From Dysosmobacter segnis (GTDB taxonomy: Bacteria; Bacillota; Clostridia; Oscillospirales; Oscillospiraceae): DNA of 64,000 bases. A program made the translations under genes and the position numbers. A model generated the notes under the pieces. That model did not search any database, had not been told where the DNA came from, and saw nothing but the letters and a program-made list of their open reading frames with translations. Location of the stretch: positions 1-64,000 of the forward strand of contig NZ_JACOQI010000003.1 of NCBI RefSeq assembly GCF_014297285.1, in the 5' to 3' direction. The number at the start of each line of letters is the position of its first letter. The first letter of the stretch is position 1. Of the stretch, positions 1 to 64,000 are shown piece by piece.

Positions 1-228
1 TCTCTGATCCCCGCCGTGGCCGGGCTGGCTGCCGCGGGATCGCTATTGGATGAGGATGCCGAGGAAAAGCGGCGGCGCATAGAGGCGAAAATCGCCGCCG
101 AAAACTTCGGTGCGGCGATTGGCTTCGCCGCAGGCGCGGCTCTGGCTGTGAAAGAAAAATTGGATGAACACGCCGCGCGGGAAGAGCAGAAAAAGCAACA
201 GCATGAGCAAACGATGGGAGGCATGTAG
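1..228 (+). CDS. Partial hypothetical protein (3' end)
   Basis: The reading frame is open from the first base of the window and stops at 226-228, so only the last 75 codons are present and the true start lies upstream. The visible part is alanine-rich, with a possible short hydrophobic stretch (GAAIGFAAGAALAV) followed by a charged Lys/Glu/Gln tail. I do not recognise the family. A terminator-like hairpin and then the TnpW/recombinase pair follow, so it is probably cargo of the same integrative element. A GTG at 16 could be an internal start, but nothing favours it. Confidence 0.5.
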   Translation, partial: SLIPAVAGLAAAGSLLDEDAEEKRRRIEAKIAAENFGAAIGFAAGAALAVKEKLDEHAAREEQKKQQHEQTMGGM

Positions 229-264
229 GTGATCCGTACTTCCCTGCCATGAATTATACCGGTG

Positions 265-295
265 AAAGAGACAGACCGACTGGGTCTGTCTCTTT
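265..295 (+). terminator. Intrinsic terminator
   Basis: A perfect 13-bp stem (265-277 with 283-295) with a 5-nt loop ends in a short T-run. It closes the transcript of the partial gene before the TnpW/recombinase pair. Confidence 0.75.
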
Positions 296-342
296 TGCAT
301 AGGACAAGTTTTTTATAAATAGAGTGATAGCACCCATGGGAG

Positions 343-561
343 GTGATCATTATTATTGTCCGCCCCTTCACTTACGACAGTGATGCGCATATCGTTTCCG
401 GCAGAAAAGCCATGATTCGAATCGAAAACCTCTCCCCTCAACTTACCGCTGAAGAGTGCATGGAGCAGCGGCGATGTATCGAGGAAGGTCTTTTCGAGAT
501 TTTTATCAAATACGAAAAACAACAGGAAAATGATAGCTATTTAGGAGCTGCTGCGGTATGA
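343..561 (+). CDS. TnpW-like transposon-encoded protein
   Basis: A 72-aa protein whose core from about residue 24 (MIRIENLSPQLTAEE, then a charged helix ending in FEIFIKYEKQ) resembles the small TnpW proteins found next to large serine recombinases in clostridial Tn4451-like mobile elements. Their role is not well defined. It lies 43 bp upstream of the recombinase gene, the usual arrangement. The start is uncertain: GTG at 343 overlaps a strong GGGAGG Shine-Dalgarno (338-343), so translation may begin at an ATT codon (349-355) or at the internal ATG. The family call is from recall of its look, not a search. Confidence 0.55.
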   Translation: MIIIIVRPFTYDSDAHIVSGRKAMIRIENLSPQLTAEECMEQRRCIEEGLFEIFIKYEKQQENDSYLGAAAV

Positions 562-604
562 TGTACCTGTCAGCAGCTCTTTTCTATGAGAAAGGAGCTA
601 CAAA

Positions 605-2098
605 ATGAATGCAATATACGCAAGACAATCTGTTGACAGAGCCGATAGTATTTCCATCGAAAGCCAGATTGAGTTCTGCCAATATGAAATGAGAGGTGAA
701 CAGTACAAGGTTTATGCCGACAGGGGTTACAGCGGGAAGAATACAGACCGCCCAGCCTTTGCGGAAATGATGAACGACATCGAAAACGGAGTGATCAGCA
801 AGGTCGTTGTTTACAAGCTGGACCGCATCAGTCGTTCCATCCTCGACTTCTCCAATATGATGGAGCAGTTCGGAACACACAAGGTCGAGTTTGTGTCCAC
901 AACAGAGAAATTCGATACATCTTCCCCCATGGGACGCGCCATGCTCAACATCTGCATTGTATTCGCGCAGCTGGAACGAGAAACCATTCAAAAGCGCGTG
1001 GCTGACGCCTACTACTCCCGCAGCCAAAAGAGCTTCTATATGGGCGGCAGAGTTCCGTATGGATTCCGGCTGATCCCGACAACCATTGATGGTGTCAAGA
1101 CGTCCATGTATGAGATCAACACGGAAGAAGCAGAGCAGGTGCGTTTGATCTATGAGCTTTATTCCAAGCCGGAATGCTCTTACGGCGACATCATCCGCTA
1201 CTTCCAGAGCCACGGCATTCTCAAAAATGGAAAGCCATGGGGACGCACGCGCCTTGCAGACGTTCTGCGAAATCCCATTTACGTTCGCTCGGATCTATCC
1301 GTCTATGAGTTCTATCGGGACCAAGGCGCCATCATGGCAAACGACCCAGGCGATTTTATTGGCACAAACGGGTGCTACTACTATAAAGGAAAGGATTCCA
1401 CCGGCCGCAAGCAGATGAATCTGGAGGGCAATTATCTGGTGCTGGCGCCGCACGAGGGGATCATTCCCGCCGACCTGTGGCTGAAATGCCGTGCCAAGTG
1501 TCTGGAAGCACAGCAGATCAAGCCGTATCAGAAGGCCAAGAACACATGGCTGGCGGGAAAGATCAAATGCGGCGTCTGCGGATACGCGCTGGTGGATAAG
1601 CACTATTCGACCACCCGCTCCAGATACCTCCTCTGCTCCAACAAAATGAACGCCAAAGCCTGTGCGGGTCCCGGAACGATCTACACGGACGAGTTTGAGC
1701 AACTCATCTATGATGAGATGCGAAAAAAGTTGGCACAATTCAGAAAACTCAGACAGTGTAAAGGAAATCGCATTAACCCTGAATTGACTGCGTTGAGCGT
1801 CCAGCTCACGCAAGTCGAAAGTGAGATTGCCGCCTTAATGGAGCGCTTGTCGGTTGCAGACGATACCATGTTCCGTTATATCAGCGGACGCATCAAGGAA
1901 CTGGACGGCAAAAAGCAAGAGCTGATGAAACGCATATCTGAGCTGAAGCTGCACAAGGAGGCCGACTACACGGAGATCAGCAATCATCTGACCATGTGGG
2001 ATGAACTGAGCTTCGACGATAAGCGACAGACGGTAGATCAGCTTATCCGTGTCATCTATGCGACCAGCGATTCCATCAAGATCGAATGGCGCATTTGA
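605..2098 (+). CDS. Large serine recombinase (integrase of mobile element)
   Basis: A 497-aa site-specific recombinase of the large serine family, which cuts and rejoins att sites to integrate or excise an element. The N-terminal resolvase domain has the YARQS motif with catalytic Ser9 and a KLDRISRS motif near residue 67. A recombinase domain occupies roughly residues 170-290. A zinc ribbon follows (Cys322, Cys325, Cys344, Cys353), then a coiled coil at about 395-450, and the usual C-terminal end near IEWRI. Length and domain order are complete. It follows the TnpW-like gene. The last 13 bases overlap a short ORF that may come from the host side of the junction. Confidence 0.93.
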   Translation: MNAIYARQSVDRADSISIESQIEFCQYEMRGEQYKVYADRGYSGKNTDRPAFAEMMNDIENGVISKVVVYKLDRISRSILDFSNMMEQFGTHKVEFVSTTEKFDTSSPMGRAMLNICIVFAQLERETIQKRVADAYYSRSQKSFYMGGRVPYGFRLIPTTIDGVKTSMYEINTEEAEQVRLIYELYSKPECSYGDIIRYFQSHGILKNGKPWGRTRLADVLRNPIYVRSDLSVYEFYRDQGAIMANDPGDFIGTNGCYYYKGKDSTGRKQMNLEGNYLVLAPHEGIIPADLWLKCRAKCLEAQQIKPYQKAKNTWLAGKIKCGVCGYALVDKHYSTTRSRYLLCSNKMNAKACAGPGTIYTDEFEQLIYDEMRKKLAQFRKLRQCKGNRINPELTALSVQLTQVESEIAALMERLSVADDTMFRYISGRIKELDGKKQELMKRISELKLHKEADYTEISNHLTMWDELSFDDKRQTVDQLIRVIYATSDSIKIEWRI

Positions 2099-2214
2099 AG
2101 GTTTATGATTTCCATCTTGTACGTTTCGGCGAGGCGCTGCGTCTGGCCAAGGAGCGGATGAACAGCAAAAACGTCTATTATCTGAACCCCAGCTTTGATA
2201 CACCGTCCAAATAA
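2086..2214 (+). CDS. Short ORF overlapping recombinase end
   Basis: A 42-codon ORF starts at an ATG inside the last codons of the recombinase and stops at 2212-2214. Its peptide (starts MAHLKVYDFHLVRFGEA, ends NPSFDTPSK) has the look of a true protein C-terminus. It may be the tail of a target gene split by element insertion, or a small gene of the element. No Shine-Dalgarno stands out. I do not recognise it. Confidence 0.3.
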   Translation: MAHLKVYDFHLVRFGEALRLAKERMNSKNVYYLNPSFDTPSK

Positions 2215-2218
2215 TAAA

Positions 2219-2249
2219 ACAGACCGCCGCTCTGAGAGCGGCGGTCTGT
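2219..2249 (-). terminator. Strong hairpin, best as minus-strand terminator
   Basis: A 15-bp GC-rich stem (2219-2233 with 2235-2249). On the minus strand it is followed by a T-rich run (TTTTATTATTT); on the plus strand the T-run is short. It therefore fits best as terminator of the minus-strand open frame ending at 2250, and may also stop recombinase transcription. Confidence 0.65.
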
Positions 2250-2504
2250 TCATGCTTTCAGAAATACGGAATCTTCCGCGCAGAAAGGTCTTGGCAAATT
2301 TTTGAGATAATTGACCGTCTTTTTGCACTGCCGATCAATTTGTTCACCATCTTGAGGATCATGCCCCTTATCAATTCCCATCCACTTGACCTTTTCCGAG
2401 TATCGGCCTGTCGCCTTGATGACAATGGTGGATTCCTCGCGTATGCGCCATCTCCCCTTCTTGACATTTTTGCGATCTTTGCTACAATAAATTTGGGGGG
2501 ATTG
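2250..2504 (-). pseudogene. Minus-strand open frame, possible gene remnant
   Basis: An 84-codon stretch open between stops, ending exactly one base before a minus-strand terminator. The translation looks protein-like (for example KGRWRIREESTIVIKATGRY, then YLKNLPRPF near the end), unlike a random shadow frame. It lacks an ATG at its upstream end; the only in-frame ATG would give about 43 residues. It could be a truncated gene or one with a frameshift near 2500. I do not recognise the product. Confidence 0.3.
2461..2488 (+). promoter_or_regulatory. Consensus SigA-type promoter for small-peptide unit
   Basis: TTGACA (2461-2466), a 16-bp spacer and TACAAT (2483-2488). It lies 18 bp upstream of the 37-aa ORF, so the expected leader is short. 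Confidence 0.7.
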
Positions 2505-2506
2505 TT

Positions 2507-2620
2507 ATGCGTTTCAAGGATGAAATGAAAGACTTTCTGACTTCTGTGCCGGGAAAGCTCCTTCTTTTTCTTTTCGGAATTGAAGTAATCACTTTCATCT
2601 GGCTTTTCCAATGGCCATAA
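2507..2620 (+). CDS. Small hydrophobic membrane peptide (37 aa)
   Basis: The ORF follows a consensus promoter and a G-rich Shine-Dalgarno (GGGGGG at 2495-2500). It encodes a charged N-terminus (MRFKDEMKDF) and one predicted membrane span from about residue 17 to 35 (KLLLFLFGIEVITFIWLF). No match is known to me. Its neighbours are another tiny hydrophobic ORF and a terminator, which suggests a dedicated transcript. Candidates are a type I toxin-like peptide or a small membrane regulator; neither is shown. Confidence 0.45.
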   Translation: MRFKDEMKDFLTSVPGKLLLFLFGIEVITFIWLFQWP

Positions 2621-2646
2621 GAAATTAAAACCAAGGAGCGATCACC

Positions 2647-2673
2647 ATGACAGACGGGTTCAAAATACAATGA
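2647..2673 (+). CDS. Eight-residue leader peptide
   Basis: A strong Shine-Dalgarno (AAGGAG at 2633-2638) precedes ATG 2647, giving MTDGFKIQ. Its stop overlaps the next ATG (ATGA), which is typical of translational coupling to the 20-aa hydrophobic ORF. Confidence 0.35.
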   Translation: MTDGFKIQ

Positions 2674-2732
2674 TCGTCTTTCTTATTGCATTATTTTTGG
2701 CTGGTTTATTTTATATCAATCTTTTATTCTAA
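2670..2732 (+). CDS. Very small hydrophobic peptide (20 aa)
   Basis: MIVFLIALFLAGLFYINLLF is almost wholly one membrane helix. Its start overlaps the stop of the eight-residue leader, so translation is probably coupled. It lies between the 37-aa peptide and an intrinsic terminator in the same transcript. The function is unknown. The size resembles single-span accessory subunits and type I toxins, but no family signature is visible. Confidence 0.4.
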   Translation: MIVFLIALFLAGLFYINLLF

Positions 2733-2746
2733 CCGCTTAATTTACT

Positions 2747-2778
2747 AAGCTCATCCGCCCGGATGTGCTTATTTTTTT
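2747..2778 (+). terminator. Intrinsic terminator of small-peptide unit
   Basis: An 11-bp stem with one T-T mismatch (2747-2757 with 2760-2770), then a run of seven T after one A. It is oriented for plus-strand transcripts. Confidence 0.7.
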
Positions 2779-2779
2779 G

Positions 2780-2884
2780 CCTTGCGGCTCAAATCGAATC
2801 ATCCCGCCCTGCCGCAGGTCGCGGGTGAAACGGCTGACCTCCTTTGATCACGATCAGGTCGATCTGCCCCAACGATCCCAACGT
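2780..2884 (-). pseudogene. Frameshifted serine recombinase fragment
   Basis: The minus strand encodes SLGQIDLIVIK and then, after a one-base shift, EVSRFTRDL. This matches the conserved resolvase-domain segment around the active-site arginines of serine recombinases (typically IDLI-K-SRF-RD). The two halves are in different frames and the rest of the gene is missing, so this is a decayed relic. It is distinct from the intact recombinase at 605-2098. Confidence 0.5.
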
Positions 2885-2990
2885 TAATGACACTATTTAG
2901 TTCCTCCGGGAACGGGAGGGATCCACTTCCTGAGATTTGGCAAAGCAAAGCGCACTGGATGGAACCGAATGAAAAGAACTACTGACAAAA

Positions 2991-3022
2991 AGACATCCAA
3001 GGATCAAATTTCTTGGATGTCT
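2991..3022 (-). terminator. Intrinsic terminator downstream of MATE gene
   Basis: A perfect 11-bp stem (2991-3001 with 3012-3022) with a 10-nt loop. On the minus strand it is followed by TTTTT, so it closes the MATE transcript; a T-run also exists on the plus side. Confidence 0.8.
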
Positions 3023-3073
3023 TTTGCTATTCACGGTTCCGTACCTCTGCAAACGGTGCATCATGGTGTCACT

Positions 3074-4372
3074 CTAAATGTTTACATCTACACGCTGCTT
3101 GGCGGCCCATGCGATCACAAAGGTGATGACCTGCGCGACCGGCGTGGCAAGCCAGACACCGGTCAGCTTCAGCATTGGCGGCAGGATCAGAAGCATCAGC
3201 AGCGTGCAGACCGGCTCAGCATATACGAGAAGGTAGGAAAGTCCATTCTTTTCCGTTGCGTAGAAGTAAGATGTTGTAATACGGACAAACGCCAGAAACA
3301 GCAGCGTTGCGAGAAAAAGTGGGAGATACCGGATGACCCCGGCGTTTGCCTCTGCCGAAGCGCCAAACAGCGTGCCGACCTTTGCTCTCGCGAGATAGAC
3401 ACCGATCGTGCAGACTGCCGTGATCGCAGCAGCGGTCAGGTAGGCCAGCTTTCGGACAGCCTGAACGGAAGATCGGTCATCCTTTCCGTAATACTGGCTG
3501 ATCAGCGGCTGACTGCCGTCGCCTACTCCTTGCAGCAGCAGATAGAGGATCGCGGTAATATAGCCGATACAGCCGTAAACCGCAACTGCCTGCTCATCCC
3601 CGTACAGAAGCAGAAAGCGATTTATGAGGAGCATCGTGATGATGGAAGAAAAGGTCAAACCAAAGGGCGAGATCGAGACGATCAGGACATTTTTCCAAAG
3701 CCTGCATAGCTCCCGCAGTTCCGGCAGGCAAAATCCGCTCTTTTTTACAAGGAAGAAAATGACTGCCACGATCATAGTCACGGCCTGTCCGATAATGGTC
3801 GCCCATGCAGCGCCGGCCATTCCCCAGTTCAGGGCCCACACGAAAACATAGTCCAAAGCAATATTCGTTGCAAAGCCGAAAGCCATGGCTATCATGGCAA
3901 CCGTTGCCCCGCCCATATTGCGGATAAATGGGACGAAGCCGGTTGCCAAAAGCTGAAAAACAGCGCCCAGCGCGATTACCTGGGCATACATGACACAGAG
4001 CGTGAGCATATTGCCTCTTGCACCCAGCAGATGAAGAATCGGCTGGGCAAAAGCAAATAGGATCGCCGTCAATAAACCGGCAGTCAGCAGCATCAGCAGC
4101 GTTGTTCCGGAAAAGCACTCCTGACGCTTTTGGGTTTCCCCCTGCGCGTTCAGGATCGTAAAGCGAATCGCTCCCGACAGGCCAAGGCCCGTACCGACCG
4201 CTCCGATCAGTGCGGAAATCGGATAGCCCAATGTGATGGCGGTCAATCCTGTATCACCGAGGCTTTGCCCGATAAAGAACCCATCGACAATGGTGTAAAC
4301 CCCCGACAATGCGAATGCGAGGATGGACGGAATGACATAGGAAAAGAATTTCTTGTTCAGTGCGGTGTTCAT
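3074..4372 (-). CDS. MATE family multidrug/solute efflux transporter
   Basis: A 432-aa polytopic inner-membrane protein with twelve hydrophobic segments in two related halves, typical of the MATE family, which exports drugs or metabolites in exchange for Na+ or H+. The N-terminus (VIPSILAFALSGVYTIVDGF, then the FIGQSLGDTGLTA region) is the classic MATE first-helix motif. Length is usual for the family. The gene is monocistronic, with a terminator on its 3' side and an orphan CRISPR-like repeat about 90 bp upstream. Base composition is AT-richer than the recN operon beside it, consistent with acquisition. The substrate cannot be inferred. Confidence 0.9.
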   Translation of the reverse strand: MNTALNKKFFSYVIPSILAFALSGVYTIVDGFFIGQSLGDTGLTAITLGYPISALIGAVGTGLGLSGAIRFTILNAQGETQKRQECFSGTTLLMLLTAGLLTAILFAFAQPILHLLGARGNMLTLCVMYAQVIALGAVFQLLATGFVPFIRNMGGATVAMIAMAFGFATNIALDYVFVWALNWGMAGAAWATIIGQAVTMIVAVIFFLVKKSGFCLPELRELCRLWKNVLIVSISPFGLTFSSIITMLLINRFLLLYGDEQAVAVYGCIGYITAILYLLLQGVGDGSQPLISQYYGKDDRSSVQAVRKLAYLTAAAITAVCTIGVYLARAKVGTLFGASAEANAGVIRYLPLFLATLLFLAFVRITTSYFYATEKNGLSYLLVYAEPVCTLLMLLILPPMLKLTGVWLATPVAQVITFVIAWAAKQRVDVNI

Positions 4373-4459
4373 TCACCTGTGTCTCCATTTCTTTTTCAAA
4401 AACAAGATTGAATAGTGTGATGGCGTCCGTCATCTGCTTCATACGCTCTGCGCCCATAC

Positions 4460-4491
4460 ATTTCAACCCGCATACCCCACGAGGGGGCGAC
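4460..4491 (-). CRISPR. Solitary type I-C-like CRISPR repeat
   Basis: Read on the minus strand, the 32 nt start GTCGCCCC, contain CCCC-TCGT-GGGG able to form a hairpin, and end GGGTTGAAAT. Start, end, length and palindromic core are those of type I-C (Dvulg-type) repeats. No second copy occurs within 100 bp on either side and no cas genes are in the window. It is best read as a relic or orphan repeat, not an array. Confidence 0.5.
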
Positions 4492-4551
4492 AGCAAAAGT
4501 ACACAAATTCCTTGTGAAGCTTTGCAACAAGGAGGCAATACAAAGACAGGC

Positions 4552-6240
4552 TTACACAAAATGCTGCTTTCGATAGGCGTCCGCCTGATCCAGCAGTTCG
4601 CCGGCACTTTCCAGCAGCGCGGGCGTTACCTGACTGCCGCCGGTAATCCGAGCCAACTCCGCTTTGCGGGCCTCCCGGTCCAATTGGATGACTCTTGTGA
4701 ACGTCCGTCCCCCGCTCTCCCCTTTTTCCACGGAAAAATGGGTGTCTGCCATTGCGGCCAGCTGTGGCAGATGGGTCACGCAGAGTACCTGCTTGTGCCG
4801 GGCCACCTGAGTCAGCTTTTCCGCCACCTTTTGGGCCGCGCGGCCGGAAACGCCGGTATCCACCTCGTCGAATACCAGCGTGGCAATGGACTCCTGCTCC
4901 GCCAGCACGTTTTTCAAGGCCAGCATGATCCGGGCTAACTCGCCGCCGGAGGCGATCTTAGCGATGGGCCGCAGGTCCTCTCCCGCGTTGGCGGACATCA
5001 GGAACCGGATCACGTCGCAGCCGTCGGCGGCAGGCTCTTTTTCCGTGAATTCGATAGCAAAGCGAACTTTGTTCATGTCCAGATCCCGTAGTTCCGACTG
5101 AATTCGCTGCTCCAGCGCTTGGGCAGCCGCTTTCCGTTTTTGGGTCAGTTCCGCGCTGGCGGCACGGACAACAGCCTCCGCCTTCTTCAATTTACCGTTC
5201 AGCAGGATCAGGGTATCGTCCGCCGTCTCCATGGCGTCCAGTTCACTGCGGCACTGTTCCAGATAGGCGATCATGTCCTCCACAGTGGCGCCATATTTCT
5301 TTTTCAGGCGGTAAAGCTGGTCGGTCCGGGCCTCCGCGGCGTCCAACTCCGCGGGAGAAAAGGCAAATTCTGCCCGTTTATCCCGAATCGTCTCGGCAAG
5401 GTCATATACTTCACAGCGAATGGATTCCAACCGTTTGTATAGCTCACCCAACTCATCACTGAGGGTGCGGATGCCCCGAAGGGCCTCCTCTGCCTCCCGG
5501 ATGGCTGAGACCGCGCCTGCACCGTTGTCATCGCCGCTGAGACAGTAATCGGCCCCGGACAGGGCGGCAATATACTTCTCGCCGTTGCGCAGCAGCTCCC
5601 GCCGGGCGTTCAGTTCCTCCTCCTCGCCGGGGACCAGCTCCGCCCGCTCCAGCTCGTCGATCTGGAACCGGAGGGAATCCATGCGCCGGGCTTTCTCCGC
5701 CTCATTCATTTGCAAGGATCGAATTTGATCCCGGATAGCCGCCATGGCGTTGTAGGCGCTGCGGTAGGCAGCCAAGGGGGCCTCCATCCGCCCGAAGCGG
5801 TCCAGATACGCGCCATGCTGTTCCTCATCCAAAAGCTGCTGGCCGTCGTGCTGGCCATGGATGTTCAAAAGCTCTCCGCCGATCTGGCGCAGTTGGGTAA
5901 CAGTCAGAGGGCGGCCATTGGCGCGGCAGACGTTCTTGCCGTCCCCACAGATCTCCCGCTGCAACAGCAGATTGCCGTCCTCGTCAGGTGTGACGCCGTT
6001 GTCAGCCAGTCCCGGCAGTGTGGACGGGACCTGAGAAAAAACGGCGCTGACAAAGGCCTTGTCCGCGCCGGTCCGGATCAGCTCCCGGGAGGCCCGCCCG
6101 CCCAAAACCGCGCTCATGGCGTCAATCACAATGGACTTGCCGGCGCCGGTCTCGCCGGTCAGGGCGTTGAAGCCGGGGCGGAAGGATATATCCGCCGACT
6201 CGATCACCGCGATATTTTCAATGTGAAGCAATTCCAGCAT
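4552..6240 (-). CDS. recN: DNA repair protein RecN
   Basis: A 562-aa SMC-like ATPase of recombinational double-strand-break repair. The Walker A motif (GETGAGKS) is near residue 30, a long coiled-coil middle follows, and the C-terminal signature and Walker B (LVFDEVDTGVSGRAAQKVAE) lie near residue 455. Length matches the family (550-570 aa). It is the last gene of the long minus-strand operon, 39 bp after argR. The argR-recN order is conserved in many Firmicutes. Confidence 0.97.
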   Translation of the reverse strand: MLELLHIENIAVIESADISFRPGFNALTGETGAGKSIVIDAMSAVLGGRASRELIRTGADKAFVSAVFSQVPSTLPGLADNGVTPDEDGNLLLQREICGDGKNVCRANGRPLTVTQLRQIGGELLNIHGQHDGQQLLDEEQHGAYLDRFGRMEAPLAAYRSAYNAMAAIRDQIRSLQMNEAEKARRMDSLRFQIDELERAELVPGEEEELNARRELLRNGEKYIAALSGADYCLSGDDNGAGAVSAIREAEEALRGIRTLSDELGELYKRLESIRCEVYDLAETIRDKRAEFAFSPAELDAAEARTDQLYRLKKKYGATVEDMIAYLEQCRSELDAMETADDTLILLNGKLKKAEAVVRAASAELTQKRKAAAQALEQRIQSELRDLDMNKVRFAIEFTEKEPAADGCDVIRFLMSANAGEDLRPIAKIASGGELARIMLALKNVLAEQESIATLVFDEVDTGVSGRAAQKVAEKLTQVARHKQVLCVTHLPQLAAMADTHFSVEKGESGGRTFTRVIQLDREARKAELARITGGSQVTPALLESAGELLDQADAYRKQHFV

Positions 6241-6279
6241 GTTCCGCGTCTCCCTTCGGAATGGGTTTCTGCCGGTGGT

Positions 6280-6729
6280 TTACAGCATTTCCCGGATCTC
6301 CTGGCAGAAGGTCTCCGCACAGGCGTTGTCCTTCATGACCACGAAGACCGTGTTCTCCCCTGCCAGCGTACCCACCATGCCGTTGACATCCATGTGATCC
6401 AGGGCCTCGCAGGCGCCGCCGGCCAGACCGGCCAGCGTCTTGAATACCACGATGTTCTGGGCGCAGTCCACGCTGGTGATGCTCTCATGGAAGATGGTGC
6501 GCAGCTTGTCCGCAATGTTCAGACGGGCACGGCTGCTGGAAACCGCGTATTTGTAGGTGCCGTGGCCCGTAGGCTCCTTCACCAGATGAAGCTGCTTGAT
6601 GTCCCGGGAGATGGTGGCCTGGGTACTGGCCACGCCCCGCTGCCGCAGCTGCTCCAGGAGCTGCTCCTGGGTCTCGATGTGTTCCTTTGCGATGATGTCA
6701 AGGATCATGGATTGGCGATTGTTTTTCAT
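6280..6729 (-). CDS. argR: Arginine repressor ArgR
   Basis: A 149-aa transcription factor that binds ARG-box operators when charged with arginine. It has an N-terminal winged helix (about 1-70, including TQATISRDIKQLHLV) and a C-terminal hexamerisation and arginine-binding domain with GTLAGENTVFVV. Length is normal. Its start overlaps the nadK stop by 4 bp and recN follows, the usual Firmicutes order. Confidence 0.96.
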   Translation of the reverse strand: MKNNRQSMILDIIAKEHIETQEQLLEQLRQRGVASTQATISRDIKQLHLVKEPTGHGTYKYAVSSSRARLNIADKLRTIFHESITSVDCAQNIVVFKTLAGLAGGACEALDHMDVNGMVGTLAGENTVFVVMKDNACAETFCQEIREML

Positions 6730-7604
6730 GACTGGAAACCTCCCGGCAGCATTTTTTGCGCGAATACTTCGCAGAAGCTCTTTTCAGACAGATGCGCCAG
6801 CCGGGTCAGATACCGGCTTCGGCGGATCTGGACAATATCGTTGGAATGCAGAGGGAACGCCCGACTCTCATCCACAAACAGGAATATCGGCTTGCGGCCA
6901 TTGCGCTCAAAGGAGACCGTCAGGGTGTGGTCCGGCGAGAGAACGTAAGAGGAAAAGCGCATATTGTGGGTGCAGATGGGTGTCAGAGTCAGGATCTGGG
7001 CCACCGGCTCCACCACCGGGCCGCCGGCGGAGAGTGAATAAGCTGTGGAGCCTGTGGGGGTGGCAATGATGGCGCCGTCTCCCGCGATGTCCGCAAGGTG
7101 CTTTCCGTCGGAAAATACCTTCAGATGGATCACATGGGAGATGGGGCCCTCTCGGATCACTGCATCATTCAGGCCCATATTCGTATAGATCTGCTTGCCG
7201 TCCCGCAGAACGGAAACGTCCAGCATCATTCGTTCTTCAATGGGAAAATCCCAGTTTTTCAGGCCGCGCAAAGCATTCAGAGAGCCGACCTCCAGCTCCG
7301 CCAGAAAGCCCAGTCCCCCCATGTTGATACCCAGCATGGGGATCTTGTGCAGCGCCGCCAGCTTGGCCAGATGCAGGATCGTTCCGTCGCCGCCAAGGGT
7401 GATGACCAGATCCGCACCCTTCAATTCCGGCAGCAGCGGCTTGGAGGGCAGATCTCCGAAGGCGTCGGTTTTCGGGTCCCGGAAGGGCGAACAGACCACC
7501 GTCTGAAAGCCCATGTCCCGCAAAATGGCAATGGCGGACTTTGTGGCCTTCATTCCGGTGTCCCGGTCCGGATTCGGACAGAGAATGATTTTTTTCGGTT
7601 CCAT
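6726..7604 (-). CDS. nadK: NAD kinase
   Basis: A 292-aa cytosolic enzyme that phosphorylates NAD to NADP. The diagnostic GGDGT motif (TLGGDGTILHLAK) is near residue 70, the NDAVI segment near 155, and the glycine-rich TPTGSTAYSLSAGGP motif near 185. Its ATG overlaps the tlyA stop by one base and its 3' end overlaps argR, so the genes are translationally coupled. Confidence 0.96.
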   Translation of the reverse strand: MEPKKIILCPNPDRDTGMKATKSAIAILRDMGFQTVVCSPFRDPKTDAFGDLPSKPLLPELKGADLVITLGGDGTILHLAKLAALHKIPMLGINMGGLGFLAELEVGSLNALRGLKNWDFPIEERMMLDVSVLRDGKQIYTNMGLNDAVIREGPISHVIHLKVFSDGKHLADIAGDGAIIATPTGSTAYSLSAGGPVVEPVAQILTLTPICTHNMRFSSYVLSPDHTLTVSFERNGRKPIFLFVDESRAFPLHSNDIVQIRRSRYLTRLAHLSEKSFCEVFAQKMLPGGFQS

Positions 7605-8425
7605 TATACCGTCCCCTCTCCGTGCTCCTTCAGGGTTTGATGGGATTCCTCCACCAGAGCGTCCAAGTCAAAGGCTGCGGTGGTTTCCGCGCCCTTTTGC
7701 AGGAAGCCCAGATACTCGATGTTCCCCTCCGGTCCACGGATAGGAGAATAGGTCAGTCCCAGAACACCGAAGCCCGCTTCCCTTGCGTGCTCCAGATAGT
7801 GCTCCAGCACCTCCTTGTGCACTGCCGGGTCCCGGACAACGCCCTTCTTGCCTACCTTCTCCCTGCCGGCCTCAAACTGGGGCTTTACCAGACTGGCCAC
7901 ATAGCCGCCGTCCTTCAAAACGTTGGCCACCGCCGGCAGGATCAGCTTCAGGGAAATAAAGCTCACGTCGATGGAGGCAAAATCCAGCTCGTCCGGGATC
8001 TGCTCATGGGTCAGGTACCGGGCATTGGTGCGCTCCATGCACACCACACGGGGGTCCTCACGGAGCTTCCAGGCAAGCTGGCCGTAGCCTACATCCACCG
8101 AGTAGACCTTGCTGGCTCCATTTTGCAGCATACAGTCCGAAAAGCCGCCGGTGGAGGCACCGATGTCTCCGCAGATGCAGCCATTCAACTCAATGGGAAA
8201 TTCCGCCATGGCTTTTTCCAGCTTCAGACCGCCCCGGCTTACATACTTCAAAGTATTCCCACGAATTTCGATTTTTGCGTCATTGGGGACCGCTGTTCCG
8301 GGCTTGTCCACCCGCTGACCGTTGACGAACACCAGACCGCTCATAATGGTGGCCTGTGCCTTCTGGCGGCTTTCCTGAAGCCCCTGCTCCGTCAGCAGCA
8401 CATCCAGCCTCGTTTTATTGCTCAC
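7604..8425 (-). CDS. tlyA: TlyA-type S4/FtsJ rRNA 2'-O-methyltransferase
   Basis: A 273-aa protein with an N-terminal S4 RNA-binding domain (RLDVLLTEQGLQESRQKA) and a C-terminal FtsJ-like Rossmann fold with the SAM-binding motif DIGASTGGFSDC near residue 90. The family methylates ribose in 16S/23S rRNA (YqxC/TlyA type). Hemolysin annotations in this family are historical. It overlaps dxs by 11 bp and nadK by one base, in the common dxs-yqxC order. Confidence 0.93.
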   Translation of the reverse strand: MSNKTRLDVLLTEQGLQESRQKAQATIMSGLVFVNGQRVDKPGTAVPNDAKIEIRGNTLKYVSRGGLKLEKAMAEFPIELNGCICGDIGASTGGFSDCMLQNGASKVYSVDVGYGQLAWKLREDPRVVCMERTNARYLTHEQIPDELDFASIDVSFISLKLILPAVANVLKDGGYVASLVKPQFEAGREKVGKKGVVRDPAVHKEVLEHYLEHAREAGFGVLGLTYSPIRGPEGNIEYLGFLQKGAETTAAFDLDALVEESHQTLKEHGEGTV

Positions 8426-10274
8426 AGGACATGGCCTCCTTTACCGTTTTTACCACACCGTCAGCGTCAAGGCCGAACCGATGCCGCAGTTGATCCACCG
8501 TGCCCTCCGGGGCAAAGTGATCCTTCAGATTTTGCAAAATCATGTGGGGACAGCACTGCCCGGCCTCTTCCATGGCCGCAGCCAGCTGCTGGCCCACGCT
8601 GCCGTTTTCAAAACAGTCCTCCAAAATCAGGACTGTCTTGGCTCTCTCTGTCTCCCGGAGGATCGCCGCCGTGTCCAGAGGGGCGATGCGGTTGAGTTTC
8701 ACCACGCGGGTGGAGATCCCGGATCGTTCCAGCTCCTCCGCGGCGGACAGGGCCTGCTCCACCAGCGTTCCGTAAGTGATCAGGACTGCCTGACGGCCAT
8801 CCTTCAAGCGAACTGCGGCCTGAGTGCTGGTGTCCGCGTTAAAAACGCCCTCTCCCCCTCTGGGATACCGGATCGCCACCGGGCCGTCGATCTCAAACAG
8901 CGCCTGATGAAGCATGGTCCGCAGTTCCGCAAAGCTGGCGGGGCACAGGACCGTGAACCCCGGAATACTGGTGAGATAGGAAACATCCAGACAGCCGTGG
9001 TGGGTCTCGCCGTCAGCACCCACCAGACCGGCCCGGTCCACGCCAAGGACAACATGAAGCTTTTGCAGAGCCACATCGTGGACCAGCATATCGTAGCTCC
9101 GCTGCAAAAAGGTGGAGTACACGGCGAAAACAGGGATCATCCCCTGCTTGGCCATACCGGCAGCCATGGAAACACCGTGCCCCTCCGCAATGCCCACATC
9201 GAAGAATCGCTCCGGGTGGGCCTGCTCGAATACTGTCAGGCCGGTGCCTTCCTCCATGGCGGCGGTGATAGCACAGATGCGGCTGTCCTCCCCGGCGCAA
9301 TCGCTGAGGGTCTTGCCGAATACGGAGGAAAAGGTCTCTCCGGGTGCTTTTTTCAAAAGTCCGGTTTCCGGATCAAAGGGCGCGATCCCGTGGAACTTGC
9401 CGGGGTCCCGCTCTGCGAAGGCGTAGCCCTTACCCTTCTGGGTGTGGACATGGACCACCACCGGGCCGGTGAGCTCCTTGGCCCATGTCAGCATATCGCA
9501 CAGGCGGGGCAGATCATGGCCGTCGATGGGACCAAGATAGGTGAAGCCCATATCCTCAAAGAGAGTGCTTCCCGGCCACAGTGTCTTTTTTAGGCTGGTT
9601 TTCAGCCGATGGTTAAAGCGATAGATGGCGGACTGGGAGGGAGACTCTCCAAAGAGGCCCCGATACCATTTCTTAAAGTGGTAGTAGGCAGGTTTGCTGC
9701 GCAGCTTGGAAAGATGGTTCGGCAAAGCCCCCACGTTGGGGTCGATGGACATGCCGTTGTCGTTCAGAAGAACGATCATATGCTCACCGGAGGCCCCAAC
9801 GTTGTTCAGACCCTCGTAGGCCAGTCCGCCGGTGAGGGCGCCGTCACCGATCAGCGCCATGACCTGATAATCCTGGTGCTGCAAGGTCCTTGCCCTCGCC
9901 ATGCCCAACGCCACGGAAACGGAGTTGGAGGCGTGGCCCGCGATGAAGGCGTCATGGACGCTTTCGTGGGGCTTGGGGAACCCGGAGAGGCCGTCCAGCT
10001 GCCGCAGTGTGGAAAACAGCGCCTGACGGCCGGTGAGGGCCTTGTGGACGTAGGCTTGATGCCCCACGTCGAACACAAGGCGGTCATGGGCGGTGTCAAA
10101 GACCCGGTGGATCGCCACCGTCAGCTCCACAACGCCCAGATTGGAGGAAAAGTGTCCGCCTGTTTTCGACACGTTTTCCAGCAGAAACTGCCGCAACTCC
10201 TTACAAAGCTGCGGCAGTTGATTTTGATCGAGTGCCCTGATATCCTCAGGGGAATGAATGGAATCCAGAATCAC
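8415..10274 (-). CDS. dxs: 1-deoxy-D-xylulose-5-phosphate synthase
   Basis: A 619-aa thiamine-diphosphate enzyme that condenses pyruvate and glyceraldehyde 3-phosphate in the first step of the MEP isoprenoid pathway. The ThDP motif GDGALTGGLAYEGLNN begins near residue 145, with transketolase-like pyrimidine-binding and C-terminal domains after residue 310. Length is normal. It lies 35 bp after the oapA stop, and ispA, dxr, ispG and uppS elsewhere in the window use its product. Confidence 0.97.
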   Translation of the reverse strand: MILDSIHSPEDIRALDQNQLPQLCKELRQFLLENVSKTGGHFSSNLGVVELTVAIHRVFDTAHDRLVFDVGHQAYVHKALTGRQALFSTLRQLDGLSGFPKPHESVHDAFIAGHASNSVSVALGMARARTLQHQDYQVMALIGDGALTGGLAYEGLNNVGASGEHMIVLLNDNGMSIDPNVGALPNHLSKLRSKPAYYHFKKWYRGLFGESPSQSAIYRFNHRLKTSLKKTLWPGSTLFEDMGFTYLGPIDGHDLPRLCDMLTWAKELTGPVVVHVHTQKGKGYAFAERDPGKFHGIAPFDPETGLLKKAPGETFSSVFGKTLSDCAGEDSRICAITAAMEEGTGLTVFEQAHPERFFDVGIAEGHGVSMAAGMAKQGMIPVFAVYSTFLQRSYDMLVHDVALQKLHVVLGVDRAGLVGADGETHHGCLDVSYLTSIPGFTVLCPASFAELRTMLHQALFEIDGPVAIRYPRGGEGVFNADTSTQAAVRLKDGRQAVLITYGTLVEQALSAAEELERSGISTRVVKLNRIAPLDTAAILRETERAKTVLILEDCFENGSVGQQLAAAMEEAGQCCPHMILQNLKDHFAPEGTVDQLRHRFGLDADGVVKTVKEAMSCEQ

Positions 10275-10309
10275 AATGACCTCCTGCGGCTGTATGGATC
10301 AGCAAAGAC

Positions 10310-10867
10310 TCAGCCGCGATGAAACAAATGCAGAAACCGGCCTGCCAGATGGACCACCCGCTTGCTCTGATTCATGGCAAAGGGCTTTCCCAGCGCTTTT
10401 CCGCCGATGGTAGCGCCGGAGATCAGCGCCGTGACACCCACGGAGATCAGCACGTTTTCCAGGTCCAGTCCCTTTTGCAGACGGGCCACGATCACCGCGC
10501 CGGTAGCGCCGGAGACGATGCCGCAGATATCGCCCACCACATCGTTGCAGACGCTGGATACCCGGTCCGCGTTCCGCAGGAGCTTCAGCGCCTCTTTTGC
10601 GCCCTTTTCCTTGTGGGCGGCCATGGAGTGAAAGGGGCGGGGATCCGCCGCGGTCACCGCCACGCCGATGATGTCAAACAGGATGCCAAGTCCAATGAAC
10701 AGCGCCAGGATCAGCAGCGCCAGCAGCAGACCGGCGTTCTCCAAAATGGCCTCGGAGCTCAGGCTCAGCAGCCCGGACAGGGCCACGGCCATGACAAAGG
10801 CCGTCAGCGCCCAGCGGTAGTGGTTATGTTCCTTCTTGCCGGTTTTCGGATTGGAAGGTTTTTTCAA
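10310..10867 (-). CDS. oapA: OLE-associated membrane protein OapA
   Basis: A 185-aa membrane protein with hydrophobic segments at about 20-38, 45-75, 115-130 and 140-155, split by a charged stretch (AAHKEKGAKEALKLLRNA). It is encoded directly downstream of the OLE RNA and upstream of dxs, exactly where oapA (BH2780 in Bacillus halodurans) lies. OapA is known to bind OLE RNA, recruit it to the membrane and affect Mg2+ and alcohol tolerance. Such proteins are often mislabelled as CorB-like magnesium transporters. The call rests on size, topology and strict synteny, not on a search. A GGAGG ribosome site lies upstream. Confidence 0.85.
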   Translation of the reverse strand: MKKPSNPKTGKKEHNHYRWALTAFVMAVALSGLLSLSSEAILENAGLLLALLILALFIGLGILFDIIGVAVTAADPRPFHSMAAHKEKGAKEALKLLRNADRVSSVCNDVVGDICGIVSGATGAVIVARLQKGLDLENVLISVGVTALISGATIGGKALGKPFAMNQSKRVVHLAGRFLHLFHRG

Positions 10868-10899
10868 AAAAACGCCTCCGTTATCATTCAGATATGCTA

Positions 10900-11548
10900 A
10901 GTCAGCGGCAGCAAACCAGGTAAATCTTGCGGCTTAGGTGCGGGTTTGTTTTCCCCACGGAACACCTCTCGTTGCCGATGGAGGCGGTTCCCCTTTCAGT
11001 TCCGAGGCGCGCCGTCGCCGATCGCACTACCCGATTGCCACTGAGTCCGCACTGCAATCCCTGATTCGCTTCCCATGAACAGCCTAGGTGTTTTCCACCA
11101 CAGTCTGTCCGTTTCTTTAGCCTCTTTTGCAAAACAGGTTTCAGCGGGCGATCACGATCGCCGTCCCGGCCAGGACAGCGCCGTGTTGATCCCACATTCA
11201 CCAGCTTCACGCAAGGCAGGCTACGGCTGCACACAGCGTTACGCACCCGAAGGCACGATGCACCGCATTGCAGGTTCATCATCTGCTTCGTACATGGATC
11301 CGCTTACCACAATGGGAGTACGTCCACGCACAAGAACAGGTCTCCACGGAAACAGGGTCGGGGTATCCATGCCATTGGAAATCGCCCTGAGTCCGCAAGC
11401 GCGAAAAGCGCGCTTCCTCCCAGCATCCACCCAAGACTGGGCGTCTCAAGCAGACACCAGAAGTTTCACAGGTGTGCCCTTTGGAGGCTTTTTAGGTCCT
11501 CCCTCGGAAACGGCAGATCTGACTAGAATACTGCGCCGCCGCTTAGCT
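10900..11548 (-). ncRNA. ole: OLE RNA (ornate, large, extremophilic)
   Basis: About 650 bases between ispA and oapA hold no credible gene on either strand. Size, order (xseA-xseB-ispA-RNA-oapA-dxs) and the adjacent OapA-type membrane protein match OLE RNA, a highly structured, membrane-associated noncoding RNA of some anaerobic and extremophilic Firmicutes, linked to stress and Mg2+ homeostasis. The minus-strand sequence is GC-rich with many local inverted repeats (for example GCGCGC-TTTT-CGCGCTTGCG near 11400 and GGCGATC-G-TGATCGCC near 11155). A promoter at 11555-11583 sets the 5' end near 11548. The 3' end near 10900 is a guess. Confidence 0.85.
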
Positions 11549-11554
11549 CATATC

Positions 11555-11583
11555 AGTATAGCATGGCTTGCGAAAATATGCAA
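11555..11583 (-). promoter_or_regulatory. Promoter for OLE RNA
   Basis: On the minus strand TTGCAT (11583-11578), a 17-bp spacer and TATACT (11560-11555). It lies after the ispA terminator and just before the structured region, so the RNA can be made independently of the upstream operon. Confidence 0.7.
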
Positions 11584-11732
11584 CAGCTTCCGTATATATA
11601 CAGAGCGGCTGACGGTGTGCTTCATAGACCCGACGAGCGATTTCTGGCGGCATCTTAACAGCTTTCCGGGTTTCGGTCCGTTCTTGCTTCCTTTTGCGGA
11701 CCTTCGCTGTATGCGTGCCTGCGGATTTCTGC

Positions 11733-11774
11733 AAAGAAAACAACCGGAAGGGTCATCCCTCCCGGTGTTTGTTG
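11733..11774 (-). terminator. Hairpin terminator/attenuator after ispA
   Basis: On the minus strand a stem formed around ACCGGGAGGG-ATGA-CCCTTCCGGT (about 11741-11774) is followed by TTTTCTTT. It begins 3 bp after the ispA stop and should end or reduce read-through from the spoIIIA-xse-ispA transcript. Confidence 0.7.
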
Positions 11775-11776
11775 CC

Positions 11777-12655
11777 TTATTTTGTGCGCTCAGTGAGGCT
11801 TTCCGCCAAAGCGGTCAAAAAGCCGTCCCGATCCAAGTCGGACACGGCGGAGACCGCCTGTTCCGTCAGCTCATGGACCAGCTTGCCGCAATCATCCAGA
11901 CCCAGCAGGTCCACATAGGTGACCTTGCCCTCGTCCTTGTCGGAGCCGATGGGCTTGCCGAATTCGTCGGCGTTTCCGATGACGTCCAGCATATCGTCCC
12001 GGATCTGGAAGGCAAGGCCCAGCTGATAACCGTAGTCCTCCGCGGCCTTCCGGGCCGCCTCGCTGCCGCCGGCTGCGCCGACGCCCAGCATACAGGCCCC
12101 GGCGATCATAGCGCCGGTTTTCAGGTGGTGGACCTCCGTTAACTCATCTTGGGCAGAGGGATGGTGCAGCGTGTCCAGCACCTGCCCCGCTACCATGCCG
12201 TCCGGGCCGGACGCGTTCGCCAGAATCAGGGCGCAGTCCGCCCGCTGGGCATCGGTCAGGCCGGGAGCCGTCAGGATCAGGCGGTAGGCCGCAGGCTGGA
12301 GGGCGTCTCCCGCCAGTACTGCCAAGGTCTCGCCATAGACCTTGTGGTTGGTGGGTTTACCCCGGCGGAGATCGTCGTCATCCATGCAGGGCAGGTCATC
12401 ATGGATCAGAGAATACGTGTGGACCAGTTCCAGCGCGCAGCCAACCGGCACGGCCTTGTGCCAGTCCAGACCGCACAGCCGGGCAAACTCCAGCGTCATC
12501 ACCGGACGCAGCCGCTTGCCGCCGGAGAGAACGCTGTACCGCATGGCCTCATAGAGGTCCGCCCAGTGTGGCTTTTCCGCAAACAAGCTGTTCAAATAGT
12601 CCTCGATGGCCGCCAGATATTCCTGATACCGGGCGTCAAACGCAGTCTTTTCCAT
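11777..12655 (-). CDS. ispA: Polyprenyl (farnesyl/geranyl) diphosphate synthase
   Basis: A 292-aa trans-isoprenyl diphosphate synthase that condenses isopentenyl diphosphate with allylic diphosphates. The first aspartate-rich motif (DDLPCMDDDDLRRGKPTNHK) is near residue 85 and the second (FQIRDDMLD) near 225. The start at 12655 is chosen because GGAGG lies 6 bp upstream and it leaves a one-base gap after xseB; an upstream ATG at 12676 lacks this. It sits in the conserved xseA-xseB-ispA cluster. Confidence 0.95.
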   Translation of the reverse strand: MEKTAFDARYQEYLAAIEDYLNSLFAEKPHWADLYEAMRYSVLSGGKRLRPVMTLEFARLCGLDWHKAVPVGCALELVHTYSLIHDDLPCMDDDDLRRGKPTNHKVYGETLAVLAGDALQPAAYRLILTAPGLTDAQRADCALILANASGPDGMVAGQVLDTLHHPSAQDELTEVHHLKTGAMIAGACMLGVGAAGGSEAARKAAEDYGYQLGLAFQIRDDMLDVIGNADEFGKPIGSDKDEGKVTYVDLLGLDDCGKLVHELTEQAVSAVSDLDRDGFLTALAESLTERTK

Positions 12656-12656
12656 G

Positions 12657-12893
12657 TCAATCCTCCGTACTTTCAAAGGGCAGCTCCACAGGTGCGCCGT
12701 CGGGTCCCTTCATCAGCTTGACCACCTGCTGCTCCGCCTTGTCCAGCTCCGTGGAACAGGCGTTGACCAACTTGGTCCCCTCCTCAAATAACCGCAGGGA
12801 ATCCGCCAAGGGGGCATCCCCTTTTTCCAGCGCTGCCACGATCTCCTCCAACCGGGACAGCTTTTCCTCAAAGCTCAGTTTTTTAGCCGCCAT
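12657..12893 (-). CDS. xseB: Exodeoxyribonuclease VII small subunit
   Basis: A 78-aa helical protein that binds several copies per XseA to form exonuclease VII, which degrades single-stranded DNA to short oligonucleotides. The sequence (FEEKLSRLEEIVAALEKGD, then LADSLRLFEEGTKLV) is the family signature. It overlaps the xseA 3' end by 11 bp and is followed one base later by ispA. Confidence 0.96.
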   Translation of the reverse strand: MAAKKLSFEEKLSRLEEIVAALEKGDAPLADSLRLFEEGTKLVNACSTELDKAEQQVVKLMKGPDGAPVELPFESTED

Positions 12894-14100
12894 TTCGCGC
12901 CTCCTCGATATGATCCACCACGGCGGTCAGGCCGCCGCTGCCCAATGTCACATGTATCCGCTCGCCTATATGGGTCTCCCCGCTGCTTTTCAGCACCTGC
13001 CCTGCCTCGTTCCGGGCCACGGCGTAGCCCCGGCCCAGAACCTTCAAGGGGCTCATAGCATCCAGTGACGCCGCAAGAGCTGTAAAGGTTTTTTGCTTTC
13101 GCGCGATCTCGGCATTTGCCAGATCTCCAAGGCGCTGCTGCAAGTGCAAAAGCTCCATGCGCTTGTCCTGTACGTAGGCCAGTTGGTCCGTCAGGACCCG
13201 TTTGCGGCCCAGCGCATCCACCCGCTCCCGCAGGGCTTGCAGGCGGGACGCTTGGCTGCCGGTCATCCGCTCCGCCAGGTCGTTGAGCTGCCGCCGCAGC
13301 TCCACCTGATCCGGCACCGCGATCTCCGCGGCGTTGGAGGGCGTGGAGGCCCGGGCGTCCGCCACAAAGTCGGAAATGGTGACGTCCGGCTCATGGCCTA
13401 CGGCGGAAATCACCGGGGTCTCGCAGGCGTAGATGGCACGGGCCACCCGCTCATCGTTGAAGGCCCACAGGTCCTCCATAGAGCCGCCGCCCCGGCCGGT
13501 GATGATGACATCGCCGATCTTCCACTTGTCGGCGTACCGGATGGCCCCCGCGATCTCTGGCGGGGCCTCCGCCCCCTGTACCCGCACCGGCAGCAAGATC
13601 ACCTTTGCCAAGGGATACCGCCGCCGCAGAATACGGATCATATCGTGGACCGCCGCCCCCGCTGAGGAGGTCACAATGGCGATGCGCTCCGGGAATCGGG
13701 GCAGCGGCTTCTTGTGGGCCTCATCGAAAAGCCCCTCTTTATAAAGCTGCTCCTTCAGCTGCTCGAAGGCCAGCGCCAGATCTCCCGCCCCCTCCGGGGT
13801 CATGGTGTCGCAGTAAAGCTGATATGCGCCGTCCCGGGGAAAGACGCTGACCCGGCCCGTCACCAGCACCTTCATGCCGTTTTCCGGACGAAACCGCAGA
13901 CGCAGAGCCTGCCCCTTGAACATGACGCACCGGATGGCTCCGGTGGGGTCCTTCAGGGAAAAATAGTGGTGCCCCGAGGGGTACATTTTATAGTTGGAGA
14001 TCTCACCCCGGACGCAGATGCCGGACAGCATGGGTTCGTTGTCCAGCAGGAGCTTCACCAGTTCGTTGACCTCCGTGACGCTGAAAATATGCCGCTCCAT
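12883..14100 (-). CDS. xseA: Exodeoxyribonuclease VII large subunit
   Basis: A 405-aa catalytic subunit of exonuclease VII. The N-terminal OB fold (SVTEVNELVKLLLDNEP through about residue 100) binds single-stranded DNA. The catalytic domain carries ARGGGSMEDLW-like residues (ITGRGGGSMEDLWAFNDERV) near 205 and a C-terminal coiled coil and tail (VLGRGYAVA). Length is typical. It sits 2 bp from the upstream acyltransferase and overlaps xseB. Confidence 0.96.
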   Translation of the reverse strand: MERHIFSVTEVNELVKLLLDNEPMLSGICVRGEISNYKMYPSGHHYFSLKDPTGAIRCVMFKGQALRLRFRPENGMKVLVTGRVSVFPRDGAYQLYCDTMTPEGAGDLALAFEQLKEQLYKEGLFDEAHKKPLPRFPERIAIVTSSAGAAVHDMIRILRRRYPLAKVILLPVRVQGAEAPPEIAGAIRYADKWKIGDVIITGRGGGSMEDLWAFNDERVARAIYACETPVISAVGHEPDVTISDFVADARASTPSNAAEIAVPDQVELRRQLNDLAERMTGSQASRLQALRERVDALGRKRVLTDQLAYVQDKRMELLHLQQRLGDLANAEIARKQKTFTALAASLDAMSPLKVLGRGYAVARNEAGQVLKSSGETHIGERIHVTLGSGGLTAVVDHIEEARNGG

Positions 14101-14102
14101 AG

Positions 14103-15197
14103 TTACTCCTTATCCAGCCAGGGGCGGAGCCGGGCCGATACGGCTTCCTCCGCCCACCGGGAAAACGCTTTGACACGGAACAAGCGGAATAAGCCTGCCC
14201 GCAGGACGTCCGCCAGAGAGCAGACGAGGTAGATGGCAAACGCGCCGCCCAGAACGCCCGATGCCAGTAGAATCGGTGGCTTGTCCGCCAGAAACGCAAA
14301 CCGGCCTGCCAGCCAGTGCTCCCAGATCAGCGGATGGGCGTGGATCAGGTACACGCTGAAGGCCAGCGGCGAGACGCTTTCGATAAAACGCCCAAAACGG
14401 GGGCCGATATTCAGCTCCGCGAAGCACAGTACCAGCGCCACCGCCGCCAGCAGAACGGTGGGCGAGGTGTACGCTGTCAGCAGCACCTTGTCGCAGAGGT
14501 GTCCCGTCCGGGCCATCCACAGCCGGTCCCCTGCCAGACGCACCAGCCACGTTGCCAGTACGCAGCCTGCATAAATCGCCCCCCGGCTGGCGGGACGGCG
14601 GGACGTCTGCCTCCCGCACAGCCGCAGGACGCCGCCCAGCAGGTAGAGACAGGACAGCCACAGGACGCTGTAACCGTTGTCCGTCAGGAAGACGTCCTTT
14701 TGCCGCAGGGTGGGCAGAACGGAAAACACCAGCACGATGGACAGCGCCAGCAGCCGCAGCTGTCCCTTGGAAAGGCGGTTCAGCAGCAGATTGAAAAACG
14801 GGATGAACAGGCACATACCGAAGTAGGCCGTCACATACCAGTACTGCCGGAACAGCACCGGGAAAAAGGCCCGCAGCACCCGGTCACCGTTGACGCTGCC
14901 GGGCATCAGACATGCAAATACCGCCGTGATGCCCAGCGTGTAGAACGCCACCCGCAGCCACAGGGCCAGCGCACCGCTGTACCGGAAGCGCCGCTGAACG
15001 CCTACATATCCGGAGATCAGTCCGTAACAGTTGACGGCGCAGTAGGCGGCAGTCTCCAGCAGCCGTGCGGTCCCCTGCCCCGCAGACAGGGGCGCCGCGG
15101 CAGCCAGAACGCCGCCCTTATTCAGAATATGGAGAATGACCACCATCCACATGGCGGTCATCCGCAGCAGGTCGATCCCCCGGTTGCGCTGTTCCAT
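14103..15197 (-). CDS. Membrane acyltransferase (acyltransferase 3 family)
   Basis: A 364-aa polytopic protein of the acyltransferase 3 family (OatA/WecH/NodX type), which moves acetyl or similar acyl groups to extracytoplasmic sugars or peptidoglycan. The N-terminus (RNRGIDLLRMTAMWMVVILH) contains the family's first-helix Arg and His, followed by about ten membrane spans. The start at 15197 is favoured by AAGGAGA 6 bp upstream over ATG 15245. It lies between nusB and xseA, where folD is often found; this placement is unusual. The acceptor is unknown. Confidence 0.85.
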   Translation of the reverse strand: MEQRNRGIDLLRMTAMWMVVILHILNKGGVLAAAAPLSAGQGTARLLETAAYCAVNCYGLISGYVGVQRRFRYSGALALWLRVAFYTLGITAVFACLMPGSVNGDRVLRAFFPVLFRQYWYVTAYFGMCLFIPFFNLLLNRLSKGQLRLLALSIVLVFSVLPTLRQKDVFLTDNGYSVLWLSCLYLLGGVLRLCGRQTSRRPASRGAIYAGCVLATWLVRLAGDRLWMARTGHLCDKVLLTAYTSPTVLLAAVALVLCFAELNIGPRFGRFIESVSPLAFSVYLIHAHPLIWEHWLAGRFAFLADKPPILLASGVLGGAFAIYLVCSLADVLRAGLFRLFRVKAFSRWAEEAVSARLRPWLDKE

Positions 15198-15270
15198 GGC
15201 GTCTCCTTGTGTAAAAAAGCAGAACGGAGGCGGTCTGTGCCGCATCCGCTCTGCCGGTTTGTTGAGATGC

Positions 15271-15720
15271 TTACTGGGAGATCTCTTCCCGCGCGAAGCT
15301 GCCCAGAATTCCGTTGATAAATTTCACGGTTTCCGGCGTCTCGTATTTTTTGGCGATCTCCACCGCTTCGTTGATGGCGGCGCCATTGGGAATGTCCTGC
15401 ATGTAGAGGATCTCGTACATGGCTACCCGCATGATGGCGGAGGCCACCAGAGGAATGCGGGAGAACTTCCAGTTCTTAGCATACTTGGCGATATAGCCGT
15501 CCAGCTCGGCGGCGTGTTCATTCACACCGGTCACCAGGCGGGTGATATACGCCACCTGCTTGGCGTTGGGCGCTTCTGTGTACAGGGAGTCCTCCTCCGC
15601 CAGCTCGGCAAACGCCTCGCTGGTCAGCCGCTCCTGCAGCAGCTCTTCCACGGTTTTATCCGTGAAGCTCAATTCGTAGGAAAGATGCGCGGCAATTTCC
15701 CGTGCGGTATTCCGTGTCAT
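15271..15720 (-). CDS. nusB: Transcription antitermination protein NusB
   Basis: A 149-aa all-helical protein that with NusE (S10) binds boxA RNA and supports rRNA antitermination. It has the N-terminal ARE-AAHLSYEL segment and the C-terminal motif GAAINEAVEIAKKYETPETV-KFINGILG that defines the family. Length is usual. It lies 39 bp after yqhY, the order found in Bacillus and Clostridium. Confidence 0.96.
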   Translation of the reverse strand: MTRNTAREIAAHLSYELSFTDKTVEELLQERLTSEAFAELAEEDSLYTEAPNAKQVAYITRLVTGVNEHAAELDGYIAKYAKNWKFSRIPLVASAIMRVAMYEILYMQDIPNGAAINEAVEIAKKYETPETVKFINGILGSFAREEISQ

Positions 15721-15759
15721 AGATTCTCTCGTCCTTTTCTCTCTTGTTCAGTCTGGCAA

Positions 15760-16137
15760 TCAGGCCAGGGTCACGCCGCCCACATGGATGTTCACCGTTT
15801 CCACGGTGCAGCCGGTCATATCGCTGACCGCAGAGGCCACAGCCTTCTGGGCATTCTCTGCCACCTCAGGGATAGCGTGGCCGTATGCCACCGTCAGGTA
15901 GATATCCAGCACCAGACCGGTCTCGGTCATTTCGATCTTTACGCCCTTGGCGGTCTTCTGAGCACCCTTCTTGTTGGTCACCAGATCCGCAACGCTGGTA
16001 CCCAGATTTCCCATCATGCCGGAAACGCCTTCCACCTCCCGGACGGCGCCCACCGCGATGGCGGCGATGACCTCCTCGGAAATGTGGATGCTTCCCTGCT
16101 CGTCGGAAAGCGTCATATAACCCTTATTTTCAGCCAT
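15760..16137 (-). CDS. yqhY: Asp23/Gls24 family protein (YqhY)
   Basis: A 125-aa Asp23/Gls24 envelope-stress family protein. It shows the repeated family pattern ISEEVIAAIAVGAVREVEGV near the start and LVLDIYLTVAYGHAIPEVA later, ending in TVNIHVGGVTLA. In Bacillus, YqhY is linked to acetyl-CoA carboxylase regulation, but accBC are absent here. It lies between spoIIIAH and nusB, its normal place. Confidence 0.93.
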   Translation of the reverse strand: MAENKGYMTLSDEQGSIHISEEVIAAIAVGAVREVEGVSGMMGNLGTSVADLVTNKKGAQKTAKGVKIEMTETGLVLDIYLTVAYGHAIPEVAENAQKAVASAVSDMTGCTVETVNIHVGGVTLA

Positions 16138-16219
16138 TGTGATTCTCCTTTTTGTATCTTGGCGGCGAACTTCATTTCTAATGTGTTATTCTACCATGCA
16201 ATTCCGAAAATTACAACAG

Positions 16220-16774
16220 CTAATTTGATGCCATGATCCGAATGGCGCTGGCGGCATAGCCGGTCTCAGTCATGGCGATGTCCGTGATCTTGGCTACATC
16301 CGTGGAATTCAGCGTTCCGTCCGCCGTGGATACAACGATGCTCAGGGAATCATCCCCCATAAAGGCCACGCAGTCGGTGTACCCCTTGGCCGTCACCAGA
16401 TTTTCGATTTGGGCTTCCTTCAGCGTGTAGGACGCCAGCACCTGAATACTCTCCGACGCCTGGTTTGCCACCTCTTTGTCCGCATCCTCCTGCTTGGCGG
16501 CATCCTCAAGGAGAGAAATGGCGCTGTCCCGCGCCTGCTGCCGGGTAAGCCGGGCGGAGGCGAAGTAATCGTCCCCCTCGTAGACGGTGTCCTCCGCCAG
16601 CTCTGTTCCCTCCTGACCGGAGACCAGCGTGGCCTCTCCCAGAATTTTCGTTCCTGTCTCCTCTGCCTGCTGGAGGGCCTCCTGCGTGGAGTATTTCCAG
16701 TTCAGCCCCACCGCTGCGCACACCAGCACCGCCATGGTGCCTACCACAAGGTTTCGCTTTGCGTTTCCGCTCAT
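16220..16774 (-). CDS. spoIIIAH: Stage III sporulation protein AH
   Basis: A 184-aa mother-cell membrane protein that forms, with forespore SpoIIQ, the channel joining the two compartments. It has an N-terminal membrane anchor (RNLVVGTMAVLVCAAVGLNW), a variable linker, and a YscJ/FliF-like ring-building C-terminal domain (from LTRQQARDSAISLLEDAAK). ATG 16774 is chosen because GGAGGA lies 8 bp upstream; the same frame runs open further upstream without meaning. It is the last gene of the operon. Confidence 0.93.
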   Translation of the reverse strand: MSGNAKRNLVVGTMAVLVCAAVGLNWKYSTQEALQQAEETGTKILGEATLVSGQEGTELAEDTVYEGDDYFASARLTRQQARDSAISLLEDAAKQEDADKEVANQASESIQVLASYTLKEAQIENLVTAKGYTDCVAFMGDDSLSIVVSTADGTLNSTDVAKITDIAMTETGYAASAIRIMASN

Positions 16775-16797
16775 AGCTTTGTTCCTCCTCCAAATGA

Positions 16798-17310
16798 TCA
16801 CTGACACTTTGCCACGGTGACGCGGTCGCTGGACAGTCCGGTCAAGGCGGACACCGCCTCGGTGACTGCCAGCTTCACGTCGGCCCGGTCGCCCCCCTGA
16901 CATACCACCAGCGCCCCCCGATAGGTGGGATACGCCGTCCGGGTCACAACGGTCTCCTCCCGGTCCCCGCCGTCCAGCAGGACCGGCTCCGAGGTTCGGG
17001 AATAGTCCTCCGGTGCCGTCGCGCTGCCGCTGTACCGCAGCTCCGTATTCTGGGCCAGCTGCCGTTCTCCATCGGTATCCACCGTCAGCAGCACCCGCAC
17101 GGTCCCTACGCCCTGGATCTGCCCCAAAATTTCCTCCAAGTCCTTTCGCAGCGTCTCCGCGGCTGTATAGGCCGGTGGCGCTTCGCTCTGACCAGTCTGT
17201 GCCGTGTGCCCGCTCCCACCGGGCCATAACAGCAGCCCAGCGCCGATCAGCAAGATCAGTGCCGCGTATTTGTATCGGTCCCATAGCTTCCGCACTCCTT
17301 CAGTTTTCAT
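16798..17310 (-). CDS. spoIIIAG: Stage III sporulation protein AG
   Basis: A 170-aa mother-cell protein that builds the large ring of the feeding-tube channel. It has one N-terminal membrane span (YAALILLIGAGLLLWP), a low-complexity segment, then a ring domain with VRVLLTVDTDGERQLAQNTE and the typical TEAVSALTGLSSDRVTVAKC end. It overlaps spoIIIAF by 11 bp. Confidence 0.94.
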   Translation of the reverse strand: MKTEGVRKLWDRYKYAALILLIGAGLLLWPGGSGHTAQTGQSEAPPAYTAAETLRKDLEEILGQIQGVGTVRVLLTVDTDGERQLAQNTELRYSGSATAPEDYSRTSEPVLLDGGDREETVVTRTAYPTYRGALVVCQGGDRADVKLAVTEAVSALTGLSSDRVTVAKCQ

Positions 17311-17773
17311 TCCACACCTGTCTTTCCGCCGGGACGCCCAGCTCCGTTTCCAGCCACCGGGACAGCACTTCGGACCTCGGCCCCGTCAGTTCCACAGAAA
17401 CGGGGACGGGAACGCCGCTGCCGTCCGGCTCCACGGTGACTTGCACCCGGAGCGTCAGGCCCATATCAGCCGCCTTGTCCCATATATATGATTCCAGTTC
17501 GGCTTCTATGAGTCCCACCAGCTCTTTCTGCCCCTCTTGCTCCAATTCCGCCTGCCGCCGCTCCACCGTCTGCCGGTAGGCGGACAGATCCAGCGAGACG
17601 GCAGACAGGTCCACATTCCCAAGGGGCCGCAAAAGCACAGCCAGCAGGAGCAGTCCCCCCACAAAGGAGGTGATCTCCCGGAGACTGCCCTTGGGCGTCA
17701 GCATTTGTATCACGGATAGCAGCAGCGTCACGGACACCACCGCCGTCAGCCATGCCCGGGCCGCCGCCATCAT
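17300..17773 (-). CDS. spoIIIAF: Stage III sporulation protein AF
   Basis: A 157-aa membrane protein of the SpoIIIA-SpoIIQ channel, with two N-terminal spans (AVVSVTLLLSVIQMLTP, then FVGGLLLLAVLLRPLG) and a soluble alpha/beta domain. The start MMAAARAW at 17773 overlaps the spoIIIAE stop (ATGA), which indicates coupling. The longer open frame upstream is a shadow of spoIIIAE. Confidence 0.92.
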   Translation of the reverse strand: MMAAARAWLTAVVSVTLLLSVIQMLTPKGSLREITSFVGGLLLLAVLLRPLGNVDLSAVSLDLSAYRQTVERRQAELEQEGQKELVGLIEAELESYIWDKAADMGLTLRVQVTVEPDGSGVPVPVSVELTGPRSEVLSRWLETELGVPAERQVWNEN

Positions 17774-18855
17774 GATGTCACCACAGCTGCGGAGGCCAGA
17801 ATGGACACCAGCAGTACCAGCGCGCAGCTTCCCACCATGCCCAGGATCAGACCGAAGGCGCCGCCAAGGCCGCCGATCAGTCCGCACAGCTCCGTATCTC
17901 CGATGACGGAGGCCAAAAAAGCCGTCAGCTTGTAGAGAAGGTACTGGATCCCCAGCTGCAAAAAGGGATAGGCACACAGGGCCAGCACCCCCAGCAGGCC
18001 AAACACGCCGATAGCCCCCTTCAAAAGCCCCGCCCCGGCCAGCACGGTTTCCGATGCCTCTGCGATGATGCCCCCCACCACGGGGATCATGCCGGAAATG
18101 GCGGTTTTCGTCACCCGCACTCTGGCGCTGTCCACCGTTCCAGCGAAAATGCCGCCTACAGTGAGGTAGAGGGTAAAGGCCAGCAGTGCGGCGGTCAGCA
18201 GCTTGGTGCAGACGGTTTTCAGCAGCTCCGCCACCGCCGTCAGCCGCTTGTCCGCAAGGCAGCAGCCAGCCGCCAGCGCCCCGGCGTAGAGATAGACCAT
18301 GGGCATCAGCAGTCCGTGAATCAGCCCCAGCAGCAGGTCCGCGAAAAACACCGTGGCGATCTGCCGCAGTGTCGCGCCCACGGCCCCGCCGGAGATGGCG
18401 GAAACGGCGGCCAGCGTGGGAAGGAGCGCCTTGGAAAAGGTGTTCATCTGCTCCATGACCGCAGTCCCCGCCCCCATCAGACTGTCCAGACTGCCTGCCG
18501 TCAGAGCAGTGACGGCCAGCCCGCCCGCCATAGGCAGAAACCGGCTCTCGTCTCCCACACCCTTTTGAAAACCGCTGACCAATCCGCATAGCACCGCCAC
18601 CAGCAGCACTGATACCGCCCCACGGGTCTGACGCCGCAAAACGGTGTTCACGTCTTTTCGGAGGTGGTTCCAGATGGCGCAAAGCCCCTCCGGAAAGCTG
18701 TTCACGTCCCAGTGGTCTACATCCTTCAAAAGCTGACCGGCCTCTCGTGGCAGCGCCCGTTCCACCTCCGGCGGCAGCTCCGCGCCCCGGACCGGGAGCG
18801 TCAGCAACAGGAGGGCCAGTCCCAAAAAGCAGCAGATTTTCAAGCGTTTCATCAT
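17770..18855 (-). CDS. spoIIIAE: Stage III sporulation protein AE
   Basis: A 361-aa polytopic membrane protein of the sporulation channel. It has an N-terminal signal-like segment (MMKRLKICCFLGLALLLLT), then about seven spans. The segment MEQMNTFSKALLPTLAAVSA and the region near SARVRVTKTAISGMIPVVGG are typical of the family. The start at 18855 overlaps the spoIIIAD stop; upstream in-frame codons are shadow. Confidence 0.94.
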   Translation of the reverse strand: MMKRLKICCFLGLALLLLTLPVRGAELPPEVERALPREAGQLLKDVDHWDVNSFPEGLCAIWNHLRKDVNTVLRRQTRGAVSVLLVAVLCGLVSGFQKGVGDESRFLPMAGGLAVTALTAGSLDSLMGAGTAVMEQMNTFSKALLPTLAAVSAISGGAVGATLRQIATVFFADLLLGLIHGLLMPMVYLYAGALAAGCCLADKRLTAVAELLKTVCTKLLTAALLAFTLYLTVGGIFAGTVDSARVRVTKTAISGMIPVVGGIIAEASETVLAGAGLLKGAIGVFGLLGVLALCAYPFLQLGIQYLLYKLTAFLASVIGDTELCGLIGGLGGAFGLILGMVGSCALVLLVSILASAAVVTS

Positions 18856-19250
18856 CTCAGCTCCGTTATCAGTTCCAGCACCGCCCGCAGCAGGGGCAGC
18901 GCCGTCAAAAGGGCACAGACCGTCCCGGCAAATTCCAGTGCGGCGGCCAGCGCGCTTTCCCCGGCATCCCGGCACAGCCCGCCGCCCACTTTCACCACAA
19001 GGGCGATGCCCACCGTCTTATAGAGGGGCGTCAGCAGCGTCCGGGAGACACCGCTCTGCTCTGCCAGCCGTTCCAGAAACCGCAGTAATTCCGTCAGTGG
19101 CTCCGCTAAGGCCAGCAAAACCGCCGCTGCCGCTGCCAATGCCAGCAAAAGCGTGATCTCCGGGTTGCTCCGGCGGAGGACAAGTCCCAGCAGGGCCGCG
19201 ATCACGCAGAGCGCCGCCGCCTGGGTCACCAGCGCCATCTCAGAGATCAA
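18852..19250 (-). CDS. spoIIIAD: Stage III sporulation protein AD
   Basis: A 132-aa small membrane protein with four hydrophobic segments (one is ALCVIAALLGLVLRRSNPE), related to SpoIIIAC. It forms part of the export-like base of the SpoIIIA machine. It overlaps spoIIIAC and spoIIIAE by a few bases each. The start could be 19250 or the Met codon four residues later. Confidence 0.93.
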   Translation of the reverse strand: MISEMALVTQAAALCVIAALLGLVLRRSNPEITLLLALAAAAAVLLALAEPLTELLRFLERLAEQSGVSRTLLTPLYKTVGIALVVKVGGGLCRDAGESALAAALEFAGTVCALLTALPLLRAVLELITELR

Positions 19251-19434
19251 ACAGGGTCTTGATGAGCTGGAACAGTCCGCTGATCTCCTGCACCAAGATC
19301 ATCATGACCACCACAAGACCCGCCAAGGTGGTCATCATGGCCTGCTCCTCCCGGCCTGAGCGAACCAGAAGCTGGTTCAGCACCGCGACCAAGATCCCCA
19401 CAGCAGCAATTTTGAAAATCAGATCTACATCCAT
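19240..19434 (-). CDS. spoIIIAC: Stage III sporulation protein AC
   Basis: A 64-aa protein with two membrane spans (IFKIAAVGILVAVLNQLLV and TLAGLVVVMMILVQEISGLF) around a short loop with SGREEQ. This is the canonical size and pattern of SpoIIIAC. It lies 10 bp after spoIIIAB and overlaps spoIIIAD. Confidence 0.95.
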   Translation of the reverse strand: MDVDLIFKIAAVGILVAVLNQLLVRSGREEQAMMTTLAGLVVVMMILVQEISGLFQLIKTLFDL

Positions 19435-19444
19435 TGTTCATTCC

Positions 19445-19942
19445 TCAAATCAGTAAGATCACCAGCAGCGCTACGGCGGAAAAACAAAGGGCCGCCGTGC
19501 GTTTTTCCTCATCGGGGCGCTGCTCTTCCAGTTGTGACAGGCTGTTTTGCAGCTCTTTTCTTGCAAGCGATATACCTTTACAGGCGCTCGTTTCATCGCC
19601 TTGCAAGGCATTGACCAGCTCGGACAAGGCCCGCTTGTCCGTTTCCGACACCGGAAGGCAGGAGACTGTCTGACACCAGACGATTTCCGGGGACCTCCCC
19701 GCTGCCAACGCCGCCGCACTTCTCTCGAACAGCTGGGAAACCTCATGGCAGCGGCCCCGCGCCGCCTGTCGGAACAGCGGCAGCAGCGGCGTCCGGTTCA
19801 GTCGGATGGCCGTTTCCATGCGCTCCAATGTCGACGCCAATTCCGCCAAGACCTGCCGCCGGCGCCGTTGCTCCTGATGCTGAAGCCACCAGACGCTCCC
19901 TCCCGCGAACAACACGCACAGACTGCCCACCAGTTTTATCAC
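19445..19942 (-). CDS. spoIIIAB: Stage III sporulation protein AB
   Basis: A 165-aa protein resembling GspF-like secretion components. An N-terminal span (LVGSLCVLFAGGSVWWLQ) is followed by helices (LAELASTLERMETAIRLNRT), and a C-terminal span ends VALLVILLI. The start is GTG 19942, which overlaps the spoIIIAA stop (GTGA). The much longer open frame covering it is antisense-like noise from spoIIIAA. Confidence 0.92.
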   Translation of the reverse strand: MIKLVGSLCVLFAGGSVWWLQHQEQRRRRQVLAELASTLERMETAIRLNRTPLLPLFRQAARGRCHEVSQLFERSAAALAAGRSPEIVWCQTVSCLPVSETDKRALSELVNALQGDETSACKGISLARKELQNSLSQLEEQRPDEEKRTAALCFSAVALLVILLI

Positions 19943-20847
19943 GGCAGATTCTCCACGGCGTACAGCCGCCCCTCCGGACCTGTTCGGATCAGCACCGCCT
20001 GACGGAACACCCGCCCGGCCATCAGCTCCTGATAAAGCGGCTTTGCTTGCAGCTCCTCTACATTGGCGGCGTGGATAGTGGCCAGCAGCGCCACGCCGCA
20101 GCCTGCCGCCTGCGAGATGGCTCGCAGATCCTCCCGGACGGTGATCTCGTCCACGGCGATGATCTGCGGATTCATAGCCCGCAGCGCCATGGGGATCGCC
20201 AGCGCCTTGGGACAGCCGCTGAGAACGTCCGTCCGGGGACCTACATCCATCTGAGGCTGTCCCCGATACATGACGGCGATCTCCTCCCGCTCGTCGATGA
20301 GGGTGATCCGCTGGGGCGGGACGCCCTCCCCTTGGGAAAGTTGCCGCACCAGATCCCGCAGCAGCGTGGTCTTGCCGCCTCCCGGTGGGGACAGCAGCAA
20401 GGTGCTGACGAACCGCCCGTCCCGGAACAGCCGTGGGGCCACGGCCTGCGCGATGCCCTTCTGCTCTCTGGAAATGCGGATCACAGCGGAGGAGATCTGT
20501 TTCAGATTGGTGACCTCCCCGTCCTTCACCACAGCGGAGCCGCAAAGCCCCACTCGGAAGCCACCCCGCACCGGAAGAAACCCCTGCCGTAGTGTTTCGA
20601 TGGAGGCGTAGCGGGAAAATTCAGCGGCGATGTCGCACAAGGTCTCCAATTCCTCCGTGGTGACGATGGCCTCCAGCGACCGCTCCCCCTCCGGCAGCAG
20701 CACCGACAGACAGTGCCCCGCCCGCAGGCGGAATTCCTCCGCCCGTCTCTTGTCCGTCTCCGGCAGCTCCATGGCGATCCGCCGCAGGCGGCTGGGCAGG
20801 ATGGCCGCCGCCAGTTCATAGCGCGTCTCACATTCTCTTCGTTCCAA
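19939..20847 (-). CDS. spoIIIAA: Stage III sporulation protein AA (ATPase)
   Basis: A 302-aa AAA/GspE-like ATPase that powers the SpoIIIA channel in the mother cell. Walker A is SPPGGGKTTLLRDL near residue 150 and a Walker B-like segment PQIIAVDEITV is near 225. The start is TTG 20847, supported by AGGAGGG 8 bp upstream. It is the first gene of an eight-gene operon in the standard order AA-AH, preceded by a SigE-type promoter. Confidence 0.95.
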   Translation of the reverse strand: MERRECETRYELAAAILPSRLRRIAMELPETDKRRAEEFRLRAGHCLSVLLPEGERSLEAIVTTEELETLCDIAAEFSRYASIETLRQGFLPVRGGFRVGLCGSAVVKDGEVTNLKQISSAVIRISREQKGIAQAVAPRLFRDGRFVSTLLLSPPGGGKTTLLRDLVRQLSQGEGVPPQRITLIDEREEIAVMYRGQPQMDVGPRTDVLSGCPKALAIPMALRAMNPQIIAVDEITVREDLRAISQAAGCGVALLATIHAANVEELQAKPLYQELMAGRVFRQAVLIRTGPEGRLYAVENLP

Positions 20848-20875
20848 GGGTCGTCCCTCCTTTTGTTGTTGCTCC

Positions 20876-20904
20876 AGTGTATGACGGCCCCCGCCCGGAT
20901 ATGC
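20876..20904 (-). promoter_or_regulatory. SigE-type promoter of spoIIIA operon
   Basis: On the minus strand GCATATC (20904-20898), 14 bp, then CATACACT (20883-20876). These fit the SigE consensus (-35 KMATATT, -10 CATACAHT). It lies about 30 bp before the TTG start, consistent with mother-cell expression. Confidence 0.7.
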
Positions 20905-20932
20905 CAGATGAAAAAAGTGGGGGTCCCTCGCT

Positions 20933-21096
20933 TTTCAGCGTGTCGAAAAAGTCTTTTCGCCCCGCTGAACAAGTTTTCAGAACTTCATAAAAGTTCTGAA
21001 AACTAAGGATTTCAATGGCGCAGGACACCCTTCTTGGGTTTCCCGCGCACACCCTTCCTTACCGTCGCGGAGGATTTGCCACTTTATCGACAGTCT
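20933..21096 (+). repeat. 164-bp intergenic repeat, copy 1
   Basis: It is nearly identical over its full length to 23943-24106, same orientation, with scattered substitutions. It contains an inverted repeat (AAGTTTTCAGAACTT ... AAAGTTCTGAAAACT, about 20970-21004) and a conserved tail CACCCTTCCTTACCGTCGCGG. No coding function is credible. It lies between spoIIIAA and the divergent Cys-rich gene. Confidence 0.85.
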
Positions 21097-21097
21097 C

Positions 21098-21121
21098 AAA
21101 AGCGGGGGCTCCCCCGCTTTT
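21098..21121. terminator. Near-perfect palindromic hairpin
   Basis: An 11-bp stem AAAAGCGGGGG / CCCCCGCTTTT with a CT loop, right after repeat copy 1. It is symmetric, with A and T ends, so it could terminate in either direction. Confidence 0.45.
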
Positions 21122-21153
21122 CACCTTATGGAAGCCTCCGCATAGACTGGATT

Positions 21154-21169
21154 GAAGGAAATTTCCTTC
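21154..21169. promoter_or_regulatory. Perfect 16-bp palindrome upstream of Cys-rich gene
   Basis: GAAGGAAATTTCCTTC lies about 25 bp before the ATG at 21195 and 10 bp before its ribosome site. It could be an operator or a leader hairpin. The regulator is unknown. Confidence 0.35.
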
Positions 21170-21194
21170 GCTACATCGTTTAGGAGGTAACACA

Positions 21195-22037
21195 ATGCCT
21201 GAGAAAGTCATGCCCGGCCCCGTGGAGGGTACCGGCGGCATCCGTGAGGCGGTTTGCGTCCATACACGTAAGATCTATGACTCCTGCCGGGATAAGGACT
21301 GCATCGAGGACCTGCGGTTCTATCCGAAGCTCCAGTATGTGGACGTCATCAATCACGCTCTCTCCGTCAAGGGCGGGTCTGCGGACCTACTGTATGTCTA
21401 TGTGGATGTGGAGCCGGTCAATTTCAATCGGGGTTTCTACACGGTGGATATGCGGTTTTTCTACAACGTGACCCTGCAAGCCTATACCAGCTGCCCCGCA
21501 CCGGTGACGGTGGAGGGCCTGTGCGTCTTTGACAAGCGGGCCATCCTGTTCGGCAGCGAGGGCAGCGCCAAGATCTTCTCCTCCAAGTTCCGCTCCGGGG
21601 AGCCGGATATCCCCATGCTGCGCCGGTCCAATTTACCCGAGGCGGTTGTGGAGGCCGTGGACCCCATCGTTCTGGACGCCCGGCTCGTGGAGAGCGGCTG
21701 CAGCCGCCGGGACTGCGACTGCGATCTGTGCGAGGTGCCCCCGGCCATCAGCCAGTGCTTCGGCGGGGAGCTTTGCGGCGGAGACGAAGGCCGCCGGATC
21801 TACATTACTCTGGGGCAGTTCTCCATCGTCCGTCTGGAGCGGGATTCCCAGCTCCTGGTGCCGGTGTACGATTACTGTATGCCGGAGAAGGAGTGCTCCT
21901 GCGGCAGCACCGACGATCCTTGCAGCCTGTTCCGCAACATCAATTTCCCTGTGGGCGAATTTTTCCCGCCCAACACCGTGGCCCTCCCGGAGGATTACGA
22001 GGAGGCCAAGAACTTCTGCGCCTGCTGTCATAAATAA
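21195..22037 (+). CDS. Conserved-looking cysteine-rich protein, function unknown
   Basis: A 280-aa soluble protein without signal or membrane segment and with about 19 cysteines. They include a cluster SGCSRRDCDCDLCEVPP near residue 175, CMPEKECSCGSTDDPC near 235 and a C-terminal CACCHK. Clusters of this kind suggest metal binding or disulfide cross-linking. The start is supported by AGGAGG about 9 bp upstream. It stands alone, with a palindrome upstream and a strong terminator downstream. Being divergent from spoIIIA, a spore-layer or sporulation role is possible, but this is inference. I do not recognise the family. Confidence 0.85.
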   Translation: MPEKVMPGPVEGTGGIREAVCVHTRKIYDSCRDKDCIEDLRFYPKLQYVDVINHALSVKGGSADLLYVYVDVEPVNFNRGFYTVDMRFFYNVTLQAYTSCPAPVTVEGLCVFDKRAILFGSEGSAKIFSSKFRSGEPDIPMLRRSNLPEAVVEAVDPIVLDARLVESGCSRRDCDCDLCEVPPAISQCFGGELCGGDEGRRIYITLGQFSIVRLERDSQLLVPVYDYCMPEKECSCGSTDDPCSLFRNINFPVGEFFPPNTVALPEDYEEAKNFCACCHK

Positions 22038-22041
22038 GGAA

Positions 22042-22073
22042 AAGCCCGGAGACACATTCGTGTCTCCGGGCTT
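22042..22073. terminator. Bidirectional terminator
   Basis: A perfect 14-bp stem (22042-22055 with 22060-22073) and a 4-nt loop between the convergent Cys-rich gene and the DUF3048 gene. Confidence 0.8.
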
Positions 22074-22095
22074 GTTTGAGTTCAGATCCTATGTA

Positions 22096-23181
22096 TCAGG
22101 AGCATTCCACTTTACTGGTTTTGGGGTCCATGATGCAGACATAGCTGTTTCCCCGGCCCAGAGCCAGCGGCTGGCCGTCCGCCGTGGTGTATACAAAGGG
22201 GCTGTTCCGGTCCGCGCGGCTCCAATGGATGGGAACACTCTGCCCGTTCCGGCAAAGGAGGCCGTCTCCCTCTCCGGTGGTGCGGACCTTCAGACGGCCC
22301 TCCTTATCCCCGGAGATCACGGAGATGTTCGTCTCCAAAAGCAGCAGATTCACGGCGCTCACTTGCTCGCCGGTGTTGCCATCCACATAGGGGGCCTGAT
22401 ACTGGCTCACCAGATACTTGCCGGTGGCGGCATCGTAGTCGAACAGGCCGGTCTTATAGCTGGTGTAGGCCAGCTTGACGTGCTCCGCCGTTGCGCCGCC
22501 GGTCAGCGGCTCGTCAGTAAAGGTCTGGGAATAGGTATATCCGTCCCCATGGGTCTTGGCGTACTTGCTGCTGTCCCAGAAGCTCTGAATCTTCTCGCCG
22601 GAGGTCACCAGCGTGTGCTCGTAGTCCATGGTCTTTCTGCGCTCCTGATCCCGCCAGAACACGGCGCTCTGGCTGGCACTGCCGTTGACGCCGTCGACGT
22701 TGTTCACTTTCCAGCTTTTCAGATCCTGATACGCCTCCGGGCTGCCCCCGGCATGAACGTACAGGGCGTCATGGCCCAGCGCCAGTTCGATGTAATAGGG
22801 GCGGGAGGAGCGGATGCTGCCAAGGGTACCGACTCCGTCCAAGGTCTGGTAGACTGCCAGCATCCGGGTAATGCCGCCCTCGGCGGGGACCTCATAGATG
22901 ATGTCGGCCTGAGAATTGCCAAGCTGCGGCTGGGCCTTTTTCAGGTTGTTCAGCATCACCGCCACGGGACGGTTCCGTTCATATTCCGGTTCCATGGGGA
23001 GTCCTGTCAGCGGATTCATTCCCGCTGGTACGGCAGGCTCCGGTTCCGCTTCCGGTTCCGGCGTCACAATGGGTTCCTCTGCCGCAGGAGGCTCCGGATC
23101 AGGGACCGGTTCCTCCTTTTTGCCGCAGCCTGTCAGGACCAGAAGAAACGCCAGCGCCAGCGCCCATGCTCTCTTTTTCAA
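22096..23181 (-). CDS. DUF3048 lipoprotein (YerB-like)
   Basis: A 361-aa predicted lipoprotein. The signal peptide ends in lipobox LTGC, then a Pro/Glu-rich linker, then the DUF3048 domain starting NPLTGLP, with PVAVMLNN, GITRMLAVYQ and SIRSSRPYY motifs. The family resembles YerB of Bacillus; its role is not established. I place the start at TTG 23181, because AAAGGGCGG lies 6 bp upstream and the signal peptide then begins MKKRAWALA. The ATG at 23199 would leave a leader of under 10 nt after the promoter and no ribosome site. Confidence 0.88.
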   Translation of the reverse strand: MKKRAWALALAFLLVLTGCGKKEEPVPDPEPPAAEEPIVTPEPEAEPEPAVPAGMNPLTGLPMEPEYERNRPVAVMLNNLKKAQPQLGNSQADIIYEVPAEGGITRMLAVYQTLDGVGTLGSIRSSRPYYIELALGHDALYVHAGGSPEAYQDLKSWKVNNVDGVNGSASQSAVFWRDQERRKTMDYEHTLVTSGEKIQSFWDSSKYAKTHGDGYTYSQTFTDEPLTGGATAEHVKLAYTSYKTGLFDYDAATGKYLVSQYQAPYVDGNTGEQVSAVNLLLLETNISVISGDKEGRLKVRTTGEGDGLLCRNGQSVPIHWSRADRNSPFVYTTADGQPLALGRGNSYVCIMDPKTSKVECS

Positions 23182-23213
23182 GGTATCCCGCCCTTTCATG
23201 TTATGTTAACTTC

Positions 23214-23242
23214 ATCATACCAAGGCGTGGTAGAACCGTCAA
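23214..23242 (-). promoter_or_regulatory. Promoter of DUF3048 gene
   Basis: On the minus strand TTGACG (23242-23237), 17 bp, TATGAT (23219-23214). Confidence 0.7.
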
Positions 23243-23276
23243 GGGAAATTTCGCCGGGCTTCGACAAATTTCCGGC

Positions 23277-23305
23277 TGTACAATCATGCCCGTCTGGGGT
23301 ATACT
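23277..23305 (+). promoter_or_regulatory. Promoter of DUF4364 gene
   Basis: TGTACA (23277-23282), 17 bp, TATACT (23300-23305), about 38 bp upstream of the ATG. Confidence 0.6.
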
Positions 23306-23343
23306 GAAATAAAAGAACGATTCACATACAAAGGAGAGCTTCC

Positions 23344-23898
23344 ATGACCGCACGCGGATTTATCCAGGACAAGCTGGAGATCAAGTTCCTTATTTTATAT
23401 CTGGCCGCCCGGGTCATTGAACCGGTGCCCTTCGACACGCTGCTGGATCTGACCCTCTGCGACGATGCCGTTGACTACTTCGATTTTTCCGAGTGTCTGG
23501 CGGATCTGGTAAAAACAGAACACCTGACTCTGGACGAGGAGAGCGGCCTCTATGCCATTACGGAAAAGGGCCGGCGCAACAGTGAGATCTGTGAGACCAG
23601 CCTCCCCTACTCCGTCCGACTGCGGTGCGACAAAAATCTGAATGCCTGCAACCGGGCTCTGCGACGGAAGAATCAGGTGAAAAGCTCCACGGAGCCGCGC
23701 CCCAACGGAACCTTCACCGTTTCCCTGTCTCTGGATGACGATATGGGCAGCGTGATGGACCTGAAGCTCATGGTGCCGAGAGAGGACATGGGAAAGATCC
23801 TGGCTGCCCGGTTCCGGCAGGCCCCGGAGAAGCTGTACAGTGAGATCATCGACCTCCTGCTCAACACCCCCACGCCGGAGGACGAAGAGGAGTCTTAA
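23344..23898 (+). CDS. DUF4364 family protein (winged-helix regulator-like)
   Basis: A 184-aa protein matching the clostridial DUF4364 pattern: an N-terminal winged-helix region (KLEIKFLILYLAARVIEPVP, then DFSECLADLVKTEHL and an ITEKGRRN turn), followed by a basic linker and a beta-rich C-terminal half. The fold suggests a DNA-binding regulator, but targets are unknown. GGAGAG precedes the start. It is monocistronic and divergent from the DUF3048 gene. Confidence 0.88.
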   Translation: MTARGFIQDKLEIKFLILYLAARVIEPVPFDTLLDLTLCDDAVDYFDFSECLADLVKTEHLTLDEESGLYAITEKGRRNSEICETSLPYSVRLRCDKNLNACNRALRRKNQVKSSTEPRPNGTFTVSLSLDDDMGSVMDLKLMVPREDMGKILAARFRQAPEKLYSEIIDLLLNTPTPEDEEES

Positions 23899-23920
23899 CG
23901 AAGAATATCCATAGCGAAAG

Positions 23921-23943
23921 ACGCCGCGTATTTTGCGCGGCGT
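23921..23943 (+). terminator. Hairpin after DUF4364 gene
   Basis: An 8-bp GC-rich stem (23921-23928 with 23936-23943), starting 22 bp after the stop codon. The T-run is weak, so termination is likely but not certain. It abuts repeat copy 2. Confidence 0.5.
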
Positions 23944-24106
23944 TTCAGCGTGTCGAAAAAGTCTTTTCGCCCCGCTGAACAAGTTTTCAGAACCTTATAA
24001 AAGTTCTGAAAACTTAGGATTTCAATGGCGCAGGACACCCTTCTTGGTTTTCCCGCACACACCCTTCCTTACCGTCGCGGAGAATTTACCGTTCTATCGC
24101 CAGTCT
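23943..24106 (+). repeat. 164-bp intergenic repeat, copy 2
   Basis: Second copy of the element at 20933-21096, same length and orientation, with roughly a dozen substitutions and no net indel. The inverted repeat around 23980-24014 is retained with one change. It fills much of the 450-bp gap between the DUF4364 gene and the BMP gene. Confidence 0.85.
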
Positions 24107-24246
24107 TGTTTTTTATGACGCCGGTCATGAAAAAGCGACCGCCTGTCTTCTGCACAGCTTTTGCAAGGCATTACCCACGCTTATAATGTCTGCTCTTTAA
24201 CCAAAAAGGTATTACTTTTCAAGATGAATTTGATGACTATTTGGCG

Positions 24247-24275
24247 TTGCCATTTTTCGGTTTTTTCGGTATGAT
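24247..24275 (+). promoter_or_regulatory. Promoter of BMP lipoprotein gene
   Basis: TTGCCA (24247-24252), 17 bp, TATGAT (24270-24275). The leader is about 70 nt and includes GAGGAGG before the ATG. Confidence 0.65.
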
Positions 24276-24350
24276 ATGGGTGACGGGTTTCTTTGTCCTA
24301 TGTGGAAATCCGCCGAAAAAAAGGATTTAATTTGAGGAGGATTTATTGAA

Positions 24351-25592
24351 ATGAAGAAGTTTCTTGCGCTGCTCCTGAGTCTCTCTATGGTCCTCGCCCT
24401 TTCCGCCTGCGGCGGCACTAAGAGCGATGATACTACCAAAGCTGACGAGACCAAGACCGATGCTCCCGCCGAGACCGCTACCGACTTTAAGGTCGGCTTC
24501 ATCATGCTCCATGATGAGAACTCCACCTATGACCTGAACTTCATCAACGCTGCTAAGGAAGCCTGCGAAAAGCTGGGCGTGGAGTACAAGATCATCACCA
24601 ACGTTCCCGAGGGTCAGGAGTGCTACGACAAGGCTGCTGAGCTGGCCGATGACGGCTGCAACATCATCTTCGCCGACTCCTTCGGTCACGAGGACTACAT
24701 GATCCAGGCTGCCAAGGAGTTCCCCAATGTGCAGTTCTGCCACTCCACCGGCACCAAGGCTCACACCGAGGGCCTGAGCAATTACCACAACGCCTTCGCC
24801 TCCATCTATGAGGGCCGTTACCTGGCTGGCGTTGCCGCCGGTATGAAGCTCAATGACATGATCGCCAACGGTTACATCACCGAGGATCAGGCCAAGATGG
24901 GCTATGTAGGCGCTTTCACCTATGCCGAGGTTATCTCCGGCTATACCTCCTTCTATCTGGGTGCCAAGTCCGTGTGCCCCTCTGTCACCATGGACGTGAC
25001 CTTCACCGGTTCCTGGTATGACGAGACCGCTGAGAAGGAAGGCGCCAATAAGCTGATCGCCAACGGCTGCGTCCTCATCAGCCAGCACGCTGACTCCATG
25101 GGCGCTCCCACTGCCTGCGAGACCGCCGGCGTTCCCAATGTCTCCTACAACGGCTCCACCCAGGCTGCCTGCCCCAACACTTTCATCGTTTCCTCCCGGA
25201 TCGACTGGGCTCCCTACTATGAGTATGCCATCACCGCTGCTATGAACGGCGAGGCCATCGACGCCGACTGGACCGGCACCCTGGCTACCGGCTCCGTGGT
25301 GCTCACCGATGTCAACACCACCGCTGCCGCTGAGGGCACTCAGGAGGCCATCGACGCTGTGAAGGCCGAGCTGGAGAACGGCACCCGTCACGTCTTTGAC
25401 TGCTCCACCTTCACCGTGAAGGGTGAGACTCTGACCTCCTCCAAGGCTGACGTGGACACCGATCCCAACTACACCCCCGACACCGAGGCCATCGTGGACG
25501 GCTACTTCGCTGAGTCCACCTTCCGTTCCGCTCCCTATTTCGATCTGCAGATCGACGGCATCAACCTGCTGGATACCAACTTCGGCGGCTAA
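24351..25592 (+). CDS. BMP-family nucleoside-binding lipoprotein
   Basis: A 413-aa substrate-binding lipoprotein of a BmpA/PnrA-type ABC importer, which takes up purine or other nucleosides. The signal peptide ends with lipobox LSAC, then a Lys/Thr/Asp-rich linker and the BMP fold (FKVGFIMLHDENSTYDLNFI, later YVGAFTYAEVISGYTSFYLG). It has a strong ribosome site and codon use limited to a few preferred codons, consistent with high expression. It has its own terminator; the ATPase and two permeases follow under a separate promoter. Confidence 0.93.
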   Translation: MKKFLALLLSLSMVLALSACGGTKSDDTTKADETKTDAPAETATDFKVGFIMLHDENSTYDLNFINAAKEACEKLGVEYKIITNVPEGQECYDKAAELADDGCNIIFADSFGHEDYMIQAAKEFPNVQFCHSTGTKAHTEGLSNYHNAFASIYEGRYLAGVAAGMKLNDMIANGYITEDQAKMGYVGAFTYAEVISGYTSFYLGAKSVCPSVTMDVTFTGSWYDETAEKEGANKLIANGCVLISQHADSMGAPTACETAGVPNVSYNGSTQAACPNTFIVSSRIDWAPYYEYAITAAMNGEAIDADWTGTLATGSVVLTDVNTTAAAEGTQEAIDAVKAELENGTRHVFDCSTFTVKGETLTSSKADVDTDPNYTPDTEAIVDGYFAESTFRSAPYFDLQIDGINLLDTNFGG

Positions 25593-25611
25593 TCGCTTCT
25601 CGATCCCAAAC

Positions 25612-25638
25612 AGCCGGACTGCCTGAGGCAGTCCGGCT
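25612..25638 (+). terminator. Intrinsic terminator after BMP gene
   Basis: A perfect 12-bp stem (25612-25623 with 25627-25638), a 3-nt loop and a T-rich tail. Confidence 0.85.
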
Positions 25639-25696
25639 TTCCTTTTCCACCGCTCCGGTTTTCCCGGATTTTTTCCCGTCAGGCCTGTACTTTGAA

Positions 25697-25725
25697 TTTA
25701 CAAGCCGCCGGGTGTATGCTATAAT
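25697..25725 (+). promoter_or_regulatory. Promoter of nucleoside ABC operon
   Basis: TTTACA (25697-25702), 17 bp, TATAAT (25720-25725). It allows the ATPase/permease genes to be expressed apart from the BMP gene. Confidence 0.7.
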
Positions 25726-25793
25726 TATCCATATCGAACGATCCGGCGCGGGACTGTGCTTACTCCCCCGCCGCTGAAGAAAGGGTGACTGCC

Positions 25794-27326
25794 TTGGCTC
25801 CTGCGTGTGCGGTAAAAATGGAAAACGTAACGAAGCGGTTCGGCAAGGTCGTGGCGAACAACGCCATCAATCTGGAACTGCGCGAAGGCGAGATCCTGTC
25901 TCTGCTGGGTGAAAACGGCAGCGGCAAGACCACGCTGATGAATATGCTTTCCGGCATCTACTTTCCCGATGAGGGACAGATCTATATTCACGGCAAGCCT
26001 GTGACCATCGCCTCCCCCAAAGACGCGTTCAACTACGGCATCGGCATGATCCATCAGCATTTCAAGCTGGTGGATGTGTTCACTGCCACGGAGAACATCG
26101 TTCTGGGTCTGGAGGGCAAGCTGGACTTGACCGAGGCCGGCAAGAAAGTCAAGGAGATCTGCGATAAGTACGGCTTTGACATCGACCCCAACCAGAAGAT
26201 CTACGATATGTCCGTTTCCCAGAAGCAGACGGTGGAGATCGTCAAGGTGCTGTTCCGGGGCGCGGATATTCTGATCCTGGACGAGCCTACCGCCGTCCTG
26301 ACGCCGCAGGAGACGGACAAGCTGTTCCAGATCATGCGGAACATGAAGGCGGACGGCAAGTCCCTCATCATTATCACCCACAAGCTCCACGAGGTGCTGG
26401 ATGTCTCCGACCGGGTGGCGGTGCTCCGCAAGGGCGAGTATATCGGCGATGTGGCCACCAAGGACGCTGACCAGCAGTCCCTGACGGATATGATGGTGGG
26501 CCACAGTGTCAGCCTGAATATCGACCGGCCTGACCCGGTGAACGTAACGCCTCGTCTGGTGCTGGACGGCTTGACGGTGTTCGACGAGCTGGGCGTCAAG
26601 CGTCTGGACAATGTGAGCTTTACCGTCAACGCCGGCGAGGTGCTGGGCGTGGCCGGCGTGGCCGGCAGCGGCCAGCGGGAGCTGCTGGAATCCATTGCGG
26701 GCCTCTACCCCATCGCCTCCGGCAGCGTGACCTATTACGATCCCGCCGACGGCAAGACGAAAAATCTGGTGGGCATGGACCCCATGGACATCCGCAAGAG
26801 CGGCATTGCCATGTCCTTCGTCCCGGAGGACCGGCTGGGCATGGGTCTGGTCGGCTCCATGGGTATGACCGGCAACATGATGCTCCGCTCCTGGCGGAAG
26901 GGTCACGGTGTTTTCCTGAACCGGAAGGACCCGGAGGATCTGGCCCAGCGCATCTGGCAGGAGCTGGAGGTCGTGACCCCCAGCACCAGCTTCCCGGTGC
27001 GCCGGATGTCCGGCGGCAACGTTCAGAAGGTGCTGGTGGGCCGTGAGATCGCGCAGGCCCCCGCCGTTCTGATGACGGCCTACGCCGTCCGCGGTCTGGA
27101 TATCAACACATCCTACACCATTTACAACCTGCTGACGGAGCAGAAAATGAAGGGCATCGCCGTGATGTATGTGGGCGAGGATCTGGACGTGCTGCTGGAG
27201 CTGTGCGACCGGATCGTGGTCCTCTGCGGCGGTCAGGTGTCCGGCGTGGTGGACGCCCGCACTGCCGACAAGCGGCAGATCGGTGCGCTGATGACCCGCA
27301 TGGAGGGAGGCAAGACAGATGAATAA
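25794..27326 (+). CDS. Nucleoside ABC transporter ATPase (two NBDs)
   Basis: An about 510-aa ATPase with two ABC domains fused, as in YufO/NupO. Domain 1 has Walker A GENGSGKTTL near residue 40, signature-like MSVSQKQ and Walker B ILILDEPTAV. Domain 2 starts near residue 250 and is degenerate: GVAGSGQRELL replaces Walker A, and VLMTAYAVRGLDIN stands where a Walker B/D-loop is expected. TTG 25794 is preferred because AGAAAGGGTGA ends 5 bp upstream; GTG 25785 overlaps that site. Its 3' end overlaps the permease gene by 8 bp. Confidence 0.93.
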   Translation: MAPACAVKMENVTKRFGKVVANNAINLELREGEILSLLGENGSGKTTLMNMLSGIYFPDEGQIYIHGKPVTIASPKDAFNYGIGMIHQHFKLVDVFTATENIVLGLEGKLDLTEAGKKVKEICDKYGFDIDPNQKIYDMSVSQKQTVEIVKVLFRGADILILDEPTAVLTPQETDKLFQIMRNMKADGKSLIIITHKLHEVLDVSDRVAVLRKGEYIGDVATKDADQQSLTDMMVGHSVSLNIDRPDPVNVTPRLVLDGLTVFDELGVKRLDNVSFTVNAGEVLGVAGVAGSGQRELLESIAGLYPIASGSVTYYDPADGKTKNLVGMDPMDIRKSGIAMSFVPEDRLGMGLVGSMGMTGNMMLRSWRKGHGVFLNRKDPEDLAQRIWQELEVVTPSTSFPVRRMSGGNVQKVLVGREIAQAPAVLMTAYAVRGLDINTSYTIYNLLTEQKMKGIAVMYVGEDLDVLLELCDRIVVLCGGQVSGVVDARTADKRQIGALMTRMEGGKTDE

Positions 27327-28413
27327 AAAGCAATCTCTGTTCCACATCGCCAAGCGGGACACCCTGCCCTGGTACAAGAGCTTCGCCATCCGGGGCTGTG
27401 CCATTCTGCTGGCTCTGGTGGTCTGCGCGGTGGTCACTATGCTGCTGACCGGCGAAAACCCTGTCAATATTTTTGCCACGATCTTCAAAGGTGCCTTCGG
27501 CTCCGCCCGAAAGTCCTGGGTCACCTTCCAGAACCTGGCGGTCCTGCTGGGTATTTCTCTGGCGGTGACGCCCGCCTTCAAAATGCGCTTTTGGAACATC
27601 GGCGCCGAGGGTCAGGTGCTCATTGGCTGTCTGGCCACGGCTGCCTGCATGATCTGTCTGGCTGACAAGCTCCCCAACGCAGTGCTGATCCTGGTCTCTC
27701 TGGCCGCGGCACTGGCTGCGGGCGCTCTCTGGGGCTTCCTCCCCGCCTTCTTCAAGGCCAAGTGGAACACCAATGAAACGCTGTTCACCCTGATGATGAA
27801 CTACATCGCCACCCAGCTTGCGGCCTTCTTCATCATCGTGTGGGAGGTCCCCAAGGGCGCCGGTAAGATCGGCATCATCAACCAGGGCACGGAGGCTGGC
27901 TGGCTGCCGGTGGTCGGCGGTCAGAAATACCTGCTGGTGATCCTTGTGGTGGCGGTGCTCACCGTGTTCATGTACATCTATCTTAATTACAGCAAGCATG
28001 GCTATGAGATCGCCGTGGTGGGTGAAAGCCAGCGAACTGCCAGCTATGCAGGCATCAAAGTGGAACGGGTCATCGTCCGCACCATGGTGCTCTCCGGCGC
28101 GGTATGCGGCCTCATGGGTCTGCTGCTCACTGCCGGTACGGACCACACCCTCACTACCACCATCGTGGGCGGCCGTGGCTTCACCGCCGTCATGGTATCG
28201 TGGATGGCGAAATTCAACCCCATCATCATGATCTTCACCAGCCTGCTGCTGGTGGTGCTGGGCCGGGGCGCCAGCGAGATCTCCAGTACCTTCGGCCTGA
28301 ATCAGTCCTTCTCGGACATTCTCACCGGCATTATCCTGTTTTTCATCATCGGCAGCGAGTTTTTCATCACCTATCAGGTCAGCCTGCGCAAGAGCGGAAA
28401 GAAGGAGGCATAA
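27319..28413 (+). CDS. Nucleoside ABC transporter permease 1
   Basis: A 364-aa permease of the YufP/NupP type with about eight membrane spans. The segments LLGISLAVTPAFKMRFWNIG-AEGQ and KYSKHGYEIAVVGESQRTA-like NYSKHGYEIAVVGES are hallmarks of this branched-chain/BMP permease family. It overlaps the ATPase gene and is 3 bp from permease 2, so the three are translated as one operon. Confidence 0.93.
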   Translation: MNKKQSLFHIAKRDTLPWYKSFAIRGCAILLALVVCAVVTMLLTGENPVNIFATIFKGAFGSARKSWVTFQNLAVLLGISLAVTPAFKMRFWNIGAEGQVLIGCLATAACMICLADKLPNAVLILVSLAAALAAGALWGFLPAFFKAKWNTNETLFTLMMNYIATQLAAFFIIVWEVPKGAGKIGIINQGTEAGWLPVVGGQKYLLVILVVAVLTVFMYIYLNYSKHGYEIAVVGESQRTASYAGIKVERVIVRTMVLSGAVCGLMGLLLTAGTDHTLTTTIVGGRGFTAVMVSWMAKFNPIIMIFTSLLLVVLGRGASEISSTFGLNQSFSDILTGIILFFIIGSEFFITYQVSLRKSGKKEA

Positions 28414-28416
28414 GCT

Positions 28417-29412
28417 ATGTTTTTTGATTTTGCATCGTTCCTTCCCCGGGCCGTGATGCAGGGCATCCCCCTGCTGTACGGCAGCACCGGCGAGATCCTG
28501 ACGGAGAAATCCGGCAACCTGAATCTGGGCATCCCCGGCATCATGTATGTGGGCGGCATCTGCGGCGTTGTGGGCGCGTTTTTCTATGAACAGGCGGTCC
28601 CGGCGGCGGAGATGAACGGTATTCTGGCCATCGGCATCCCTATGGTGTGCTCCCTGCTGGGCTCTCTGCTGATGGGTCTGCTGTACTGCCTTCTGACGGT
28701 GACCCTCCGGGCCAACCAGAACGTGACCGGCCTTGCCATGACCACCTTCGGCGTGGGCATCGGCAACTTCTTCGGTGGCTCTCTCATCAAGCTGACGGGC
28801 AGCGAGGTCCCCTCCATCGCCCTTTCCACCACCAGCGCCTATTTCAGCAAATCCCTCCCCTTCGCCGCCAAATGCGGCTGGTTTGGTCAGATATTCCTGT
28901 CCTATGGATTCCTGGCGTATCTGGCTATTCTGCTGGCGCTGCTGGCCTCCTACTTCCTCAAGCACACCCGTCCCGGACTGCATCTCCGGGCCGTGGGTGA
29001 GAGCGCATCCACGGCGGACGCCGCCGGCATCAACGTCACCAAGTACAAGTATCTGGCTACCTGCATCGGCAGTATGATCGCGGGTCTCGGCGGACTGTAC
29101 TATGTGATGGACTACGCCTCCGGCGTCTGGTCCAACAATGCCTTCGGTGACCGCGGCTGGCTGGCCATCGCACTGGTGATCTTCACCATCTGGCGGCCCA
29201 ACGTCAGCGTGCTGGCTTCCATCCTGTTCGGCGGGTTTTACATCCTGTATCTCTACATTCCCACCGGCACCAACCTGGCCATCAAGGAGCTTTACAAGAT
29301 GCTCCCCTATGTGGTAACGCTGGCGGTGCTCATCATCGTTTCCCTGCGGAAAAAGCGGGAGGATCAGCCCCCCGCCTCTCTGGGTCTCAGCTTCTTCCGG
29401 GAAGAACGCTGA
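28417..29412 (+). CDS. Nucleoside ABC transporter permease 2
   Basis: A 331-aa permease of the YufQ/NupQ type, partner of permease 1. The N-terminal LLYGSTGEILTEKSGNLNLG and the later HTRPGLHLRAVGESASTADA segment are conserved in the family. It has about eight spans. A strong terminator follows 10 bp after the stop, ending the operon. Confidence 0.93.
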   Translation: MFFDFASFLPRAVMQGIPLLYGSTGEILTEKSGNLNLGIPGIMYVGGICGVVGAFFYEQAVPAAEMNGILAIGIPMVCSLLGSLLMGLLYCLLTVTLRANQNVTGLAMTTFGVGIGNFFGGSLIKLTGSEVPSIALSTTSAYFSKSLPFAAKCGWFGQIFLSYGFLAYLAILLALLASYFLKHTRPGLHLRAVGESASTADAAGINVTKYKYLATCIGSMIAGLGGLYYVMDYASGVWSNNAFGDRGWLAIALVIFTIWRPNVSVLASILFGGFYILYLYIPTGTNLAIKELYKMLPYVVTLAVLIIVSLRKKREDQPPASLGLSFFREER

Positions 29413-29422
29413 CCAAACCTAC

Positions 29423-29456
29423 ACCGGCTCTCCGCTTTCGGAGGGCCGGTTTTTTC
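29423..29456 (+). terminator. Intrinsic terminator of nucleoside ABC operon
   Basis: A 12-bp stem with one G-T pair (29423-29434 with 29439-29450) followed by a T-run. Confidence 0.85.
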
Positions 29457-29479
29457 GTTGGCAGCCGAACAGATAAACC

Positions 29480-29515
29480 AAGCCCGGCCTCCGGAATATT
29501 CCGAAAGCCGGGCTT
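29480..29515. terminator. Hairpin downstream of dnaE
   Basis: A 9-bp stem AAGCCCGGC / GCCGGGCTT around a second small inverted repeat (TCCGGAATATTCCGA). It lies in the convergent space after the dnaE stop. The T-run is on the plus side. Confidence 0.55.
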
Positions 29516-29531
29516 TTGGGATCTTTGGCTA

Positions 29532-32500
29532 TTATTTGACAACCACATTTTCGTGACCCAGCGTCTCCTGAGCTTCCTGCACCAGCGCCGGATGCAGCAG
29601 CGCCTGAGTGGCGTAGACCTTTCGGGTGTCCGCCATGACCATTTTCACCACGCTTTTGCCGGGGAACATCTGGAACACCAGCTTCATGTGGCGGATGGCG
29701 GGATCGTCGATGCTGGGGAATTTCAGGAACAGGGTCTCCCCCGCTGCCGTTTTCTGCTTGGGCTGGGGTTCCGGAATGCCGCCCTCCACCGTGGACAGAG
29801 GGTAAATGGAGTCGCACATGATCTGGGGGGCCTTTTCGTCCCGGACGGACAGCCGCCCCTTTACCACCACTGCCTGATTTTCCTTCATGTAAGCACCGCA
29901 GGTCTCAAGCACCCGGCTGAAGCACAGCAGTTCCATGGAGGCGGTGTCGTCCTCCACCATGACATAGGCCATGAGGCTGTTGTTCTTGGTGGTTTTCGTC
30001 TTGCTGGAGGTAATGACCCCGGCGATGGTGACCCGCTGGCCGTCGGCAAAGCGCTCCGGACCGTTTTCCCGGGAAAAGTCCTCGATAATTGAAACGATGG
30101 TGGGAGCGTGGAGCTTCCGCACAGCGTCCCGATAATGGTCCATAGGGTGACCGGAGAGGTACAGTCCAGTGGTGGCCTTCTCCATGGTCATCAGTTCCTC
30201 CGGTGTATACTCCGGAATATCAGGCAAGGGAATTTCCTTTACGGAGTCTGATTTTTCATCATTGTCGGCGGCCATGGAGAAGAAGTCCATCTGTCCCTCC
30301 ACGTTATCCCGCTGCTGGGCCGCCACGGAGTCCATCACCGACTCATAAACCTTGATAAGCTGGGAACGTCTGGCACCCATGGAGTCAAAGGCACCGGAAC
30401 GGATCAGATTTTCCACCGCCCGCTTGTTCATTTCGCTGCCGTTCATGCGGCTGCAAAAATCGTACAGGGATGTAAAGTCGCCACCGGTCTCCCGCTCCCG
30501 CATCACTGCCTGAATGAAGCCCCGGCCGATGTTCTTGATGGCCACCAGTCCGAACCGGATGCCTCCCTCCTCCACCGTGAACCGGTCGGCGGAGCGGTTG
30601 ATGTCCGGCGGCAGCAGGGCGATGCCGCATTCCCGGCACTCACCGATGTAGCCGGAAACCTTGTCGGAGTTATCCAGCACGCTGGTCAGCAGCGCTGCCA
30701 TGTACTCCCGTGGGAAATGGCATTTGAAGTACGCTGTCTGATAGGCCACCACCGCATAGGAAACGGCGTGGGCCTTATTGAATGCGTAATTGGCGAAGGC
30801 GAAGATCTCATCGTAGATTTTTTCGGCCGCGGCGGGATCGATGCCGTTGGCCACGCAGCCCTTAATGTTGCGGGCGGGGTCGCCGTGGAGGAACGCCTCC
30901 CGCTCCTTGGCCACGTCCTTGGCCTTCTTCTTGCTCATGGCACGGCGGAGCATATCCGCCTGTCCCAGCGTGTACCCGGCAAGCTGCTGGAAGATCTGGA
31001 TGACCTGCTCCTGATAGACGATACAGCCATAGGTGATGGACAAGATCGGCTCCAGCTCCGGGATGATGTAGCTGACCTTGCTGGGGTCATGCTTGCAGGC
31101 GATGAACTTGGGAATAGAATCCATGGGGCCGGGACGGTACAGGGCGATGATGGCGGTGATGTCCTCAATGCTCTGGGGCTTCAGACCTACGCAGACGCCG
31201 GTCATGCCGGTGGATTCCATCTGGAACACACCGTTGGTTTTGCCGTCGGAGAGCATTTTGTAGGTCTCCGGGTCCCCCTCCGGGATGTCATCCAAGGTGA
31301 AGTCCGGCTGCCGGGTCTGCACCATTTTCACGGCATCGTCCAACACCGTCAGGTTCCGCAGGCCCAAGAAGTCCATTTTCAGCAGGCCCAGCTCTTCCAG
31401 CGTGGTCATGATATACTGGCAGACCACGGATTCGTCATTTTTCGCCAGGGGTACATATTCGTACACCGGCTTCCGGGTGATGACCACGCCGGCGGCGTGG
31501 GTGGAGGCGTGGCGGGGCATTCCCTCCAGTGCCCTGGCGGTGTCGATGAGCTTTTTTACCTGCTCGTCGGCCTCATAGAGGTCGCTGAGCTGCTTGCTGA
31601 GCCGCAGCGCGTCATTCAGGGTGATGTGCAGGGTGTTGGGCACCAGCTTGGCGATGACGTCCACATCGGCGTAGGGCATATTCAGCACCCGGCCCACATC
31701 CCGGATCACGCCCCGGGCGGCCATGGTGCCGAAGGTGACGATCTGAGCCACATGGTCATCGCCGTACTTGCGGCGGACGTAGTCCACCACCTCTCCCCGG
31801 CGGGTATCGCCGAAGTCCATATCGATATCCGGCATGCTCACCCGCTCCGGGTTCAGGAACCGCTCAAAGTACAAACTGTACTTCATGGGGTCGATATCGG
31901 TGATGCTGAGGCAGTAGCTGACCATGGACCCCGCCGCGCTGCCGCGGCCCGGTCCCACCGGGATACCCACGCTTTTGGCGTAGCGCACGAAGTCGGATAC
32001 GATGAGGAAATAGTCGGTAAAGCCCATTTTCTCGATCATGTCCTGCTCGTATTTCAGCTGGCCCCGGTATTTGTCATCATCGCCGTACCGGGCCTTGTAG
32101 CCCTCGTCGCACAGCTCTTTCAGATAGGAAAAGCTATCATACCCCTCCGGCAGCTTGAATTCCGGCAGGTGGTACTTACCGAAGGTAAATTCAAGGTTGC
32201 ACATCTCCGTGATCTTCTGGGTGTTTTCCAGTGCGCCCTCGTAGCCCTCGAACAGCGCCGCCATCTCTGCTTCGCTGCGGAGGTAGAAGTTCTGAGGCTC
32301 GTAGCGCATCCGGTTTTCATCGTCCACCGTTTTGCCGGTCTGGATGCACAGCAGGATGTCATGGGCCTCGGCGTCCTCCTTCCGGAGATAGTGGGCGTCA
32401 TTGGTGCAGACCATGGGGATACCGGTCTCCTGATGGATCTTCAGGATAGACTGGTTCACGATCTTCTGATCCCGGATGCCGTGATCCTGCAATTCTAAAT

Positions 32501-33017
32501 AAAACCGATCCGGGCCGAACAACTCCGCCATTTCCAGCGCGTAGGCCTTGGCGTTGTCATACTCCCCGTTCCGCAGGCGGCGGGGGATCTCCCCTGCCAG
32601 ACACGCCGAAAGTGCGATCAGGCCCTTGGAGTGCTCCCGCAAAAGGGCCTGATCGATACGGGGTTTCACATAGAAGCCCTCCGTCCAGGCAAGAGACACC
32701 ATGTAGGAGAGGTTGCGATAGCCCTCCTCGTTTTCGCACAGCAGCACCAGATGGCGGCTCTCGCTGTCGAATTCGTGGACCTTATCGAACCGGGTGCGGC
32801 CCTGAGGGGCCACATAGACCTCGCAGCCGATGATGGGCTTCACGCCCTCCGCCTTGCAGGCCCGATAGAAGTCGATGACGCCGTACATAACACCGTGGTC
32901 CGTGATGGCACAGGCGGTCTGGCCCATAGACTTCACCACCCCCGGCAGCTCCTTGATCTTGCAGAAGCCGTCCAGCAGGCTGAACTCCGTATGCACGTGC
33001 AGATGGGTGAAGGCCAT
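29532..33017 (-). CDS. dnaE: DNA polymerase III subunit alpha DnaE
   Basis: A 1161-aa replicative polymerase of family C. It has an N-terminal PHP domain (HVHTEFSLLDGFCKI), palm with catalytic aspartates in PDIDMDFGD near residue 396 and KMDFLGLRNL near 545, helix-hairpin-helix and C-terminal OB fold (RVTIAGVITSSKTKTTKNN near 990). It lacks an exonuclease. In Firmicutes DnaE extends primers before hand-over to PolC, which is also encoded in this window. Length is complete. Confidence 0.96.
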   Translation of the reverse strand: MAFTHLHVHTEFSLLDGFCKIKELPGVVKSMGQTACAITDHGVMYGVIDFYRACKAEGVKPIIGCEVYVAPQGRTRFDKVHEFDSESRHLVLLCENEEGYRNLSYMVSLAWTEGFYVKPRIDQALLREHSKGLIALSACLAGEIPRRLRNGEYDNAKAYALEMAELFGPDRFYLELQDHGIRDQKIVNQSILKIHQETGIPMVCTNDAHYLRKEDAEAHDILLCIQTGKTVDDENRMRYEPQNFYLRSEAEMAALFEGYEGALENTQKITEMCNLEFTFGKYHLPEFKLPEGYDSFSYLKELCDEGYKARYGDDDKYRGQLKYEQDMIEKMGFTDYFLIVSDFVRYAKSVGIPVGPGRGSAAGSMVSYCLSITDIDPMKYSLYFERFLNPERVSMPDIDMDFGDTRRGEVVDYVRRKYGDDHVAQIVTFGTMAARGVIRDVGRVLNMPYADVDVIAKLVPNTLHITLNDALRLSKQLSDLYEADEQVKKLIDTARALEGMPRHASTHAAGVVITRKPVYEYVPLAKNDESVVCQYIMTTLEELGLLKMDFLGLRNLTVLDDAVKMVQTRQPDFTLDDIPEGDPETYKMLSDGKTNGVFQMESTGMTGVCVGLKPQSIEDITAIIALYRPGPMDSIPKFIACKHDPSKVSYIIPELEPILSITYGCIVYQEQVIQIFQQLAGYTLGQADMLRRAMSKKKAKDVAKEREAFLHGDPARNIKGCVANGIDPAAAEKIYDEIFAFANYAFNKAHAVSYAVVAYQTAYFKCHFPREYMAALLTSVLDNSDKVSGYIGECRECGIALLPPDINRSADRFTVEEGGIRFGLVAIKNIGRGFIQAVMRERETGGDFTSLYDFCSRMNGSEMNKRAVENLIRSGAFDSMGARRSQLIKVYESVMDSVAAQQRDNVEGQMDFFSMAADNDEKSDSVKEIPLPDIPEYTPEELMTMEKATTGLYLSGHPMDHYRDAVRKLHAPTIVSIIEDFSRENGPERFADGQRVTIAGVITSSKTKTTKNNSLMAYVMVEDDTASMELLCFSRVLETCGAYMKENQAVVVKGRLSVRDEKAPQIMCDSIYPLSTVEGGIPEPQPKQKTAAGETLFLKFPSIDDPAIRHMKLVFQMFPGKSVVKMVMADTRKVYATQALLHPALVQEAQETLGHENVVVK

Positions 33018-33111
33018 AGGCCACCTCCTGTTTTCTCTCTTATGTATTTGCCAAATTTGTTTCTATTTCAACTTGTGTAAAGTTGATTTACTATATATCT
33101 TTTGCGTGGAT

Positions 33112-33429
33112 TTAATCGCAGTCATCCAGCGTTTTTCCGCAGTCCGGGCAGAAATGAGGCAGGCTGGACGGCATCCGGCCGCCGGCCATCAGGGAGGCTC
33201 CGCAGTAGGGACAGCGTAGCTTCGAAAAGGCGGTCAGAAGGCTTCCTGCCATGATCAGGATTCCAACACCTGCCGCGATCCAAAGGAATACCGACACATC
33301 GTTTCCCCGCCATGTATAGAAGTGGCCGATCAGATATGCCGCAGTCAGCATGGTCAGCGCGCCGGAAAAGAAAAGCCGTCTGCATATCTTCAACAGCTTG
33401 TGAGGACCAACAGGCTTTTTCTCCTTCAT
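33112..33429 (-). CDS. Small membrane protein with zinc ribbon
   Basis: A 105-aa protein with two predicted membrane spans (about 20-38 and 48-66) followed by a cytosolic zinc-ribbon, CPYCG and CPDCG about 20 residues apart. The basic N-terminus (MKEKKPVGPHKLLKICRRL) fits a cytosolic start. No family is recognised. It lies between dnaE and a C_GCAxxG gene, both on the same strand. Confidence 0.7.
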   Translation of the reverse strand: MKEKKPVGPHKLLKICRRLFFSGALTMLTAAYLIGHFYTWRGNDVSVFLWIAAGVGILIMAGSLLTAFSKLRCPYCGASLMAGGRMPSSLPHFCPDCGKTLDDCD

Positions 33430-33471
33430 AGAGTCAGCGTCCTTTCTGAAAAGCGCTTTCCTTTTCGTGGA

Positions 33472-33909
33472 TCACCGCTCCGCCAGCATCTGCTCCACAA
33501 TCTCGACCGCCGTGGCGATCATAATGTCACAGTGGCCAGTAAGCCCCAGAGCCTTGGCTGCGGGGGTGGTATCGTCCGGGACAAACTTCTTTTGCAGAAG
33601 ATCCGCGCACCGCAGGGCGTCAAACCGCTCCGCGAACCGCTTTTGCAGCTCCTTGGCCTGTCCCACAGACCGCTTTTTGGAGCCGATCACATCCGCCGGG
33701 TCAGCTGGGGTCAGCAGATCCAGCACCATGACGGCGCCGGTCACAGCGCCGCATAGCTCGCCGGTGCCCGCGCCCGCACCGAAGCCGCCGCCCAAGGTCA
33801 GGCATTGCGTCTCCGTCAGTCCGATCACATCCTGAAAAGCCGCCAGAACGCTCTGGCAGCAGTTGAAGCCTTTCTTGTGGTAATCAACCGCTTGTTCACA
33901 CCGATCCAT
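33472..33909 (-). CDS. C_GCAxxG_C_C family redox protein
   Basis: A 145-aa protein with the family's cysteine pattern: FNCCQSVLAAF near residue 15, GAGTGELCGAVTGAVMVL near 48, and a later cysteine at LRCADLLQ. Such proteins are probably metal- or redox-active, but no reaction is assigned. It is the usual size, preceded by AGAGAGAG rather than a strong Shine-Dalgarno, and sits between the zinc-ribbon gene and whiA. Confidence 0.85.
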   Translation of the reverse strand: MDRCEQAVDYHKKGFNCCQSVLAAFQDVIGLTETQCLTLGGGFGAGAGTGELCGAVTGAVMVLDLLTPADPADVIGSKKRSVGQAKELQKRFAERFDALRCADLLQKKFVPDDTTPAAKALGLTGHCDIMIATAVEIVEQMLAER

Positions 33910-33941
33910 AGTTTGCTCTCTCTTTCTTTTTTAAAATCGTA

Positions 33942-34850
33942 TTATTCAGACAGGTCTCTGGATAGCTCCAGCAGCTTCCGCAGCCGGTGACTCAGACAGG
34001 ATTTGCTCACCGGCGGGTCGAATTCCGCCGCCAGCTCTGAAAGGCTCAGTTCCGGATATTCCAGCCGCAGCGCCGCCGTTTCCTGGAGCTTGTCCGGCAG
34101 CTGCTCCAGCAGCTCCGCCGCTTGCAGGCGGCGGATGGCCTCCATCTGCTCCTGTGCCGCCTCCACCGCCTTATCCAGATTGGCGCTGTCGCAGTTCAGG
34201 CGGCGGTTCACGCTATTCCGCAGGTCCTTTTCCAGCTTGGCAGACATCACGTTCATGGCCGCCACGGGTGCGCCGATCAGCGTCAGAAAGTCCTCGATCT
34301 GGTCGCTCTGCTTGAAATAGGTAATGAGGCTGCCGCCCCGGCTGAGACTTTTGGGCGGATAGCCGCACTCCTGAAGCAACGAATCTAACTCCCGGCTCAC
34401 CTGCAAATGGGAGGTGGTCAGTTCCAGATGGTAGCGCTTTTGGGGGTCCGTGATGCTGCCCCCGGCAAAAAAGGCTCCCCGCAGGAACGCCGCCCGGTCG
34501 CAGGTCTCCTCCACCATACCGAAATTGATGTGGAGCACCAGATTTTGCTGGGGATCAAACCCCAGCAGATTGATGATATGGTCCAGCTTTTTTTGATCCG
34601 TGATCTGGAAGATCCGCTTGCCCTCCTCCTGCTCCGGCTCCGGCTGGCGGTCGAATTGCAGGTTGAAGGCCCGGCGGAACAGTTTGGGGAGCCGGGCGGC
34701 AAAATGGGGGTTCTCCGTGATGATGCGGACCTCCGTGGCACTGAAGGTATTGCAGAACAGCAAAATTCCGTAGGCCTCCGCCCGGGCACAGCACAGCTTC
34801 TGTACCGGCAGACGGCACAGTTCGTTTTTCGTATCGTAGGAAAAGGACAT
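33942..34850 (-). CDS. whiA: WhiA family DNA-binding protein
   Basis: A 302-aa protein with an N-terminal LAGLIDADG-like half (FSYDTKNELCRLP, then AYGILLF) and a C-terminal helix-turn-helix (YPELSLSELAAEFDPPVSKS-type). In Firmicutes WhiA affects cell division and chromosome segregation. It follows rapZ by 21 bp. Normally yvcK lies between them; here it does not. Confidence 0.94.
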   Translation of the reverse strand: MSFSYDTKNELCRLPVQKLCCARAEAYGILLFCNTFSATEVRIITENPHFAARLPKLFRRAFNLQFDRQPEPEQEEGKRIFQITDQKKLDHIINLLGFDPQQNLVLHINFGMVEETCDRAAFLRGAFFAGGSITDPQKRYHLELTTSHLQVSRELDSLLQECGYPPKSLSRGGSLITYFKQSDQIEDFLTLIGAPVAAMNVMSAKLEKDLRNSVNRRLNCDSANLDKAVEAAQEQMEAIRRLQAAELLEQLPDKLQETAALRLEYPELSLSELAAEFDPPVSKSCLSHRLRKLLELSRDLSE

Positions 34851-34871
34851 GCGTCCTCCTTTCTCAGGCGG

Positions 34872-35732
34872 TCACCGGTTCATATCCCGGTGATTTTCCC
34901 GGACCCGGTACCCAAGGTTCCGAATGTCCTCCGCCAGGGCGTGGGTCATGGCTACGGAGCGGTGGCGGCCGCCGGTGCAGCCCACCGCGATGACCAGCTC
35001 CGTTTTGCCCTCCTCGGCGTACAGCGGGAGGGAAAATGTCAGCAGGTCCCGGAGCTTTTCCATAAAATCATGGGTCTGGCGGAAAGAAAACACATAATCC
35101 GCCACTGGCTGATCCAAACCAGTCTTTTCCCGCAGCTCCGGGATGTAAAAAGGGTTCGGCATACAGCGCACGTCGAACACCAGATCAGCCTCCATCGGCA
35201 GGCCGTATTTGAAGCCAAAGGAGGTGATGGTGACGCTCATACCGCCCTTTTCCGTAGTATCGCTGCCGAAATGCCGCAGCAGCTCACCTCGGAGCTGGGC
35301 TGTGGAAAGATGGGTGGTGTCGATGACCACATCCGCACGCTGGCGTAGAGGTTCCATCATCTCCTGCTCGGTCCGCACCGCCTTTTCCAGAGAATCCGCC
35401 TGCTGCATCAGAGGATGACGGCGGCGGGTCTCCTTGTAGCGCTTGATGATGGTCTCCGGCTCCGCCTCCAAAAACAGCAGGCTGCATGCGCCGCTGCTGT
35501 GCTTCAGCACGTCCAGCACATCGAACAGCTCTGTGGGGCTGTTGGCGGTGCGGACATCATACACCAGCGCCACCTTGTCATAGCGCTGGCTGCCACCGGC
35601 GCAGAACTCCGCAAATTTCAGGATCATGGCCGCCGGCATATTATCCACAATGTAAAAGCCCATATCCTCTAAAAAAGAGGCGGCCCGGCTCTTTCCTGCA
35701 CCGGAAAGGCCGGAAATGATCAGAATCTCCAT
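34872..35732 (-). CDS. rapZ: RNase adapter/nucleotide-binding protein RapZ (YvcJ)
   Basis: A 286-aa P-loop protein: Walker A GLSGAGKS at residues 8-15, RLRR-type basic region, and the C-terminal VGCTGGRHRSVAMTHALAED that defines the family. In enterics it guides RNase E to small RNAs; in Bacillus YvcJ binds GTP and affects competence. It lies directly after murB and before whiA. Confidence 0.95.
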   Translation of the reverse strand: MEILIISGLSGAGKSRAASFLEDMGFYIVDNMPAAMILKFAEFCAGGSQRYDKVALVYDVRTANSPTELFDVLDVLKHSSGACSLLFLEAEPETIIKRYKETRRRHPLMQQADSLEKAVRTEQEMMEPLRQRADVVIDTTHLSTAQLRGELLRHFGSDTTEKGGMSVTITSFGFKYGLPMEADLVFDVRCMPNPFYIPELREKTGLDQPVADYVFSFRQTHDFMEKLRDLLTFSLPLYAEEGKTELVIAVGCTGGRHRSVAMTHALAEDIRNLGYRVRENHRDMNR

Positions 35733-35744
35733 GTATTCACCCGC

Positions 35745-36662
35745 TTATTTAACGATTTTGACCTCCGGCTCCAGCGTGACGCCGGTTTCCTCCAGTACCC
35801 GCTGCTGCACCTGACGGATCAGTTCCGCCATGTCTGCGAAGGTTGCGCCGCCCCGGTTGATGAGGAAGCCCGCGTGTTTTTCCGAAACCTGCGCGCCCCC
35901 CACCGTCAGTCCTTTCAGACCGCATTGGTCGATGAGCGTCCCGGCAAAGTGGCCCTCCGGCCGCTTGAAGGTACTGCCCGCGCTGGGCCATTCCAAGGGC
36001 TGGCTGGCCTTGCGCTTCGCCATCAGCTCCCGCATGGCTGCCCGGATGGTCTCCGGATCGCCGGGCGTCAGTTCAAATTCCGCGTACAGCACCACCGCCT
36101 CCGGATGCTCCGTCAGCAGACTGTGCCGGTAACTCAAACTCAGTTCCTCGCAGGAAAGCGCCCGGATGCCCTCCTCTGGGAACAGCACCGCCGCGGATCG
36201 AAGCACCTGCTTCATCTCGCCGCCGTAGGCCCCGGCGTTCATGCAAACGCCGCCGCCCACCGTGCCGGGGATGCCGTGGGCAAATTCCAGCCCCGTCAGC
36301 CCCGATTTGCAGGCGAGATCCGCCGTCCGGGCCAGCGTAGCACCGGCGTCCGCCAGGACGGTGTTCCCGCTTCCCCGCTCCACCCGGTTCAGGTTGGCAG
36401 AGGTGTCGATCACCAGCCGGTCCAGTCCCTCATCCGGGACCAGAAGATTGGAGCCGTTGCCAATGACCAGCGGATTTGCGCCGTAATCCTTTGCAAAGCT
36501 CATCAGCAGCACCAGCTGCTCCCGGCTGGAAGGAAATGCCATCCGCTTTGCCGGACCGCCGATGCGGAAGGTGGTGTGCCGGCTCATAGGCTCGTCTTGG
36601 AGCACTTCCAGATCCGGCAGATACTGTTCGATAGCCTTATCAAATTCAATCGTCCAGTCCAT
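35745..36662 (-). CDS. murB: UDP-N-acetylenolpyruvoylglucosamine reductase
   Basis: A 305-aa FAD enzyme that reduces UDP-GlcNAc-enolpyruvate to UDP-MurNAc in peptidoglycan synthesis. It has the FAD-binding IGNGSNLLVPDEGLDRLVI, the PGTVGGGVCMNAGAYGGEM segment and the C-terminal GGAQVSEKHAGFLIN typical of type II MurB. The start at 36662 is chosen for AAGGAGG about 7 bp upstream; ATG 36683 has none. It lies between hprK and rapZ, a conserved order. Confidence 0.95.
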   Translation of the reverse strand: MDWTIEFDKAIEQYLPDLEVLQDEPMSRHTTFRIGGPAKRMAFPSSREQLVLLMSFAKDYGANPLVIGNGSNLLVPDEGLDRLVIDTSANLNRVERGSGNTVLADAGATLARTADLACKSGLTGLEFAHGIPGTVGGGVCMNAGAYGGEMKQVLRSAAVLFPEEGIRALSCEELSLSYRHSLLTEHPEAVVLYAEFELTPGDPETIRAAMRELMAKRKASQPLEWPSAGSTFKRPEGHFAGTLIDQCGLKGLTVGGAQVSEKHAGFLINRGGATFADMAELIRQVQQRVLEETGVTLEPEVKIVK

Positions 36663-36689
36663 AGTGGACCTCCTTACATCCAATCGCCG

Positions 36690-37640
36690 TTATGTTCCCT
36701 GATTGGCCGATTTGCTGCCCAGATCTGCATGCAGATCCACTTTTCTGGCCAACTCCTCCGCGGCATTGTATCCATACCGGCGGTGACGGTTGTTCATGGC
36801 CGCCACCTCTACGATGCTGGCCAGATTTCGGCCGGGCCGGATGGGCAGCGTCACGCAGGGCACCTGTTTGCCCAGAATGTCGATAAACCGATCCTCGATC
36901 CCCAGACGGTCATAGGCCTTGGAGCTGTCCCAAGGCTCAAATTCCACCACCAGGTCGATCTGAGACTCCGGCATGACCGCCCGCATACCGAACAGCTGCT
37001 GAACGTCGATGACGCCGATGCCGCGCAGTTCGATGTAGTTGCGGATGACCTCCGGCGCCGTGCCGATCAACTGGTCGGCCACAAGGCGGATCTCAACGGC
37101 GTCATCCGCCACCAGACGGTGACCGCGCATGATCAGTTCGATGGCGGATTCGCTCTTGCCGACGCCGGAATCACCGGTGATCATAACGCCTTCGCCGTAA
37201 ATGTCCAGCAAAACGCCGTGCCGGGTGATGCAGGGAGCCAGCTGCTTGCTGAGATATTCCATGGTATGACTGGTGAAGTCCGCAGTCCGCTCGGTTGTCC
37301 GCAGCAGCGTCCGTCCGTGGTTCCGGGCGCATTGCAGGCACTCTGCGGGACATTCCATATTCCGGGCCAGGACCAGCGCCGGAATGGTGTAGGAAAACAG
37401 GTCATCAAAAACCTTGGTCCGCCGATTCTCGCTCATTTTCATGATATAGGTCAGCTCCGCCTTGCCCATGACCTGAATCCGGCGGGCGTCGAAATAGTCG
37501 AACAGGCCCAGAATCTGCAGATCCGGCCGGTTGACGTTGGTAGATTCTACCTTGTCCGTTTCATAGGTATCTCCATGGTTCAGAATTTCCAGTCCGAAAT
37601 GCTCCACATATTGTGCCAGGCTGGTGCCTTTTTCACTCAT
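36690..37640 (-). CDS. hprK: HPr kinase/phosphorylase
   Basis: A 316-aa bifunctional enzyme that phosphorylates HPr on serine and removes it again, the sensor of carbon catabolite repression in Firmicutes. Walker A is GDSGVGKSESAIELI near residue 155, and the family's C-terminal VTLPIRPGRNLASIVEVAA follows. The start at 37640 is preceded by AAAGGGTGG at good spacing; the upstream ATG 37697 is not. It heads hprK-murB-rapZ-whiA. Confidence 0.95.
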   Translation of the reverse strand: MSEKGTSLAQYVEHFGLEILNHGDTYETDKVESTNVNRPDLQILGLFDYFDARRIQVMGKAELTYIMKMSENRRTKVFDDLFSYTIPALVLARNMECPAECLQCARNHGRTLLRTTERTADFTSHTMEYLSKQLAPCITRHGVLLDIYGEGVMITGDSGVGKSESAIELIMRGHRLVADDAVEIRLVADQLIGTAPEVIRNYIELRGIGVIDVQQLFGMRAVMPESQIDLVVEFEPWDSSKAYDRLGIEDRFIDILGKQVPCVTLPIRPGRNLASIVEVAAMNNRHRRYGYNAAEELARKVDLHADLGSKSANQGT

Positions 37641-37736
37641 CGTATTCCACCCTTTCATAATGTGCCCACCGCTGTTCCGGCGTCCAAATGCACACACGGT
37701 CCAGCGGCCAGAAAATCAATTTATTCGTTCTTTCTC

Positions 37737-37765
37737 ATTATATATGATTTTCCACATAGGCGCAA
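37737..37765 (-). promoter_or_regulatory. Promoter of hprK operon
   Basis: On the minus strand TTGCGC (37765-37760), 17 bp, TATAAT (37742-37737). The leader to the hprK start is about 90 nt. Confidence 0.7.
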
Positions 37766-37830
37766 GACTTTCACCGTTTTCAGGCTGAACGGCCCCTCAA
37801 AAAAACTTTTCAAATTTTTTTAAATTTTTC

Positions 37831-37859
37831 TTGCATTTTGTGTTTGAATCTGCTATGAT
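37831..37859 (+). promoter_or_regulatory. Promoter of rpmB
   Basis: TTGCAT (37831-37836), 17 bp, TATGAT (37854-37859), preceded by an A/T-rich UP-element-like tract, fitting a ribosomal protein gene. Confidence 0.75.
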
Positions 37860-37915
37860 ACTACTTGTGCTTGTATGTAAGCATGTAATTACGCAACAGC
37901 AAGGAGGTGCAACGG

Positions 37916-38104
37916 ATGGCAAAGTGCGAGTTCTGCGATAAGGGCGTTACGTTCGGCATTCAGGTCTCTCACTCTCATCGGCGTTCCAATCGGACTTGGA
38001 AACCCAATGTGAAACGTGTGAAGGCGATCGTTAACGGTTCCCCCCGCCATGTTTATGTTTGTACCCGGTGTATGCGTTCCGGTAAGGTCACCAGAGCGGT
38101 CTAA
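37916..38104 (+). CDS. rpmB: 50S ribosomal protein L28
   Basis: A 62-aa basic protein of the large ribosomal subunit. It starts MAKCEFCDKGVTFGIQVSHS and carries a CXXC pair near each end (CEFC, CTRC), the zinc-binding form of L28. AAGGAGG lies about 8 bp upstream of ATG 37916. It is monocistronic, with its own promoter and terminator. Confidence 0.96.
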   Translation: MAKCEFCDKGVTFGIQVSHSHRRSNRTWKPNVKRVKAIVNGSPRHVYVCTRCMRSGKVTRAV

Positions 38105-38122
38105 TTGTACAGATAAACAGGT

Positions 38123-38155
38123 AAAGCACTCAGACTTTGGTCTGAGTGCTTTTTC
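38123..38155 (+). terminator. Intrinsic terminator of rpmB
   Basis: A perfect 13-bp stem (38123-38135 with 38140-38152), 4-nt loop, then TTTTT. Confidence 0.88.
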
Positions 38156-38360
38156 TATTGGTATGCTGCGGGGCAGTTTTCACTTGCACCACTCCCCCGC
38201 TTCCGTTTGCTGTTTCATTCCCTCTGATCCCATTGAAATGAGCTCTGCCGGTTTCCCGGCGAAGCTCGTTTTTGATGAGTCTTACTTCCTTTTGCGGTTC
38301 CTCCGCAATCTTCGTGACCTTGGGATCAGCTGGAAATGCGGAATTAAATAAAACTCAGAA

Positions 38361-38393
38361 AAAACCACCGGAGCAACACATTCCGGTGGTTTT
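38361..38393 (-). terminator. Intrinsic terminator of gpsA operon
   Basis: A 12-bp stem (38361-38372 with 38382-38393) followed on the minus strand by a T-run, starting 9 bp after the gpsA stop. The remaining 200 bp up to rpmB hold nothing I can name. Confidence 0.85.
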
Positions 38394-38401
38394 GTTATGC
38401 A

Positions 38402-39406
38402 TTACAGCCAGGTGGTCTCTGTCAGTTCGTCCTTTTTGGCCCGGCGCATGAGGCTGCTCACCACATCCTGCACGGCCACGCCATGATAAAGGACCTCGTA
38501 GACGCTGCGGCAAAGGGGCATTTCCACACCCTCCCGCTGAGAGAGCTGGTAGATGCTTTCCGCGGCGTAATAGCCCTCCACCACGGCGCCCACCTCCGCC
38601 ATGGCCTCCTGTGCGGACTTTCCCTGTCCGATCAGAATGCCCGCCCGGCGGTTCCGGGAGTGCATGGAGGTGCAGGTGACGATCAGATCGCCCATACCTG
38701 CCAGACCGCCGAAGGTCTGCCGGGTGCCGCCCAGCTTTTCGCCAAGGCGCGTCAGTTCCGCCATGGCGCGGGTCATCAGCAAAGCCTTTGTATTATCCTG
38801 ATAGCCCATGCCGTCACATACGCCGCAGGCCAGAGCCACTACGTTTTTCATGGCGGCGGACAGCTCCACGCCCACGATATCCTCACTGGTATAGACCCGG
38901 AAATAGTCATTCATGAAAGCGTCCTGTACCAGCCGGGCCACTTTCAGATCCGGACAGGCGGACACGCAGCCGGTGGGCATTCGAATGCTTACTTCCTCTG
39001 CGTGAGAGGGACCGGAAAGGGCAGCTACTTTACAGATATTTCCGGTGACTTCCGTCAAAATCTGGCTCATGCGGAGGTTCGTATCCCGCTCGATGCCCTT
39101 GGAAACACTGACCAGAACGGTCTCCGGCGTCAGGTATGGGGCGATCTTCTTTCCCGTCTCCCGCACGGCGAAGGACGGCGTGGCGGAGATCACCAGTTCT
39201 GCCCCCTTCAGACAGTCCAAATCTCCGCTGATCTTCAGGCTGTCCGGCAGCTGGACACCCTTCAGCTTGGAATTCTCCCGGGTCTTTGCCATCTCCGCAG
39301 CCTTCGCCGGGTCATGGGACCACAAGGTCACATCATGTCCGTTGTCGCAGAGCACCATGCTCAGGGCCGTGCCCCAGCCGCCGCTGCCAACTACAACTGC
39401 TTTCAT
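38402..39406 (-). CDS. gpsA: Glycerol-3-phosphate dehydrogenase [NAD(P)+]
   Basis: A 334-aa enzyme that makes sn-glycerol 3-phosphate from dihydroxyacetone phosphate for phospholipid synthesis. It has the N-terminal Rossmann motif GSGGWGTALSMVL, the LVSVSKGIE and LSGPSHAEEV segments, catalytic Lys in AAMKNVVALACGV, and GLAGMGDLIVTCTS. TAGGAGG precedes the ATG. It follows plsY, which uses its product. Confidence 0.96.
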   Translation of the reverse strand: MKAVVVGSGGWGTALSMVLCDNGHDVTLWSHDPAKAAEMAKTRENSKLKGVQLPDSLKISGDLDCLKGAELVISATPSFAVRETGKKIAPYLTPETVLVSVSKGIERDTNLRMSQILTEVTGNICKVAALSGPSHAEEVSIRMPTGCVSACPDLKVARLVQDAFMNDYFRVYTSEDIVGVELSAAMKNVVALACGVCDGMGYQDNTKALLMTRAMAELTRLGEKLGGTRQTFGGLAGMGDLIVTCTSMHSRNRRAGILIGQGKSAQEAMAEVGAVVEGYYAAESIYQLSQREGVEMPLCRSVYEVLYHGVAVQDVVSSLMRRAKKDELTETTWL

Positions 39407-39415
39407 GTTATCCTC

Positions 39416-40099
39416 CTAAGTCTTCTTCCGATGGAAGCTGAGTTTGTTTTCATTTCCCGCCAGCAAGCGCTGGATATTGGCCCGGTGCTTCCAGACGATC
39501 AATCCTCCCAGGCAAAAGGCCAGTACAATGATCGGCGTCTGGGGGTAGCAGTACCAGCTGATAAAGGGAAAGCTGGCCCCGGCCCACAGAGAGCCAAGGG
39601 AAACGTACCGGGTCAGAGCCGTTAAGATCAGGAAGCCGCCCCAGACCACAACGGCGATGCGCCAGTCGATCATGATGGCGATGGTGCCGCCGGAAAGGAT
39701 GCCCTTGCCGCCCTTGAACTGGAACATACAGGGGAACATGTGGCCCAGCAGACAGAACAGACCCGCCCAGTATTTGGCGAAGGTGTCCCAAAACGCAGTG
39801 GTAGAGGCCGCAGAAATGAAGATCGTATAGCCGCTGAACATCAGCCATTGGCTGACCAGCAGCGCCACGACCGCCTTCAGTACGTCGCACAGAATCACCA
39901 CAAAGGTCAGCGGCCCGCCGAAGGTGCGGAAGAAATTGGTCAGGCCGGCGTTGCCGCTGCCGTGGTTCCGCACGTCATTCCGCAGAATATACTTGGAGAC
40001 GATGACCGCCCCGTTGAAGCAGCCGCAAAAGTAGGCGAATACCGCCGCGACGCCCAGCAGCAGCGGCAGCGGCGCACCGTTTGGAAAGATGCTCTGCAC
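39416..40099 (-). CDS. plsY: Glycerol-3-phosphate acyltransferase PlsY
   Basis: A 227-aa membrane enzyme that acylates glycerol 3-phosphate with acyl-phosphate. It has about five spans and the family loops RNDVRNHGSGNAGLTNFFRT and FPCMFQFKGGKG. GTG 40099 is chosen because AAGGAGG lies 7 bp upstream; the TTG at 40105 is only one base from that site. It lies between der and gpsA as in many Firmicutes. It is slightly longer than the usual 200 aa. Confidence 0.93.
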   Translation of the reverse strand: MQSIFPNGAPLPLLLGVAAVFAYFCGCFNGAVIVSKYILRNDVRNHGSGNAGLTNFFRTFGGPLTFVVILCDVLKAVVALLVSQWLMFSGYTIFISAASTTAFWDTFAKYWAGLFCLLGHMFPCMFQFKGGKGILSGGTIAIMIDWRIAVVVWGGFLILTALTRYVSLGSLWAGASFPFISWYCYPQTPIIVLAFCLGGLIVWKHRANIQRLLAGNENKLSFHRKKT

Positions 40100-40101
40100 G
40101 G

Positions 40102-41424
40102 TCAATCCTCCTTATCGCCCTTTTCCCGGATGGACAGGATGATGGGGGTACCCTCCAGACGGAAGGTGGAGCGGATGCAGTTTTCCAGATACCGCTGATA
40201 GGAGAAGTGGAACAGCCGCCGGTCGTTGCAGAATACCACGAAGTGAGGCGGCTTCACGCCCACCTGCGTCATATAGTAGATCTTCAGGCGGCGGCCCTTG
40301 TCCGTGGGAGGCTGGACGCGGGTCTGGGCATCCGCCAGAACGGTATTCAGCATACCGGTGGTGACCCGGAAAGCGGCCTGATTCGCCACATAGTCGATCA
40401 TGTCGAACAGCTTGTCCACCCGCTGACCGGTCTTGGCGGAGATAAACAGGATGGGGGCGTAGGTCATGTAGGCCAGATCCCGGCGGATCTCCTCCGTCAT
40501 GCGGGTCATGGTCTTGTCATCCTTTTCCACCAGATCCCATTTGTTCACCACGATGATGCTGGCCTTGCCCGCCTCGTGGGCCATACCGGCCACTTTGGTA
40601 TCCTGCTCGGTGACGCCCTCGGTGGCGTCGATCATGATCAGGCACACGTCCGCCCGGTCGATGGCCATAGTTGCCCGGAGGACGCTGTATTTCTCAATAT
40701 CCTCTTCAATTTTGGACTTTTTCCGCATACCGGCGGTGTCGATAAAGACGAAACTGCCTTTATCGTTGGTGAAACGGGAGTCGATGGCGTCACGGGTGGT
40801 GCCCGCCACGTTGGACACGATGACCCGCTCCTCCCCTAAGATCTTGTTCACCAGAGAGGACTTGCCGGCGTTGGGCTTGCCGATGACCGCCACCTTGATG
40901 GCGTCATCTTCCTCTTCCTCCTCGTCCTCCGGCGGGAAGTACTGCACGCAAGCATCCAGCAGGTCGCCGGTACCGTGGCCGTGGACGGCGGAGACGGCGA
41001 TGGGATCGCCCAGACCCAGATTGTAGAATTCATAGATGTCCGGGCTGCGGCCCTGGTCCACCTTGTTGACAGCCAGGATCACCGGCTTGCCGCAGCGCTG
41101 GAGCATGGAAGCCACCTCCTGATCGGAGGCGGTCATGCCGGTCTTGATGTCGCAGAGGAACACGATGACCGTGGCGTTGTCAATGGCGATCTGGGCCTGA
41201 GAACGCATGAAGGCCAGGATCTGATTGTCCGTCCGGGGCTCGATGCCGCCGGTGTCGATGAGGGTGAACTTCCGGCCCTGCCAGTCACTCTCCCCGTAGA
41301 TCCGGTCACGGGTCACACCGGGGGTGTCCTCCACAATGGACAGCCGCCGACCGATGATCTTATTGAACAGCATGGACTTGCCCACATTGGGGCGGCCCAC
41401 GATGGCGATGATAGGTTTCGACAT
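40102..41424 (-). CDS. der: Ribosome biogenesis GTPase Der (EngA)
   Basis: A 440-aa double GTPase needed for 50S subunit assembly. Domain 1 P-loop is GRPNVGKS, domain 2 GKPNAGKSS, each with DTPG/DTAG and NKxD motifs (VNKVDQG, VNKWDLVEKDD), and a C-terminal KH-like domain. A Glu/Asp-rich linker (EDEEEEEDDA) separates the domains. The start MSKPIIAIVG at 41424 has GAAAGGAG upstream; the frame runs further upstream without a ribosome site. Confidence 0.96.
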   Translation of the reverse strand: MSKPIIAIVGRPNVGKSMLFNKIIGRRLSIVEDTPGVTRDRIYGESDWQGRKFTLIDTGGIEPRTDNQILAFMRSQAQIAIDNATVIVFLCDIKTGMTASDQEVASMLQRCGKPVILAVNKVDQGRSPDIYEFYNLGLGDPIAVSAVHGHGTGDLLDACVQYFPPEDEEEEEDDAIKVAVIGKPNAGKSSLVNKILGEERVIVSNVAGTTRDAIDSRFTNDKGSFVFIDTAGMRKKSKIEEDIEKYSVLRATMAIDRADVCLIMIDATEGVTEQDTKVAGMAHEAGKASIIVVNKWDLVEKDDKTMTRMTEEIRRDLAYMTYAPILFISAKTGQRVDKLFDMIDYVANQAAFRVTTGMLNTVLADAQTRVQPPTDKGRRLKIYYMTQVGVKPPHFVVFCNDRRLFHFSYQRYLENCIRSTFRLEGTPIILSIREKGDKED

Positions 41425-41494
41425 AAGATGACTCCTTTCCTGAGCGGCGTTGGTGTGTTTCGCTGCCGCCGCAAGAAGTTGAATGATTGAATCT

Positions 41495-41523
41495 ATTATA
41501 TCCGTAATTCCCCTGTATGGCAA
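41495..41523 (-). promoter_or_regulatory. Promoter of der-plsY-gpsA
   Basis: On the minus strand TTGCCA (41523-41518), 17 bp, TATAAT (41500-41495). Confidence 0.72.
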
Positions 41524-41586
41524 GGGAAAACAGAGACTTTTCACGGCGCGCTGACCCGGTACCCTTACGGTTCCGCGCAAAAGTAA

Positions 41587-41612
41587 AGGAGGGAAGAATT
41601 CTCTTCCCTCCT
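41587..41612 (-). terminator. Intrinsic terminator of yceD-rpmF
   Basis: An 11-bp stem (41587-41597 with 41602-41612) followed on the minus strand by TTTACTTTT, about 20 bp after the rpmF stop. Confidence 0.75.
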
Positions 41613-41630
41613 AAAGCAAGCAATTGTCTC

Positions 41631-41825
41631 TTACTTCGCCGCCACGGACTTGACAACTTTGACCTCACGGCCATTGTAGCTGCCGCACTCCTGGCACATT
41701 CTGTGAGGCAGGTGCAGAGCACCGCACTTGGGGCATGCAACGAGACCGGGGACAGCCAGCTTCCAGGTGGAGCTGCGTCTCTTATCGCGTCTTGCTTTGG
41801 ATACTTTTCCCTTAGGTACTGCCAT
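41631..41825 (-). CDS. rpmF: 50S ribosomal protein L32
   Basis: A 64-aa basic ribosomal protein, MAVPKGKVSKARRDKRRSST, with a zinc ribbon made of CPKCG and CQEC. It follows the DUF177 protein by 47 bp, the near-universal yceD-rpmF pairing. Confidence 0.97.
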   Translation of the reverse strand: MAVPKGKVSKARRDKRRSSTWKLAVPGLVACPKCGALHLPHRMCQECGSYNGREVKVVKSVAAK

Positions 41826-41872
41826 TGTGACACCTCCTTGATCTACAAAGGCCAGGCGGCCTTATTTATACT

Positions 41873-42370
41873 TTATTTGTTCTCCAAAAGCTTTGCAAGG
41901 ACCGCCAGACGGGGGTCTACATCCTTTTTGCAGGAGCAGGGTCCCAGATTCAGGTCGGCACCGCAGTGGGGACAAAGTCCCTTGCAATCTTCAGAACACA
42001 GAGTTTTCGTGTCCATGTCGAGAATAAAGGCTTCGCGAGCCAACTCACCTACGTCCACCTTGCCGTCTTCCAGCAGGAGGATCTCGTCATCCTCCTCGTT
42101 CTGCAACTCTTCCGCCAGAATACAGCCGTAAGAAACCGCCTTCTCCTGAAGGAATTCCTTTCCGCAGCGGTCACACACAGCGTCCAACGTGGTGTGAGCC
42201 GTCAGCTCCAGATAAAGGACTTCCGCCCGGTTCCGAACCGCGCCTTCCACAATGACGGGCCGGCTGATGGGATTTCTTCCGCCGAATTCCATATCGGACA
42301 GATCCAGCTCAAACTGAAAATTCAGTTCCTTGCCGGGGATATGCAGAATAGGTCTAACGTCAATGAGCAT
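41873..42370 (-). CDS. yceD: YceD/DUF177 family protein
   Basis: A 165-aa protein of the DUF177 family, linked to 23S rRNA accumulation. It has a central CDRCGKEF zinc knuckle and a C-terminal CEDCKGLCPHCGADLNLGPC cluster, which is the family signature. It is the first gene of the yceD-rpmF operon, with a perfect SigA promoter upstream. Confidence 0.93.
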   Translation of the reverse strand: MLIDVRPILHIPGKELNFQFELDLSDMEFGGRNPISRPVIVEGAVRNRAEVLYLELTAHTTLDAVCDRCGKEFLQEKAVSYGCILAEELQNEEDDEILLLEDGKVDVGELAREAFILDMDTKTLCSEDCKGLCPHCGADLNLGPCSCKKDVDPRLAVLAKLLENK

Positions 42371-42397
42371 AAGCTACCTCGCAATGACACGTTTAGT

Positions 42398-42426
42398 ATT
42401 ATATAGGATTGCATCCGCAATGTCAA
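42398..42426 (-). promoter_or_regulatory. Consensus promoter of yceD-rpmF
   Basis: On the minus strand TTGACA (42426-42421), 17 bp, TATAAT (42403-42398): a full consensus match. Confidence 0.85.
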
Positions 42427-42473
42427 ACAGTTTTTTTGATTTTCCGTCAGTTTTTTCAAAAACGGCGGTGGGA

Positions 42474-42935
42474 TCAAATTTCATCGTCCAACGGCGCCTC
42501 TTTTTTCTTCTCCGGGACCTCAAAACCCAAAATTCTCAGCTTGAAGCCCTTACAGATCCGCTCATACCCGGCGGCATGATAAACATCCTTGGGCCAGCGC
42601 AGGTTCCAACAGTCCCGCAGAACGCCCGCAAAGGGCCGCAGTTCCTGATCCGCCATGAGCATAGGCGTCAGATACCCTACTACCACCTGCTTGGTTTCGC
42701 CCCGGACCGTTGTGCGGTTCCAGAAGCGTGCCTGCTTCCACTGGGCCTCCAAGGCGTCCAGCAGGCTGTCCGCCAAAGCAGGAAGCCCGGACTCCCCCGC
42801 TTCCCGCACCGCCGCCAGATAGTCCGGCGTGAAGCGACCGCAGTATTCCCGGAACGTGGACTCATATCCCAGGCGGGTAAAGCCCTCCAGCCATTTGCCG
42901 TTGTCCGTCAGCGCCGCCAGCAGCCGTTCCGTCAT
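42474..42935 (-). CDS. Hypothetical protein, 153 aa
   Basis: A soluble, mostly helical protein rich in Trp, Tyr and Arg (for example LEGFTRLGYESTFREYCGRF and FWNRTTVRGETKQVVVGYLT), with an acidic end. No motif is recognised. Its ATG overlaps the stop of the gene upstream by 4 bp, so the two are co-translated. Codon use looks like its neighbours, supporting a real gene. Confidence 0.75.
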   Translation of the reverse strand: MTERLLAALTDNGKWLEGFTRLGYESTFREYCGRFTPDYLAAVREAGESGLPALADSLLDALEAQWKQARFWNRTTVRGETKQVVVGYLTPMLMADQELRPFAGVLRDCWNLRWPKDVYHAAGYERICKGFKLRILGFEVPEKKKEAPLDDEI

Positions 42936-43240
42936 AGGGGATCCTCCTCGTCGCCGTTGTCCGCGGGAAGCTCCTCTTCCACCGGATCATCGTTCCAAGT
43001 GGAGGGATCGTCCTTGTGGGCAGCGCCGAACTGATACGCCTTCCATTCCCGGCGCAGCAGCCAGAAGCCCACGCCGATGAACACCGCCGCAGCGGGAATG
43101 ACCACCAGGATTGGAGAACTGCCGGCTCCGTCCCTGTACAGGCTGTACAGCAGCTTGCCGCCTAAATAGATCAGATAACCGCCGGCCAAGGCCCAGACAA
43201 AATTGACCTGACCGGTCTGCTCTTGCTTTTGTTTCTTCAT
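42932..43240 (-). CDS. Small membrane protein with acidic tail
   Basis: A 102-aa protein with a basic N-terminus (MKKQKQEQ), two membrane spans (VWALAGGYLIYLGGKLLYSL and ILVVIPAAAVFIGVGFWLL), and an acidic cytosolic tail ending NGDEEDPL. The start at 43240 has AGAGG upstream; ATG 43312 would run into the divergent promoter. It is unidentified. It overlaps the 153-aa gene (ATGA) and is divergent from the pseudouridine synthase. Confidence 0.72.
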   Translation of the reverse strand: MKKQKQEQTGQVNFVWALAGGYLIYLGGKLLYSLYRDGAGSSPILVVIPAAAVFIGVGFWLLRREWKAYQFGAAHKDDPSTWNDDPVEEELPADNGDEEDPL

Positions 43241-43270
43241 AGCTTCGCCTCTTTGATTTTCGTTCCGCGC

Positions 43271-43299
43271 TTTACAACACGAGAAAAAGCGGGTATGAT
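43271..43299 (+). promoter_or_regulatory. Promoter of RluA-family gene
   Basis: TTTACA (43271-43276), 17 bp, TATGAT (43294-43299), about 27 bp before the start. Confidence 0.7.
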
Positions 43300-43332
43300 G
43301 AGAGCAGTCCACAACGAAAACGGAGGATGCTC

Positions 43333-44301
43333 ATGCGGGAATTTACCATTGGAAAAAATGACGCCGGACAGCGGCTGGACCGCTTTGTAGCCAAGAACCT
43401 GCCCCTGCTCCCCCCTGCCCTGCTGCAAAAGTACATCCGCCTGAAGCGGATCAAGGTCAACGGCAAGGGGTCTAAGCGGGATGTCCGTCTGGAGACCGGC
43501 GATATTCTTCAATTATACATCAATGATGAGTTCTTTGACAAGCCCAATGAGGAAAATCTCTTTCTCACGGTGTTCAAGCCACAGTTGAATATTGTCTACG
43601 AGGATGAAAATCTGCTGCTGGTGGACAAGCGCCCCGGTATGTCCGTCCACGCTGACGAAACAGAAAAGGTCAACACCCTCATCAATCACATTCAGGCATA
43701 TCTTTACCAGAAACGGGAATGGAATCCCAAGTGGGAAAATGCCTTTGCCCCGGCGCTGTGCAACCGGATCGACCGGAACACCGGCGGCATCGTTATCGCC
43801 GCAAAGAACGCGGAGACCCTGCGGATCATCAACGAGAAGATCCGTGCTCACGAGCTGGAAAAGTCCTACCTGTGCATCACCGTGGGACGGCCCAAGCAGC
43901 CGGAGGGAAAAATCGAGGGCTTTCTGCTGAAAAACGAGGCCAAAAAGGAGGTCCGGTTCTTCCACAAGCCGGTGCCCGGCGGCAAGACCGCCGTCACCCT
44001 TTACCGGACTCTCGAAAGCCGGGGCGGGCTGTCTCTGGTGGAATGCCGTCTGCTGACGGGCCGTACCCACCAGATCCGCGTTTCCATGGCGGAGATTGGC
44101 TGCCCCCTGCTGGGGGACGGCAAGTACGGCAAGGGCGATGTGAACCGCCGCTATCATGAGACCCGGCAGGCGTTGTACTCCTACAAGCTGCGGTTTGATT
44201 TTCCCACCGACGCCGGTCTTTTGAACTACCTGAAGGGGCAGGAATTTACAGTGGAAAACGTCCCCTTCCGGGAGAAATATTTCCCAGAAATACCTTCTTA
44301 A
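43333..44301 (+). CDS. RluA/RluD-family pseudouridine synthase
   Basis: A 322-aa enzyme that isomerises uridine to pseudouridine in rRNA or tRNA. It has an N-terminal S4 domain (DAGQRLDRFVAKNLPLLP, then IRLKRIKVNGK), and the catalytic motif NRIDRNTGGIVIAA with its aspartate near residue 150. The late motif GRTHQIRVSMAEIGCPLLGD is also typical. ATG 43333 has GGAGG 6 bp upstream; ATG 43327 is too close. It ends at a terminator. The target site cannot be told. Confidence 0.93.
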   Translation: MREFTIGKNDAGQRLDRFVAKNLPLLPPALLQKYIRLKRIKVNGKGSKRDVRLETGDILQLYINDEFFDKPNEENLFLTVFKPQLNIVYEDENLLLVDKRPGMSVHADETEKVNTLINHIQAYLYQKREWNPKWENAFAPALCNRIDRNTGGIVIAAKNAETLRIINEKIRAHELEKSYLCITVGRPKQPEGKIEGFLLKNEAKKEVRFFHKPVPGGKTAVTLYRTLESRGGLSLVECRLLTGRTHQIRVSMAEIGCPLLGDGKYGKGDVNRRYHETRQALYSYKLRFDFPTDAGLLNYLKGQEFTVENVPFREKYFPEIPS

Positions 44302-44313
44302 TATCTTTTTTGA

Positions 44314-44340
44314 AAAACGCCCGACAAAATTGGGCGTTTT
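44314..44340 (+). terminator. Intrinsic terminator after pseudouridine synthase
   Basis: A 9-bp stem AAAACGCCC / GGGCGTTTT (44314-44322 with 44332-44340) with T-run. Confidence 0.82.
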
Positions 44341-44342
44341 CC

Positions 44343-44371
44343 TTGACATTTCAAGGGTTTTCCGCTATGAT
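44343..44371 (+). promoter_or_regulatory. Promoter of potABCD operon
   Basis: TTGACA (44343-44348), 17 bp, TATGAT (44366-44371). The leader is about 110 nt and contains a GC-rich hairpin (about 44438-44470) just before the potA ribosome site, which might regulate translation. Confidence 0.78.
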
Positions 44372-44490
44372 TCTGAATTGCCGAATTTCAAAGAAACAGG
44401 GTCCCCCCTTAACAGAGAGAAGAGGCGGCATTTTTCAGGCCCCCACCGGAAAACGGGTGGGAAACGGCCTTATGAAATGGGGGAGGATAC

Positions 44491-45633
44491 ATGTCCAAAG
44501 AGTTGATTCGCCTGCGGGATCTCTGCATGGCATTCGACGACGAGCCGGTTCTCGATCACATTAACCTTTATATCAATGACAAAGAGTTCCTCACACTTCT
44601 CGGACCCAGCGGGTGCGGCAAAACCACCACGCTGCGTATTATCGGAGGTTTCGCGACGCCTACGTCGGGAGATGTCCTGTTCGATGGTGTGAGGATTAAT
44701 GACGTCCCGCCCTATCAGCGGCAGATCAACACCGTTTTCCAGAAGTACGCCCTGTTCCCTCACCTGAACGTGTATGAGAACATCGCCTTCGGTCTGCGGA
44801 TGCAGAAGCTGCCGGAGGCTGAGATCAAGGAGCGGGTCATGGAGATGCTGGAGACCGTCAGCCTCAAGGGCTTTGAGCACCGGCGTCCGGAGGCCCTTTC
44901 CGGCGGTCAGCAGCAGCGGGTAGCCATTGCCCGTGCGCTGGTGAACCGTCCCAAGGTACTGTTGCTGGACGAGCCTCTGGCGGCGCTGGACCTGAAGCTG
45001 CGGAAGGATATGCAGATCGAGCTAAAGCGGATTCAGCAGCAGGTGGGCATTACCTTTATATATGTGACCCACGATCAGGAGGAAGCTCTCACCATGTCCG
45101 ACACCATCGTGGTCATGGATAAGGGCTCCATTCAGCAGATCGGAACGCCAGAGGATATTTATAATGAGCCGAAGAACGCCTTCGTAGCGGACTTCATCGG
45201 CGAGTCCAACATCATCGACGGCATTATGCCCGAGGATAACGTGGTGCAGATGTACGGTCGGCGCTTCCCCTGTCTGGACGGTGGCTTCGCTCCCAACGAG
45301 GCGGTGGACGTGGTCATCCGGCCGGAGGACATCGACATCGTCCCCGTGGAGCAGGGCCAGCTTACCGGCACCGTCACCTCCGTGACCTTCAAGGGAATGC
45401 AGTATGACATCATCGTGGATTTCCGGGGCTTCAAGTGGCTGATCCAGACCACGGACCACTGCCCTGAGGGCGCCCGCATCGGCATCAAGATCGATCCAGA
45501 CGGCATCCACGTCATGAAAAAGAGCGCCTACTCCGGTATGTTCGGCGATTATTCCTCCTTCTCTGAGGAATACGATGAGCTGGACGACGCCACCCTTTCG
45601 TCGGATGAGGAGGAGAGCGGGGATGAAGAATAA
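44491..45633 (+). CDS. potA: Spermidine/putrescine ABC transporter ATPase
   Basis: A 380-aa ATPase of the polyamine importer. Walker A is GPSGCGKTT, the signature [15 protein letters not shown], Walker [13 protein letters not shown], and the C-terminal TOBE domain begins near residue 285. The end is acidic ([11 protein letters not shown]). It starts after GGGAGGA and overlaps potB by 11 bp. Confidence 0.96.
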
Positions 45634-46480
45634 CCGTCTTTCCCGCTTCGCCATCCCCTATGTGATCTGGATGGCGCTGTTCGTGGTGGCCCCTATCATC
45701 ATGGTGGTCATTTACGCGTTTTCCGCCTCTGTCGGCGGCTTTACGCTGGATAACTTCGCCAAAATGGGCACCTACACCGTGGTGTTCACCCGCTCCTTCA
45801 AGCTGGCCCTCATCGCCACCGCCATCTGCGTGCTCATCGGCTACCCCGTGTCCTACAAAATGAGCAAGGAGGGCCCCCGGTTCCAGCGGCTGGCCATGGT
45901 GCTCATTATGCTGCCCATGTGGATGAACTTCCTGCTGCGGACCTATTCCTGGATGGCGATTCTGGAAAACAACGGTCTTTTGAATCAGCTGTTCCGGAAG
46001 ATCGGGCTGATCGCCCTTTACAACAACATCTTCGGAACGGACATCAGCTTTTTCCGGATGATCAATACCCAAGGGGCCGTGGTGCTGGGCATGGTGTATA
46101 ACTACCTGCCCTTCATGATCCTGCCTATCTATTCCGTGATCGTCAAGCTGGACCACAGTCTCATCGAGGCGGCCCGGGATCTGGGTGCCAACTCCGTTCA
46201 GGTGTTCCGGCGGGTGATCCTGCCCCTGTCCCTCCCCGGTGTGCTCTCCGGCATCACCATGGTATTCGTCCCCTCCGTGTCCACCTTTGCCATCAGCAAA
46301 ATGCTGGGCGGCGGTACGGAAATGCTGCTGGGCGACCTCATCGAACAGCAGTATATGGGCGGCGCGTACAATCCCTATCTGGGCGCGGCCATCTCCCTTG
46401 TGATGATGGTGATCGTGGTCATCTGCATGGTGGTCATGAACCGCTTCGGCGAGGGCGAAGAACAGGCGGTGATGATGTGA
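45623..46480 (+). CDS. potB: Spermidine/putrescine ABC transporter permease PotB
   Basis: A 285-aa permease with six spans and the binding-protein-dependent transport motif [20 protein letters not shown] near residue 185. The start [14 protein letters not shown] at 45623 sits after a GGAGGAGAG site within the potA end. It overlaps potC by 4 bp. Confidence 0.95.
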
Positions 46481-47343
46481 AGAAGAACAATTCGTTTCTG
46501 GACCGCCTGTTTATGGCGCTGGTGTTCGTGTTCCTCTATGCGCCCATCGTGCTGCTGATCGTCTTTTCCTTTAACTCCGGCAACAGCAACATGGTCTGGA
46601 AGGGCTTCTCCCTCCATTGGTACACGAAGCTCTTCCGCAACCGGATCATCATGCAGAGTGTGTACACCACCCTGCTGGTGTCCCTGCTGGCCACCATCAT
46701 CGCCACTGTGGCCGGGACCTTCGCCGCCATCGGCTTTTACGCCATGCGCCGCCGGGTCCGGAATCCGCTGATGACCGTCAACAACATCCCCATGATGAAC
46801 GCGGATATCGTCACCGGTGTTTCCATGTGCCTGCTGTTCGTAGCGTTTTTCAGCGGTTGGGGCAGCTTCGCCTCCTGGTTCAACACGTTGGGGCTGTTCC
46901 GGCTCCCCACCCACCTGACCATGGGCTTCGGGACGCTGCTCATCGCCCATATCACGTTCAACATTCCCTATGTGATCCTCTCCGTCGGCCCCAAGCTGCG
47001 GCAGATGGACCGCAATCTGGTGGACGCGGCTATGGATCTGGGCTGCACCTGGATGCAGGCCTTCTGGAAGGTCATCATCCCGGAGATCAAGCCCGGCATT
47101 GTCTCCGGCGCGCTGACGGCCTTCACCATGAGCATTGACGATTTCGTTATCAGCTACTTCACCGCCGGGTCCTCTTCCTCTACTCTGGCCATGACCATCT
47201 ACGGCATGACCAAGAAGAAGGTGACCCCGGAGATCAACGCCATCTCCACCCTGCTGTTTGTGACAGTGCTGGTCCTGCTGGCGGTCATCAACGTCCGGGA
47301 GGCCCGACAGGAGCGCAAGCTGGCCGCGGAGCAGCGGCGATAA
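46477..47343 (+). CDS. potC: Spermidine/putrescine ABC transporter permease PotC
   Basis: A 288-aa partner permease. It has the PotC-like start FLDRLFMALVFVFLYAPIVL and the EAA-type loop DAAMDLGCTWMQAFWKVIIP, followed by SIDDFVISYFTAG, a PotC hallmark. The start is GTG 46477, overlapping the potB stop (GTGA). Confidence 0.95.
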   Translation: MKKNNSFLDRLFMALVFVFLYAPIVLLIVFSFNSGNSNMVWKGFSLHWYTKLFRNRIIMQSVYTTLLVSLLATIIATVAGTFAAIGFYAMRRRVRNPLMTVNNIPMMNADIVTGVSMCLLFVAFFSGWGSFASWFNTLGLFRLPTHLTMGFGTLLIAHITFNIPYVILSVGPKLRQMDRNLVDAAMDLGCTWMQAFWKVIIPEIKPGIVSGALTAFTMSIDDFVISYFTAGSSSSTLAMTIYGMTKKKVTPEINAISTLLFVTVLVLLAVINVREARQERKLAAEQRR

Positions 47344-47405
47344 GAACGGTTTCACGGCGTAAGCCTGAAATAGAAAAATCAAAAAAACACTGGAGGAATG
47401 ATCAA

Positions 47406-48542
47406 TTGAAAAAAGCATTAGCCTTGACTTGTGCCATGACCATGGCGGCAAGCCTGTTTCTCACCGGATGCGGCGGCAGCGACTATACAACCATGAGCGG
47501 CAACGGCTCCGACAACAATTCCGGCAGCAGTAACGGCAGCGGCAAACGTGTTGTGAATGTTTGCAGCTGGGGTGAATACATTGACGAGGACTTGATCTAC
47601 AAATTCGAGGACGAGACCGGCATCAAGGTCAACTACCAGACCGCCGAGAGCAATGAAGCCCTGTACTCCCTGCTGAAAACCGGCGCTGGTGACTATGACG
47701 TCATCGTCCCTTCTGACTATATGATCGCCCGTCTCATCGACGAGGGTATGCTGGCAGAGCTGAACTACGACAACATCCCCAACTATGAGAAGATCGGCGA
47801 GCAGTACAAGAGCCTGAGCTTCGATCCCGAGAACAAGTACACCGTTCCCTACACCTGGGGCACCCTGGGCATCATCTACAATTCCACCATGGTGGACGGC
47901 GACATCGACAGCTGGGACGCCATGTTCGACGAGAAGTACGCCGGCAACGTCCTGATGATCCGCAACTCCCGGGACGCTCTGGCCGCCGCCCTGCTGGATC
48001 TGGGCTATGACATCAACACCACCGACGAGGCTCAGATCCGGGAAGCCTACGAGCTGCTGGCAGACGCCAAGAGCAAGGGTGTGTACCAGTCCTTCGTGAT
48101 GGACGAGGTCTTCGGCAAGATGGAGGGCAGCAACGCCGCCATTGCCATGTACTACGCCGGTGACTACCTGACCATGCTGGACAACAACCCCGATCTGAAG
48201 TTCGTGGTACCCAAGGAGGGCAGCAACTGGTTCGTGGACGCCATGTGCGTTCTGAAAACCGCTCAGCACAAGGAGGAGGCCGAGGCGTGGATCAACTTCA
48301 TCGCCTCCACGGAATCCAATCTGGCCAACATGGACTACATTGGCTACGCTTCCCCCAATCTGGAGGCACTGGAGGGTTATCCCGCTTACTACGAGGAGAC
48401 CTACGGCGAGCCTCTGGACGAGGAGCGCTATGAGATCATGGCCGCTCCCGACGAGGTGCTGGCCCGCTGCGAGCTGTATACCAACCTTCCCGCCGACACG
48501 CTGACGCTGTACAACGATCTCTGGACGGAGCTGGGTATTTAA
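47406..48542 (+). CDS. potD: Spermidine/putrescine-binding lipoprotein PotD
   Basis: A 378-aa periplasmic-type binding lipoprotein: signal peptide with lipobox LTGC, a Ser/Asn/Gly linker, then the PotD fold (VNVCSWGEYIDEDLIYKFED, GDYDVIVPSDYMIARLI, IPYTWGT-like VPYTWGTLGIIYN). The start is TTG 47406, after GGAGG. It completes the potABCD set. Confidence 0.95.
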   Translation: MKKALALTCAMTMAASLFLTGCGGSDYTTMSGNGSDNNSGSSNGSGKRVVNVCSWGEYIDEDLIYKFEDETGIKVNYQTAESNEALYSLLKTGAGDYDVIVPSDYMIARLIDEGMLAELNYDNIPNYEKIGEQYKSLSFDPENKYTVPYTWGTLGIIYNSTMVDGDIDSWDAMFDEKYAGNVLMIRNSRDALAAALLDLGYDINTTDEAQIREAYELLADAKSKGVYQSFVMDEVFGKMEGSNAAIAMYYAGDYLTMLDNNPDLKFVVPKEGSNWFVDAMCVLKTAQHKEEAEAWINFIASTESNLANMDYIGYASPNLEALEGYPAYYEETYGEPLDEERYEIMAAPDEVLARCELYTNLPADTLTLYNDLWTELGI

Positions 48543-48553
48543 CAGAAACCACA

Positions 48554-48571
48554 GTCCCGCCGACGCGGGAC
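48554..48571 (+). other. Intergenic hairpin between potD and thioesterase gene
   Basis: GTCCCGC-CGAC-GCGGGAC without a T-run, followed by the ribosome site of the next gene. It may protect the upstream message or modulate read-through. Confidence 0.4.
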
Positions 48572-48586
48572 GGAAAGGAACTGAGT

Positions 48587-48982
48587 ATGATTGAAATTGG
48601 CGCAAAATTGACTGTTGAAAAAACGGTCACCCCGGAGCTCACCGCACAGATGGCCGGTTCCGGTATGCTGCCGGTGTTCGGCACCCCCTTTATGACGGCT
48701 ATGATGGAAAATGCCGCAGCCAGCGTCCTTCAGCAGTATCTGGAGGAAGGCAAGGGCAGCGTGGGCACCCATCTGAATGTCTCCCATGACGCCCCTACCC
48801 CCGTGGGTATGAAGGTCTGGGCGGAGGCTGAGATCACCGCCGTTTCCGAAAACGGCAAGATGATCGACTTCGCCGTAAAGGCGTGGGACGAGAAGGGCCC
48901 CATCGGCGCAGGCACCCACACCCGGGCGATCATCACCAATGACCGCTTCCTCAGCAAGTGCAACAGCAAGCTGGATCAGTAA
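48587..48982 (+). CDS. FlK-like hotdog thioesterase
   Basis: A 131-aa hotdog-fold protein similar to fluoroacetyl-CoA thioesterase FlK. The FlK catalytic triad Thr42, Glu50, His76 has exact-spacing counterparts here: Thr33 (FGTPFM), Glu41 (MMENAA) and His67 (NVSHDAPTP). In gut and soil Clostridia such proteins are likely to hydrolyse an acyl-CoA of unknown identity; fluoroacetate resistance is not implied. It lies 44 bp after potD with a good ribosome site (GGAAAGGA) and probably shares its transcript. A terminator follows. Confidence 0.88.
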   Translation: MIEIGAKLTVEKTVTPELTAQMAGSGMLPVFGTPFMTAMMENAAASVLQQYLEEGKGSVGTHLNVSHDAPTPVGMKVWAEAEITAVSENGKMIDFAVKAWDEKGPIGAGTHTRAIITNDRFLSKCNSKLDQ

Positions 48983-48996
48983 ATCTTTTGAAAGCA

Positions 48997-49033
48997 AAAC
49001 AGCCCCCGTATTCGTTGGATACGGGGGCTGTTT
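48997..49033 (+). terminator. Intrinsic terminator of potABCD-thioesterase unit
   Basis: A perfect 15-bp stem (48997-49011 with 49019-49033), 7-nt loop, T-run at the end. Confidence 0.88.
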
Positions 49034-49110
49034 CTGCAAGCTGTATTTACTTTACGCGGGTTGAAATCAGGTCGTTTATCTTCCTCGAGTTTCCCGTCTG
49101 CCTGGGCTTT

Positions 49111-49153
49111 TAAAAAACACGGCTCCATGCGGTATTAGCCGCGTGGGGCCGTG
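49111..49153 (-). terminator. Intrinsic terminator of polC operon
   Basis: A 15-bp stem with two G-T type mismatches (49118-49132 with 49139-49153), followed on the minus strand by TTTTTTA. It ends the pyrH-to-polC operon. Confidence 0.82.
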
Positions 49154-49174
49154 CTTGTTTTGCACGGAAAAGCT

Positions 49175-52100
49175 TTAAAACAGGGTGATCTGGCTGGTGT
49201 CCGCCATGCCCGCGAAAGCGCCCAGCGCCTTCAACTGCTCGATATGGGTCTTGGACAGCTTATTGCAGCACATGGCAAACTCCTCAACGGAGATGAACTC
49301 CTTCCCCTTTCGCTTTTCCACCGTGTCCAAAGCCGCCGCCTCGCCTAAGCCGTGGACCGTCACAAAGGGCGGCAGAAGGCCCTTTTCTGTGACGATAAAC
49401 TTGGTGGCGTCCGACTTGTAGATGTTGATGGTGTCGAAATGGAAGCCCCGGAGATAGAACTCATAGCACACCTCCAGCGTGGTCAGCAGGTTCTGCTCCA
49501 CGGCGGTGGCGTCCTTGTTGTTTTCGATCTCCTTGATCTTCCGCTTCACCGCGTCCATGCCGGCACAGCAGTATTCCGCGTCAAATGCCTTGGCCCGGAC
49601 GGAAAAAAAGGTCGCATAGAACGCCAGTGGCTCATGGACCTTGAACCAGGCGATGCGGAAGGCCATCATGACGTAGGCCACGGCGTGGGCCTTGGGGAAC
49701 AGATAGCCGATCTTGGCCAGAGACTCAATGTACCAGTCCGGTACATCGTGCTCCATCATGGCCTCCTCCCAGCCCTCGTCGAAGCCGCCCTTCTTCACCT
49801 TGCCCTTTCGCACCTTCTCCATGATCTTGAAGCTCATTTTGGGGTCAAGGCCCTTGGAGATCAGGTACAGCATAATATCGTCACGGCAGCCCACAGTTTC
49901 CAGAACGCTGGCGGTGCCGCTGAGGATCAGCTCCCGGGCGTTGCCCATCCACACGTCCGTACCGTGGGAGAAGCCGGAGAGCCGTACCAGCGTATTGAAA
50001 TCCTTGGGCTGGGTGTCAATGAGCATCTGGCGGGTGAACCGGGTGTTGAACTCCGGGATGGCCACAGCGCCGGTTGGCCCCAGAATAGGGTCATTCTCAT
50101 AGCCCAGCACCTTGCTGGAAATGAAAATGGACATGGTCTCCGGATCGTCCAGCGGGATCTCATGGGGGTCCACGCCGGTGAGATCCTGCATCATACGCAC
50201 CATGGTGGGGTCATCGTGTCCCAGCATATCCAGCTTCAGGATGTTGGCCTCCATGGAGTGATATTCAAAATGGGTGGTGATGGTATCGGAATCATCGGCG
50301 TCCGCCGGGTGCTGCACCGGGCAGAAATCCTCCATATCCTTGTCGTCCGGGACCACCACCAGGCCGCCGGGGTGCTGGCCGGTGGTGCGGCGGACGCCAA
50401 CGCAGCCCAGGGTCAGCCGGTTTTCCTCCGCCCGGCAGGCCACGATGCCGTTTTCCTCCAGGTACTTCTTCACGAAGCCGTAGGCGGTTTTCTCCGCCAG
50501 GGTACCGATGGTACCCGCCCGGAACACCTGGGTCTCACCGAACATCTCAATGGCGTGGCGGTGGGCCCGGGCCTGGTATTCGCCGGAGAAGTTCAAGTCG
50601 ATGTCCGGCACCTTGCCGCCGCCGAAGCCCAGGAAGGTCTCAAAGGGAATGTCAAATCCGTCCTTCACGTATTTGGTGCCGCAGACGGGACAAACCTTAT
50701 CCGGCATATCCGCGCCGCAGCCGTAGCTGCCGTCCAGAATGAATTCGCTGTTTTTGCACTTAGGACAGCGGTAGTGGGGCGGCAGGGAGTTGACCTCCGT
50801 AATGCCGGACATATAAGCCACCAGTGACGAGCCGACGGAACCTCGTGAGCCAACCAGATAGCCGCACTCGTTGCTGCGCTGCACCAGCTTCTGGGCGGAC
50901 ATGTACACCACGTCGTACTTGCCTAAGATACCGCCCAGCTCTACGTTCAGACGGTCCACGATCAGCTGGGGCGGGTCCTCGCCATAGAGCCGATGGACCT
51001 TTTCCCAGACCAGACGGTTCAGGTCCTCTTCGGAATTTTCCAGCCGGGGCGGGAATAGCTCCGCCGGCAGCAGCTCGAAGGTCTCGATCTGATCCGCCAC
51101 CAGACGGGTGTTGGTGACCACCACCTCGTAGGCCTTTTCCTCCCCCAGATACTGAAATTCCTCCAGCATTTCCTGAGTGGTCTTGAAGTAGATCGGCAAA
51201 GGCTCGTTGGCGTCCGGGAACTTCTTGGATGCCAGCAGGATATGCCGGTACACTTCGTCCTCCGGCTCCCGGAAATGGACGTCGCCGGTGGCGCAGACGG
51301 GTTTCCCCAGCTCCTCGCCGAGGCGGACGATGATACGGTTGAATTCCCGCAGGTCTTCCTCGCTCCGTGCCTCGCCGTTGCGGAGCATGAAGGCGTTGTT
51401 GCACAGGGGCTGAATTTCCAGATAATCGTAAAAGGACGCGATGCGCTTCAGTTCGTCCCAATCCTTGTGATCCACCACAGCCTTGAACAGCTCGCCGGCT
51501 TCGCAGGCGGAGCCGATGATCAGGCCCTCCCGATGGGCGATCAGCTCACTTTTGGGAATGGTAGGCACCCGCTTGAAATATTTCAGGTTGGAAGCGGAGA
51601 TCAGCTGATAGAGATTTTTCAGGCCCACCTTGTTCCGGGCCAGAATAATGATGTGCTTGGGAAAACGATTGGACTTGCTGCCCAGAGGCCGCAGCTTTTC
51701 CATCTCCTTATTGACGGCCTGGAGGGTGTGGATCCCCCGCTCATGGAGCATTTTCCAGAACGGGATCAGCATGTAGCCCACCGTGGCGGCATCGTCGCTG
51801 GCCCGGTGGTGATTGAAGGCGGGCAGGTCCAGATGGTCCGCCACAATGTCTAACTTGTACTTGCCGAGACCCGGCAGCAGGTTCTGGGCTAAGATCAGGG
51901 AGTCCACATAGGTGGGGTCAAATTCCAGCCCCACCTTCTTGCACCCCGCCCGGATAAAGCCGATGTCAAACTCCGCGTTATGGGCCGCCAGCGGCCGCCC
52001 GTTCACAAATTTCAGAAAATCCGTCAGGGCGTCCTTCAGCTGGGGGGCGTCCTTCAGCATTTCGTCGGTGATGCCGGTGAGGCCGATGATCTCCGGTGTC

Positions 52101-53161
52101 AGGCGGCGGTTGGGGTTCACAAAAGTCTGGAACCGCTCGGCGATCTCGCCGTTTTTCAGCACCACCGCGCCGATTTCCGTAATGGCCTCCCGATCCACCT
52201 TCAAGCCGGTGGTCTCAATATCGAAGCAGACGAATTCGTCGTCCAGCCCGCAGTCCCCCCGGCCGTGGACGGCAATGCGGTCGTCCACGTTGTTGATAAA
52301 ATACCCCTCCACGCCATAGAGGATCTTGATCTTGTCCCCGGCGGCGTGCCACGCGTCCGGGAAGGACTGGGCCACACCGTGATCCGTGATGGCAATGGCG
52401 GGATGGCCCCAGCGGATGGCCTCCTTGATGACCTCCTTCGTGTCCGTCAGGGCGTCCATATTGCTCATTTTTGTGTGGAGATGCAGCTCCACACGCTTCA
52501 CCGGGGCGGTATCCTGCCGTTCCTCGTGCTGGATGACGTTGATGTGGTAGGGATTGAGCTGGATGTCCTTGCCGTCCCAGGTGGGCTCCATCTTGCCCTG
52601 AACGCACAGCCACATACCGGGATTGATCTTCCCATCCAGGCCCTTGGCTTCCTTTTCCGTCAGGTTTTTATGGACGGCCACGGAGCTGGTGTAGTCCGTC
52701 ATCTCCACATGGAGCCGCCACATACCGGGCCGCCGGGTCTCCACACATTCCACGGAGAACACCTTGCCGCTTACCGTGGCATTGCCCATTTTCAGATCCA
52801 GCGTCTTCATTTCCACGGGCTTGACCTTGATGGGGTTGCCCATCAGGACCGGCCCTGATGGACCTCCCCCGGACGGGGCGGACGGCGCGGCCGCTGCCTT
52901 CCGCTGCGAGGGCAGCTGTTCCTCCTTCAGCGTGACCCGGAATCGCACCTCGTTCAGTCCGTAGCCGTTACGGATGGCGCTGTTCAGCTCGTCCAGATCC
53001 GACGGCTCCAGAGGGTGCTTCACGATCATCGCCAGCTCCATAGAGAGGGTGTCCTGATGGATGCAGGCGCTGGCGATCACCGCCCCCAACAGCTTTAGCC
53101 GCAGCTCCGGGGAGAGCTGCAGCTGCGCAAATAATTCAAAAAACGGTATCTCTCTCGACAT
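49175..53161 (-). CDS. polC: DNA polymerase III PolC-type alpha subunit
   Basis: A 1328-aa replicative polymerase with built-in proofreading. Domains in order: N-terminal region (about 1-120), OB fold near 130-215, PHP part 1 (ELHLHTKMSNMDALTD near 225), DEDD exonuclease inserted near 307 (FVCFDIETTGLKVDREAITE) to about 480, then PHP part 2. A zinc finger (CPKC ... CPVCG) is near 797-830, followed by palm aspartates in PDIDLNFSG near 852 and the C-terminal duplex-binding region. It is about 100 aa shorter than Bacillus PolC, mostly at the N-terminus. It is last in its operon. Confidence 0.96.
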   Translation of the reverse strand: MSREIPFFELFAQLQLSPELRLKLLGAVIASACIHQDTLSMELAMIVKHPLEPSDLDELNSAIRNGYGLNEVRFRVTLKEEQLPSQRKAAAAPSAPSGGGPSGPVLMGNPIKVKPVEMKTLDLKMGNATVSGKVFSVECVETRRPGMWRLHVEMTDYTSSVAVHKNLTEKEAKGLDGKINPGMWLCVQGKMEPTWDGKDIQLNPYHINVIQHEERQDTAPVKRVELHLHTKMSNMDALTDTKEVIKEAIRWGHPAIAITDHGVAQSFPDAWHAAGDKIKILYGVEGYFINNVDDRIAVHGRGDCGLDDEFVCFDIETTGLKVDREAITEIGAVVLKNGEIAERFQTFVNPNRRLTPEIIGLTGITDEMLKDAPQLKDALTDFLKFVNGRPLAAHNAEFDIGFIRAGCKKVGLEFDPTYVDSLILAQNLLPGLGKYKLDIVADHLDLPAFNHHRASDDAATVGYMLIPFWKMLHERGIHTLQAVNKEMEKLRPLGSKSNRFPKHIIILARNKVGLKNLYQLISASNLKYFKRVPTIPKSELIAHREGLIIGSACEAGELFKAVVDHKDWDELKRIASFYDYLEIQPLCNNAFMLRNGEARSEEDLREFNRIIVRLGEELGKPVCATGDVHFREPEDEVYRHILLASKKFPDANEPLPIYFKTTQEMLEEFQYLGEEKAYEVVVTNTRLVADQIETFELLPAELFPPRLENSEEDLNRLVWEKVHRLYGEDPPQLIVDRLNVELGGILGKYDVVYMSAQKLVQRSNECGYLVGSRGSVGSSLVAYMSGITEVNSLPPHYRCPKCKNSEFILDGSYGCGADMPDKVCPVCGTKYVKDGFDIPFETFLGFGGGKVPDIDLNFSGEYQARAHRHAIEMFGETQVFRAGTIGTLAEKTAYGFVKKYLEENGIVACRAEENRLTLGCVGVRRTTGQHPGGLVVVPDDKDMEDFCPVQHPADADDSDTITTHFEYHSMEANILKLDMLGHDDPTMVRMMQDLTGVDPHEIPLDDPETMSIFISSKVLGYENDPILGPTGAVAIPEFNTRFTRQMLIDTQPKDFNTLVRLSGFSHGTDVWMGNARELILSGTASVLETVGCRDDIMLYLISKGLDPKMSFKIMEKVRKGKVKKGGFDEGWEEAMMEHDVPDWYIESLAKIGYLFPKAHAVAYVMMAFRIAWFKVHEPLAFYATFFSVRAKAFDAEYCCAGMDAVKRKIKEIENNKDATAVEQNLLTTLEVCYEFYLRGFHFDTINIYKSDATKFIVTEKGLLPPFVTVHGLGEAAALDTVEKRKGKEFISVEEFAMCCNKLSKTHIEQLKALGAFAGMADTSQITLF

Positions 53162-53196
53162 GCGTCCTTCTTTCCCCTATCTTATGTAAAAGCCGC

Positions 53197-54234
53197 TTAC
53201 AGCTTTTCGATTTCCTCCATCAATGCGTCTACAAGCCGCTCCTGAGGCACCTTGTAAAGGATCTCTCCTTTGCGGAAAATCAGGCCCTCGCCCTTGCCGC
53301 CGGCGATGCCAACATCCGCGGCGGCAGCTTCTCCGGGCCCGTTGACGGCGCAGCCCATCACCGCCACGGTGATGTTTTTCGTACAGTTCATCAGACGACG
53401 CTCCACTTCCTCCGCCATAGGGATCAGGTCGATCCGGGTGCGGCCGCAGGTGGGACAGGCGATGAGATTCACGCCCTCTTTCCGCAGACCTGCCGCCCGC
53501 AGGATCTTTTTGGCAGCGTAGATCTCCTCCACCGGGTCCGCCGTCAGGGTCACCCGAATGGTATCGCCGATGCCCATGCACAGCAATCCACCGATGCCCA
53601 TGGCAGACTTCACCATACCCATAGAGGGCGTTCCGGCCTCGGTGACGCCCAGATGCAGCGGGTAGTCCGTCTGCTGGCTCAGCAGCGTGTAGGCCCGCAT
53701 GGTCAGCGGCACGTCGGAGCATTTCACGGAAATGCAGATATCGTCAAAATCGAACCGGTTCAGCAGCCGGACATGGCCCATGGCGCTCTCTACCAGCGCC
53801 TCGGCGGTCACGCCGCCGTACTTGGCCCGCAGCTCCTTTTCCAAAGAGCCGCCGTTGACGCCGATGCGGATGGGGATGTTCTTTTGGCGGCAAATGTCCG
53901 CCACGGCCTTGACCTTCTCCTCCCCGCCGATGTTGCCGGGGTTGATCCGCAGGGCGTCGATCCCCCGCTCGGCGCACATCAGCGCCAGCTTGTAGTTGAA
54001 GTGGATGTCTGCGATCAGGGGAATAGCGATCTGCTCCTTGATCTTGTCTACCGCCTTGGCAGCGTCCTCGTCCGGCACCGCCACCCGGATGATCTCGCAT
54101 CCGGCATCCTCTAATGCGTGAATCTGGGCCACAGTAGCGGCCACATCGTCGGTTTTCGTATTGCACATGGACTGGATGGACACGGGGGCACCGCCGCCCA
54201 CAGCCACCTTGCCAACCATCAATTTCTTTGTCAT
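53197..54234 (-). CDS. ispG: 4-hydroxy-3-methylbut-2-enyl diphosphate synthase (IspG)
   Basis: A 345-aa [4Fe-4S] enzyme of the MEP pathway that converts MEcPP to HMBPP. Cluster cysteines lie in ACPTCGRTRIDLIP near residue 260 and in MGCAVNGPGEA near 298. The N-terminal TIM-barrel signature (VGKVAVGGGAPVSIQSMCNT) is present. Length is that of the short bacterial form. It lies between rseP and polC. Confidence 0.96.
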   Translation of the reverse strand: MTKKLMVGKVAVGGGAPVSIQSMCNTKTDDVAATVAQIHALEDAGCEIIRVAVPDEDAAKAVDKIKEQIAIPLIADIHFNYKLALMCAERGIDALRINPGNIGGEEKVKAVADICRQKNIPIRIGVNGGSLEKELRAKYGGVTAEALVESAMGHVRLLNRFDFDDICISVKCSDVPLTMRAYTLLSQQTDYPLHLGVTEAGTPSMGMVKSAMGIGGLLCMGIGDTIRVTLTADPVEEIYAAKKILRAAGLRKEGVNLIACPTCGRTRIDLIPMAEEVERRLMNCTKNITVAVMGCAVNGPGEAAAADVGIAGGKGEGLIFRKGEILYKVPQERLVDALMEEIEKL

Positions 54235-54243
54235 ATTGATCGC

Positions 54244-55335
54244 CTACTTTACCAATTTGAATACATCCTGGAATGTTACCAGCAGCATAAAGCCCATCAG
54301 CAGGACAAAGCCCGCCGTGTTGATGGCCGCCTGATACTTCTCCGGCACCTTCCGCTTGAACAGTGCCATGGAAACTGCGTCCACCAGCAGGAAAAAGATC
54401 CGTCCGCCATCCAGCGCCGGCAGGGGCAGCAGGTTCATCACCGCCAGATTCACAGCGATCAGCGCCGCGAAATAGGCGATGCTCTCCGCCGCAGCCAGCA
54501 GGCCGTTCTGGTCATTCTGTTCCGCCGTTTCCTGAGCCTCGGTGCCTACATCCTTGATGGTGGTCACAATGCCCACCGGCCCGCTGAGGTCATTGAGTCC
54601 GGCCCCGCCGGTAACAAGCTGGCCCAGACTGAACCACACAAGCTGCACGAAGTCCATGGTCTGATACCAGATGTAGCGGATGCGGTTGGATACGGTGGCC
54701 GGGACAGACAGCCGTCCCACATACAGGCCGAAGCCCTGATAAGGCTCCCCCTGCTGGTCAGTGCAGGTCTGTCGGGCGACGTTTTCCACCAGAATATGCC
54801 GCCCGTTCCGGACGACCTCAATATCCGCCGTGTCGCCGGAATAGCTCAGAAACATCTGGGCGTCGCCGCTGAAATAGGTGCGCCAGCCGTTGATCTTATA
54901 GATCTGGTCCCCGGCCTGTAAACCGTTTTCCCCGGTCCGGGACACCTCCGGGGCAAGGCCTGTGATCCCGTCCACAAAGAAGGTCCCGGCACTGCTGAAC
55001 AGGATCGCCACGATCAGCAGTCCCGTCAGGAAATTCATGAAAGCACCGGCGGCTAAGATCACGAATTTTTTCCAGAAGCCCTGACGGGTGAAGGCCCGGG
55101 CGCTGCCCGTGTCTCCGTCCTCCCCCTCCATGGCGCAGTAGCCGCCGATGGGCAGGACCCGGAAGGAATAGGCTGTCTCCCCCTTCTTCCGGTGCCAGAC
55201 GGCAGGGCCCATGCCGATGGAAAACTCGTTGACCTGTACGCCGCAGAGCTTCGCCGCCAGAAAGTGACCCAGCTCATGCACGGCGATGAGCACGCCGAAA
55301 ATCAAGATCGCCGCCAGGATGTAGACAAAGCTCAT
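54244..55335 (-). CDS. rseP: Site-2 zinc metalloprotease RseP
   Basis: A 363-aa membrane-embedded protease that cuts transmembrane anti-sigma factors or signal peptides (RasP in Bacillus). It has HELGH at residues 20-24 in the first span, a PDZ domain at about 120-200, and the second zinc motif LPALDGGRIFF near 310. Its ATG overlaps the dxr stop by 4 bp. Confidence 0.95.
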   Translation of the reverse strand: MSFVYILAAILIFGVLIAVHELGHFLAAKLCGVQVNEFSIGMGPAVWHRKKGETAYSFRVLPIGGYCAMEGEDGDTGSARAFTRQGFWKKFVILAAGAFMNFLTGLLIVAILFSSAGTFFVDGITGLAPEVSRTGENGLQAGDQIYKINGWRTYFSGDAQMFLSYSGDTADIEVVRNGRHILVENVARQTCTDQQGEPYQGFGLYVGRLSVPATVSNRIRYIWYQTMDFVQLVWFSLGQLVTGGAGLNDLSGPVGIVTTIKDVGTEAQETAEQNDQNGLLAAAESIAYFAALIAVNLAVMNLLPLPALDGGRIFFLLVDAVSMALFKRKVPEKYQAAINTAGFVLLMGFMLLVTFQDVFKLVK

Positions 55336-56492
55336 GAATGTCTCCTTGCAAATGCGGACTTCACGGCCTCTCGGGCGGCGTGGTCCGCTGATAAAATTTC
55401 CTCCAACGAGGGTGTTTGCGTCACCGGGACGGTCGCCCGCGCCGCCGCAACCAGGTCGGAAATGTCATAAAAACCAATTTTTTCCGCCAAAAACAGACGG
55501 ACGGCTTCCTCGTTGGCGCCGTTCAGAATGGCGCAGGCCGTGCCGCCTGCCTCGGCCGCCTCCTCCGCCAAACGGAGGCAGGGGAAAGTCTCCCGGTCCG
55601 GCTCCAGAAAGGTCAGGGACGGGCTGTTCAAAAGGTCCAGCGGCGGTGCCGGGTTCTCCCCCCGCTCCGGGTAGGTCATGGCGTAGCGGATGGGCAGTCG
55701 CATATCCGGCGTACCCAACTGGGCGAGAACGGCTCCGTCCTTAAATTCCACCATGGAGTGAACGATGCTCTGCGGATGCACCATGACGGACACCTGCGCC
55801 AGCGGCAGACGGTACAGCCGCATGGCCTCGATGACCTCCAGCCCCTTGTTCATCAGTGTGGAGCAGTCCACGGTGATCTTGGGGCCCATAGTCCAGTTGG
55901 GGTGCCGCAGGGCATCGGCCCTGGTCATGCGCCCCACCTCGTCCCGGCCCATCCCCCGGAAGGGCCCGCCGGAGCAGGTCAGGATCAGCCGCCGGATCTC
56001 CCGACGGTCGGCGCAGCCCTGCAAGCACTGGAAGATGGCGGAATGCTCGCTGTCCACCGGCACGATCTCCGCACCGCAGCGGTCCGCCTCACTCATCACC
56101 AGTTCACCGGCGCAGACCAGAGTCTCCTTATTGGCTAAGGCGATACGCTTTTTCTCTCGGATGGCAGCCAACGTGGCCTTCAATCCCACCATACCAACCA
56201 CGGCAGTGACCACCGTTTCCGCCTCCGGGATCACGGCGGCGTCCACCAGAGCATCTGTACCGGCCAACACCTTTACAGACGTGTCCTGCAAGCGAACTGC
56301 CAGTTCCTTTGCAGCTGCTTCCTCCGTCATCACCGCCAGGCGGGGACGGAACTTTCGGCACTGTTCCTCCATTCGCTCCACATTGGAGTTGGCGGTCAGT
56401 GCCGCCACCTGCAGGCCCAGCTGTTCCGCCACATCCAAGGTCTGACGGCCGATGGAGCCGGTGGAGCCCAATATTGAGATCGTATTCATCAT
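55332..56492 (-). CDS. dxr: 1-deoxy-D-xylulose 5-phosphate reductoisomerase
   Basis: A 386-aa NADPH enzyme that forms MEP, the second step of the isoprenoid pathway. It has the dinucleotide motif GSTGSIGRQTLDV at the N-terminus, metal and substrate residues in VPVDSEHSAIFQCLQG near 145, and CSGGPFRGM near 175. Length is usual. It lies between cdsA and rseP, as in most Firmicutes. Confidence 0.96.
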   Translation of the reverse strand: MMNTISILGSTGSIGRQTLDVAEQLGLQVAALTANSNVERMEEQCRKFRPRLAVMTEEAAAKELAVRLQDTSVKVLAGTDALVDAAVIPEAETVVTAVVGMVGLKATLAAIREKKRIALANKETLVCAGELVMSEADRCGAEIVPVDSEHSAIFQCLQGCADRREIRRLILTCSGGPFRGMGRDEVGRMTRADALRHPNWTMGPKITVDCSTLMNKGLEVIEAMRLYRLPLAQVSVMVHPQSIVHSMVEFKDGAVLAQLGTPDMRLPIRYAMTYPERGENPAPPLDLLNSPSLTFLEPDRETFPCLRLAEEAAEAGGTACAILNGANEEAVRLFLAEKIGFYDISDLVAAARATVPVTQTPSLEEILSADHAAREAVKSAFARRHS

Positions 56493-56511
56493 AGTATGTC
56501 CTCTATGTCTC

Positions 56512-57363
56512 TTAAAGCATACCCGCGCACACGAGCAAATAGATCCACGGGGTGATAAACAGGGTGGAATCGAATCGGTCCAACATTCCGCCGTGGGTCA
56601 GGAAAATGTGACTGTAATCCTTCACGCCCGCCTCCCGCTTGATGAGGGACATGGCGAGATCGCCCAGCTGGCCGATGGCGTTGGTCACCAGACCGGCCAG
56701 GATCAGATTCAGATAGTTCGGCTCGTAACCCAGCCACATCCGGGCCACCACACCCCAGAGCACCAGTCCCAAGGCGCTGCCGATCAATCCGGCGACAGAA
56801 CCCGCCCACGTCTTGTGGGGGCTGACCGCCGGGGCCATTTTCCGTTTTCCGAACAGCATCCCGCCGTACATGGCAAAGCTGTCTCCCAGAAAAGCCACGC
56901 AGAATGGCAGCAGTACATACATCTTGCCGTACAGCCCGTCCATCCGCAGCAGGAAAATGGCGCTGTACATCATGGGAAACACTGTGCCGCCCATCATCGC
57001 TGTGGCAACATCGGCAAAGGGCATGGCGTTCGGCGTTCCGTAGCTTTTGACGGCAACGAAAAACAGGACTGTCAGCAGTACCAGCGGGACGCACAGGATC
57101 CGGACCATGCCCACGGACTGATAACTGTCATAAAACTGCCAGGTATGCGCGTCATAGATGACCCATTCCTGCGCCACGGCAGCCAGAATGGTAAACGCGT
57201 AGACACACTTGGGCACTTTCTTTCCCGCCGTGTGCAGCAGCTCATAGGCCGCAGCAGCGGCAATGCCGCATACCACGATCACCGTCACCCAGTCCGGACA
57301 CAGCAGCAGCGCCGCCAGCAGCAGCGGCAGGCCAATGATGACCACCAACCATCTTTGCAACAT
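56512..57363 (-). CDS. cdsA: Phosphatidate cytidylyltransferase CdsA
   Basis: A 283-aa membrane enzyme that makes CDP-diacylglycerol from CTP and phosphatidate. It has about eight spans and the family signature near residues 160-190 (LGDSFAMYGGMLFGKRKMAP, then SPHKTWAGSVAG). It lies between uppS and dxr. Confidence 0.95.
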   Translation of the reverse strand: MLQRWLVVIIGLPLLLAALLLCPDWVTVIVVCGIAAAAAYELLHTAGKKVPKCVYAFTILAAVAQEWVIYDAHTWQFYDSYQSVGMVRILCVPLVLLTVLFFVAVKSYGTPNAMPFADVATAMMGGTVFPMMYSAIFLLRMDGLYGKMYVLLPFCVAFLGDSFAMYGGMLFGKRKMAPAVSPHKTWAGSVAGLIGSALGLVLWGVVARMWLGYEPNYLNLILAGLVTNAIGQLGDLAMSLIKREAGVKDYSHIFLTHGGMLDRFDSTLFITPWIYLLVCAGML

Positions 57364-57395
57364 AGAATTTCAGTCCTTTCAACACCTGTAAGGGC

Positions 57396-58151
57396 TTATT
57401 TCTTCACACCGCCGAACCGGCGATCCCGGCTCTGGTAGGCGGCGATCGCCTTGTCCAGCTCCTCCTCATCGAAGTCCGGCCAGAGGGCATCCGTGTAATA
57501 AAACTCGGAATACGCACACTGCCACAGGAGGAAGTTGCTCAGCCGCTGCTCCCCGCTGGGGCGGATGATCAGCTCCGGGTCCGGGATGCCGGCAGAGTCC
57601 AGATAGGTGGAAAACAGCGTTTCGTCCAGGTCCTCCGGCTTCCGCTTCCCTTCCGCACACTCTGCCGCAAACCGGCGGACAGCCCGGAGGATCTCATCCC
57701 GGCCGCCGTAGTTCAGACAGACATTGGCCTGAAAATCGTCCTTGGACAAATGCTCCGTGATCTCGTCTGTCTCGTGGGCCAACGCCCGCAGCTCCGGTGC
57801 GATGGGCGTCATGTCTCCAAAGAAGTGGAGTCGGATATGGTCCCGCTCCATAGTGTCCACGGCTTCCAGCAGATACTTCTTCAAAAGCGCCATAATGGCG
57901 GAGACCTCTGTCTCCGAGCGCTTCCAGTTTTCCGTGGAAAAGGCGTAGACCGTCAGGTACTTGACGCCGATGTTCTTGCAGTAGGTGGCGATCCGGCGGA
58001 AGGTCTCCGCCCCCGCCTTATGTCCCGCGGTGCGGGGCAGCCCCCGCTGGGTGGCCCAGCGGCCATTGCCGTCCATAATAATCGCAATATGGCGAGGTGG
58101 GCTGGCAGCCCACCCCGCCGTATGCAGCGTGTTTCGTGTCTCGCTCATCAA
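57396..58151 (-). CDS. uppS: Undecaprenyl diphosphate synthase
   Basis: A 251-aa cis-prenyltransferase that makes the C55 lipid carrier of cell wall synthesis. It has HIAIIMDGNGRWATQRGLPR with the catalytic aspartate at the N-terminus, SFSTENWKR-like AFSTENWKRSETEV, and RPSGEQRLSNFLLWQ near 200. It overlaps frr by 4 bp. Confidence 0.96.
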   Translation of the reverse strand: MMSETRNTLHTAGWAASPPRHIAIIMDGNGRWATQRGLPRTAGHKAGAETFRRIATYCKNIGVKYLTVYAFSTENWKRSETEVSAIMALLKKYLLEAVDTMERDHIRLHFFGDMTPIAPELRALAHETDEITEHLSKDDFQANVCLNYGGRDEILRAVRRFAAECAEGKRKPEDLDETLFSTYLDSAGIPDPELIIRPSGEQRLSNFLLWQCAYSEFYYTDALWPDFDEEELDKAIAAYQSRDRRFGGVKK

Positions 58152-58705
58152 ATCTCCATCAGTTCCTTTTCCTTGCGGGCCAGCAGCTCGTCGATCTTCT
58201 TGCTGCTGTCATCCGTCAGCTTCTGAAGATCCTTTTCTGCCTGCTTCAGATCATCCTCGGTGATCTCGGAAGCCTTTTCCTTCTTCTTGAAGGACTCCAT
58301 GGCATCCCGGCGGATGTTGCGGATGGCCACCTTGCCGTTTTCCGCGTACTTGCGGATCTGCTTGACCAACTCCTTACGGCGCTCCTCCGTCAGCTGAGGG
58401 AAGTTCAGACGGATATTCCGGCCGTCATTCTGGGGATTGATGCCCAGATCGGAGTTCAGAATGGCCTTTTCGATGGATTTCAGCGCAGAACCGTCCCACG
58501 GAGAGATCTGCAAAATCCGGGGGTCCGGGGTGGAGATCGCCGCGATCTGCTGAATAGGGGTGGGGGTGCCGTAGTAATCCACCATAATGCGGTCCAGCAC
58601 GGCGGCATTGGCACGGCCTGCCCGGACGGAAGCAAAGTCCGCGGCGGCAGAGTCGATGCTCTTATTCATTTTTTCCTCGTAGATCTTGTAATCGTCTTTC
58701 AACAT
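58148..58705 (-). CDS. frr: Ribosome recycling factor
   Basis: A 185-aa tRNA-shaped protein that splits post-termination ribosomes with EF-G. It has VRAGRANAAVLDRIMVDYYG near residue 28 and RIRRDAMESFKK-like NIRRDAMESFKKKEKASEIT near 130, the family signatures. It lies between pyrH and uppS. Confidence 0.97.
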   Translation of the reverse strand: MLKDDYKIYEEKMNKSIDSAAADFASVRAGRANAAVLDRIMVDYYGTPTPIQQIAAISTPDPRILQISPWDGSALKSIEKAILNSDLGINPQNDGRNIRLNFPQLTEERRKELVKQIRKYAENGKVAIRNIRRDAMESFKKKEKASEITEDDLKQAEKDLQKLTDDSSKKIDELLARKEKELMEI

Positions 58706-58730
58706 AGCTTGGTTCCTTCCTTTCGCACCT

Positions 58731-59450
58731 TTATTCTTTTACGATCGTGCCCACGTTTTCGCCGCAGAGGGCCCGGATGATATTCTCCGGGTCCTTCAGG
58801 GCAAAGAGCAGCACGGGAATGTGGTTATCCATAGAAAGAGAGGTTGCGGTGGTGTCCATCACCATCAGATGCTGGGCCAGCACTTCATCATAGGAAATGC
58901 TGTCATACTTGACGGCGGTGGGGTCCTTCACTGGGTCGGCGCTGTACACGCCGTCCACGTTCTTGGCCAGCAGGATCACGTCCGCGTCGATCTCAGCCGC
59001 CCGCAGTACTGCTGCCGTATCCGTGGAGAAATAGGGGTTGCCGGTACCGGCGCCGAAGATGACCACGCGGCCTTTTTCCAAATGCCGGATCGCCCGGGAA
59101 CGGATGTACGGCTCCGCAATGGCCCGCATCTCAAGGGCGGTCTGCACCCGGACGGGGATCCCCTTCTGCTCGCAGACGTCCGCCACTGCCAGACAGTTCA
59201 TAACCGTAGCCAGCATACCGATGTGATCGGCGCGGGTCCGCTCCATTTTGCCGCCGCCGCTGTTCTTGGCGCCCCGCCAGAAGTTGCCGCCGCCGACGAC
59301 CAGACCCACCTGAACGCCCATGTCCAGACACTTCTTGATGACGTCGCACACCTGACCAATGACCTCAAAATCCAGACCGGAATGCTTGTCTCCCGCAAGG
59401 GCCTCGCCGCTGATCTTCAATAGGACACGATGATATACCGGTTTTTCCAT
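58731..59450 (-). CDS. pyrH: UMP kinase
   Basis: A 239-aa amino-acid-kinase-fold enzyme that phosphorylates UMP to UDP. It has [13 protein letters not shown] at the N-terminus, [10 protein letters not shown] near 53 and the [16 protein letters not shown] segment near 130. The start at 59450 has AGGAGG upstream; an ATG at 59468 lacks one. It is the first gene of the pyrH-to-polC operon. Confidence 0.97.
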
Positions 59451-59483
59451 AATGACCTCCTGTGGCATATGTTATCAGTGTCT

Positions 59484-59512
59484 ATTTTACCTTATTTTCC
59501 GTCGTTTGGAAA
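59484..59512 (-). promoter_or_regulatory. Promoter of pyrH operon
   Basis: On the minus strand TTTCCA (59512-59507), 17 bp, TAAAAT (59489-59484), about 34 bp before pyrH. The -35 is weak. Confidence 0.5.
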
Positions 59513-59631
59513 GGGGGTATCCGAAGATTTTCACAGGAAAATTCCATGACCGGTTTTTGTTGGAATTCCGGTCTTTTTTCCGCCCGCAACCGATAGTTGA
59601 CAGCCGGGTGGTAGCCAATAGCGGCCCCGTA

Positions 59632-59640
59632 TGGTATACT
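59632..59640 (+). promoter_or_regulatory. Extended -10 promoter of HTH/membrane gene
   Basis: TGGTATACT is an extended -10 (TGN plus TATACT), 45 bp before the ATG. No good -35 is spaced 17 bp upstream; a TTGACA at 59597-59602 is too far (32 bp). Confidence 0.45.
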
Positions 59641-59685
59641 GAAGTCGAAATTCCACCGATACCCCCTATGGAAGGAGAACGCGAT

Positions 59686-61248
59686 ATGACACTTGGACAG
59701 CGCATCAGCCTGTATCGAAAAAAGCTGAATATTTCTCAGGAGGAGCTGGGTGCCCGATTGGGCGTCAGCCGGCAGGCCGTCAGCAAATGGGAGACCGACC
59801 TCTCTGCCCCGGATCTGAACAACCTGATCGGACTGGCCCGGGAACTGGGCGTTTCCGTGGCGGAGCTGACGGAAACGCCGGAGGAACCGGTGCCGCCGAA
59901 AAACACCAGCAAAAAGTGGTGGTTCCTCCTGAGCGTATGCGTTCTGCTGCCGGTTCTGATTGCCGGGTTCCTTCTCTACCGGATCAACCAGCCGCCTGCG
60001 GGGCAGGTAAGCGATTATGCTGAGCCCGCGTCGGACTTTTACCTGCAATGGCAGGTTCCCCGGACGGACGGCCGGGAATGGTATGAGTTCCTGACTTTGG
60101 GAAATCAGGATGTGCCCTTCCCCTTTCACACCTCCCTCCATCTGACGGCTCCGGAGAAGATCGTCACGGAGGGCACCGACCTCCATTTAGCCGCCGTCCA
60201 CCACGCGGTCTGCGGCGGACTGTATGTGGATTACATTCGCTTTCAGGCCGACCCGGAGCAGGGGCAGGCCGCCGGGGATACCATCTGCCGCATTTCCACC
60301 ATGGCCCCCGGCTTCTGGACGCCCCGTGGTATCAGCGTCGGTAACGAAAAATCCTTTGTGGTGGACGCCTATCACTCTGGCAAGGAGGATCAGGCGGAAG
60401 GAACGCTGCTGTACGGTCTCAAGGAGGCGGATGGGTATTCGCTGGTTCCCCATGACTATCTGTATATCTGGAGCGCCTTTGAGGAGGGCCGCGGCTATCA
60501 GACGATCTATTTCTTCATAAAGGATGGCCTGGTGGCGGGCATCTCCATGGAGCTGATGCAGGATATGGGAGACTTCTACGCTGCCGCCAACAATACCTCC
60601 ACCTTCCCGGTGGATGAAAACGGCGACCCGGACTTCTCCCACCGGCAGGACCTTCCACAGGAGCCGATAGATGCCACCCGGCAGGTCTATATTGCATGGA
60701 ACCAGCTTGTGACCAACGAAAACCTCTCCGCAGAGGAACGGTACGCCTACCGCCGGGATGTTTTCACCAACCTGCCGGATATGGATTGGCAGGAATTCGG
60801 AGCGTTGGGCGGTATCGACAGCAGTGGTACCATATTTGCCTTGCTGGATTGGCTCTCCCAACAGGAACACTACTCCAGTGGTGATATTTATTTCATTCAG
60901 CGCGGTTATGCTGCGCGCGGCATCGACGGCGCTTACGCGGAGGATTACTGCTATCTCCTCTCCCGGGCTCTCTTTTCTGATCCGGTGGCTTATGCCAAGG
61001 CGCTGGCCCGCAGCACTGCCGATGATGAGGCGGTGCAGACTCTGATTATGGGAGGCACCGCCTACGGTGCAGACTACTACCCCGCCGACTGCGAGACAGC
61101 AGTCTCCGCTCTGGACGCCGCCATCAATGCCAATGCCTTGACGGCAGAAGAAACCGGTTGGGCCAAGCTGCTGCGGTACTACCTGGCAAATCCCAATGAT
61201 GGCTATTACGCCGACTATCCCAAAACGCCGGCAGAGCTGGAAAACTGA
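59686..61248 (+). CDS. XRE-type HTH protein with membrane span and extracellular domain
   Basis: A 520-aa one-component sensor-like protein. Residues 1-60 are an XRE helix-turn-helix (LGQRISLYRKKLNISQEELG, then SRQAVSKWETD). One span lies at about 84-104 (WWFLLSVCVLLPVLIAGFLL), and about 410 residues are predicted outside the cell, rich in Tyr and Asp with no domain I recognise. The architecture suggests an extracellular signal coupled to DNA binding. GAAGGAG precedes ATG 59686. It sits on the plus strand between tsf and pyrH, which are usually adjacent. Confidence 0.88.
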   Translation: MTLGQRISLYRKKLNISQEELGARLGVSRQAVSKWETDLSAPDLNNLIGLARELGVSVAELTETPEEPVPPKNTSKKWWFLLSVCVLLPVLIAGFLLYRINQPPAGQVSDYAEPASDFYLQWQVPRTDGREWYEFLTLGNQDVPFPFHTSLHLTAPEKIVTEGTDLHLAAVHHAVCGGLYVDYIRFQADPEQGQAAGDTICRISTMAPGFWTPRGISVGNEKSFVVDAYHSGKEDQAEGTLLYGLKEADGYSLVPHDYLYIWSAFEEGRGYQTIYFFIKDGLVAGISMELMQDMGDFYAAANNTSTFPVDENGDPDFSHRQDLPQEPIDATRQVYIAWNQLVTNENLSAEERYAYRRDVFTNLPDMDWQEFGALGGIDSSGTIFALLDWLSQQEHYSSGDIYFIQRGYAARGIDGAYAEDYCYLLSRALFSDPVAYAKALARSTADDEAVQTLIMGGTAYGADYYPADCETAVSALDAAINANALTAEETGWAKLLRYYLANPNDGYYADYPKTPAELEN

Positions 61249-61300
61249 CCATGCTTGCCGCTCCCCGCTCAAAAGACCGATCCAACACGGGCAAAACTAC

Positions 61301-61345
61301 GAAACCGTCCCCATGTTTGGCTCTGCCAAACACGGAGGCGGTTTC
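61301..61345 (+). terminator. Nested hairpin after HTH/membrane gene
   Basis: The outer arms GAAACCG / CGGTTTC enclose an inner perfect stem TTTGGC-TCT-GCCAAA, ending in TTTCTCTG. It is a possible terminator or a structured spacer. Confidence 0.35.
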
Positions 61346-61385
61346 TCTGACGGATCTTGATTTCTGCCGTCATCGTGATTGAAGC

Positions 61386-61418
61386 AAAAAGGACAGCCGC
61401 ATTGCGGCTGTCCTTTTT
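61386..61418. terminator. Bidirectional terminator between HTH gene and tsf
   Basis: A 16-bp stem (61386-61401 with 61403-61418) with A and T ends, so it serves the convergent HTH gene and rpsB-tsf. Confidence 0.85.
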
Positions 61419-61440
61419 CAGACGATATTCGGTGTTGGGC

Positions 61441-62361
61441 TTAGCCCTTGACCATCTTGGCGATCTCCTCAGCGAAGTTCTCCTGCTTCTTCTCGATGCC
61501 TTCGCCCTTCTCAAAGCGGATGGCATCCACGAAGGTGATCTTGCCGCCCAGCTTCTTGGCAGCGTCAGCGATATACTGCTCCACGGAGCCGGTGAACACA
61601 TCGCCGCGGACAAACTCCTGCTGCAGCAGGCAGTTCTCGGAGTAGAACTTGTTCATCTTGCCCATGACGATCTTCTCGCGGACCTGCTCGGGCTTGTTGG
61701 CCATCTTGGGATCATTCTCCATCTGGACCATCATGATCTTCTTTTCCTCGTCCAGCACGTCCTGAGAAACCTGGGACTTGTCCCAGAAACGGGGATTCAG
61801 AGCGGCGATCTGCATGGCAACGTCCTTGCCCACGGCGGTGGCGTCAATATCGCCCTCCACCTTCAGGTTCACCAGCACGCCGATCTTGCCGCCGGCATGG
61901 ATATAGGGAACGGACACGCCCTCAGTGAAAATGGCGAAGCGGCGTACCTTGATGTTCTCGCCGATGACGAGGACCATCTCCTGCTGCTGCTGCTCAACAG
62001 TCAGGTCGGTGCCGTTGTACTTGCAGGCCATCAGGGCCTCCAGGTCGGCGGGCTTGTTGGCGGCCACGGTAGCGGCAACACCCTTGACAAAGTCCACGAA
62101 CTTCTCATTCTTGCCCACGAAGTCGGTCTCGGCGTTGACCTCAACGACCACGCCCACGCCGTCGATGACAGCGGCGTAAGCCATGCCCTCGGCGGCAACA
62201 CGGCCAGCCTTCTTGGCGGAGGCGGCCAGGCCCTTTTCACGCAGGAACTCAACGGCCTTGTCCATGTCGCCGTCGGAAGCGGTCAAAGCCTTCTTGCAGT
62301 CCATCATGCCTACGCCGGTCATTTCGCGCAGGTTCTTAACATCAGCAGCGGTAAAAGCCAT
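61441..62361 (-). CDS. tsf: Elongation factor Ts
   Basis: A 306-aa guanine-nucleotide exchange factor for EF-Tu. It has an N-terminal UBA-like domain (VKNLREMTGVGMMDCKKALT) and the EF-Tu contact motif VVEVNAETDFVGKNEKFVDF near residue 72. Length is normal. It follows rpsB by 57 bp. Confidence 0.97.
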   Translation of the reverse strand: MAFTAADVKNLREMTGVGMMDCKKALTASDGDMDKAVEFLREKGLAASAKKAGRVAAEGMAYAAVIDGVGVVVEVNAETDFVGKNEKFVDFVKGVAATVAANKPADLEALMACKYNGTDLTVEQQQQEMVLVIGENIKVRRFAIFTEGVSVPYIHAGGKIGVLVNLKVEGDIDATAVGKDVAMQIAALNPRFWDKSQVSQDVLDEEKKIMMVQMENDPKMANKPEQVREKIVMGKMNKFYSENCLLQQEFVRGDVFTGSVEQYIADAAKKLGGKITFVDAIRFEKGEGIEKKQENFAEEIAKMVKG

Positions 62362-62418
62362 AATCTTTTTCCTCCAATTTATATAGTATCGGAGCTTGCG
62401 CTCCCGCAGAGTCTTGGT

Positions 62419-63144
62419 TTATTCGGCAGCGGGGGCCTCAGCGGCCTCGTCCATCTGCTCGCCCTGCTTGCCCTCCAGCATGGCGTTGGCCATGACGGAA
62501 GCGATCAGCTTGATGGCGCGGATGGCGTCATCGTTGCCGGGGATCACATAGTCGATCTCGTCGGGATCGCAGTTGGTATCGGCGATAGCCACCACGGGGA
62601 TGCCCAGCTTGTGAGCCTCAGCAATGGCGTTGCGCTCCTTGCGGGTATCCACGATGAACAGAGCGCCGGGCAGCTTCTTCATGTCCTTCACGCCGCCGAG
62701 ATACTTCTCCAGCTTCTCAATCTCGCCCAGGTGCTTCATGACTTCCTTCTTGGGCAGCATATCGAAGGTGCCGTCAGTCTGCATGGCCTTCAGCTGGTTC
62801 AGACGGTCCACGCGGGTACGCATGGTCTTGAAGTTGGTCATCATGCCGCCCAGCCAACGAGCGTTGACATAGTACTGACCGCAGCGGGTGGCCTCTTCCT
62901 TGATGGCCTCCTGAGCCTGCTTCTTGGTGCCGACGAACAGCAGGGACTGGCCGTTCTCAGACAGCTGACGGACGAAAGCGTAAGCCTCCTCCAGCTTCTT
63001 CACGGTCTTCTGCAGGTCAACGATATAGATACCGTTGCGCTCGGTGTAGATATAGGGAGCCATCTTGGGGTTCCAGCGACGGGTCTGGTGACCGAAATGG
63101 ACGCCTGCCTCCAGCAGGGACTTCATGGATACGACACTTGCCAT
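62419..63144 (-). CDS. rpsB: 30S ribosomal protein S2
   Basis: A 241-aa ribosomal protein: [20 protein letters not shown] at the N-terminus and [20 protein letters not shown] near residue 150 are family signatures. The C-terminus is Glu/Ala-rich. It is the first gene of rpsB-tsf, with a strong promoter and a leader of about 110 nt that may carry autoregulatory structure. Confidence 0.97.
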
Positions 63145-63262
63145 AGTTTGATTTCCTCCAAAAATTTAGTTTGTACCTCTGGCTGTTTCCTCCCCTCTGC
63201 TAACCCGTTTTTTTACAAATGGGCACAAACAAAGAGTCCGCAGCCATGCGGAATGCTGAATT

Positions 63263-63291
63263 ATCATAGCACAATGTGAAACGGATTGCAA
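63263..63291 (-). promoter_or_regulatory. Promoter of rpsB-tsf
   Basis: On the minus strand TTGCAA (63291-63286), 17 bp, TATGAT (63268-63263), preceded by an A/T-rich upstream tract. Confidence 0.78.
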
Positions 63292-63360
63292 GAATTATTT
63301 CCAAAAAATACGTGAAATTTTCGGCGTTTCTCCGAAAATTCCACGTTGAGCTGTTTTTTA

Positions 63361-63639
63361 TCAGAATTTTTTCCGCCGGCGGCGTTCCAGCGCCGGGTCT
63401 CGGTGCTGGGCGGGCTTGTCGATGAGGATGATGTCATCCCCGATCCGCTGGATGCTGTCCCACGGGACGTAGTACTCCTCTCCCCTGCCGAACAGCCCGA
63501 AAAAACGGGCGGGACCGTAGACGATCAGGGCTGCCGTCTGGCCGTCCGGCATCCGGAGGTCCACGTCCCCCACAAAGCCCAGCCGTCCGCCGTCCGTAAT
63601 GTTGATGACCTCTTTTCGCCGCAGTTCCCGTATTCGCAT
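63361..63639 (-). CDS. YlmC/YmxH family PRC-barrel sporulation protein
   Basis: A 92-aa PRC-barrel protein of the YlmC/YmxH type common in spore formers. It has ELRRKEVINITDGGRLGFVG, then the WDSIQRIGDDIILID strand near residue 60, and a basic tail ERRRRKKF. The role is not defined; homologues are expressed during sporulation. It is divergent from sigG, and AAAGGGGG precedes the ATG. Confidence 0.88.
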   Translation of the reverse strand: MRIRELRRKEVINITDGGRLGFVGDVDLRMPDGQTAALIVYGPARFFGLFGRGEEYYVPWDSIQRIGDDIILIDKPAQHRDPALERRRRKKF

Positions 63640-63715
63640 CTACGCCGCCCCCTTTCAAAAAATGGTATGCCGATCTGGGACTGTCCTATGCCGCCGGAAT
63701 CGGCAAAAACCTCCC

Positions 63716-63745
63716 GTATAGGAAAAACGCGGCAGGGGCATACTG
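63716..63745 (+). promoter_or_regulatory. SigG/SigF-type promoter of sigG
   Basis: GTATA (63716-63720), 18 bp, CATACTG (63739-63745), fitting forespore SigG (-35 GHATR, -10 CATWMTA-like). It lies about 33 bp before the ATG and suggests autoregulation. Confidence 0.55.
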
Positions 63746-63778
63746 ACTCCGTCGAGCTTAACGGCAGGAGGCGGATAT

Positions 63779-64000
63779 ATGCAGGGGAAAGTGGAGATTG
63801 CGGGGGTCAACACGGCAAAGCTGAAGGTCCTGAAAAGCAGTGAGACCATGGAGCTGCTCCGCCGCAGCAAGGCCGGGGACCGGCAGGCCCGTGAAGAGCT
63901 GATCGAGGGGAATCTGCGGCTGGTGCTGTCGGTGATCCAGCGGTTCGCGGGGCGAGGTGAAAGCGTGGACGATCTGTTTCAGGTTGGCTGCGTAGGGCTC
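63779..64000 (+). CDS. sigG: Sporulation sigma factor SigG (5' part)
   Basis: The first 74 codons of a sigma-70 family protein, cut by the window end. The N-terminus GKVEIAGVNTAKLKVLKSSE matches the diagnostic SigG start (KVEICGVDTSKLPVL in Bacillus). Region 2 follows (EELIEGNLRLVLSVIQRFAG, DDLFQVGCVGL). SigG directs late forespore gene expression. GGAGG lies 9 bp before the ATG. Confidence 0.93.
   Translation, partial: MQGKVEIAGVNTAKLKVLKSSETMELLRRSKAGDRQAREELIEGNLRLVLSVIQRFAGRGESVDDLFQVGCVGL

Follow-up and report, generated by a model that had tools for sequence, protein, structure and literature searches.

An OLE RNA with a hairpin in place of the J5/6 strand in an Oscillospiraceae genome and its relatives

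The DNA analysed here (the window, a stretch of 64,000 nucleotides) very probably encodes an OLE RNA, which serves as scaffold for a membrane ribonucleoprotein that also contains OapA, the product of the next gene. Judged from its sequence, the RNA is a structural variant of this known class, in which a hairpin stands where other members carry the J5/6 strand UUAAG. To our knowledge, OLE is among the largest bacterial RNAs, and we know of no established biochemical function for it. The hairpin was shared by many relatives in the same family, and genomes with the hairpin often had no detectable OapC, a link that is suggestive and phylogenetically thin.

The whole window was scanned on both strands against Rfam. 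The single match above any gathering score was OLE (RF01071) at 11555..10889 (-), covering model positions 1-616 of 616 with 420.8 bits and an E value of 3.4e-120 (gathering cut-off, 50 bits). An OLE RNA had been proposed in the initial annotation from the letters alone, and the covariance-model search gave it significant, full-length support. The span noted then, 10900-11548, lacks the first 7 nt and the last 11 nt of the match and approximates the predicted transcript, which starts at about 11548 and has P1 closing at 10896. The assignment is drawn from family membership, gene order, promoter-like sequence, helices P1 and P3, dimer-contact loops and the J5/6 hairpin, all of them sequence evidence. 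Coordinates are collected in Table 1.

Table 1. Features of the OLE locus in the window (OLE position p corresponds to window coordinate 11556 - p).
Feature	Coordinates	Strand	Remarks
xseA	14100-12883	(-)	NCBIfam/Pfam; upstream of OLE
xseB	12893-12657	(-)	NCBIfam/Pfam; upstream of OLE
ispA-type prenyl diphosphate synthase	12676-11777	(-)	NCBIfam/Pfam; upstream of OLE
Upstream element TATACNGAATATNTTGTATA	11577..11596	(-)	3 mismatches in the window; overlaps -35
Predicted sigma-A promoter	11555..11583	(-)	-35 TTGCAT 11583-11578; -10 TATACT 11560-11555
OLE RNA	10889..11555	(-)	full length by Rfam RF01071
P1 5' strand	11535..11547	(-)	OLE 9-21; terminal helix
P3 5' strand	11507..11513	(-)	OLE 43-49
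J4a/5	11463..11478	(-)	OLE 78-93; bulged strand in either k-turn
Extra J5/6 hairpin	11397..11416	(-)	OLE 140-159; in place of common-type UUAAG
J6/7 strand	11341..11347	(-)	OLE 209-215; J4a/5 partner in k-turn 1b
P3 3' strand	11109..11115	(-)	OLE 441-447
P1 3' strand	10896..10909	(-)	OLE 647-660
oapA	10310..10867	(-)	185 aa; TTG start
dxs	10274-8415	(-)	NCBIfam/Pfam; downstream of OLE
tlyA	8425-7604	(-)	NCBIfam/Pfam; downstream of OLE
nadK	7604-6726	(-)	NCBIfam/Pfam; downstream of OLE
argR	6729-6280	(-)	NCBIfam/Pfam; downstream of OLE
recN	6240-4552	(-)	NCBIfam/Pfam; downstream of OLE

NCBIfam and Pfam matches gave the order xseA-xseB-ispA-ole-oapA-dxs-tlyA-nadK-argR-recN with every gene on the minus strand, so the OLE-type gene order claimed at the outset was borne out. 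The gene between nusB and xseA (14103-15245, minus strand) encodes an acyltransferase-family protein of 380 aa (PF01757, 73.5 bits), for which NCBIfam gave no match.

Relatives were collected through oapA, and 80 of the 529 loci found were listed. By name they were Oscillospiraceae, Oscillibacter, Dysosmobacter and similar taxa, unplaced Clostridia, Clostridiales or Eubacteriales, and in one case Ruminococcaceae. In the OapA tree (fragment G120 left out), the window formed a pair with O. valericigenes An860 (genome G003), with support of 100/91. Both the OapA relatives and the tree pointed to an Oscillibacter-like member of Oscillospiraceae, in keeping with the Oscillospirales host first suggested. 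Among the matches listed, OapA identity to the window was at most 79% (L018), and the nearest OLE was that of L014, with 80% identity over aligned columns including flanks. In a large protein set, the nearest match to the window OapA was 98% identical and represented 813 member sequences, so the organism is probably common in metagenomes. SpoIIIAG- and SpoIIIAE-like genes at 16798-18975 (-), scoring under the curated cut-offs, were in line with the spore-former presumed in the initial annotation.

By nhmmer, OLE was present in 79 of the 80 listed loci, and contig ends truncated six of these copies. The near set of 74 RNAs comprised the window and 73 loci; the fragments L027, L074, L077, L064, L010 and L024 were left out, as was L052, whose OLE lay outside the locus DNA. 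OLE was also found in 56 of 200 genomes sampled from the window's family and in 101 of 245 genomes sampled across the class. These frequencies agree with the published occurrence of OLE in 2,822 Bacillota species, among them members of gut clades (PMC11332333). A gut OLE is already known and not new in itself. Because OLE of uncultured gut bacteria has been published (PMC11332333), a further gut copy adds little, and the idea that this one would widen the comparison set was overstated. For alignment, the near set was joined by 55 family genomes (G198, its RNA cut by a contig end, was left out) and the 30 best-scoring of the 101 class matches, giving 159 rows. Five RNAs occurred in both the near and family sets (L002, L037, L031, L059 and L065).

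That the OLE interval codes for protein has a negligible probability. Mechanical ORFs do exist, of 126 aa on the RNA strand (without an NCBIfam match) and as part of a 355-aa ORF on the antisense strand. However, the homologous frames were open in 3 (sense) and 2 (antisense) of the 74 aligned sequences, the window among them, and the RNA covaried strongly. Since the frames were not conserved, both ORFs were rejected as genes, and by these tests the interval is non-coding. Of the earlier statement that there is no gene on either strand, the non-coding part stands, and it needs the addition that ORFs occur on both strands.

RNAalifold on the 74 RNAs recovered P1, P2 and P3, three helices that are absent from the Rfam pairing. 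P1 had a consensus of 13 bp with 7 covarying pairs. P3 kept 7/7 pairs in 69 of the 74 RNAs, with 18 distinct strand pairs, and its 5' side had one length in all 74. P1-P3 are named in published OLE models (PMC12265935); P1 and P3 were rejected as novel helices, as they are lacking just from the Rfam pairing. P3 has been proposed as a membrane-crossing helix (PMC12265935), and its conservation would be consistent with that proposal, although it is no test of it. The window also kept the P4 loop CUAAAAA, the P5.1 loop GCCCA, the P6.1 loop AUGGCAU and the P9 GGCC, the last being present in 152 of the 159 rows; the equation of Rfam loops with published loops was our own, and dimer contacts were judged by sequence.

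A promoter-like sequence precedes the RNA. In the window, the predicted boxes are separated by a 17-nt spacer ending in an extended TGC, and the predicted start lies near 11548. The pattern TTGNNN-16..18-TANNNT, ending 18-34 nt upstream of a conserved GCAGTAT anchor, was found in 70 of the 71 loci tested; letter-shuffled controls gave a mean of 2.0 and a maximum of 7 in 200 rounds. The sole miss, L062, has the same boxes nearer the anchor. The other three of the 74 (L014, L063 and L047) were unscored, the anchor being absent from the searched stretch. In 42 loci of the window's clade, chosen by eye, the -10 consensus was TGnTATACT and an A/T-rich element, ATATACnGAATATnTTGTATATTTAT, spanned the -35 box. 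In H. halodurans, ole has its own promoter (PMC9723947); a conserved sigma-A-type promoter directly ahead of OLE is an addition of the present analysis. As a sequence feature, its conservation would fit a free, strongly expressed OLE RNA.

The upstream element TATACNGAATATNTTGTATA either belongs to a strong promoter or acts as a dedicated operator. Allowing at most 2 mismatches, it occurred 24 times, in 22 of the 24 genomes searched; 20 of these matches were at ole and 4 elsewhere (G006:C30, G008:C15, G010:C1:1374428 and G012:C7), and the reversed pattern gave 0 matches in the same 24 genomes. As the element was almost confined to ole (20/24 matches), no regulon was found and that candidate was rejected. 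The copy at G012:C7 (L140 at about 1501-1520, minus strand), which is exact, has a transposase-like ORF nearby and lacks a -10 box at the usual distance. A resemblance of the upstream element to NrdR and ArgR boxes was dropped after inspection by eye.

Could the interval be a long cis-acting leader of oapA (a riboswitch or attenuator) instead of a free RNA? The oapA start codon comes 21 nt after the OLE match with no terminator seen between them by eye, and the gap between OLE and oapA was at most 150 nt in 47 of the 56 genomes. However, 2,520 nt separate ole from oapA in G046 and about 5.1 kb in G001 (the genome of L052), and both RNAs match the model over its full length. The published OLE is moreover an abundant free RNA (PMC9723947). 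With the conserved promoter, these two natural separations argue against a leader, which we regard as very unlikely, and for a free RNA. Two large genes lie between ole and oapA in G001 (L105/L052) and one in G046 (L106); they encode 683, 879 and 786 aa. The G046 gene and one of the G001 genes had weak solute-binding matches (PF01547, 26.4 and 22.6 bits; cut-off, 26), and the other G001 gene had no domain match. The position that ispA takes upstream of ole in the window is occupied in G046 by a gene for an M18 aminopeptidase (PF02127). A U run just 3' of P1, a possible terminator or processing signal, was seen in some relatives (for example L043, L051 and L055) and was absent in the window.

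The J5/6 hairpin distinguishes the OLE RNA of the window from the common type. Types were assigned by J5/6 length, which places L183 (GUAAGG) with the UUAAG type. The hairpin was present in 74/74 near RNAs, in 38 of the 55 family genomes (the other 17 had UUAAG) and in 0/30 of the best-scoring of the 101 class matches, a set that leans to the common type because it was ranked by score to the Rfam consensus. In total, 112 rows had the hairpin and 47 the common J5/6 (UUAAG, or GUAAG in L183), which corresponds to 107 and 47 of 154 distinct RNAs.

Each of the 112 hairpin segments folded alone with at least 5 bp. Pairing between arms of the same sequence averaged 6.05 of 7. With arms dealt between sequences it averaged 5.24 (sd 0.06), and 0 of 1000 deals reached the observed value; 14 of the 112 had just 2 of 7 pairs in the fixed register. 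By column, hairpin length ranged from 19 to 117 nt in the near set, as if J5/6 were a tolerant insertion site. The longest near example, about 117 nt, was in L050, and the region reached 181 nt in the typed set, where F_L235 and F_L238 were long too.

J5/6 is one of two proposed partners of J4a/5. In k-turn 1a, which is induced by OapC, J4a/5 is joined with J5/6 (Lyon et al.), and in k-turn 1b, seen by cryo-EM, with J6/7 (PMC12286853). Wencker et al. reported covariation for both k-turns and found that bS21 favours 1a (PMC12054373). In our alignment, J4a/5 residues C85, U88, G89, A90 and A91 were invariant in 159/159 rows. So were J6/7 positions 209 and 211-214; position 215 was A in 155/159 rows and 210 was U or C. 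In the hairpin type, J4a/5 positions 84, 86 and 87 were relaxed and 92-93 were changed. The P6 base was paired in 0.845 of cells, versus 0.570 in the UUAAG type. The UUAAG(G) J5/6 strand for k-turn 1a was absent in the window and in all 112 hairpin-type rows. The k-turn 1b motif, J4a/5 C-NNN-GA opposite J6/7 GA-G(A), was present, and the next pair, 84-215, was not maintained in the hairpin type.

As read from the alignment, the hairpin type has lost the strand for k-turn 1a and keeps that for 1b almost unchanged, bar pair 84-215. We are much less sure of what follows for the RNA's behaviour. With a hairpin in place of the J5/6 strand and a better-paired P6 base, the OapC/bS21-induced switch to k-turn 1a may be lost or altered, and k-turn 1b would remain. 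A hairpin within a k-turn is a k-junction, and could still permit a form of k-turn 1a.

The changes in J4a/5 could instead concern OapA. Positions 83-88 may be an OapA-binding palindrome, AUCGAU, near P4a, in which case the hairpin type would have altered its contact with OapA and not with OapC. AUCGAU was found in 43 of the 47 UUAAG-type rows versus 26 of the 112 hairpin-type rows (24 of the 107 distinct RNAs) and was absent in the window, and OapA sites are palindromes in or near P2 and P4a (PMC12265935). However, the exact palindrome is our own guess, and OapA was found in every one of the 56 OLE genomes. We consider an altered OapA contact unlikely.

OapC, OapB and bS21 were compared between the two types in the 200 family genomes, with queries taken from hairpin-type genomes (OapC, or YbxF, from G012 and OapB from G010). 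OapC was present in 16/17 UUAAG-type versus 12/38 hairpin-type genomes (p 1.8e-5). OapB (12/17 and 31/38) and bS21 (16/17 and 33/38) showed no such split. PF01248 alone was rejected as a score for OapC, as it matched YlxQ too: its match was inspected in 10 of the 26 OapC-negative hairpin-type genomes, and all 10 were in the YlxQ setting, flanked by infB and, as judged by eye, a YlxR-like ORF, with the infB motif in 10/10 and the nusA motif in 6/10. In G003, G010, G012 and G140, rpsL is immediately preceded by the OapC gene; in G113, rpoC runs directly into rpsL.

The window's nearest hairpin-type neighbours in the tree (G003, G012 and G010) had OapB, OapC and bS21, indicating that the hairpin by itself is no sign of OapC loss. 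On the OapA tree, the OLE types need just 5 changes and OapC 7. An independent-pairs test had 3 supported pairs, of which 1.9 went the same way, 0.1 the opposite way and 1.0 showed no difference (p 0.25-1). Three pairs are too few for this test to reach significance, and with so few type changes a single event may account for most of the difference in OapC. The link between the hairpin type and OapC loss is a lead and not proof, because independent events are few and the window's nearest relatives keep OapC.

The hairpin may thus be a neutral expansion, with an unrelated loss of OapC in a clade that merely shares both, and we give this close to an even chance. Besides the few type changes and the OapC of the three near relatives, the highly variable hairpin length speaks for it, as does the presence of OapC in 63/144 OLE-negative genomes. 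Against it, OapC was no more frequent in hairpin-type than in OLE-negative genomes (12/38 versus 63/144, p 0.20), whereas its 16/17 in the UUAAG type differed from the OLE-negative genomes (p 5e-5); J4a/5 positions 84, 86 and 87 relax along with the loss of UUAAG; and neither bS21 nor OapB was divided between the types. In published data, OapB occurs in about 60% and OapC in about 45% of OLE organisms (PMC11332333), so a missing OapC is in itself not new. A link between J5/6 and OapC was absent from the available parts of the text of PMC11332333, PMC12265935, PMC9723947, PMC12054373, PMC12286853 and PMC10898510, whose figures and supplements may draw the hairpin.

OapA itself accompanied OLE throughout. 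It was present in 56/56 OLE-positive genomes of the 200-genome family sample, and the 58 genomes with OapA matches were these 56, G199, where the contig ends ahead of the RNA position, and G068, where the match was weak (1.9e-4). The window OapA has the DxxxD motif as DVVGD at residues 109-113. Its match to CNNM (PF01595) was 26.3 bits, under the Pfam cut-off of 28.4, and this weak match is consistent with OapA and MpfA being related, as published (PMC11332333). The motif and the PF01595 match are features it shares with OapA/MpfA membrane proteins, but MpfA has CBS and CorC_HlyC domains in addition, whereas no further Pfam domain was found in the 185-aa window protein.

CorC_HlyC (PF03471), which marks MpfA-type proteins, was found in 11/56 OLE-positive versus 133/144 OLE-negative family genomes (Fisher p 7e-24, kinship uncorrected). 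OLE and MpfA-type transporters thus tend toward mutual exclusion within one family. Their anticorrelation has been published phylum-wide (PMC11332333), and the present result shows it at a finer scale, at which phylogenetic confounding is lowered and still present. MpfA content was alike in the two OLE types (4/17 UUAAG versus 7/38 hairpin). From published work, OLE RNA may fill the place taken by MpfA-type transporters in relatives that lack OLE. As published studies of Halalkalibacterium halodurans and the structures solved by cryo-EM suggest, the RNA would dimerise, bind OapA at the membrane and adjust metal-ion and stress physiology.

Compared with full-length OLE (RF01071, as in H. halodurans and C. 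acetobutylicum), the window RNA shares the whole model, the gene cluster with oapA directly 3', the dimer-contact loop sequences and the k-turn 1b residues. It differs in a covarying hairpin in place of the J5/6 UUAAG, an extended P6 base and the absence of AUCGAU from J4a/5. OLE variants 1 and 2 have been described as commonest in the TANB77 and RF39 clades, which are mostly without OapB and OapC (PMC11332333). In those variants, P7-P9 are shortened, often with loss of the OapB site, or P7 and P8 are missing. No shortening or loss of P7, P8 or P9 was found in the window OLE, where P7-P9 are present and the altered part is J5/6. Like variants 1 and 2, it is a lineage-specific structural variant.

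A third OLE architecture may exist in Oscillospiraceae: a protein-independent hairpin would have taken the place of the J5/6 switch strand, made these lineages independent of OapC and fixed the k-turn 1b conformer. We put this forward tentatively, as a possibility of rather less than even weight. If true, switchable and locked OLE RNAs would exist side by side in one family, and they would be a natural test of what the change of OLE shape does. Published positions on the OLE k-turn differ, favouring 1a, 1b or both (PMC12286853, PMC12054373). In a family where a hairpin has displaced one of the two strands, the other hardly varies and OapC is often missing, the question of 1a versus 1b becomes a direct comparison between relatives, and the altered version of OLE may help show which of the two proposed RNA shapes matters.
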